This document shows positions 1-29,625 of a stretch of 29,625 nt of DNA, piece after piece (within the stretch, counting starts at the first letter, position 1; the number at the start of each line of letters is the position of its first letter). The position numbers and the translations under genes were made by a program. The stretch covers positions 1-29,625 of the IMG/VR virus record IMGVR_UViG_3300033146_002684. One strand, written 5' to 3'. The notes under the pieces are model-generated. The model did not search any database and was not told where the DNA came from. It saw only the letters and a program-made list of their open reading frames with translations. This DNA comes from a virus.

Positions 1-1014
1 GACGGCGACGGCCTCACCGACGCTGAAGAAACTCTCGTGTACGGAACAGATCCAGCCATCGCTGATAGCGACGGCGATTCTTTTCCGGACGGGTTCGAAA
101 TTCACAACCTGGCAAAGTACGACGCCAGTCCGCTCGTGAAAGACATCTTTCTCGAGACTGACTGGGTTGATGGCAGTAGCGAAGTATGCCAGGACATGTC
201 TCCTTACACGGAACGCCCGACTCGCAGACCCATTGACTCTTATGATGGCATCTACCCATGGCCTATGGAATATCGTGGCGTGAATATTGTCCAGGAAGCC
301 CTGGATATGTTCATGGACCAGGGCATTAAGCTACACTTTGATTACGGTCAGGGTTATCCGTATGATGGGGGCAATCAGATTCTTGATCCAGATTTGCTTG
401 ATATGTATTATCCCCTCGAGCTTTGGAGCGCAAAAGAAGAATACATGGATCCAGCCAGACAGGGTGTGTTTCATTACTGTCTTATTACTGAGAGTAATTC
501 TTCTCATGTAACCGGTAAAGCAGAAGTTGGCGGTGATGATCTGACCCATGCTACCAACGCTTGCTACGAAACAAGGATTAAAACAATAATCCATGAGTTG
601 GGTCATAATCTTGGTCTATTGCATGGTGGCCCGGAATCAATGAACTATAAGCCAAATTATATTTCTATCATGAATTATAAGTATATTCCTGGTGTACCGA
701 CTGACGAGTGTGGTGAAACACTACAAGCGACCAGTCCGTATGTTTTACTAAGATTCTCTGACGGAATCCGGCTACCAATTGATGAACATGCTGTTGACGA
801 GGTCGCCGGGCTATGCGGAACGGGTCGTACTGACCTCAACAGAGACTATGTTTTCCAGACAGAGTTTTATGAAGAGGATCTCAACTACGATGGTAACATC
901 GGGATGCTCTACGACTACAACGACTGGGATACCATGGTCTGGAACATCTATGGTATGCCGGCTAACGACCCCGGCCGTGCGGCTGAGGTCGAGAGTATTG
1001 GTTGTGATTTCTGA
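1..1014 (+). CDS. Metzincin-type zinc metalloprotease with TSP3-like calcium-binding repeats (5' partial)
   Basis: The reading frame is open at the left window edge; 337 residues are visible and the true start lies upstream. Residues 1-41 contain two Asp-rich DGDGLTD / DSDGDSFPDG units, the pattern of bacterial thrombospondin type-3 calcium-binding repeats. The catalytic motif HELGHNLGLLH is at residues 198-208 (zinc ligands H198, H202, H208; general base E199). A Met-turn (SIMNY, M224) follows 16 residues later, which together define a metzincin (HExxHxxGxxH plus Met-turn). This predicts a calcium-stabilised, zinc-dependent endopeptidase, probably extracellular or virion-borne. No signal peptide can be judged because the N-terminus is missing. 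The first about 250 bases look more GC-rich than the rest, which could reflect acquisition from a cellular genome. The class is confident; the phage role (host-surface or matrix digestion) is inference. Confidence 0.85.
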   Translation, partial: DGDGLTDAEETLVYGTDPAIADSDGDSFPDGFEIHNLAKYDASPLVKDIFLETDWVDGSSEVCQDMSPYTERPTRRPIDSYDGIYPWPMEYRGVNIVQEALDMFMDQGIKLHFDYGQGYPYDGGNQILDPDLLDMYYPLELWSAKEEYMDPARQGVFHYCLITESNSSHVTGKAEVGGDDLTHATNACYETRIKTIIHELGHNLGLLHGGPESMNYKPNYISIMNYKYIPGVPTDECGETLQATSPYVLLRFSDGIRLPIDEHAVDEVAGLCGTGRTDLNRDYVFQTEFYEEDLNYDGNIGMLYDYNDWDTMVWNIYGMPANDPGRAAEVESIGCDF

Positions 1015-1038
1015 AAAAAAATACCTAAATTCAGGTAT
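1014..1038 (-). terminator. Possible intrinsic terminator of the leftward small-gene operon
   Basis: Inverted repeat ATACCT (1021-1026) / AGGTAT (1033-1038) with a 6-nt loop. Read on the minus strand it is followed by eight T residues (complement of the A-run 1014-1021). The stem is only 6 bp and AT-rich, so strength is uncertain. It overlaps the rightward promoter at 1034 and could equally be an operator. Confidence 0.4.
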
Positions 1039-1043
1039 AAGTA
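1034..1043 (+). promoter_or_regulatory. GGTATAAGTA promoter motif (copy 1)
   Basis: Exact copy of the motif also seen at 2038 and 28648 and, with a final T, at 18333. TATAAG (1036-1041) would serve as the -10 element, placing transcription start at about G1048. That is precisely the first base of a 10-bp hairpin that opens the candidate RNA. This copy lacks the TG extension seen at the other three, and no -35 element is evident. Confidence 0.55.
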
Positions 1044-1047
1044 ATAT

Positions 1048-1264
1048 GGAGGAATACGAAGTGTTTCTCCCTCGCGTCTCGCTCTAGGGAGCGCGGTAAG
1101 ATTGTGTTACGTACGAACACAGTCGAGGCAAAGAACCCTCCTGACGGAGGGGAGTAGTCTAGAGGGGCCTGGCGATGCCCAAAAATTACAAATACCGCCA
1201 CACCGGGGAATGAAGACAGCGATGTCAACCTGGTGGAAGAAATATGGTACGCCCAGTTTCTTTT
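1048..1264 (+). ncRNA. Candidate structured non-coding RNA (novel, about 215 nt)
   Basis: There is no convincing ORF here, but there are many nested inverted repeats just downstream of a phage promoter motif. Hairpins read from sequence: 1048-1057/1061-1070 (10 bp including G-U pairs, GAA loop); 1080-1084/1089-1093; 1100-1108/1116-1124 (9 bp); 1136-1141/1146-1151 (6 bp, TGAC loop); 1165-1168/1177-1180. A composite domain follows: 1201-1207/1229-1235 (7 bp), an asymmetric internal loop, then 1215-1218/1223-1226 capped by a GCGA GNRA tetraloop, all enclosed by 1193-1197/1245-1249. The RNA ends in a U-rich tract (TTTCTTTT, 1257-1264) where the convergent gene stops. I do not recognise tmRNA, RNase P, 6S, tRNA, riboswitch or group I/II intron signatures. 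Function is unknown. Confidence 0.55.
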
Positions 1265-1439
1265 AGCTCTTAACAGCTTTCTCTAGCATCTCTAAAATAG
1301 TCTCTGGGACTTTGTGTTTCAGAATGTGTTCTCTGGATCCGATAACCAGGCCGCCCTTAAATTCATAGAAGGCTACACACAAAAATCCCGGGCCACCCTT
1401 CATGGGGTCCGGGGGCATGTACTCAGCTTCGGTATCCAT
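1263..1439 (-). CDS. Small hypothetical protein (58 aa)
   Basis: Short leftward ORF starting at ATG 1439 (MDTEAEYMPPDP...) and ending in TAA at 1263. It overlaps the 3' end of the preceding 96-residue ORF by 40 bases in another frame, as expected for compact phage operons. The sequence is protein-like: an acidic/proline-rich start, a beta-type segment (FLCVAFYEFKGGLVIG) and an amphipathic helical end (PETILEMLEKAVKS). The ribosome-binding site is weak (a GGA about 6 bases upstream), so translation is probably coupled to the gene before it. The family is not recognised. It ends two bases inside the U-rich end of the convergent candidate RNA. Confidence 0.5.
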   Translation of the reverse strand: MDTEAEYMPPDPMKGGPGFLCVAFYEFKGGLVIGSREHILKHKVPETILEMLEKAVKS

Positions 1440-1690
1440 TTTTTCCGGAGTTCTTCAACCACTGCGTCAAAGACTGGCGGGATGGCAAAATCATCTCTAA
1501 AGTTAAACTTAATAGTAACGAACCCGCAATCCGGATCAAGCGTTGCGTGATAGTTAAAGAAATCACACGACGCTTTCCACTCGTCGGCTGCCTCTATTTT
1601 GATTTCGCCGATTTTATCGATTTGTTCTACTCTTTCTTCAATTTTTCCCATAATATAAACATGAGTGGGTTTCCGTCCATATCTCCCCAC
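1400..1690 (-). CDS. Hypothetical protein (96 aa from GTG; 83 aa from ATG 1651)
   Basis: Middle gene of the leftward operon 2013-1263. The longest form starts at GTG 1690, but the AGGAGG there lies only about 2 bases upstream, which is too close. The internal ATG at 1651 (MGKIEERVEQ...) is a reasonable alternative. The protein has a charged helical N-terminus, a middle part with two cysteines (KASCDFFNYHATLDPDCGFVT) and a helix DAVVEELRKKW near the end. No family is recognised. The first part overlaps the preceding gene in another frame. Confidence 0.5.
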   Translation of the reverse strand: MGRYGRKPTHVYIMGKIEERVEQIDKIGEIKIEAADEWKASCDFFNYHATLDPDCGFVTIKFNFRDDFAIPPVFDAVVEELRKKWIPKLSTCPRTP

Positions 1691-2013
1691 TCCCTCCTTT
1701 CTAAAATTCTAATTCCCCCTCGCTCGCTTTGAGTGAGTAATCTTGATGCTTCAGCATGTTGTTCAGTATTAAGAGCCATAATAGAGCAGTCGAAAGCTTG
1801 TTCCGATGTTTTATGTTTTTTTGCGGACTCGTATTCTAGCCATTCAAGTGTCATTAAAACTATACCCGTTAAGGTCGTTTCAATTACTTCTTTCTTTTTT
1901 ATTAATCTACTTGGTTGCTGTTTTATAAAAGACAACTGCATCATAGCATCTGTTTTCTCGTTATCATCTGCCAGGTTGTATGACTTTATGTACACTTTCT
2001 TCTTAAACCTCAT
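1627..2013 (-). CDS. Hypothetical protein (128 aa)
   Basis: First gene of the leftward operon. ATG 2013 opens MRFKKKVYIKSYNLADDNEK. The sequence is rich in charged residues with predicted amphipathic helices (residues about 48-66 and 75-95) and no transmembrane segment. No Shine-Dalgarno motif precedes the ATG. The upstream minus strand carries a promoter-like TTTACT element and an AT-rich -10 region ending only a few bases before the start, so the mRNA may be leaderless or nearly so. The coding strand is supported by the absence of a better ORF on the plus strand and by the divergent arrangement with the 46-residue gene. Family and function are unknown. Confidence 0.5.
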   Translation of the reverse strand: MRFKKKVYIKSYNLADDNEKTDAMMQLSFIKQQPSRLIKKKEVIETTLTGIVLMTLEWLEYESAKKHKTSEQAFDCSIMALNTEQHAEASRLLTQSERGGIRILERREWGDMDGNPLMFILWEKLKKE

Positions 2014-2018
2014 GATAG

Positions 2019-2050
2019 TTATTAAACATTATTTTTTGGTATAAGTAAAG
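2019..2050 (-). promoter_or_regulatory. Candidate leftward promoter overlapping copy 2
   Basis: Minus strand reads TTTACTTATACC followed by an AT-rich stretch with AATAATGT and TTAATA/TAATAA, ending just before ATG 2013. TTTACT fits a weak -35 (4 of 6 against TTGACA) at about 18 bases from TTAATA. The TTTACTTATA part is the complement of the rightward TATAAGTAAA, so the two core promoters share DNA. The same arrangement recurs before the terminase gene. Confidence 0.35.
2038..2047 (+). promoter_or_regulatory. GGTATAAGTA promoter motif (copy 2)
   Basis: TGGTATAAGTA lies upstream of the 46-residue gene at 2088. It reads as an extended -10 element (TG-n-TATAAG, hexamer 2040-2045) with no recognisable -35. 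Predicted transcription start is near 2052, giving a leader of about 36 nt containing AGGAGG. It resembles both a sigma70 extended -10 and the T4-type late promoter TATAAATA; sequence alone cannot say which polymerase specificity uses it. Confidence 0.6.
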
Positions 2051-2087
2051 TGTTACCTCTGTAAATAATTATTTTAGGAGGTGTACA

Positions 2088-2228
2088 ATGGCTAAAAAAC
2101 AAAAAGCCAAAGAAAAGTTCGTTAAGGCTCTTGATAAGGTCATAGTAACGGTCCAAGACCCGAAGTTCGTTGAAGGCGCTCTTCAGGTATTGGCTGTTGT
2201 TAGGGCTGTAGTCACGAGAAGAAAATGA
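2088..2228 (+). CDS. Small basic protein (46 aa)
   Basis: ATG 2088 is preceded by a strong TTTAGGAGG ribosome-binding site at 7-base spacing and by the GGTATAAGTA promoter 50 bases upstream. A hairpin-plus-T-run terminator follows the stop codon, so this is a complete monocistronic unit. The product begins MAKKQKAKEKFVKALDKVIV, is Lys-rich at the N-terminus, and ends ...LAVVRAVVTRRK; it probably forms two helices. High positive charge suggests nucleic-acid or host-protein binding, but no family is recognised. The dedicated promoter and near-ideal RBS suggest high expression. Confidence 0.75.
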   Translation: MAKKQKAKEKFVKALDKVIVTVQDPKFVEGALQVLAVVRAVVTRRK

Positions 2229-2236
2229 GCTTTGAG

Positions 2237-2263
2237 GAAAGCGTCTTATAGTCGCTTTCTTTT
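2237..2263 (+). terminator. Intrinsic terminator after the 46-aa gene
   Basis: Stem GAAAGCG (2237-2243) / CGCTTTC (2253-2259), 9-nt loop, followed directly by TTTT (2260-2263). It starts 9 bases after the stop codon and separates the small gene from the structural operon promoter at about 2269. Confidence 0.75.
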
Positions 2264-2268
2264 AGGTA

Positions 2269-2277
2269 TGATATAAT
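2269..2277 (+). promoter_or_regulatory. Extended -10 promoter of the rightward structural operon
   Basis: TGATATAAT is a perfect extended -10 (TG-n-TATAAT). The ATG of the next gene is at 2287, only 9 bases past the hexamer, so the predicted transcript has a leader of about 2-6 nt and is effectively leaderless. A GGTAT at 2265 echoes the GGTATAAGTA motif. Confidence 0.6.
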
Positions 2278-2286
2278 AATAGTGTT

Positions 2287-3063
2287 ATGTTGAGATTTTT
2301 AAATATAGACTTTTTATCTAATTATGCAGTACATGTCGAGTGGGAGTTTTTAACCTCACCCGATGATGTTTGGTCATTGCAACGAAGTGAGTCTCCGGAG
2401 GGACCGTTCTTTGATGTAAGCCCTAAACTTGATCAACTAACATGGGTAGATAAAGTTACAAATAAATTTTCTAATTACAGAGCTCTATATTACCGTATCG
2501 CAGTAGGGGGGAAATTCTCAGACATATTTCCAGTAAAGCCGGATGAAAAAACTTTTATTAGAAATCACATTGTTTGGAGGAATAACTTATTCTTACGAAG
2601 ATTCGCAGGATCCCCGTTGGCCGTTTTTGTTAAGAAAACAGTTGGGCCTCGTTGCCCTGATTGTTATGATCCTATCACAAAACGTAGCATAAAAAGTAAA
2701 TGCTCTACGTGTTTCGATACTAGTTTTGTTGGCGGATATTATTCGCCTATATTGACATATGGTCAGATTGACCCACAACAGGATATTGATGCAGCTGATA
2801 TTTTCGGAAAGAAGGAGCCGCACCAAAGTATGATTTGGGTCAGTAGTTATCCTTATGTGAATCCTCGTGACCTATTATATGACTATGCGGGTCGTGGAAG
2901 GTTTTGGAAAGTTATGAAAATTTCTAGAACAGAACATTTAAGATCCTCTGTGCGTCAAATATGTGTGATCGAAGAACTACGCAAAGACTCTATCGAATAT
3001 AGCATGAATATCCCCAAACAAGATGAATGTGATGATGTTAACATTTTTACTGAGGAGTTCTGA
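2287..3063 (+). CDS. Neck / head-tail connector-type virion protein with zinc ribbon (258 aa)
   Basis: First gene of the rightward structural operon. The N-terminal about 90 residues look like a beta-sandwich of fibronectin-III type (VEWEFLTSPDDVWSLQRSESPEGPF). A zinc-ribbon knuckle pair follows at about residues 120-140 (CPDC ... CSTC, 16 residues between pairs), then a region with aromatic/glycine motifs (GGYYSPILTYG, YDYAGRGRFWKV). Lying immediately before the tail-completion and sheath genes, it most likely belongs to the neck connecting head and tail. That role is inferred from position rather than a recognised family. No Shine-Dalgarno sequence precedes ATG 2287, and the -10 box is so close that a leaderless mRNA is likely. 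The stop overlaps the next ATG (TGATG). Confidence 0.65.
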   Translation: MLRFLNIDFLSNYAVHVEWEFLTSPDDVWSLQRSESPEGPFFDVSPKLDQLTWVDKVTNKFSNYRALYYRIAVGGKFSDIFPVKPDEKTFIRNHIVWRNNLFLRRFAGSPLAVFVKKTVGPRCPDCYDPITKRSIKSKCSTCFDTSFVGGYYSPILTYGQIDPQQDIDAADIFGKKEPHQSMIWVSSYPYVNPRDLLYDYAGRGRFWKVMKISRTEHLRSSVRQICVIEELRKDSIEYSMNIPKQDECDDVNIFTEEF

Positions 3064-3662
3064 TGTTTAGAGATAGATATATCAATGTTTCGTGGAACGT
3101 AAAAGCTGGATTGATTTCTTACCTAAGAGAAGTATTCAAGGATATCGACGATTTCGTTTATAACGATGACGAAACAATTACTAAGATAGATATAACAGAT
3201 CAGACCCCAAAAAAAGAGTCCATAGAAGCACGTCCAGCAATCGTGATTCAGAGGGGAATCATTAGGGACGCTCCCGAGACCAGTACGTTGAACGATGGAC
3301 TTCGTAATATTAACACAAAGACAGGGGAAACAACCTACAGTATATTGACTATGTGTGATATTATAATAAGATGTTGTTCTAGAGAGGGGATGGAGGCAGA
3401 CTACTTAGCATCACTAGTTCGAATGATGATAAGAGCTGACCCCAGACCGCTGAACACGTTAGGGATGAAATTAAGTAACATGCCAATCATCGGAATGGAA
3501 GAAAATCTAAATGATGTTCCAGGGGCTGTTGTCGTGCCAATTAATTTTTCTGTAACATTCGCCCAGCAGTGGAGGATTACATATCATCCGCTCAATAAGA
3601 TCAACAGCTTGCAAGCTAATATTTCCGGGTGGCAGACATTAACCTACCCGATCAAGGAGTGA
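3063..3662 (+). CDS. Putative tail-completion / tail-terminator protein (199 aa)
   Basis: Starts at ATG 3063 inside the TGATG overlap with the preceding stop, with GAGGAG just upstream, so it is translationally coupled. Features are an N-terminal helix (AGLISYLREVFKDID), a beta strand AIVIQRG, a central strand/helix segment (YSILTMCDIIIRCCSREGMEADYLASLVRMMI) and a C-terminal beta segment with VVVPINFSVTFAQQW. This architecture, and a position directly before the tail sheath, fit the terminator/neck family that caps the tail tube below the connector (the role of T4 gp15). It is assigned by context and fold impression only. Confidence 0.55.
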   Translation: MFRDRYINVSWNVKAGLISYLREVFKDIDDFVYNDDETITKIDITDQTPKKESIEARPAIVIQRGIIRDAPETSTLNDGLRNINTKTGETTYSILTMCDIIIRCCSREGMEADYLASLVRMMIRADPRPLNTLGMKLSNMPIIGMEENLNDVPGAVVVPINFSVTFAQQWRITYHPLNKINSLQANISGWQTLTYPIKE

Positions 3663-3667
3663 CACGT

Positions 3668-6634
3668 ATGGCATACGTAAAACCGGGTGTGAAAATCATC
3701 CAAGAGTTCCGGAACCTCACTCCGAACATAAACAAACCTGATCTCCCGGCCGCTATTGTCGGTCCTTGTTTTCAAGTTGTTCGGAAAGAAAAAGTCTTAG
3801 ACGAAGTACCCTTTTCAGAAGTTTCTGATATCATTGAAGTTGCTGATACAGCAACAATTAACGCTCACGGAGAATATGTCTTAACCACAAACTATGTAAT
3901 TGGTAGTCGTAACGTAGACGTTTCTTATACTTATGATAACGGTGGATCACCGTTTACTCGCCGGGTTGGATTTGATTTATCCGATTCCGGTGTTGACATG
4001 ACTGATCTTACGGCACCTGTTGCGCCTGGAATCAGTGATATGACTCAACCCGCTCTGTTTAGAGAGCTTGTTAGGCTAAATGCATCTAAAAGATTTAATG
4101 TTTTGCCTAATGCGGCTGATCCAGCTGCAGTTGCAGCTCTTACTCCTACGGGTATGTGGGATCTTTGCCAAGAAGACGCTGGTAGCACATGGTGGACAAG
4201 TTATGTTAGTGGGCTTCCGGCTGATATTACCGCTGGCGACACTATGGTTGGTATTACTTATGGATACTTGTTCGAAGAGTTATTGATTGCTGGATCTGAA
4301 GTAACATTTGTGATCAATAAAGCGCAGACAAACGAAGAAGTATTCACAATCTCTGGTACGTCAAACGGCCCATGGGGATCCGGCTTCAACGGGCATTCTT
4401 TTAACACAACAGCGATGGCTAATAATCATGAAGCCGGAGAATCTGTTGAAGTTTACTTGACCGCTGGCGCAGCGCCGTTAGCTCTCACCGCGCAAGCTGC
4501 CGCCGCTGGGGGAACAACATGTTCTACAGCAAGTACTGGTACGCTTAGTAATGGTGATTACGTTACAATTACTGGTACAACCAGTTATAACGGTACGTTT
4601 AAAGTATCGAATGTGGTAGCAAATACCTCATTTGATATTCCGGTAACTTTTGTTGCTGATGACGCTGCTGGTAGTGCTGATATCTTAGAACAAAATAAAT
4701 GGATACCCGTAGACGTGACATCTTACATGCCTGCAGTGCCTGCTGACCGCACGATTACGTCGGATCGCATCAGACTCAACTTTGATGTAATTGCTGGTGA
4801 TACCATTGATTACACTGTTCGTGGTTGGCCGGTTACTATTCCATACCCTAATCCTCAGAACTACATCTCTCCGGTCATTGATCAGTCAAGTGTTGAGTTC
4901 TACATGAAAGATGCCTGGGTTGAGGTAGTCGATGTCCATACTGGCGCACAATCAATTGAAACCTCTTATGTCGTAGCGAACGTAGCCGTAGGCTCACAAA
5001 CGTTGCAAGTGAAGGGCGCGGAATCTTTCTTAGACCCGGGTGATACTTTCCAGGTTGGGAATGAGATATACAAGGCCCGCACAATCGCTGGTGATAATGT
5101 CACCCTCGATGTAGTTGCACACCCCGCTGGTTTAGCTGGCGCGCTCTCTGCAAACGATGTTGTTTTCAACTTGCCTTACCACTCTGGTTTTAGAGCTGGA
5201 CTCAGGTACTTCATTGACGAAAACGTAGATTTTGCTGCTGAGGGCGTAATTCCTGGAGATAAGATTGTGATCGACAACAATGGCGGCACTTATCTTGTCC
5301 AGGAGGTCGAGGGTAACAAGATTACACTGACAAGTGAGATTTACCATACTGTTATTTCGGCACAAACTACGCCATCTGGATCGGGAGATACTGACCAATA
5401 TGGGTACCGAATCCACAGATACTATGAAGAATTTAAACTTCCTCAGGGTTATGAGTATGGGCAAGACTATATTGCACAGCTTAATGATGTTCTTCTGGTT
5501 GCCATAGAAGACGAAGACGGTAATCCGGCTATCAGCGGGATTTTGTCGATCTCTTATAGAGCGTTCAGGGTCGATGCCCCGCAACGTAGAGAATATGAAA
5601 CAACTGATGAACTTAAATCTGTAATGGAAATAGACGTATGGAACCCGCTTGGTTTTGGTATTTATTGTTCCTTAATCAATACACTTACACCCGTCACAGG
5701 GGTTGCATTAACTCAGGATACTGAGCTCGGTTACGCTGAGGCTCTTGAACTTGAAGAAAACTATGCAGATTATGCCTTTGTTCCACTCAGTCAGAGTACG
5801 ACAGTGGCAAGCATGTTTTATAGTCACATAACCCAAATGTCCTTGCCAGAGCATTCTAAGTTCAGAATTGGACTTTATAATACTCCGTTGCAAACTACTC
5901 GTGACGTAGTCGAAGACTATCAAGGTAGCCTTGACGGAGCACCTTCGGAGATTATTATGAGTAGATACAGTTTTGTGCTTAATGACAACGAAGGAGATTT
6001 CTTTGTCAATAACATCAGACCTGGGCAAAAAATTACGTTTAACCGTAACCCGTTGCAACAAGTCACAAAAGACAGTATTGGTACGGTAGTCGCTGGCCCA
6101 TCTGCTTATTCCACGACAGGAATATTTAAGGTGAAAAAGATTAACACGGCTACCAAACTTGAGTTTGGTCTTTTTGACGCAGAATCCGGCAGGGAACTTC
6201 AAATCATATTTGATGACTTAGCTGGCCAGACCACTACACTCCAGCTTGATGTCAATACAGCTCCAGTTCTTGGGATCGTTGATTATACAATCACTCGCGA
6301 TCTTGATAAAAATGAGCAAGCTGAAACTATTGGGTCTATCGCCGCAAGCTATTTAAATCGTAGATCCTATATCATCTGGCCAGATAAGATTGAGGTTTCG
6401 TTTAATAACGAAGTTACTGAACAACCTGGTTATTATCTTGCTTGCATGATTGCTGGCATGATCGCGCATGACCGGTGTCGAGGGGCTTCTTCATTCCAAT
6501 ACATACTTCAGCGAAACACAGCTGAACAAAATGGCAGAGAAGGGTGTTTACATTGTTGTCCAAGATGTTCCCGGTGCTCTTCCTTATTCAAGACATCAAC
6601 TGTCTTCCGATCCGAGTACATTGCAGACAGCTGA
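3668..6634 (+). CDS. Tail sheath protein, N-terminal and middle domains (reading frame disrupted at the 3' end)
   Basis: ATG 3668 has AAGGAG at 8-base spacing and opens MAYVKPGVKI; a GTG at 3629 has no suitable RBS. The N-terminus has the sheath signature PAAIVGP (residues about 27-33). Near residues 265-340 is an inserted beta domain (YVTITGTTSYNGTFKVSNV...) of the FCCH-like type common in phage virion proteins. The conserved sheath core follows (WNPLGFGIYCSL, YAFVPLSQSTTVASMF, then SYIIWPDKI and YYLACMIAGMIA). Just after MIAGMIA this frame becomes non-homologous (HDRCRG...), while the true C-terminal domain continues in the next frame from 6468. About 10-13 residues that normally follow in sheath proteins seem absent. 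Sheath subunits form the contractile tail exterior. As read, the protein would be non-functional without frame restoration. Confidence 0.9.
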   Translation: MAYVKPGVKIIQEFRNLTPNINKPDLPAAIVGPCFQVVRKEKVLDEVPFSEVSDIIEVADTATINAHGEYVLTTNYVIGSRNVDVSYTYDNGGSPFTRRVGFDLSDSGVDMTDLTAPVAPGISDMTQPALFRELVRLNASKRFNVLPNAADPAAVAALTPTGMWDLCQEDAGSTWWTSYVSGLPADITAGDTMVGITYGYLFEELLIAGSEVTFVINKAQTNEEVFTISGTSNGPWGSGFNGHSFNTTAMANNHEAGESVEVYLTAGAAPLALTAQAAAAGGTTCSTASTGTLSNGDYVTITGTTSYNGTFKVSNVVANTSFDIPVTFVADDAAGSADILEQNKWIPVDVTSYMPAVPADRTITSDRIRLNFDVIAGDTIDYTVRGWPVTIPYPNPQNYISPVIDQSSVEFYMKDAWVEVVDVHTGAQSIETSYVVANVAVGSQTLQVKGAESFLDPGDTFQVGNEIYKARTIAGDNVTLDVVAHPAGLAGALSANDVVFNLPYHSGFRAGLRYFIDENVDFAAEGVIPGDKIVIDNNGGTYLVQEVEGNKITLTSEIYHTVISAQTTPSGSGDTDQYGYRIHRYYEEFKLPQGYEYGQDYIAQLNDVLLVAIEDEDGNPAISGILSISYRAFRVDAPQRREYETTDELKSVMEIDVWNPLGFGIYCSLINTLTPVTGVALTQDTELGYAEALELEENYADYAFVPLSQSTTVASMFYSHITQMSLPEHSKFRIGLYNTPLQTTRDVVEDYQGSLDGAPSEIIMSRYSFVLNDNEGDFFVNNIRPGQKITFNRNPLQQVTKDSIGTVVAGPSAYSTTGIFKVKKINTATKLEFGLFDAESGRELQIIFDDLAGQTTTLQLDVNTAPVLGIVDYTITRDLDKNEQAETIGSIAASYLNRRSYIIWPDKIEVSFNNEVTEQPGYYLACMIAGMIAHDRCRGASSFQYILQRNTAEQNGREGCLHCCPRCSRCSSLFKTSTVFRSEYIADS

Positions 6635-6947
6635 GTTATCAATTACGAAAGATATTGATTACTTCAGCTTCTGGGTACGCGATGCTCTTAAGCCGCATAT
6701 TGGCGTTCGGAATATTTTTGATGAGACAATAACTCTTATTGAAAATATCTGTGAGGCTGTCATTATTGAAGCAAAGTTGGAAACTGTGGAGAAGGCCGGC
6801 CCCGTGCTGACCGATGGTAAACTTGTTAGTGTACGGGCAAACTTGCACGGACAGAATACAGACTTACCACAAGATAAGGTCGAGGTAATCATTAATGCTA
6901 CCCCGCCTTATCCATTAAACGATATCACCGTTCATGTGGTAGTGTAA
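6468..6947 (+). CDS. Tail sheath protein, C-terminal domain (frame-shifted continuation)
   Basis: The 159-residue ORF begins TGVEGLLHSNTYFSETQLN and continues with GVYIVVQDVPGALPYSRHQLS. This is the classic C-terminal sheath domain, including the segment that contacts the tube, and belongs to the same gene as 3668-6634. Its ATG at 6468 has no Shine-Dalgarno sequence and lies inside the upstream frame, so it is unlikely to be an independent gene. The shift relative to the upstream part is +1. Repeated CATGA words at the junction (6445, 6457 and 6467) would favour a slippage deletion. An assembly error is the main alternative. Confidence 0.85.
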   Translation: MTGVEGLLHSNTYFSETQLNKMAEKGVYIVVQDVPGALPYSRHQLSSDPSTLQTAELSITKDIDYFSFWVRDALKPHIGVRNIFDETITLIENICEAVIIEAKLETVEKAGPVLTDGKLVSVRANLHGQNTDLPQDKVEVIINATPPYPLNDITVHVVV

Positions 6948-6957
6948 GGAGTAAACT

Positions 6958-7707
6958 ATGTTGAAGTTTAATATATCTGAGTATTTCGGGAATCAACGAG
7001 CTACTCAGTGGAATTGGAAAGAGAATTTTGTTCAGCCCGACGAAAACTTCGCGATGGGTATGAACTTTGTCTCTGGTAAATCAACGTTGCTGGCTGCAGG
7101 GCCAGCAACTGCGATGGTTGGTATTGAGACAATGGTTAATCCTATTGGGCTTACCCCTCAAATCCAGATGCAGCAGCAATTACCGCAACAGCGTATAGGC
7201 GAAATTGGGAGTCAAAGGACTCATTTTGTTCCTGGTACTCCTATTGGCGGCGGAACTATTCAACGCCTTATTTATAATGGACCGTCATTGATGAGGGCGC
7301 TTTATAGTGCAACATACGATGAGCATGGTAAAATTACTTCGCAGGGTCTTGAGGGACAACTTGGGGCGAATAAGGGAACGGCTAGTGCTGAGTTAGCTCA
7401 AGTGCTGAAGACGATCACTTCGCCAGGTAGTGAATCTAAAGTGTCCGAAGGGCATAACAACAGTTCACTCTGGTTGTCTTTGTTTGATGAACGTTTCGGG
7501 GCTTCATTCGGAATGGCTGTGTTCATGGAAGATAATGGTGGTCGACCTATAGGTGGTGTATATCTCGAAGGAATGGTTATTCAGAGCCATAACTGGGGAA
7601 TCACAGCGGGGTCAAACGTTATTATGGAAGGTGTGAGTTTCCAATTTGAAAGATCAATGCCTATTAAGGGTGTCGGGATTTCGACTATATCTGGAAGCAC
7701 GCAGTAA
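6958..7707 (+). CDS. Tail tube protein (249 aa)
   Basis: ATG 6958 follows TAAGGAGTAAACT (good RBS) 10 bases after the sheath stop. The protein is Gly/Gln/Met-rich (e.g. IQMQQQLPQQRIGEIGSQ) with a beta-rich C-terminus ending in YLEGMVIQSHNWGITAGSNVIMEGVSFQFERS, a pattern seen in tube proteins of contractile tails whose beta-barrel C-terminal strands carry an internal-cavity face. Position directly after the sheath is the usual place for the tube gene. It would assemble as hexameric rings inside the sheath. A GC-rich perfect hairpin begins 23 bases after the stop codon, which may limit read-through from this highly expressed gene. Confidence 0.75.
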   Translation: MLKFNISEYFGNQRATQWNWKENFVQPDENFAMGMNFVSGKSTLLAAGPATAMVGIETMVNPIGLTPQIQMQQQLPQQRIGEIGSQRTHFVPGTPIGGGTIQRLIYNGPSLMRALYSATYDEHGKITSQGLEGQLGANKGTASAELAQVLKTITSPGSESKVSEGHNNSSLWLSLFDERFGASFGMAVFMEDNGGRPIGGVYLEGMVIQSHNWGITAGSNVIMEGVSFQFERSMPIKGVGISTISGSTQ

Positions 7708-7711
7708 GAAG

Positions 7712-9487
7712 ATGACGGTCAATACTACAGAGAGGGCGCTAGAGCGCCCTCTCAATTACCGACCATCATTTTTAAAAACGGCAATAGTCGGACCTCGCTA
7801 TGAGATATTCAATGGAGAGGTTGATTTTAGTTACGATGTTGTAGCTAGTGGGGATAACTTCCTAGACACGATAGAGACACATTCAGAGAGCCTCATTTAC
7901 GTGCTAGACCCAGGGTTCCCTGATTTATCGCTTTTAAATCCGATTGGTAAATACTTGTTATTTGGCAACGGGTTACGAAAAGTCATTATCAACTACGACC
8001 ATGCGAACCAGTTGTTATATCTGGATTCTCCAGTGTTTACGAATGATTGGCCCCACTCCGCCAATCCGGCGGTTAGTGAACCAATTATCGCAACATGGGA
8101 GATTCGAGATCTAGCAATTCCGGATACTGTTGATTTTTACTATCATCATGAAGCGCTTACGTACAAGCATCAGGTCCCTCCATATAATAACGGCGAAGGA
8201 TATATAGAGTCTACAGAACAAATGAAGTTTGGGTTCTGGGATGTTCCTAGTTATACCCCCCAACCTCTTGATGAGATTATATTTTTCACAGGCAGAAGAC
8301 ATCGGGTTCTCTTTAAATCGTCGAATAAAATAGTGTTCGATAGCCCCGAATTGGATAACCATGATATTGATACATTTTTTGAAATTCAGAGAAGTGGTGT
8401 AGTCGTTTGTTACGGCAACCACGCACAGCTTGCCGGGATCTATGAATCGGAATTTTATCTAGTTGATTCACTGGGCATTCCTACTATTGATTGTCCGAAA
8501 ATGATAGAGGGCGAAGTGATCTACTTCGCCAATCATAAGTCTAGGTTTTACAAAGGGGGTTTTCTCGACCAAGCTTATGAAAATACTTGTGACGGAAAAT
8601 TTGTTGACTACTGGGAGATTGTTCGTTTTTCTTCAGAGTTTTTAGAGTTATACAACTATAATTCAAGGACTTATAGGTTGACTTTGCCGCATGAAAATCC
8701 GGAAGATTTAACTATTACTGTTGGCGATGGTCTTTCTGTCATATATGAAAGGCCCAAGGACTACACGACAAGATATCTCGTTACCGACAAATGGCTCATA
8801 GACGAGACAGCCGATTTCAAAGACGTAGAACCTGGGGATACAGTATGGATGCCTATGGTCAATCTGACGTTTTCCAGAGAAACAATCAATGACGGAAGGA
8901 CTTTCGTAGTCGAAAAAACCGTCATTAACAAATTAGGTAAATACACGAAAATTATATTTAAAAAGCACACTTTGGATTATGCGGACAGAGAATGGGTCGG
9001 GAATTACCGTGTTATGTCCGGGAGAGAGAGTACACCTATCTTTATTCAGGAAAATGGTATCTTCGTGAATATAGAAGATAAATACATTAATAGCACCAAG
9101 CTGAAAATTAGGTATAAGGTACTTAGCCCGGGGGGGCTTACAGAGGTATTTTCTGACGATGAAGTGACAGTAGACGAACTCAACCCTGTCGGGCTAGCAG
9201 TCAGCTTAGCCCTGAAATCATCTCAGGGATACCCTATTTATTACTACCCGATTCATTCTAATGATGAAAATGGGTATGTTGAAGCGCTTAAGCATCTGAA
9301 TGATATGTACTGCCTGGTTCCCTTAACCCAGGATCAGAGAATAATCGAAATATTCCATGAGCATGTAGAGTTAATGAGTAAAGAGTATAAATATCAGATT
9401 GTCTTGTTGAACCACGAGCTGGTAGATACTGTCATCGTAATAACTGACAAGAATGGTGAATTGGCAGAGACAATAATTGAGGATTAA
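7712..9487 (+). CDS. Sheath-related paralog lacking the C-terminal sheath domain (591 aa)
   Basis: The start is taken at ATG 7712, four bases after the tube stop; an in-frame ATG at 7646 lies inside the tube gene and is rejected. Direct comparison with the sheath in this window shows shared blocks. KTAIVGPRYEIF (residues 22-33) matches the sheath AAIVGPCFQVV. LNPVGLAVSLALKSS matches WNPLGFGIYCSLINT. GYVEALKHLNDMYCLVPLTQDQRIIEIFHEHVELMS matches, in part, GYAEALELEENYADYAFVPLSQ...MFYSHITQMS. It stops about 30 residues later and lacks the C-terminal domain needed for sheath polymerisation. It may cap the sheath at the baseplate or neck end. The first 42 bases contain the hairpin at 7730-7753. 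Confidence 0.75.
   Translation: MTVNTTERALERPLNYRPSFLKTAIVGPRYEIFNGEVDFSYDVVASGDNFLDTIETHSESLIYVLDPGFPDLSLLNPIGKYLLFGNGLRKVIINYDHANQLLYLDSPVFTNDWPHSANPAVSEPIIATWEIRDLAIPDTVDFYYHHEALTYKHQVPPYNNGEGYIESTEQMKFGFWDVPSYTPQPLDEIIFFTGRRHRVLFKSSNKIVFDSPELDNHDIDTFFEIQRSGVVVCYGNHAQLAGIYESEFYLVDSLGIPTIDCPKMIEGEVIYFANHKSRFYKGGFLDQAYENTCDGKFVDYWEIVRFSSEFLELYNYNSRTYRLTLPHENPEDLTITVGDGLSVIYERPKDYTTRYLVTDKWLIDETADFKDVEPGDTVWMPMVNLTFSRETINDGRTFVVEKTVINKLGKYTKIIFKKHTLDYADREWVGNYRVMSGRESTPIFIQENGIFVNIEDKYINSTKLKIRYKVLSPGGLTEVFSDDEVTVDELNPVGLAVSLALKSSQGYPIYYYPIHSNDENGYVEALKHLNDMYCLVPLTQDQRIIEIFHEHVELMSKEYKYQIVLLNHELVDTVIVITDKNGELAETIIED
7730..7753 (+). promoter_or_regulatory. Perfect GC-rich hairpin after the tail tube gene
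   Basis: GAGAGGGCGCT (7730-7740) and AGCGCCCTCTC (7743-7753) form a perfect inverted repeat; as RNA, a 10-bp stem with a UAGA loop. It lies 23 bases after the tube stop and inside the first codons of the sheath paralog. No T-run follows, so it is not a standard terminator. It is more likely an RNA-stability or translation-tuning element. Confidence 0.6.
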
Positions 9488-9490
9488 GAT

Positions 9491-9817
9491 ATGATGCGAT
9501 CAATTAGAATTATCTACAACTCCAGGAAAACACTAGTCCTAAAATTCAATAAGGATGTAACAGATTGCGAGCTCATCTTCTTTGATTGTCATAATAAAGA
9601 ATTTTACAGGTTCAGCATAGGGATGTTGAATGATGAGTATGAATATCGTTTAATAGTCGAGCCCGAAGTTACTGTTAACCGGCTTGTGAATGACTGGCAT
9701 AACGATCATTACAAGTTCTGGGAATTATGGGTAGACGGCGAGAAAATTGAAAGGGGATTACTTTATATAGACAAGACTCCTGAAGGCTATAGCTTACCTA
9801 TCGATTTTGAGCTATAA
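9491..9817 (+). CDS. Hypothetical tail/baseplate-region protein (108 aa)
   Basis: ATG 9491 has GAGG 8 bases upstream and follows the previous stop by three bases. It is a beta-rich acidic/aromatic protein (RIIYNSRKTLVLKF, YEYRLIVEPEVTVNRLV, FWELWVDGEKIERGLLYI) with no membrane segment or recognised motif. Its place between the sheath paralog and the fibre-like proteins suggests a minor tail or baseplate component. No family can be named. Confidence 0.6.
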   Translation: MMRSIRIIYNSRKTLVLKFNKDVTDCELIFFDCHNKEFYRFSIGMLNDEYEYRLIVEPEVTVNRLVNDWHNDHYKFWELWVDGEKIERGLLYIDKTPEGYSLPIDFEL

Positions 9818-9825
9818 TAGTAATT

Positions 9826-10620
9826 ATGTTTGGAGAGACTTTTACCCTCAATGGCAAGGTTGAGATAACCCTGCACGATAAATCAGGAACAGTGTTTAAT
9901 ACGATTAAGCAAAATACTGTTGTAGAAGAAGGTATGCTTGGATTTCTGTCGTCATTAGGGCCGGAGCATAGCTATAAAGTAGTGAATTTTTATCTATGGA
10001 ACAGGAACCTTATTCCTGCGTATACCGACCCTGACCCCGCTGTAAATGAAAGAAATAAGTTTAACGATGAATTTGAGATAACGTTTGAAAGGATGATTAA
10101 CGAACACCAGTGGGTAGGGATAAGCAATAGGGCTGTCAAAAGAATCTCTGATTCATACCCTATTGATAGGGCTGATTTTAGAGGCGTTGGCGTAGAGGTC
10201 ATCACAACGTATAAAGATACTGATGTAGTTCCGAATTTTAATGTTGCGACACTCACGGTTAGAGAGGTTCCCTACAGGCCGTATGATGAGGTAGCTACGC
10301 TGAGAAAAGCTATAACAGAAACTGACACAGAAATTTCAGTTGGAGAAAGACTTCGTCTTAATCTAGCAATCGGTAGCTATATTAAGGTTGCTGATGAGGT
10401 TATGCAAGTAACTGACTTACCTATTAATCATAGTGATATTATTAGGGTCTCGCGGCCTGACCCGGTAGGGCACAACACATGGGAACTCGTTTATAGGCAT
10501 TATACTTATCCGCAGGAAAAGTTGCTTAGCTACGCACAATTACTTGCCGAAGTTGAAAAAGGTGATTATTTTTTAACTATAAAGTGGGTTTACGAATTAG
10601 GTCGGGTATTCACATGTTAG
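9826..10620 (+). CDS. Baseplate/short tail-fibre-like protein A (264 aa)
   Basis: ATG 9826 has no obvious RBS and follows the previous stop by eight bases. The N-terminus (LNGKVEITLHDKSGTVFNTIKQNTVVEEG) is the pattern G-K/R-V-x-I ... G-x-V-x-x ... N-x-V found at the start of many phage fibre/virion proteins, and it is shared with the next gene product. Residues about 165-215 (ITETDTEISVGERL ... IKVADEVMQVTDLP) form a small beta module resembling those in other virion proteins. It probably attaches to the baseplate. The end overlaps the next gene by seven bases (ATGTTAG). Confidence 0.5.
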   Translation: MFGETFTLNGKVEITLHDKSGTVFNTIKQNTVVEEGMLGFLSSLGPEHSYKVVNFYLWNRNLIPAYTDPDPAVNERNKFNDEFEITFERMINEHQWVGISNRAVKRISDSYPIDRADFRGVGVEVITTYKDTDVVPNFNVATLTVREVPYRPYDEVATLRKAITETDTEISVGERLRLNLAIGSYIKVADEVMQVTDLPINHSDIIRVSRPDPVGHNTWELVYRHYTYPQEKLLSYAQLLAEVEKGDYFLTIKWVYELGRVFTC

Positions 10621-11129
10621 ATAAATACGGAAGAATAAAAGGTCGGGTACGGATAACTGAGTGCCTTCCTAACGGAAATGTTTTCGATAGTGTTGTTGCG
10701 AACCTCGTCGTTATGCAGGTTAGAACACAAATTCGTGATCGATTTTTTGGTGATGTAGCTGCTCCAATTTCTCCTATTAGCGGGATGCGGTTTGGGTATT
10801 ATCGTGTGGCAGGTGCTGCTGTAACTCTCCCGACAGTGAATAAAGACGTATCTTTATTTACACCGATTAATGTTGATGACGGCTCCGGGGTAATGGTTGC
10901 TGAAAGGGCTATCATAAGAAAGGAGAAAAACCCAGATTGTACCCCGTCTGTCATAACTCCGAATATAGCCACTTTTGAGGTAGACCTAGAGACTTCTGTT
11001 CCAACTTTTTTCTATAATGAGTTAGGATTATATCAAGAAGATGGTACAATGTTTGCGAGGGTTGGTTTTGACGAAAGAAAAAAAATAGCGGGACTTAAAA
11101 CAACTATTTCATGGACAATTTTTTATTAA
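10614..11129 (+). CDS. Baseplate/short tail-fibre-like protein B (171 aa)
   Basis: ATG 10614, overlapping the preceding stop, is preferred over the in-frame GTG at 10584, which lacks an RBS. The start KYGRIKGRVRITECLPNGNVFDSVVANLVV parallels protein A (GKVEIT..., SGTVFNTIKQNTVV), so the two appear to share an N-terminal anchoring domain. The remainder is beta-rich (MRFGYYRVAGAAVTLP, IATFEVDLETSVPTFFYNELGLY). The role is inferred as a tail-tip or fibre-connector component from position and the shared N-terminus. Confidence 0.5.
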   Translation: MLDKYGRIKGRVRITECLPNGNVFDSVVANLVVMQVRTQIRDRFFGDVAAPISPISGMRFGYYRVAGAAVTLPTVNKDVSLFTPINVDDGSGVMVAERAIIRKEKNPDCTPSVITPNIATFEVDLETSVPTFFYNELGLYQEDGTMFARVGFDERKKIAGLKTTISWTIFY

Positions 11130-11141
11130 AGGAAACGGAAT

Positions 11142-14100
11142 ATGGCGTATAAATTTGACAAAGATTATATCAATCTTGATTTTCAGAATGTTATCCCAGG
11201 CGATCTGAGCAAATCTTATGGGGTATTCCGCTTTTATCTAGACGGAAGAACAATCGAAGAGGATACCTTTATCTTTCGTGTTGTTGATCCAGCAAAACAA
11301 ACAGCCACGGGTTTTGCCAAGTATTACCCTGTAGTTACTCCGTCCGCCTCTGTCCCCAACGGTTTTGAATATGATCAAGTAAATGCAGCATGGTACGACA
11401 AGGAAGTTCAAGATCAAGCGACTCCTGCTAATAATTACTTAATAGCTGGGGGCCCTACGCCTTTTCTTATTACGTACTCCAGCGCGAGAATGGGGAGCCT
11501 TAATTGGTTAGATATTATTATTACGTTTCCATACGGGGTTGATCCTGACACGTTACTGCCGAATTACGAGATTCATGTTATTGACATCAAAGATATGGAT
11601 ATTACGGATCCTGCCAATCCTATTCCTAATGAACCGGCAACTATTGATTTTTCTATTTGTCAAGATGTCAATAGTTTGACACTGTTACCATATCGCGCTC
11701 CTGTACGTAGTGAGGTTGTTAATGTGCCACTGAGGCAACTCTGGCAAATGACTAATTACCTTGACTGTAAGCTAAACGGCTTCACTGACCAGGCAAGTAT
11801 GGACCTTGGCGTAATTGCTACATTTTGCGGAACGGATATTATTATCCAGAATGAATATAAGACGTTAGAAGAATCTATGTCCATTGAACTTATTGCGACA
11901 TCGCCTAACGCAAAAATTTACTATACAACTGACGAGAACGCTGCCCCACTAAACTTATACACAGGGTGTATCAATATTTCTTCGTTTGAAGAAAAAACGT
12001 TTTATATTAAATATCAGGCTAAGTTAGAATCACTCGGAGTTATGTCTCAAGTATTTATTTTGAAAGTAGTTCTAGCCCCAAAACACTTGTACATTACACC
12101 ATCACCAGTTGCTGGTGATTATTTCACAAGCCAAACTATTACATTAGCCGGGAATTTTTCTAACGCAAGAATTTATTACACGTTGGATGGGACAACCCCG
12201 ATTTGGACTACTGACGGTAGTGCGGCTGGGAGTACTATTCTGTATACTGATGAAACTGGTACACTTGGTTCAGGGCCATTTACGTTGTCTTCGACTACAA
12301 CCGTGAGATACGGTGGTTACCTTCCTGATATTGGGAGTATTGCTCCAAACGGTAGCGCAACATATAACATAGATACTACAGCACTTGTTATCTCATTATC
12401 CCCAGCTTCTGGAACATACTCACCCGGGTCCCCCGTATCTGTAGATATCAGTGTTTCCCAGGGTGGTATAGCCATTAACTCTGAACTCGAAGTATCGTAC
12501 AACGGAGGCAGTTGGACCAGCATAGGTAACGCACCCGCATCCGTTTCTATTGACGGATCATTGGGCGATTTGACAGATATGCAAGTTCGTACATCATATT
12601 CAGGGAAATCATCCACCGCGCTTGGACAATATGAGTTAGCTGCTGATATTAAAATGGAAATCGAAATTTGCGGCCCGCAGCAACTGTGCGAAGATCAGTC
12701 CGGGGAATATTACTTCATACTTTTCAAAAAACTTGAAGATGGAACACGTATCGATGTAACCGGGGACCCGAATTATCAAGTTTCCTATACCGCCGGCTTA
12801 TCGCCCGCTGATCCAGATTTTATTGGCTCTGGTACGCTTATCGGGTCACCTAATGCTTCTGTCAATATTCAACCTGACAGTTTTGGCGGATTGGCTGGGG
12901 TTAACCCGCTTACAAATGTACCGGTAGATTTTGAGATTAGGGCAATAGCTAAAGATCTCAACGGTATAGCCTCTAATTCTAATATCGCTAACGCGAAGAA
13001 TACATATTTTTCTAAGTCATACCAAGATAACTCAAATGGTGGCGAGGTTCTATTTGCGACTTCTCCCGACTATGATTATCATGCCCACACTACCGGAGCT
13101 CCGGCGGGAGTGTCTAGTCTTGACATGAGCTATCGAGAAGGTGGCGTGGCCTTTGATGCTGATTATTTCGTTGAGGTTTATCAACCAAGCGGATCCAGAA
13201 AAACGACATTGCCGACTACAGCAGATTGGTCAAATGTTTTCTCTTACTCTTCATTGCATGACGGAACAACAAACCCCGTAAGCATCACCGATAGTGGGGT
13301 TGGGTTTGAGAATATTATCAACATGTCGCCGTGGAATATTGTAGTAGTTAAAGCTGAGGGGTTTAACGCTGGCGCGGCCACTGGTAACAGCGGGATACTA
13401 GTTATCACAATGAAAAGCAACACTGGTGGACCGGCCCCGTATATGTGTTCGATGCAATCAGCTATGGCTGTAGCCGGAACAGGCAACTGCCACTCTGCTA
13501 ATATTCTTAAGAAAATGTTCGATAACGGAACAGCTCTTACGACCGGGCCCGGCAGTGAGATTGAGGTTATGGAATCACGAGTTGATTTCGAATATGAATA
13601 TCGTGTCCTTGTTTCGCCCGGGACGGTTAGAGATTACACTACTTCTGAGCCGTGGGTTGATATCATTCATACTCTTCCCCAGGAAGGTGTCGATGATTAT
13701 CTTAAGGCTTTAAGCATCACAGTGAATGATGACGATTTACTTGAAGTCCAAACCAGAGTTTCATGGCATGACTATGTGAGCTATGCTAGTCATATCATAA
13801 GGCTAAACGATTCTAAGTATAATTTCACATTTACGCCAAACATCGATGACGGCCCCTTTGAGAGCGGTACACTGGATATTACAGAAATTAATGGCCCGGC
13901 TACGTACGGCGGTTTCGGAGTGGATCTTTACTATAGAAAATCCAGTTCAGCGCCATGGACGTTGGTTGCCAACCCGATTGCTGGGCTTACTGTTACAAAC
14001 GCTGAACCAGACTTTGATGTAAAAGCTGAGGCATTAGATCATTCTGGAGCCGTCATGAGTTGTCCAACAACCCAGGAAACAATTACATACGCATTTACGT

Positions 14101-15338
14101 CTGCTGCTTCGTTCTCTGTGAACCCCCCTACTAATGGTGAACAAGAAATCGCCGCCCCGGTAATCAGCGGTGCCTCTCAGGTGTTTACCTCCGGTACGAG
14201 TGCTGGGGAGATTTGGTATATGTCATCAGCCGAAGCTACAGAAGTTAATGGAACTGAGCCCATTAAATCAGCGATCTTTAGGAACGTAATAGAGATTCTT
14301 ACAAATAATTCGGTACCAATGCCTAGTGGGACAAGTTATGTTACCTGGGGAGAGTTTTATGCTGGGTATAAAGAATCCAGCGATATCTCGGGATTAATTA
14401 TTGCAGTTAACGCAATGCCGAATGATCTTATCAGATCAGAATTCACGCAGGATATGACAGGAATATCAGTTACGCTTCACGGTAGCTCTGGTGGTGACTT
14501 AGAAGCTGTATGGGTGAATATAGATGGTACGTCCACCAAGTATGGTGTTCGTTACAGAAATCCTATTTCATCACTGATGGATAGCACCGACATGGGTACT
14601 AATGTTTATTTGAGCACCGGGCTAAAGAATTCTTCCGAGTGGAATACTGTTGAACTCACAAAGGGTGCTTGGAACTCAGGGCTTATAGAATTTCCCTGCT
14701 GGTCGATAAAGAAGACCACGAGAGAATGTGGGTCAGGTGGATTGCAAAGTTTCTACTCTTTGACCACAGACGATGTTATGTCTGGAGTAGGTGGCACGAT
14801 AGCTCAGTATCAATACGTAGCAAAAAGTGCAACAGCTTTTAAGATTAACGGGGAAATTCAACTTGAATCCACTTCTTATACACTTACAAAAAGTGGTAAC
14901 AGCTATAGTAACAGTGTTGGAATGACTATTGTCTTAGAAACTACCGCTATTCCATCATCCAGAATCACAAGTTATGAAAATGGGTATGCTTATTATAGTT
15001 ATGTGAAATTCTCGGCGGGTAGTTCATTGCCAGAATCATTCGCTGATGAGTTGAGAATACGATTTGAATTAAATGATGGTAACTTTAGTGCTTGGTATAC
15101 ATTCAAGGTATTTATGCCGTCAGCAACTAACGCAACAATGTACGCAGACGCAGTAGCTAAATGGGGTCTTATTCCATGGGATGAATACAACAATGGAACT
15201 AAAGAGAAAGATATGCTTTGTATTGATGTTCCACCCTTATGCCCGCCAGGAACAACTCCATATTATAGTCCTAAACTTGGCTTTCAGTGCCTCCCGTATA
15301 CTGTAGACGAAGGTGGCGTTGAGCCAGTAGAACCTTAA
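11142..15338 (+). CDS. Large tail fibre / adhesin-like protein with chitobiase-C-terminal-type (CHB_HEX_C) Ig-like domains (1398 aa)
   Basis: ATG 11142 has AAAGGA upstream. After an N-terminal virion-attachment region (residues 1-200) come at least two domains with the IYYTxD signature of the chitobiase/beta-hexosaminidase C-terminal fold: residues about 232-311 (AKIYYTTDENAAP) and about 317-412 (ARIYYTLDGTTPIWTTDG). An Ig-like segment with SPASGTYSPGSPV follows at about 416-498. The rest is Gly/Ser/Thr-rich beta structure with clustered cysteines and ends in a Pro/Cys-rich tail (PPLCPPGTTPYYSP). No enzymatic motif is seen. It most likely forms a long fibre or baseplate spike that binds the cell surface, possibly polysaccharide. 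The size, with repeated beta-domains, suits a receptor-binding protein. Confidence 0.65.
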   Translation: MAYKFDKDYINLDFQNVIPGDLSKSYGVFRFYLDGRTIEEDTFIFRVVDPAKQTATGFAKYYPVVTPSASVPNGFEYDQVNAAWYDKEVQDQATPANNYLIAGGPTPFLITYSSARMGSLNWLDIIITFPYGVDPDTLLPNYEIHVIDIKDMDITDPANPIPNEPATIDFSICQDVNSLTLLPYRAPVRSEVVNVPLRQLWQMTNYLDCKLNGFTDQASMDLGVIATFCGTDIIIQNEYKTLEESMSIELIATSPNAKIYYTTDENAAPLNLYTGCINISSFEEKTFYIKYQAKLESLGVMSQVFILKVVLAPKHLYITPSPVAGDYFTSQTITLAGNFSNARIYYTLDGTTPIWTTDGSAAGSTILYTDETGTLGSGPFTLSSTTTVRYGGYLPDIGSIAPNGSATYNIDTTALVISLSPASGTYSPGSPVSVDISVSQGGIAINSELEVSYNGGSWTSIGNAPASVSIDGSLGDLTDMQVRTSYSGKSSTALGQYELAADIKMEIEICGPQQLCEDQSGEYYFILFKKLEDGTRIDVTGDPNYQVSYTAGLSPADPDFIGSGTLIGSPNASVNIQPDSFGGLAGVNPLTNVPVDFEIRAIAKDLNGIASNSNIANAKNTYFSKSYQDNSNGGEVLFATSPDYDYHAHTTGAPAGVSSLDMSYREGGVAFDADYFVEVYQPSGSRKTTLPTTADWSNVFSYSSLHDGTTNPVSITDSGVGFENIINMSPWNIVVVKAEGFNAGAATGNSGILVITMKSNTGGPAPYMCSMQSAMAVAGTGNCHSANILKKMFDNGTALTTGPGSEIEVMESRVDFEYEYRVLVSPGTVRDYTTSEPWVDIIHTLPQEGVDDYLKALSITVNDDDLLEVQTRVSWHDYVSYASHIIRLNDSKYNFTFTPNIDDGPFESGTLDITEINGPATYGGFGVDLYYRKSSSAPWTLVANPIAGLTVTNAEPDFDVKAEALDHSGAVMSCPTTQETITYAFTSAASFSVNPPTNGEQEIAAPVISGASQVFTSGTSAGEIWYMSSAEATEVNGTEPIKSAIFRNVIEILTNNSVPMPSGTSYVTWGEFYAGYKESSDISGLIIAVNAMPNDLIRSEFTQDMTGISVTLHGSSGGDLEAVWVNIDGTSTKYGVRYRNPISSLMDSTDMGTNVYLSTGLKNSSEWNTVELTKGAWNSGLIEFPCWSIKKTTRECGSGGLQSFYSLTTDDVMSGVGGTIAQYQYVAKSATAFKINGEIQLESTSYTLTKSGNSYSNSVGMTIVLETTAIPSSRITSYENGYAYYSYVKFSAGSSLPESFADELRIRFELNDGNFSAWYTFKVFMPSATNATMYADAVAKWGLIPWDEYNNGTKEKDMLCIDVPPLCPPGTTPYYSPKLGFQCLPYTVDEGGVEPVEP

Positions 15339-15347
15339 GGAGACAAT

Positions 15348-16169
15348 ATGTTTAAATACGCAGGAAGAATTTTAGATCAGCAAGACGAAACGGGACAGAT
15401 GTTAGACGACTTGTCTGATAATGCTTTTGCTCTCCCGGAAGCTCGTAGGTACCCGATTAATAATCGTGATGCCATTGAGAAGTCTGCTGAGTATTTACAA
15501 CGAGCTGCTCGTATTCTCAACCAGAATGAATACGATAAAGCTAGGGAAAATATGATCAAGGCTGCCTCATGGTTTAACTTTGACCTGTCTCTTTCTGGTG
15601 CACCAAAAAAGGTAGCCACAACCAGACAGCAGACCGTAAAAGAGGCGATGGCTGATTTTGAAGAAAATTATAGCAAAGTTGACTGGAGAGAACGTCGAAG
15701 AATAGCACAAGAATTAAGTAAGACGGCAGAAGACTTGACCCCCACGGTTAAAAAATATGCCTCCAACGAGATGAGTGAAAATGTCGCAGAAAACATTATT
15801 CTTAGAAAAAGCCTTGTTTCGGACGATGACGCCAGAAAGGGGATTGCCCAGCTAGCTTTGAGAGCGGAGAAAGAGGATCCTAGTATTCTTATCAAAGTTT
15901 TATCTAAGCTGGATAGCTTGCTCGGCTTAGAGCCCTTGTATGACAAACTTGTACCCGACCCAGTTTTGACTGTTATGGGTGGGGGGAAAACCCCGGAAGC
16001 TCCCTCGATAACTCTAAATGGTGATAAAATATTGGTCGATGACCTGAAGACGGTGAACTTTAACAACCTCTTTGATCCAGCACAAGCGATGCAATTTAAA
16101 CACAAGCCGCAAACACTTGAGTCTGCTGATCCAACTATACAAGAAATGGTACTTAAAGAGTTGTCATGA
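15348..16169 (+). CDS. Head-associated structural protein with ALPxxRRYPI motif (273 aa)
   Basis: ATG 15348 follows TTAAGGAGACAAT (strong RBS). Residues 27-37 read ALPEARRYPIN, followed by a helix IEKSAEYLQRAARIL. The ALPxxR-YPI-plus-helix pattern recurs in phage head-region proteins; I recall it but cannot name the family with certainty. The rest is mostly charged helix with K-x-A-S/E tetrapeptides (EKSAE, SKTAE, KKYAS) that recur in other head proteins of this window. Lying just before the portal gene, it may be an internal head or portal-associated protein. Its end overlaps the next start (ATGA). Confidence 0.5.
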   Translation: MFKYAGRILDQQDETGQMLDDLSDNAFALPEARRYPINNRDAIEKSAEYLQRAARILNQNEYDKARENMIKAASWFNFDLSLSGAPKKVATTRQQTVKEAMADFEENYSKVDWRERRRIAQELSKTAEDLTPTVKKYASNEMSENVAENIILRKSLVSDDDARKGIAQLALRAEKEDPSILIKVLSKLDSLLGLEPLYDKLVPDPVLTVMGGGKTPEAPSITLNGDKILVDDLKTVNFNNLFDPAQAMQFKHKPQTLESADPTIQEMVLKELS

Positions 16170-16537
16170 TTGAGGACTGGAGGATATTTGAAAATATCTG
16201 TCATCATGTATCTGGTAATGCGTATTGCTTTGGACTGTTAGAGCCGTGTAGCCTTGACGAGGTTATGCGTGGATTTAATGCTCTTAAAAAGTCCGGAGTT
16301 AGTATTTCTAAAGAGGTGGCAAAATATATAGCCGTTGTAGCGTTTGATGAAGGAATGATTGTATTGCCATTGCCAGAGATGGTACAATTAGAGTTGGATA
16401 AGTTAACCAAGACTACCCCATCGTTCAAAAACGAAGTATTGGCACAAATATCTAGTCCAGGCTCGTTAGACGAGGATGACCCGATAACTTACCAAGTCCT
16501 TAATTACTATAGGTTGCAGCAATATGTCAATAACTGA
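16166..16537 (+). CDS. Hypothetical protein upstream of portal (123 aa)
   Basis: Starts at ATG 16166 in a four-base ATGA overlap with the preceding stop. It is a predominantly helical small protein (EVMRGFNALKKSG, SKEVAKYIAVVAFDEGMIVLPLPEMV) with an acidic C-terminal part. No recognisable motif. It overlaps the portal start by 14 bases, indicating tight translational coupling with the portal gene; a portal-associated or assembly role is a guess from context. Confidence 0.6.
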   Translation: MIEDWRIFENICHHVSGNAYCFGLLEPCSLDEVMRGFNALKKSGVSISKEVAKYIAVVAFDEGMIVLPLPEMVQLELDKLTKTTPSFKNEVLAQISSPGSLDEDDPITYQVLNYYRLQQYVNN

Positions 16538-18329
16538 GAGAGCAAGAACAGGAAGAAACGGAAGGATGCAATATCCTGTCAGATTTTTTGATATGCTTCG
16601 GTTCGAGGTTCCCACTAATATTTCTGATATTCTCAAGTGGTCGAAGATGCTCTACAGAAGGCACGGGGTTGTGAACCAAGCCGTAAAGGATTTAGCGTCT
16701 TATCCCGTAACTAAGATTAGGGTCGAAAATGATTCTGAGGGAGATTTCTGGGAAGAGCTCTTAAACAAAAAACTGAAGGTACAAGATTCATTAATTGAAA
16801 TAGGGACAAACTACTGGGCCTCCGGAAATGCCTTTGTTGTGGTACATTTTCCGTTTGAGAGGAAGTTGATATGTTCGAACGATAACTCACACTCATTTAA
16901 CTTTAGTTCTATAAAAAAGCTAACTTTCAGGTACCCTGCTTTTCACGGCTTTTGCCCCAAGTGCAAAAAATCTGTTAAGTTTACGCACAAAGATATCTAC
17001 ACGAATGTACCTGAGAGAATAAAAATTAGATGCTTAGAGCCATCTAATATGTACATCAAGCACATACATATAACAGATACGTCCAGATTCTTCTACAGAA
17101 TACCTGAATATGAAACAAGATCTATAAGAAAGGGGGATCTATTTTTTATCGAGCATATGCCCTGGGACTGGGTCGTCGCTTCCTCTAAAAGGCATAAGGC
17201 TGTAGAAATAAAATCTGACTTTTTATTCCATTATAAGAACAGTGATATTACAGATCTGAATCTTGATCCATGGGGCCTACCATTAGTGTATCCAGCATGG
17301 CAGGAAGCTTTTTTGGGATTCGTAATTCGCAAGGCTCAAGAATCGATAGCTTCTGATCATTTGACGCCATTAGAATATCTCTTTCCTGAGCAACAGAGTA
17401 GTAATGATCCTCTCGAGATGCTTGATCTTGGAGATTTCAAACAGAAGGTGTCGGCTCAGGTTAAAAAGTGGCAGACAGACCCAAATGAACTAGCTATTTT
17501 TCCTGTCCCAGTAGGTAAGGGTCGTATTCGCGGAGACGGGAAGATGCTTACGTTGTCTCAAGAGATCGAAGCCAGTGACAGGCGTGTATTAGCTGAAATG
17601 GGCATACCGTATGAGTTTGTATTCGGCGGTATGCAGTGGTCCGGAGCATTAGTAGCTCACCGTAAATTTGAAAATAGGATAATTAGATATAGACATATTC
17701 ATGAACAATTTTTAAGCTTTTTTAAGAATCTTGTTGGAATCAAATTAAACAAGCTTGATAAGGCTGAAATAAAGTTCGAAGAGTTCAAGATGGCTGATGA
17801 CTTACAACGTAAACAGCTATCGCTTAATCTGAATCAACTCAACAAGATAAGCGACGAGACACTTCTTCATGAGTATGACTTCGACGCTGATGCTGAATAC
17901 GAAAGAATAGTCGCCGAGAAAAAACAAAGAGTAAAAATCAACGAAGTAATTTCTGAGATCAATGCTGCAGGCGCAAAGGTGAATGTTACGGAAAACGCTA
18001 AAGCTCAGATTGATGCACAATCTGCACAACAAGAGCGTGGAGAGCAGCTCAATATGGCGTCACAGAATAAAGTACTTGGTGGGTCGTTTTTGCGGTCACC
18101 TAGAGCAGTGGCCAGGGAGCTTTTGAAGCTTGATACTATGGCGAGGCAGGATGAATTATCTTCTATGCTTAGTTCTGATCCCGAGTTTCACAAGGAAGTG
18201 GTTAATGAGTTGTACGGGATAAAAGAAGCGCCGCAAGAACAAGAGCAATCTAATCCTGATTTAATAAAAATACAGCCGTTGCCGCAAGCACAAGCCCCTA
18301 CTAGAACCGGAAGTGGGAAAAGCATTTGA
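16524..18329 (+). CDS. Portal protein with zinc-knuckle insertion (601 aa)
   Basis: The portal forms the dodecameric ring at the capsid vertex through which DNA is packaged. Evidence is the portal-like N-terminus (LRFEVPTNISDILKWSKMLYRRHGVVNQAVKDLASYP), the central LDPWGLPLVYPAWQEAFLGFVIRKAQE, and the GRIRGDGKMLTLSQEIEASDRRVLAEMGIPYEFVFGG segment followed by a helical stem and clip. The usual portal length is 450-600 residues. An insertion at about residues 112-160 carries C-(x)n-H and CPKC, a probable zinc ribbon. The C-terminal 100 residues are Gln/Pro-rich and helical, as in portal barrel/tail regions. It is the last gene of the rightward operon and lies on the opposite strand from terminase and capsid genes. 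Confidence 0.88.
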   Translation: MSITERARTGRNGRMQYPVRFFDMLRFEVPTNISDILKWSKMLYRRHGVVNQAVKDLASYPVTKIRVENDSEGDFWEELLNKKLKVQDSLIEIGTNYWASGNAFVVVHFPFERKLICSNDNSHSFNFSSIKKLTFRYPAFHGFCPKCKKSVKFTHKDIYTNVPERIKIRCLEPSNMYIKHIHITDTSRFFYRIPEYETRSIRKGDLFFIEHMPWDWVVASSKRHKAVEIKSDFLFHYKNSDITDLNLDPWGLPLVYPAWQEAFLGFVIRKAQESIASDHLTPLEYLFPEQQSSNDPLEMLDLGDFKQKVSAQVKKWQTDPNELAIFPVPVGKGRIRGDGKMLTLSQEIEASDRRVLAEMGIPYEFVFGGMQWSGALVAHRKFENRIIRYRHIHEQFLSFFKNLVGIKLNKLDKAEIKFEEFKMADDLQRKQLSLNLNQLNKISDETLLHEYDFDADAEYERIVAEKKQRVKINEVISEINAAGAKVNVTENAKAQIDAQSAQQERGEQLNMASQNKVLGGSFLRSPRAVARELLKLDTMARQDELSSMLSSDPEFHKEVVNELYGIKEAPQEQEQSNPDLIKIQPLPQAQAPTRTGSGKSI

Positions 18330-18332
18330 TAT

Positions 18333-18342
18333 GGTATAAGTT
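18333..18342 (+). promoter_or_regulatory. GGTATAAGTT promoter motif (copy 3)
   Basis: TGGTATAAGTT lies four bases after the portal stop and 53 bases before the homing endonuclease start. It differs from copies 1, 2 and 4 only in the last base and has the same TG-n-TATAAG core. It gives the endonuclease an independent transcript. Confidence 0.55.
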
Positions 18343-18385
18343 CTCTGTTAGGCTTTTAACCTAAAATAATTGTGTAGGAGAAAAT

Positions 18386-20071
18386 ATGCCTAAAAAAAGA
18401 ACTGACGTAGAAATACGAAAAATGTATGAAGAGCATGTTAACGGGGCTTCGTACGCTGATATAGCAAAAAAATATGGAATAGGTAAGAACACGTTAACAA
18501 GGGGTTTCAAAAGGCTTAGGCTAGCCCCATCTCTAATTAGAAAACCACGGAAGCACTCTGAAGAAGATGTCAAAAGATACCATGATTGGTATATGTATAA
18601 TCATGCAACCATAAAAGATACAGCAGTACATTTTAGAATATCCCCGCCATCTCTCAAGACTGCATTTGATCGACTTGGTTTATGTAGAAATACGGTCCCA
18701 TATAAGAATTTATTCAGTCGATATTCAAATGGAGAAAAACTAGAATCTATCGCTAAAGAGTATAATATTTCTACGATAACCCTTTTGAAACATTTTAAAC
18801 AACTTGGTTTAACAAAAGAAAAAATAGATATAATTCCTGCCCTGCATTCTGAGTATATTGAGTCCAGAAAGTCTGCGGACGTTATTGCGAGAAAGTACAA
18901 AATTTCAAAGAATACTCTTTTACGAGAATTTAAGGAAAGGGGGTTAGAGATTTTACCGGCAAGGAGGAATAATGAATACTTATCTTCGCAAGTTAGAAAA
19001 ATCAAAATAATGGAAAAGACAGGAGATGACCGCATTGCCTGGTTAAAGGTTAATGGATTTACGCTATTAGAGCCGTATATTTCCTTATGGACGGAAGAGC
19101 ATAAACATAGACAATATAAATTACTACACTCTGATTGTGGTACTAAATTTGAAGATGATATTGTTACTCTACCCAAATGTCCGAAATGTCACGTAGGAAG
19201 AATATCAAGATTAGAGCTTGATATCGGCAAGTATATTAATGACGTTCTCCATATTACTGTGAAGAGGACAGTACGAAACATACTACCCGGTAGGAGGGAG
19301 TTAGATATAATATGCCCATCTCATAAAGTAGCGTTTGAAATAAACGGGCTTTATTATCATCATATTTACAATACACACATAACAGGCAAAGATTATCACG
19401 TTAAAAAAACAAAGGATTCTTTAGCGTATGGTTATAGACTGTACCATATATGGGAAAGTGCTGATATTACTATTATAAAATCAATGATAAGAAGTATATT
19501 AGGAGTTTCTGAAAAATCCGTTGGGGCTAGAAAGCTAGAAGCTAAGAGCTTAAAAGTAACTAGTTTCTTTGACGAAAATCATTTACATGGCTCAACGCCG
19601 GCAAAGTGGAGTTATGGATTAGTCGATAGCAATGGTGAAATTCTATGTGGATTATCAATACGGGAATTTCGGAACCCTAAAGCTATCCCGGGTGTTATAG
19701 AAATAGCAAGGTTTGCCACAAAAATGGGGTATTCTGTTCCTGGCGGATTCTCTAAATTACTTAAGTTAGCAATTAGAGAGATATCCCCATCAAAAATTAT
19801 TACGTATGCAGACCAGGATTGGACCCCGGATTCTGCGAACAATGTATACGTAAAAAATGGTTTTAAACTGGTTGGGGAAACCCCTCCGAAATTATTCTAC
19901 ACAGATACTAGACAAATATTTAAAAGGGAAAAATACCAAAAGCACAAGCTAGAGGATCTTTTCCCGGATACTTATAATCAGAATCTGACAGCTAACGAAA
20001 TCTTAGAAAAAAATGGTATTTACCCTATTTACGCTACCGGGAACTGGAGATTTGAAATGAAGTTATCTTAG
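18386..20071 (+). CDS. Free-standing homing endonuclease, four HTH repeats plus Vsr/EDxHD-like nuclease (561 aa)
   Basis: ATG 18386 follows TGTAGGAGAAAAT. The N-terminus holds four helix-turn-helix repeats of about 40 residues (about 7-46, 60-100, 106-148, 153-193), each with the core IAKxYxISKNTLLRxFKxxGL. A zinc-binding knuckle follows (H248, C251, C265, C268). The nuclease core is RRELDII (305-309) and VAFEINGLYYHH (315-326), then a conserved His/Lys region (GKDYHVKKTKD) and WESAD. This is the ELDI...AIEFNGLYWH pattern of the Vsr-like/PD-(D/E)XK homing endonucleases. A C-terminal domain (residues about 395-470) has HLHGSTPAKWSYGL and VPGGFSKLLKLA. It would cut a DNA site lacking the gene and so promote its own spread. 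It is bounded by its own promoter and terminator. Confidence 0.88.
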   Translation: MPKKRTDVEIRKMYEEHVNGASYADIAKKYGIGKNTLTRGFKRLRLAPSLIRKPRKHSEEDVKRYHDWYMYNHATIKDTAVHFRISPPSLKTAFDRLGLCRNTVPYKNLFSRYSNGEKLESIAKEYNISTITLLKHFKQLGLTKEKIDIIPALHSEYIESRKSADVIARKYKISKNTLLREFKERGLEILPARRNNEYLSSQVRKIKIMEKTGDDRIAWLKVNGFTLLEPYISLWTEEHKHRQYKLLHSDCGTKFEDDIVTLPKCPKCHVGRISRLELDIGKYINDVLHITVKRTVRNILPGRRELDIICPSHKVAFEINGLYYHHIYNTHITGKDYHVKKTKDSLAYGYRLYHIWESADITIIKSMIRSILGVSEKSVGARKLEAKSLKVTSFFDENHLHGSTPAKWSYGLVDSNGEILCGLSIREFRNPKAIPGVIEIARFATKMGYSVPGGFSKLLKLAIREISPSKIITYADQDWTPDSANNVYVKNGFKLVGETPPKLFYTDTRQIFKREKYQKHKLEDLFPDTYNQNLTANEILEKNGIYPIYATGNWRFEMKLS

Positions 20072-20509
20072 GGTTCCCCACTCCCAAACCCATTCAGAGG
20101 ATGAGGCATTGCCCCATCCTCTCCGGATGTTCTGGCTTTTTTTTAGCTGTAACTTTTGTCTCTCGTATTGTTGCTGAAGTATCATGGCCTGGTTATTATA
20201 TGCCGGGCCTTTTTCCATAATAGGGATGTGCAATCCACCATCGCTATAGCCATTAAGAGAGTTTCTTATTTGTAAAATGCCGCTTGACTGCATAGCTATA
20301 AGAGCTGCGCCGTAGATCAATAAACGCGGCGATATGTGATTTTCAATGGTGGCAAAAGGAATGGGGGGAGGAGTTGTATTCCAATCATCTAATGCCATCT
20401 CCAAAAAGAACTTTAGATCTTCGTCTGAATACTCCTCAACCCCTTTTAAAATGTTCTTGTTGGCAGCGTCCATTAAGAAATGACGCAGCATTTTGATTAG
20501 ACGGTTCAT
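20063..20509 (-). CDS. Head-tail connector/adaptor-like virion protein (148 aa)
   Basis: Last gene of the leftward head operon. ATG 20509 overlaps the preceding stop (ATGA). The features are an N-terminal helix (MNRLIKMLRHFLMDAAN), acidic EYSDEDLKFFLEMALDDWNTTPPP, a hydrophobic helix LLIYGAALIAMQSS, then LNGYSDGGLHIPIMEKGPAYNNQA and a coiled C-terminus. The EYSDEDL...NxTPP...YGA...RN-L-Y-DGG layout is one I associate with connector/virion proteins near capsid genes; the exact family is uncertain. Its last nine bases overlap the end of the homing endonuclease on the other strand. A hairpin within its 3' end acts on both strands. Confidence 0.6.
   Translation of the reverse strand: MNRLIKMLRHFLMDAANKNILKGVEEYSDEDLKFFLEMALDDWNTTPPPIPFATIENHISPRLLIYGAALIAMQSSGILQIRNSLNGYSDGGLHIPIMEKGPAYNNQAMILQQQYERQKLQLKKSQNIRRGWGNASSSEWVWEWGTLR
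20123..20144 (+). terminator. Intrinsic terminator of the homing endonuclease transcript
   Basis: CCGGA (20123-20127) / TCTGG (20131-20135) with a TGT loop and one G-U pair, followed by C and eight T residues (20137-20144). A longer inverted repeat directly upstream (20096-20107 / 20111-20122, 12 bp with one mismatch that is a G-U pair on the minus strand) may add strength. Both lie inside the 3' end of the convergent gene. Confidence 0.7.
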
Positions 20510-20841
20510 TCAGATATTTTCTTTGCTCTACGTCCACGACGCTTAGGCGTGGTCTTCACTTCTTCAGTTTTTGCTTCAACCGGGTCTGGGGTTTTTACTT
20601 CTTCAGTTTTTGCTTCAACCGGGTCTGGGGTTTTTACTTCTTCAGTTTTTGCTTCAACCGGGTCTGGGGTTTTTACTTTTACCGGGGGTGGGGTTTTGAT
20701 AGGTGATATAGGAATCAAATGTGTATTGATGTATCTTCTCATCTTAGGATCACTTTCTTGGCTTTTTGAAAGTGTAATCTCTGTGCCAGCCTTGATAAAT
20801 TTTCTATTAATCAGGCATGTTTTTTTTACTTTATATTTCAT
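20506..20841 (-). CDS. Small virion-region protein with three 13-residue repeats (111 aa)
   Basis: ATG 20841 has GGAG upstream. The N-terminal 45 residues form a compact beta-type domain (KYKVKKTCLINRKFIKAGTEITLS). Three exact copies of TPDPVEAKTEEVK follow, then a very basic tail (PKRRGRRAKKISE). The repeats are Pro/Glu/Lys-rich and likely form an extended, disordered linker. The combination of a folded head, repeated linker and basic tail suggests a capsid-bound protein reaching toward DNA, but this is inference. It follows the capsid gene after the 20857-20878 hairpin, so its expression is probably lower than that of the capsid protein. Confidence 0.6.
   Translation of the reverse strand: MKYKVKKTCLINRKFIKAGTEITLSKSQESDPKMRRYINTHLIPISPIKTPPPVKVKTPDPVEAKTEEVKTPDPVEAKTEEVKTPDPVEAKTEEVKTTPKRRGRRAKKISE
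20558..20674 (-). repeat. Three tandem 39-bp coding repeats
   Basis: Three identical 39-bp units (20558-20596, 20597-20635, 20636-20674), each encoding TPDPVEAKTEEVK. A degenerate partial unit (20675 to about 20698) adjoins. Base-level identity indicates recent expansion, and copy number is likely to vary between relatives. Confidence 0.9.
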
Positions 20842-20856
20842 ATTAGCTCCATAGAT

Positions 20857-20878
20857 AAAGGGCCCCGTAGGGCCCTTT
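20857..20878 (-). terminator. Perfect GC-rich hairpin after the major capsid gene
   Basis: AAAGGGCCC (20857-20865) / GGGCCCTTT (20870-20878), a 9-bp perfect stem. On the minus-strand RNA the loop is C-UACG-G, a member of the exceptionally stable UNCG tetraloop family. It lies 8 bases beyond the capsid stop. The following T-run is short (TTT within the stem), so it may be a partial terminator or a 3'-end stabiliser. Confidence 0.7.
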
Positions 20879-20885
20879 AGCGGTG

Positions 20886-21788
20886 TTATGAGAATGTGTA
20901 ACGAATGATATGGTCAATGTTTCCAATTGCCATAGCTGGGTATTCATAAGCCCAAAATTCGAACTGATCGCCTCTCTTGTCGACACAATGTTTTGGGTCT
21001 CCATAGAGAAAGAAGGATCCAAGAAACTGTGGGGCAGGCAAACACCAGGCTTGGTTATCAAGCCAGACATCGTTCTCGATGGATGTTACAAAGTTGTATC
21101 CGCCAAGAGTGTGATACTTGTAACCATCAACGAGGATTTCGCTCATTTTGGAATCACCGGCAGCAACGGAGTCATACTGAAGAATATCTAACCATCTAGA
21201 TTCAGATACAATAAAAGTATGAGCACGAGCATGGGTTTTTACTTGAGCTTTTGCCATTTCAGAAATGGTAGTCAGATCGAGCATAGCGGTCGCGGGGGGG
21301 ATGGGTGCAGGAATATCGTGAGATCCGGTACCACCGTCAGCCGCGATAACGCCCTTATTTAGAAGTTCCCAGAAATACTTGTCTTCTGTTTTCTGAATTT
21401 CAAAAATAGAAGTTTGCTTCAGGATCTCTTCGATGGGCATTCTAATAGTAGAGAGTTCAATCTCAGTGCGTTTCAGATGTTCAGTTTCCACTTTGAAGAA
21501 TTTGGCTTCATATTTGTCAGAAGTGAAAAATTTGACGTCGCCTTCATCGCGGAAGTTCATCACCATTGCTACGGTATCAGGTTCTTTGTCCATGATAACG
21601 CGAGGGATATTATCGTCTACAGTACGCTCAAGGTCTGTATCAGTAATAGGTACGGGGGCAATCACTCTGCGAACAACGCCGTCCTGGCGAAGTTTACTAC
21701 GTAAGTACGTAGAGAGCTGTTCTGCGGTTTTGTCGAGCCCCTCTTGGGCTGCCTTTTCAATGAAAAGAGAATTCATAGTGTTGATCAT
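20886..21788 (-). CDS. Major capsid protein (300 aa)
   Basis: ATG 21788 has AAGGAGATAACAC upstream. Features consistent with an HK97-fold capsid protein are a helical N-terminus (AAQEGLDKTAEQLSTYLRSKL), a long beta segment with charged strands (VKFFTSDKYEAKFFKVETEHLKRTEIELSTIRM), the spine-like helix about residues 172-188, HTFIVSESRWLDILQ and a C-terminal VDKRGDQFEFWAYEYPAMAIGN. The length is in the usual 300-350 range. The gene sits after the protease, scaffold and decoration genes, as expected. KTAE at residues 20-23 may mark N-terminal processing. It shares the strand with terminase but faces the portal gene. Confidence 0.82.
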   Translation of the reverse strand: MINTMNSLFIEKAAQEGLDKTAEQLSTYLRSKLRQDGVVRRVIAPVPITDTDLERTVDDNIPRVIMDKEPDTVAMVMNFRDEGDVKFFTSDKYEAKFFKVETEHLKRTEIELSTIRMPIEEILKQTSIFEIQKTEDKYFWELLNKGVIAADGGTGSHDIPAPIPPATAMLDLTTISEMAKAQVKTHARAHTFIVSESRWLDILQYDSVAAGDSKMSEILVDGYKYHTLGGYNFVTSIENDVWLDNQAWCLPAPQFLGSFFLYGDPKHCVDKRGDQFEFWAYEYPAMAIGNIDHIIRYTFS

Positions 21789-21799
21789 GTGTTATCTCC

Positions 21800-22258
21800 T
21801 TATGCCGTTCGTCTTGAGCCAGGAGCACAAGCTTCAAATACAATTGGGTCGTAAGAGTCGCCAGGGGCAGCGGGGGCAGTCCAGTTTTCAATACAGGTGG
21901 CAACCACAACATGACCCCCACCGGCCTCAATGAGATGTCCGTCTGCATTAATAGTGAGTGGATCCCCGGCATTGATATTGGCACCGAGATCTACTTTATC
22001 AGTAGCGGCTCTGTAATTTCCTTTTAAAACAGTAAGTTTTCCAGAAGTAATTCCATGTTCATGGCCTTCCCAAATTTGAACGGCAGTTTGAGTACCGTTA
22101 GCTGCGGCAAGAGTATAATTTCCGCCAGGACCATCTACCCATACTCCAGGAACAAAAAGCGCCGGGAGAGGGGCGACAATACTGTCTTTGTCATAGTCTA
22201 CAGTGTCGGCATAGCAGGCAGAACTATTCCCGCCATACCCTTTTTGAATGTCAAGCAT
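21800..22258 (-). CDS. Capsid decoration-like protein (152 aa)
   Basis: ATG 22258 has AAGGAGG upstream. It is a beta-rich protein with Gly/Ala/Asp turns and the segment VDLGANINAGDPLTINADGHLIEAGGGHVVVATCIENWTAPA, a layout typical of head decoration proteins that bind capsid trimers (lambda gpD-like or DUF2190-like). It sits immediately before the capsid gene with an 11-base gap, its usual position. Two Cys residues lie in the C-terminal part. The assignment is by pattern and context. Confidence 0.6.
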   Translation of the reverse strand: MLDIQKGYGGNSSACYADTVDYDKDSIVAPLPALFVPGVWVDGPGGNYTLAAANGTQTAVQIWEGHEHGITSGKLTVLKGNYRAATDKVDLGANINAGDPLTINADGHLIEAGGGHVVVATCIENWTAPAAPGDSYDPIVFEACAPGSRRTA

Positions 22259-22268
22259 TTAAGCCTCC

Positions 22269-22577
22269 TTATCCAGTATACCAGTCACGAAGTTCGCTAC
22301 TGGCTGAGTCGTCATTTGATGAGCTATCTTCGACAGAGACAGCGGAAAAAGACCTATCGTTTGATTCAAGCAGTTCTGCGAGATCTGATGCGCTTGCTGT
22401 CTTACTCATTAGAACTTTCTTCACTTCTTCCATAGAAGATGGCTGAATAATGTTCTTTTCAGCAAGAATGCTAGCAGTCTTTTCGGCTGTTTCTGTTTCT
22501 TTAGCTTTCTGATTACCGTCTTGCAATGACGCAATTACTTGATCGATAATGTTAATGATTTCGTCGAAGAGTTCCAT
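22269..22577 (-). CDS. Small acidic head-operon protein (102 aa)
   Basis: The start is taken at ATG 22577, which overlaps the previous stop (TGATG) and has GGAGG 9 bases upstream; GTG 22580 is the alternative. The product is an acidic, mostly helical protein (ELFDEIINIIDQVIASLQ) with two K-T-A-S motifs (EKTAS, SKTAS), a Ser/Asp-rich stretch (SVEDSSSNDDSASS) and a short aromatic end. It resembles scaffold or core components in composition, but no family is recognised. Confidence 0.55.
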   Translation of the reverse strand: MELFDEIINIIDQVIASLQDGNQKAKETETAEKTASILAEKNIIQPSSMEEVKKVLMSKTASASDLAELLESNDRSFSAVSVEDSSSNDDSASSELRDWYTG

Positions 22578-23089
22578 CACAACAAACCTCCATAAGTATG
22601 AATTGCAGCCAACGCACTAGCAACTTTAACGGTTGCACCAGCTGGGACCGTAAGAGTCACTTCGCTTGGTGGTTGTTGCATCGGGGCTCCTGTTGCCGGG
22701 TCAACGGCTGGAGGGGCTCCTGCTTCCGGTACCATAGCTGGGGCTGCTGCGGGAGCGGCAGCTGGGGCCATAGTTGGATCTACTGCTGGAGCAGCGGCCG
22801 GGGCTGCTGCCATAGGAGCAGCGGCAGCCGGATCAGCTACCATGGGTGCAGCTCCTGGAGCAGCAGGGGGCGCCGCTCCTTCTGAGCCGAGTTGATCGCG
22901 AAGCTGCATGATTTTTTCTTTAAGTTGATTCAATAATGAAATTGGATCAGAAGCGGCAGATGGTTCCGGAGCTTGCCCTCCGCCTGTGCCAGGAGGCTCA
23001 GCTGGGGCATTTTCTTCTGCAGCTAGTTTAGCGAAAAGATCTTCGCTTGCAGCTTCTGCGATTATTTGCTCAATATTAATACGAGTCAT
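22577..23089 (-). CDS. Ala/Pro-rich low-complexity head protein (170 aa)
   Basis: ATG 23089 has AAGGAGG upstream. The N-terminal 40 residues are acidic helix (IEQIIAEAASEDLFAKLAAEE). Residues 48-66 (DPISLLNQLKEKIMQLRDQL) form a likely coiled coil. Residues about 70-140 are Ala/Pro/Met/Val low-complexity with repeated APAAAPA-type units. The C-terminus (EVTLTVPAGATVKVASALAA) is a short beta module. The shape (coiled coil, flexible linker, end module) fits a scaffolding or internal core protein. Confidence 0.55.
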   Translation of the reverse strand: MTRINIEQIIAEAASEDLFAKLAAEENAPAEPPGTGGGQAPEPSAASDPISLLNQLKEKIMQLRDQLGSEGAAPPAAPGAAPMVADPAAAAPMAAAPAAAPAVDPTMAPAAAPAAAPAMVPEAGAPPAVDPATGAPMQQPPSEVTLTVPAGATVKVASALAAIHTYGGLL

Positions 23090-23109
23090 ATTTGCCTCCT
23101 TGGCTGGAA

Positions 23110-23688
23110 TCAGCTTCCTACAATTGAGTCGGCAAATTGCTCCAGTTGCTCGAGATGAGCGGAAACTTCACTAGCGACTTCTTTTGACATTTTGCCTTCA
23201 GTCGCAGCGTTAACAACTTCGTTAGCTGCTGTTCTGCATGCGGCACCAGCGTGAGTAGGACCATCAGCTGCTTGTGTGGCAGTATGGGCTACTTGTACGA
23301 TTTCTGGTGCAGCTCCGTCACCTTTAGTATCGATGAGCTCTTTTACTGCTGAACGAACTTCTTCGGTTGTGATTTTTTGCTGATCATAGTTCATACTGGG
23401 AACATTATTCAGATTGTCCCCACCAATACTAGTAGGGGGCCCAGGAGCAACAGGGCCCTGAATCTGGTGTGCTTCTGCTGCGAATTTGTGAAGCGTATTG
23501 CTTAAACGGTCGATACCATAAATGATGTCGCTGGCAGTCTTTTTAAACTCTTCGGAAATACCGTTAAGAAGTGCTTGATTAGCTCTCCATTGGGATTCCG
23601 CAGTCGCAGAAGCAAGCTTCTCGATAGCTTTATCCATTTCCTCGGGATTCTTAGTAACCAGCTCGGCAAATTTTTCTAAGTGAGACAT
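23110..23688 (-). CDS. Scaffold/core-like helical head protein (192 aa)
   Basis: The start is placed at ATG 23688, which has GGAGG 7 bases upstream; the longer frame to 23772 overlaps the protease gene and lacks an RBS there. It opens MSHLEKFAELVTKNPEEMDKAIEKLASATAES and is Ala/Glu/Lys-rich helix throughout, with K-[LT]-A-S motifs (EKLAS, KKTAS), a Pro/Gly linker in the middle (about residues 80-95) and a second helical region. Its position between protease and capsid genes and its helical charged composition are as expected for a scaffolding or internal core protein; not proven. Confidence 0.55.
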   Translation of the reverse strand: MSHLEKFAELVTKNPEEMDKAIEKLASATAESQWRANQALLNGISEEFKKTASDIIYGIDRLSNTLHKFAAEAHQIQGPVAPGPPTSIGGDNLNNVPSMNYDQQKITTEEVRSAVKELIDTKGDGAAPEIVQVAHTATQAADGPTHAGAACRTAANEVVNAATEGKMSKEVASEVSAHLEQLEQFADSIVGS

Positions 23689-23701
23689 TGACGTCCCTCC
23701 T

Positions 23702-25135
23702 TTATGAGATTTTTTTTCCAATGCCTCGGCCAAGCGAGTGCACGGCTTTTCCAATACCTTTGTGCCCAGCACCTAAAAGAAAACCAACCGTACCAAGCGT
23801 GTGCGCGGTACTTTTGCTAAACTTTCTGGGGTGAAATTGGCGATAAATGTGAGGGGCCGCAAGGCCAGAAAGGGCTAAAACACTCTTTGTGCTAAACCCA
23901 GCTTTTTTTACAAAGTTCTGGTATAACGAACTAATGTAATTCCCCACTTCCTTATTCATAGAACTATCTGGGTATTTGGGACTCAGACTAGCTTCTTTAA
24001 CAAGGAAACTATATGCACGATCAGGTAAGGTGTTCTCACTCCGAACATGCGCAAACTTATTTAATATACGTGAAGACGCAATAACTGCGTCAGTGCCCTT
24101 TTTAACGATAATCTCGTCAGCACCAGTACTTTCTTCAACATACATATCTTTTCCAAGAATTGCTTCCGCTTCTTTATCCATACCACATTCGCGATAAACG
24201 AGATAACTAAATTCAGAAGGTTTTGGGATGATTCCTGACAATGAAAATGCTCCAAGTGCTGACTGAAGAGGAATCTCAGCAAGTTTTTCCATAGCTATTT
24301 TTGGTAGATGTGGTTCATCTGCTATGATATTACCAATGAGTCTATCCTTATCACTAATATCATTTCCTCTATCTGTCATTATACATCGGTTTGGATCATT
24401 TTCCCACTGATATCCGACTTCTTCGTCCATAGAGGCAATTTTCCTTAATTGGTAACCACCTTCCCATGCGGGCTTTACAACGTCAGATATATCAAAAAAG
24501 TATGGGGTAGTATTAATAGCAAAAGCCTTTCTGCCATCTGGGTATACTTTTCCCATCTCATATTTAAGATGTTTGCAATAATCTTTTAGAGTCTTAGCCT
24601 TGTTCCCACAGATACTGCATACATCATATTTAACATTACAGCCCATGCTTACAGCAGTGAGTTCCCCGTTATCAACTCGGTCAATAATATCAGGTGCCTT
24701 TTCTTTATCAATTGCGATTAGAAGTATCACCTTATGCATCTCCGGGTCGAACACGACATCTACAACATGCCCAAAGTTAGGATCTGTTTTTTTATTTCTA
24801 TGCCGTCTAAAGTATTTTGCGGTTAAAAAGGTTTTGATTCTTTGGACAGGTTTTGTGTCGCCTTTCCTAAGCTCATTTTGATTCTGCATCCCCAGAAGAT
24901 CTTCTTCAGGGAAATAATCTCCACGCAAGTTTGGGCCCCAGAATTCTCCGGAGCCCAGAGCTGACACAAGAATGTATCGAAAACGCGGGTCAAACTCTCT
25001 GTTGAGCATAGATTGGGCTACCTTCGGAATAGCGCCTTCTTTATTAAAAGAAGCTGACTTTACCAAAGCTTCGTCCACATTCCAGGAGTCCCAGAATGTA
25101 TCCTCTATAGATACTTCAATCCGCTTTTCAATCAT
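23702..25135 (-). CDS. Prohead maturation protease with zinc knuckle (477 aa)
   Basis: The N-terminal about 230 residues carry the serine-protease layout of phage prohead proteases: FGHVVDVVFD (H123 as catalytic His), NGELTAVSMG (S163 as nucleophile, 40 residues later) and YFFDISDVVKPA (acidic D215 region). Right after the nucleophile lies CSICGNKAK...DYCKHL (C173, C176, C187, H189), a zinc knuckle also seen, by recollection, in relatives from large phages. The protease cleaves scaffold and capsid N-termini during maturation. The C-terminal half (230-477) is an extension of unknown role. It ends in glycine-rich hydrophobic segments (LALSGLAA, LGTVGFLLGAGHKGIGKAVHSLGRGIGKK). The RBS is weak; translation is probably coupled to the gene one base upstream. 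Confidence 0.75.
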   Translation of the reverse strand: MIEKRIEVSIEDTFWDSWNVDEALVKSASFNKEGAIPKVAQSMLNREFDPRFRYILVSALGSGEFWGPNLRGDYFPEEDLLGMQNQNELRKGDTKPVQRIKTFLTAKYFRRHRNKKTDPNFGHVVDVVFDPEMHKVILLIAIDKEKAPDIIDRVDNGELTAVSMGCNVKYDVCSICGNKAKTLKDYCKHLKYEMGKVYPDGRKAFAINTTPYFFDISDVVKPAWEGGYQLRKIASMDEEVGYQWENDPNRCIMTDRGNDISDKDRLIGNIIADEPHLPKIAMEKLAEIPLQSALGAFSLSGIIPKPSEFSYLVYRECGMDKEAEAILGKDMYVEESTGADEIIVKKGTDAVIASSRILNKFAHVRSENTLPDRAYSFLVKEASLSPKYPDSSMNKEVGNYISSLYQNFVKKAGFSTKSVLALSGLAAPHIYRQFHPRKFSKSTAHTLGTVGFLLGAGHKGIGKAVHSLGRGIGKKIS

Positions 25136-25136
25136 G

Positions 25137-25385
25137 TTAGCCGATCATCTCTTCAAGTTGCATTGCTTCTTCCTCGTGAGTCTCTTGCATTGCGTTAGCA
25201 AGGACAGCTGCGGTTTCAGCAATTTTCAACAGGGCTTGAGACATTTCAGCCAATTCGTCGCTGGCAATTTTCATGCCGGCAATTTTGTGCATTTCATATT
25301 CAGCTTGTTTTTCAAAGGTGTCAGCACCTTGAACTTCCTGAAGAGATGCGATTTTAGCGAGTGCTTGTTTTCCGTCAATAGACAT
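25137..25385 (-). CDS. Small helical head-operon protein (82 aa)
   Basis: ATG 25385 has TAAGGAGGACTAAATT upstream. The protein is almost entirely helical and acidic, with closely spaced K-I-A-S/G motifs (AKIASLQ, HKIAGMKIAS) and a C-terminal EEEAMQLEEMIG. It may be a scaffold or core fragment, or a protease substrate. The stop is one base from the protease start. Confidence 0.55.
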   Translation of the reverse strand: MSIDGKQALAKIASLQEVQGADTFEKQAEYEMHKIAGMKIASDELAEMSQALLKIAETAAVLANAMQETHEEEAMQLEEMIG

Positions 25386-25398
25386 AATTTAGTCCTCC

Positions 25399-27009
25399 TT
25401 ACAGACCAAGTAAAATTTTTCTTTTAAGCCTATGGTGATAGACTTCACCGGGATTTGATTGAACATTATGCCGCAGTGCTTGTGCCAGCTCGTATTCATT
25501 CGGGCTCCAGCTAGTACCCGTTGTGGTCTTGTGTCCAAGCGTTGCGGCTGCCTTTCCTGCAGTACCTAACAGACTTGAACCACCAAGAGCACCAAGCAGA
25601 CCAATAGCGCCGGTTAACGCCAGCCCCTTGTTTCTGCTCATTCTTTTTGCAATTTGTTTTCCAATAACCCCGCCACCAATAGCGCCGGTAGCTAATCCAA
25701 GTGTATTACCCTGGATCTCCATTTCCTTTTCACGTTCAATAATATTCTTCAGCTCTATATCAGACGGAGCGTGAAGAGTTTCCAACTTAGCTTTTCCTAC
25801 GCCGCTGATAGATGAGGTTTTCATGATCGTCCCAAAACCTGACAGTGTTTTACTTCTATTCTGTAGAAGATCTGATCTAGACATGGGCTTAGGATTGGTA
25901 AGAGCTTGTGTTTGACGGAGATCTTTAATGGTGTTGTAATCAACACCACCAAATTGATGAAAGGTCTTAACCAGTGAACCTGCCACCATTGGATCCATAG
26001 CTATATCAGGAGCGTGTCTAAAGATCGTGGAGAAATATTTATGGTTAGTAATGTTGTTCTCTTCTTTTAGCTCCGGATATTCCCGGATCATTCTGTTGAA
26101 TGCATTCCTTTGGCGTTGCATATCAAACTTGGGTTTCATATTCTGTTGTAATATGTCAACCCCATGATCCAAGGCTGTCATACCAGCTGCGGCTAATGCT
26201 ACACTTTGCCAGAGCGGCATCTTTTTAGCTGTCTTATCTATGCTAGCAATTTTCCCTAGACTGCCCTCATATTTGCCTTTTTTCAACCCATCATGAGCAG
26301 CCATACCACCAAAAACCCCGGTTACGGTTTTATTAAACCCAAGCTTTCCGACTAATTTGGCCCCGCCGCCCACAACTCCACCCGCTGTTGCTACAGCCCC
26401 GTTGACTAACGCTGAAATAATAGCTTCTTTTTTGAGCATTGCTTCTTTAGCGAGATTGAGGTCATCTACACGATTTTTATATTTTATAGCAAGCTGATAA
26501 TGATCATTGGGCATACTGGTAAGATACTCTGCGGTTTTTTCTAGTGTTTCTTCGGGGTTTATTATTGCTCTTGCTTCTTTTAAGAGGTCTCTAGCCTCAA
26601 CAAAGCAATCATCATATTTTTCTTGAACGATGCGACTAATGTGATCCGCAACTAACTGTGCGTCATATCTAACGGTGGTTTGTTGCGGAGCTTCGGCTGC
26701 TTTTGATATATCTTCATTGCCATAGTTAAACATTGATTCTACGGTAGGGTCATTATAGATTGGGGCTGGGGTATTAAGTATCCCCAATATGACATCAGTA
26801 TCAGCCATTTCAAATTCCTGACTGGCTGTTTTTTTAAACTGGATCTTGAAAGCTTGAGTATTACACCTTTCGGTTAATCTCTTTGCATGTTCTGCTGTGA
26901 GGCCGGCTTCTTTAACAAAGTTCGCAATTTTTACGTTCATGTCGTCACCGTCTGATACGTGTGATCTTGCTATTCTTATCGCCGCCCTTTCAAGTTCAAG
27001 TTTTGTCAT
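25399..27009 (-). CDS. Internal head / ejection-type protein with glycine-rich hydrophobic segments (536 aa)
   Basis: ATG 27009 has GAGGGG upstream. The first 190 residues are charged helices with K-T-A-S/E motifs (KKTAS 59-63, EKTAE 157-161). Four hydrophobic, Gly/Ala-rich stretches follow: about 195-224, 266-283, 437-454 and 461-487, long enough to span or insert into a membrane. Between them lies a conserved-looking block IFRHAPDIAMDPMVAGSLVKTFHQFGG (329-355) that I associate with virion proteins of other large phages. No catalytic motif is seen. Located between terminase and protease, it is probably a virion-internal protein that may be delivered with DNA or line the ejection path; this is inference. 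Confidence 0.55.
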   Translation of the reverse strand: MTKLELERAAIRIARSHVSDGDDMNVKIANFVKEAGLTAEHAKRLTERCNTQAFKIQFKKTASQEFEMADTDVILGILNTPAPIYNDPTVESMFNYGNEDISKAAEAPQQTTVRYDAQLVADHISRIVQEKYDDCFVEARDLLKEARAIINPEETLEKTAEYLTSMPNDHYQLAIKYKNRVDDLNLAKEAMLKKEAIISALVNGAVATAGGVVGGGAKLVGKLGFNKTVTGVFGGMAAHDGLKKGKYEGSLGKIASIDKTAKKMPLWQSVALAAAGMTALDHGVDILQQNMKPKFDMQRQRNAFNRMIREYPELKEENNITNHKYFSTIFRHAPDIAMDPMVAGSLVKTFHQFGGVDYNTIKDLRQTQALTNPKPMSRSDLLQNRSKTLSGFGTIMKTSSISGVGKAKLETLHAPSDIELKNIIEREKEMEIQGNTLGLATGAIGGGVIGKQIAKRMSRNKGLALTGAIGLLGALGGSSLLGTAGKAAATLGHKTTTGTSWSPNEYELAQALRHNVQSNPGEVYHHRLKRKILLGL

Positions 27010-27056
27010 AAGACCCCTCGATATTCTGTCATCATTCTATTTTAATATTAAACTCA

Positions 27057-28622
27057 TTATTTATCCATAGATAATCTTGATTCATCTACAGAAACTTGTA
27101 TTTTACCTGCTTTTTTCAACGCAAGGATGTAAGCATAGTTAATAGCATGGACCGTGTCATCCGGAGAATCTTCTCCGTGGTCATACTGTAATCTCCTTGT
27201 TTTATAGTTATATTCAGAGTAAACGTTAGTGAAATCACTAATAAATGTTTCAAAATGATCTTGTTTAGGAAAAACAATTCGCTTTTCTTTGATAGACATA
27301 AATAACGAAGCCATAGCCTCTGTCCTATCTATAGTGTACCATCGTCCATTCCATGTCATGAATTTCTTTTGTGTAGAGTGCATAATCGGGAGTGTTATGA
27401 TTTTAGATTTTGCTAATCGTTTTGCGAGTATGCCATTTAAGTGAAAACCAAAGCCCCAGTCAGGAGCTACGGCCCTAACTCCCCATTTCCTTGCAAGGTC
27501 AACAATATAACCAAGGAAGAAATCAACTTCAGCCTCAAGCCCGATAAATCGTTTCACGAAAAAAACGTGATACTTTCCGTTTACAAAACCACCTATACTT
27601 AAAACGGTAAACGAGTGCCCTCCGCTGCCCCAGTCAATTCCCATAAATAGATCATTAGGTCCACATATGCCTGGCTTAATTTCAGAGATCGGAAGATCAC
27701 TGCAGCACGCTATAATCTCTGTTTTTGTGATCGGTTTCTCAGCGCTATCCCATGACACACCAAATACTTCGTTCATTAGTTCGGCTTTTGGGTAAGTCAG
27801 TATCTTATTAAACAGCTTTGTCCAGTTTATATAGATAGGGGGTAATATAATTTGTGGTAGATGATATCCTACAGTAAATGTCTCCCCAGGTCTTTGAGCT
27901 ACCCATACCCCGTGTATGGAATATATCTCTCTGTCGCACTTCTCACACCATAGGCCAGGCTTACCGGCCACCGTGCCAACTGGGGGTCTTATGATACGCA
28001 TCCCGGGGAAATTCCAATGATTACAGTGAAGACATTTTATAAGCCATATCTGTTGATTCGATCTCTGCCAATATCTTTCGAGTGTTCCATCTAAAGTCTT
28101 AGGGGTACCAGAATACGTAAATGTAGCGTCAGGGATGTGAGAAGAACATTCTTCTATAATCGGTATGACCGAAGTCATGATATCCTGTACTTCGTCGATA
28201 CAAGTATCGGAACTCGTAATACCCCTAATGCTATCAGCACTATTATACGCGCTGCGAAAGTAAACCCTGGAGCCATTGTTAAAGGCTTTCTCTTTTACAT
28301 TGTTTCCCTTGTTAAAGTTAAAGTATTCCCGGCTAAGAGCTTTGCTGGCTTTCAGCACATCTTCAACCTTCGACCTTGAGAATACAGCAGTTTGTTCTGC
28401 GGTCGGTGACACATACAGTCTCTTCGTACCGGGGAGTTGTATAGCTCCGGCTATTGTCTTTCCTCCGAGTATCGTACTCTTTTCTACTTGGCGACCTGCT
28501 ATTAAAACTGTTCTTGGTGCGATAGTATTATTCAGTATCGGAAATATGTATGGCCTATCATGGAATCTCCACGGACTACCATCTAGGAATAATGTCTTCT
28601 GAATAAAACTAGTCACTTTCAT
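27057..28622 (-). CDS. terL: Terminase large subunit (521 aa)
   Basis: This is the ATP-driven DNA packaging motor and nuclease. The ATPase domain has Walker A GRQVEKST (43-50, with Glu where Gly is usual) and Walker B CIDEVQD (141-147; D143, E144). A zinc-ribbon insertion (CLHC 197-200 and CEKC 226-229) lies between ATPase and nuclease. The RNase H-like nuclease has D330 (MGIDWG), D388 (APDWG) and D488/D489 (EDSPDDTVHA). The overall length is normal. ATG 28622 lacks a Shine-Dalgarno sequence, and an extended -10 (TGTTATCAT) lies 7 bases upstream, so the transcript seems leaderless. It opens the leftward head operon; no small-subunit gene is recognisable in the window. Confidence 0.93.
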   Translation of the reverse strand: MKVTSFIQKTLFLDGSPWRFHDRPYIFPILNNTIAPRTVLIAGRQVEKSTILGGKTIAGAIQLPGTKRLYVSPTAEQTAVFSRSKVEDVLKASKALSREYFNFNKGNNVKEKAFNNGSRVYFRSAYNSADSIRGITSSDTCIDEVQDIMTSVIPIIEECSSHIPDATFTYSGTPKTLDGTLERYWQRSNQQIWLIKCLHCNHWNFPGMRIIRPPVGTVAGKPGLWCEKCDREIYSIHGVWVAQRPGETFTVGYHLPQIILPPIYINWTKLFNKILTYPKAELMNEVFGVSWDSAEKPITKTEIIACCSDLPISEIKPGICGPNDLFMGIDWGSGGHSFTVLSIGGFVNGKYHVFFVKRFIGLEAEVDFFLGYIVDLARKWGVRAVAPDWGFGFHLNGILAKRLAKSKIITLPIMHSTQKKFMTWNGRWYTIDRTEAMASLFMSIKEKRIVFPKQDHFETFISDFTNVYSEYNYKTRRLQYDHGEDSPDDTVHAINYAYILALKKAGKIQVSVDESRLSMDK

Positions 28623-28629
28623 AAATGGT

Positions 28630-28663
28630 ATGATAACACATTATTATGGTATAAGTAAAATAG
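28630..28663 (-). promoter_or_regulatory. Leftward promoter for terminase/head operon, overlapping copy 4
   Basis: On the minus strand TTTACT (-35-like) is followed after about 18 bases by TATCAT preceded by TG-T, an extended -10 (TGTTATCAT). Predicted start falls at or within a few bases of ATG 28622. TTTACTTATACC is the complement of the rightward promoter core, so the two promoters share sequence. Confidence 0.45.
28648..28657 (+). promoter_or_regulatory. GGTATAAGTA promoter motif (copy 4)
   Basis: TGGTATAAGTA lies upstream of the gene at 28686 with a leader of about 25 nt containing TTTAGGAGG. The TG-n-TATAAG core is identical to copies 2 and 3. A related GGTATGATA lies at 28627. Confidence 0.6.
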
Positions 28664-28685
28664 TTGATTTAGGAGGTATTTATTT

Positions 28686-29516
28686 ATGTTGCGTTACTAT
28701 TTTGCTAGCTTTAATGAGACTAGAGCGGATATCGCTAAGCTAATAGGGAGTAATTTTATTACACTTGATATCTTAGGGGGGCCGTTCGATAACCACAAGA
28801 CAGGCGTAGCCCCAAATTTATGTGCCACAGAGCTTGTACTGAAGAACGGACCAATCTTTCCGAACTCAGACGGAAGAGGTTTTCCGTATTTTGTGGTTCC
28901 AGAGAAGCTTGATACTGATGCTTTCCTGGCTTTGTATCTTAACTTATCCATGGACTGGTTAACTAAAGAACAAAGTACCATGATAGCTAATTACGCTCAT
29001 AGTGTTGATTTTCTGACAGAGATTAGCGATATAGAGGATTGGACTTTTGATAATGTAGTCGGTAACCTAAAAAAAGATATGGGGGTTGGGGTTGGGTTAC
29101 TAGCTGAACTATCAAAAATTATGGATGAAATAATTTACAAGGAATACGATTTACGTAACCTAAAAGAGGTCACAGAGGCAAAACCGAGATACCTGGAAAC
29201 AAAGAGGGCCCAATTAGAAAAACACAAAAGCCTTGGAAATGGCTACGGACTTTTTCTGGGAACCGGAAGGGGGATCATTCCCTACTTATTTGAGACTTAT
29301 GATATTGTTATCTGGCCAAATAATAGGATTGTCAATATGTATTTGCACCCCACCAAACAAAACGTGACATGCCCCATACTTCCAAAAAGCTTTGGTGCAG
29401 TTAAATTTTGTAACCAAAAAGTCATAAAGATACTAAACGGAACACTTGATGATGTGTTAAAACTAGTAGGAGAGGAAAATGAAAAAGCTACAAGAAATAG
29501 CAAAAATAGTTGCTAG
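28686..29516 (+). CDS. Unknown protein (276 aa)
   Basis: ATG 28686 has TTTAGGAGG upstream and begins the rightward operon at the window end. It is a soluble alpha/beta-type protein. Notable blocks are LDILGGPFDNHKTGVAPNLCATELV (residues about 28-52), PYFVVPEKLDTDAFLALYLNL (about 66-87), ANYAHSVDFLTEISDIEDW and FLGTGRGIIPYLFETYDIVIW (about 188-208). The DNHKTG / DTDA pattern loosely recalls DHH/MYG1-type phosphoesterases, but the canonical metal ligands cannot be confirmed, so I do not assign that function. It overlaps the next gene by 38 bases. Confidence 0.7.
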   Translation: MLRYYFASFNETRADIAKLIGSNFITLDILGGPFDNHKTGVAPNLCATELVLKNGPIFPNSDGRGFPYFVVPEKLDTDAFLALYLNLSMDWLTKEQSTMIANYAHSVDFLTEISDIEDWTFDNVVGNLKKDMGVGVGLLAELSKIMDEIIYKEYDLRNLKEVTEAKPRYLETKRAQLEKHKSLGNGYGLFLGTGRGIIPYLFETYDIVIWPNNRIVNMYLHPTKQNVTCPILPKSFGAVKFCNQKVIKILNGTLDDVLKLVGEENEKATRNSKNSC

Positions 29517-29625
29517 ACCCTGGAACGGGATTAATTCCCCAGGAATCACAATTCTAGTGAAAAACAAAAGAATTGAAGTATTTGAATCCAGCCAAAAATT
29601 GGATGAGCAAAGGTCCTGTATCAGG
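29479..29625 (+). CDS. Unknown protein, 3' partial (49 aa visible)
   Basis: ATG 29479 has GGAGAGGAAA upstream (RBS within the preceding gene). The frame MKKLQEIAKIVARPWNGIN... stays open to the right window edge. The N-terminus is Lys/Arg-rich, followed by a beta strand (ITILVKNKRIEVFES). The 38-base overlap with the preceding gene and the RBS indicate a coupled operon. Nothing more can be said from 49 residues. Confidence 0.6.
   Translation, partial: MKKLQEIAKIVARPWNGINSPGITILVKNKRIEVFESSQKLDEQRSCIR

Follow-up and report, generated by a model that had tools for sequence, protein, structure and literature searches.

Type VI secretion sheaths are built from two proteins, TssB and TssC, while gp25 of phage T4 is a sheath initiator and AFP has special end layers. 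In the sheath of phage XM1, according to the accessible text of its description, the C-terminal domain faces upward and takes up N- and C-terminal strands from two subunits of the ring above; the initiator aligns with this same sheath domain, and the last ring gains a strand from the tail terminator (PMC10457771). The Milano sheath is likewise divided into handshake, body and extension domains in the available part of its account (PMC10811340). Sheath paralogs have also been described. The jumbo phage PaBG and its group (Lupandier group) have two of full length, of 58.5 and 57.9 kDa and 38% identical (PMC7412058, PMC9230969, as accessible in part), and two sheath copies are reported there for some phages generally (PMC9230969). 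In the eCIS PVC and AFP, several sheath paralogs occur in one particle and superpose as complete sheath folds, as the accessible text describes them (PMC8894135).

As far as these partly accessible sources go, full-length sheath paralogs are already known; the one described here, the product of a gene that we call P0001, is half-length. No half-length sheath protein was found in the literature on truncated, minor or split sheaths, as accessible in part and with few of the subscription journals within its scope. With contractile tail sheaths of the T4 gp18 kind (phi812, phiCD508, Milano), P0001 shares the body-domain sequence block and, in prediction, its fold, whereas it lacks the second part of the body domain, the ring-linking C-terminal domain and a recognisable N-arm. 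It resembles the PaBG-like jumbo phages in that one phage has a second sheath paralog, but both of their paralogs are of full size as described and P0001 is a half with about 25% identity. The likeness to PVC and AFP again lies in the sheath paralogs, which in the available account are complete folds there and a half here; the accessible text of papers on eCIS sheaths does not state end-layer roles for particular paralogs. The XM1 initiator gp15 matches the sheath C-terminal domain in the available description (PMC10457771), whereas P0001 corresponds to the opposite half. XM1 gp5 and AlgoCIS Alg16B, the latter described in its accessible text as mimicking the handshake (PMC8894135), have an end-of-sheath role such as is proposed below for P0001, but judged by these descriptions they are not sheath halves.

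The P0001 locus and its interrupted sheath gene

The window analysed here is the entire virus record IMGVR_UViG_3300033146_002684 (29,625 bases), and its relevant features are compiled in Table 1. On the + strand the sheath gene is followed by the tube gene and then by P0001, which starts 4 nt past the tube stop at 7707 and continues for 591 codons with no internal stop; the coordinates and intact frame given in the sequence-only reading are right. The full-length sheath which that reading placed in the same window, on the other hand, proved to be frame-broken at 6466/6468. The ORF at 3668–6634 carries sheath sequence to about 6466, the last ~150 residues lie in the ORF at 6468–6947, and some 12 conserved positions (HMM 588–599, the segment around PxQQGFTN) are lost at the junction. 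Residues at these positions are present in all 36 reference sheaths, 27 of which fit the strict pattern. The break has the appearance of either a deletion or a faulty assembly. A short GCATGA repeat is found at the junction (6430–6560).

Table 1. Features of the P0001 locus, in window coordinates.
Feature	Coordinates	Strand	Evidence
Full-length sheath gene, in-frame part (sheath HMM 2-587); ATG 3668, AAGGAG upstream	3668..6466	+	HMM
C-terminal ring-linking sheath domain, other frame (HMM 600-752)	6468..6947	+	HMM; phrog_2839 E 2.7e-7
Tail tube protein, 249 aa	6958..7707	+	Position; similarity to post-sheath proteins of Arash, D69, G001
P0001, half-length sheath paralog, 591 aa	7712..9487	+	ORF, blastp, sheath HMM, model, structure matches
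Predicted RNA structure around P0001 start codon, outer stem pairs AUG	7708..7773	+	Folding
Perfect inverted repeat, 11-nt arms, just inside P0001 gene	7730..7753	+	Sequence
AIVGP segment (residues 23-27), first strand of sheath body domain; weak by sequence alone	7778..7792	+	Alignment, model
Long middle region (residues 41-460, approximate), at the place of the outer domains in sheaths	7832..9091	+	blastp, model
Sheath body-domain block, residues 488-580 (NPxG ... EAL ... VPLTQ ... H ... YQIVLLN)	9173..9451	+	blastp, HMM, alignment
Three small genes 3' of P0001 (9491-9817, 9826-10620, 10584-11129)	9491..11129	+	Pfam/PHROGs
1398-aa protein, chitobiase C-terminal/Fn3-associated repeats	11142..15338	+	Family match

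Searches of Pfam and PHROGs returned no family match for the tube protein. Among the genes 3' of P0001, the product of 10584–11129 resembles the N-terminus of a tail-collar fibre (PF12571 at E 5e-4, below cut-off, and phrog_5417), and the 1398-aa protein is, from its sequence, a probable fibre or adhesin. No baseplate or neck genes were recognised in the window, a 29.6-kb fragment, and Rfam and tRNA scans of its whole length gave zero matches.

Sequence and predicted structure of P0001

Residues 343–584 of P0001 match residues 511–768 of the window sheath at about 25% identity (blastp E 1e-9). The domain E value against an HMM of 36 sheaths was 8.8e-16, and hhalign gave a probability of 97% against the sheath profile. 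The 36 sheath ORFs of the HMM were hand-picked from a blast list, leaving out the split sheaths L010 and L036, the loci L019 and L037, which the ORF rule missed, and some near-duplicates. The C-terminal block of P0001 also matched the sheaths of other phages (G001, E 1.7e-8; Vibrio phage D69, 1.4e-7; Salmonella phage Arash, 8.5e-7), and a P0001 search of 36 records matched 23 of them. Because the blastp, HMM and hhalign matches are this strong, the similarity of the body block is far above chance, and for this C-terminal block the alternative of chance resemblance, which the sequence-only reading had itself named among its refutations, was ruled out. All three blocks named in that reading occur in both proteins, as AIVGP in each, as NPVG against NPLG, and as EAL...VPLTQ against EAL...VPLSQ, but AIVGP alone is non-significant: the N-terminal HMM gave P0001 an E of 10 and rank 55 of 2,128 proteins, and the segment is collinear only. 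That HMM aligned just positions 26–37, and the N-arm motif of sheaths was unrecognisable. These comparisons confirm P0001 as a diverged, C-terminally truncated paralog of the tail sheath and not a chance ORF.

The complete protein had zero matches in Pfam or PHROGs, fibre families included; tblastn against 50,697 phage records found nothing at E 0.01, and neither a peptide-pattern scan of viral contigs nor sequence searches of solved structures returned anything. The long middle region (about residues 41–460) was likewise matched by no Pfam or PHROGs family and is modelled with low confidence. Its last part, from residue 343, falls within the blastp match to residues 511–768 of the window sheath.

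Structure prediction, put forward earlier as a check on the kinship, supported it. An AlphaFold2 model of P0001, computed from an alignment with 35 sheath rows, was confident solely at residues about 21–40 and 460–575. Its best structure match was phi812 (Z 12.0 over 113 residues, 2.6 Å), and the first eight of 50 structure rows were contractile-tail chains from phi812, Milano, phiCD508, diffocin and 6gkw, the last titled sheath protein; unrelated proteins started at Z 8.1. We read the matched chains as sheath chains, though most titles omit the chain name. Foldseek also ranked contractile-tail chains first, yet with no E below 0.001, and among the best 50 rows of BFVD (viral structures) there was none named sheath and no meaningful match. 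Since sheaths were already in the alignment behind the model, the fold match supports the assignment but is not independent proof of it.

The missing parts were located on a model of the complete sheath of a relative (L046, 706 aa; pLDDT 80.5), for which solved sheaths gave matches with Z as high as 34 over >300 residues. By block alignment, P0001 ends at about residue 395 of L046, inside the body domain; about 10 residues of the protein follow its HMM match, which stops at position 429 of 752. What is absent is therefore the whole C-terminal domain, the ring-linking or handshake domain, together with the helices and strands that come later in the body domain. The sequence-only reading had the protein end before the polymerising domain, and that domain is indeed missing, but more is missing besides. 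As predicted from sequence and model, P0001 would begin with a short N-terminal stretch and the first body-domain strand, continue with a long outer region and close with the initial part of the body domain.

Split and second sheath genes in relatives

The closest relative found is IMGVR_UViG_3300022863_000014 (G002), with 44% identity in the tube, 44% in the terminase and about 30% in the portal; a portal-based scan for relatives returned only this record (as L010). Its sheath consists of two adjacent genes (L010:5965-7954), the first encoding 337 aa (HMM 1-424) and followed by TAATAA, GGAG and an ATG, the second encoding 316 aa (HMM 466-752). Because there is no overlap between the open frames, a single base change or indel cannot explain the split, and the two-gene sheath looks real. 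The split coincides with the end point of P0001 (HMM 429), and the best match of P0001 in G002 is the N-half of this split sheath (phmmer E 1.9e-5). In a tree of a 140-column block P0001 joined the same N-half at 97/73, with a tool warning, but owing to long branches that tree cannot place P0001 or the G002 candidate described below. A second split sheath, L036:5649-7972 in record G022, is doubtful and may be a sequence error, because its two frames overlap and a TAA lies within the terminase match (L060) of the same record, which we read as error-prone or decaying.

The position of the G002 split bears on a two-chain alternative in which P0001, as an N-half, would be completed by a separately made C-half in the manner of TssB/TssC, so that the phage would have two kinds of sheath subunit. 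The non-overlapping frames, the shared end point, the preference of P0001 for the N-half and the similar length of a half-length G002 candidate (331 aa) and that N-half (337 aa) all favour it. Against it, the HMM found no separate C-terminal half cut at the P0001 boundary in the window fragment. The ORF at 6468–6947 begins much later, at HMM 600, with no ribosome site by eye, and looks like the tail of the frame-broken gene; and the other split sheath is possibly an error. We regard the two-chain alternative as unlikely. The G002 genes are comparable with TssB/TssC in their arrangement, and a split sheath of this kind shows a plausible step from one-chain to two-chain sheaths, as in type VI secretion.

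Forty-four viral loci were gathered by way of a tube alignment (A1), along with a single bacterial MAG contig, and next to the true sheath, whole or split, the sheath HMM detected no half-length paralog in any of the viral ones. A six-frame HMM search of the tube-bearing and earlier loci found sheath-like second frames only in the split sheaths, in P0001 and in L023, where the match is weak, partial and confined to the insert domain. We then profiled 79 whole records, namely 36 of the 44 tube-bearing ones (one as G001), 40 terminase-bearing ones, G000 and two named phages; the terminase-bearing loci came from the 80 listed of 213 matches, and the tube- and terminase-bearing records that were dropped were mainly short contigs. 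The sheath-block profile matched in 66 of the 79 records and matched twice in three: the window (sheath, E 1.5e-40; P0001, 8.2e-29), G002 (3.0e-30 and 0.0039) and G037 (2.0e-8 and 3.4e-7). The G037 paralog (L143:921-3353, 810 aa; blastp E 9e-6 to that record's own 564-aa sheath) is not cut like P0001, because about 210 residues follow its body block. L145 and L146 (G068 and G072), considered as weak matches, look like ordinary sheaths with the C-terminal half present. In L063:3741-4957 five small genes stand in a row, with products that start with MSLIKLA, the first reaching it soon after its start.

The ORF with the second sheath-block match in G002 (L142:6741-7736, 331 aa, TTG start), distinct from both halves of the split sheath, is a weak candidate when each comparison is taken singly: hhalign gave 18% against the sheath profile, the block HMM E of 0.21 among 2,128 proteins was tied with two others, blastp found no direct match to P0001 (best E above 2), and a scan with the candidate as query matched only itself. 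Its combined score for the N-terminal and body blocks, however, was 12.9 bits, just below the sheath-family proteins; the next non-sheath protein among the 2,128 scored 6.0, and none of 4000 shuffles was as high (best 6.8). From the body-block match to the protein end there are 38 residues in the candidate, 11 in P0001 and 7 in the split sheath N-half. The candidate and P0001 share their strand and the three genes that lie downstream of them (15348-like, 16166-like and portal), while in G002 the sheath and tube lie beyond the portal and the candidate sits apart from both, in a fibre-side module with probable fibre genes, in our reading of their sequences, downstream. In our judgement it is likely to be the half-length counterpart of P0001. 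With identities of about 30% between the two phages in portal, capsid and sheath, retention of a half gene by both would suggest that it is used. Of the pairs of full-length and truncated genes that the sequence-only reading proposed to look for in related phages, G002 has a likely instance; two matches were seen in only 3 of 79 records, and the G037 paralog is longer.

The counterpart also weighs against regarding P0001 as a relic, meaning a duplicate of the sheath gene whose 3' half has been lost and whose remainder is decaying, within a record that has a damaged main sheath as well. That damage, the lack of a half-length paralog by the sheath HMM in all 44 tube-bearing viral loci and a codon use barely off neutral (0.005 per codon) are consistent with decay, although codon bias is too weak for judging genes in this window because a wrong frame of P0001 outscores the right one. 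P0001 nevertheless has 591 open codons despite only about 25% identity to the window sheath, and we consider a relic quite improbable. The earlier judgement that P0001 is not a simple pseudogene is supported by the open frame and the likely G002 counterpart; because the closest relative seems to have a similar half-gene, P0001 is probably not junk but a minor part of the tail.

Possible roles of P0001

With the C-terminal domain absent, P0001 would be unable to hold another sheath ring or to polymerise. The region 7690–7790 is predicted to fold at -37.3 kcal/mol (z -5.9; none of 200 shuffles as good), and because the P0001 start lies in this predicted RNA structure and the G002 candidate starts with TTG, low expression or low copy number is suggested. 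Our preferred reading, held tentatively and at rather less than an even chance, is that P0001 is a low-copy, non-polymerising tail component derived from half a sheath. Made in small amounts, this structural protein would dock on the sheath or its end and bring its outer region to that place. Sequence, model and published analogy all enter into this.

The sequence-only reading had proposed a cap for the first or last sheath ring. Given the XM1 polarity, as set out in its accessible text (PMC10457771), a half that lacks the C-terminal domain cannot start a sheath at the baseplate but could in principle end it on the head side, so that geometrically only the last of the two rings is reasonable. 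As each ring offers its C-terminal domain upward, P0001 would fit the head-proximal ring best, where by the published geometry it would be the mirror image of the baseplate initiator, which is like the C-terminal domain. On this analogy P0001 is a possible cap. The more specific proposal, that the half sheath is a chain terminator on the head-proximal ring, giving no platform for the next, and has been kept alongside the full sheath within a small lineage of phages where the sheath can be split into two genes at the same boundary, we regard as doubtful. Against a plain cap, the N-arm for docking on the ring below is unrecognisable in P0001, the body domain is partly absent and the rest may be unstable without a partner, and the G002 counterpart lies in the fibre-side module, at a distance from the genes for sheath and tube. 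If the proposal were true, both ends of a contractile sheath could come from cutting a sheath gene in two, and it would offer a simple test of how sheaths end.

The placement of the G002 candidate upstream of probable fibre genes also suggests that a sheath half may have been taken over as a base for attaching fibres or decoration to the surface of the tail and is no ring subunit. Fibre-like genes lie downstream of P0001 in the window as well, and the largest part of the protein is the unmatched, poorly modelled outer region. P0001 itself, however, directly follows the tube gene and has no fibre family match, and such a fibre-module protein appears unlikely to us.

Elsewhere in the window, 37–1014 encodes a metalloprotease-like protein with an HExxHxxGxxH motif (by eye; the Reprolysin_3/Peptidase_M11 matches are weak), followed by ~1.3 kb of sparse coding at the record edge, and 20506–20841 encodes a protein with a repeated KTPDPVEAKTEEV-like unit. 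The large proteins encoded at 18386–20071 and at L010:8737-10326 are related (25% identity, E 8e-21), lie at differing borders of the structural modules and, in the window copy, have helix-turn-helix matches; they are probably mobile and homing-endonuclease-like.
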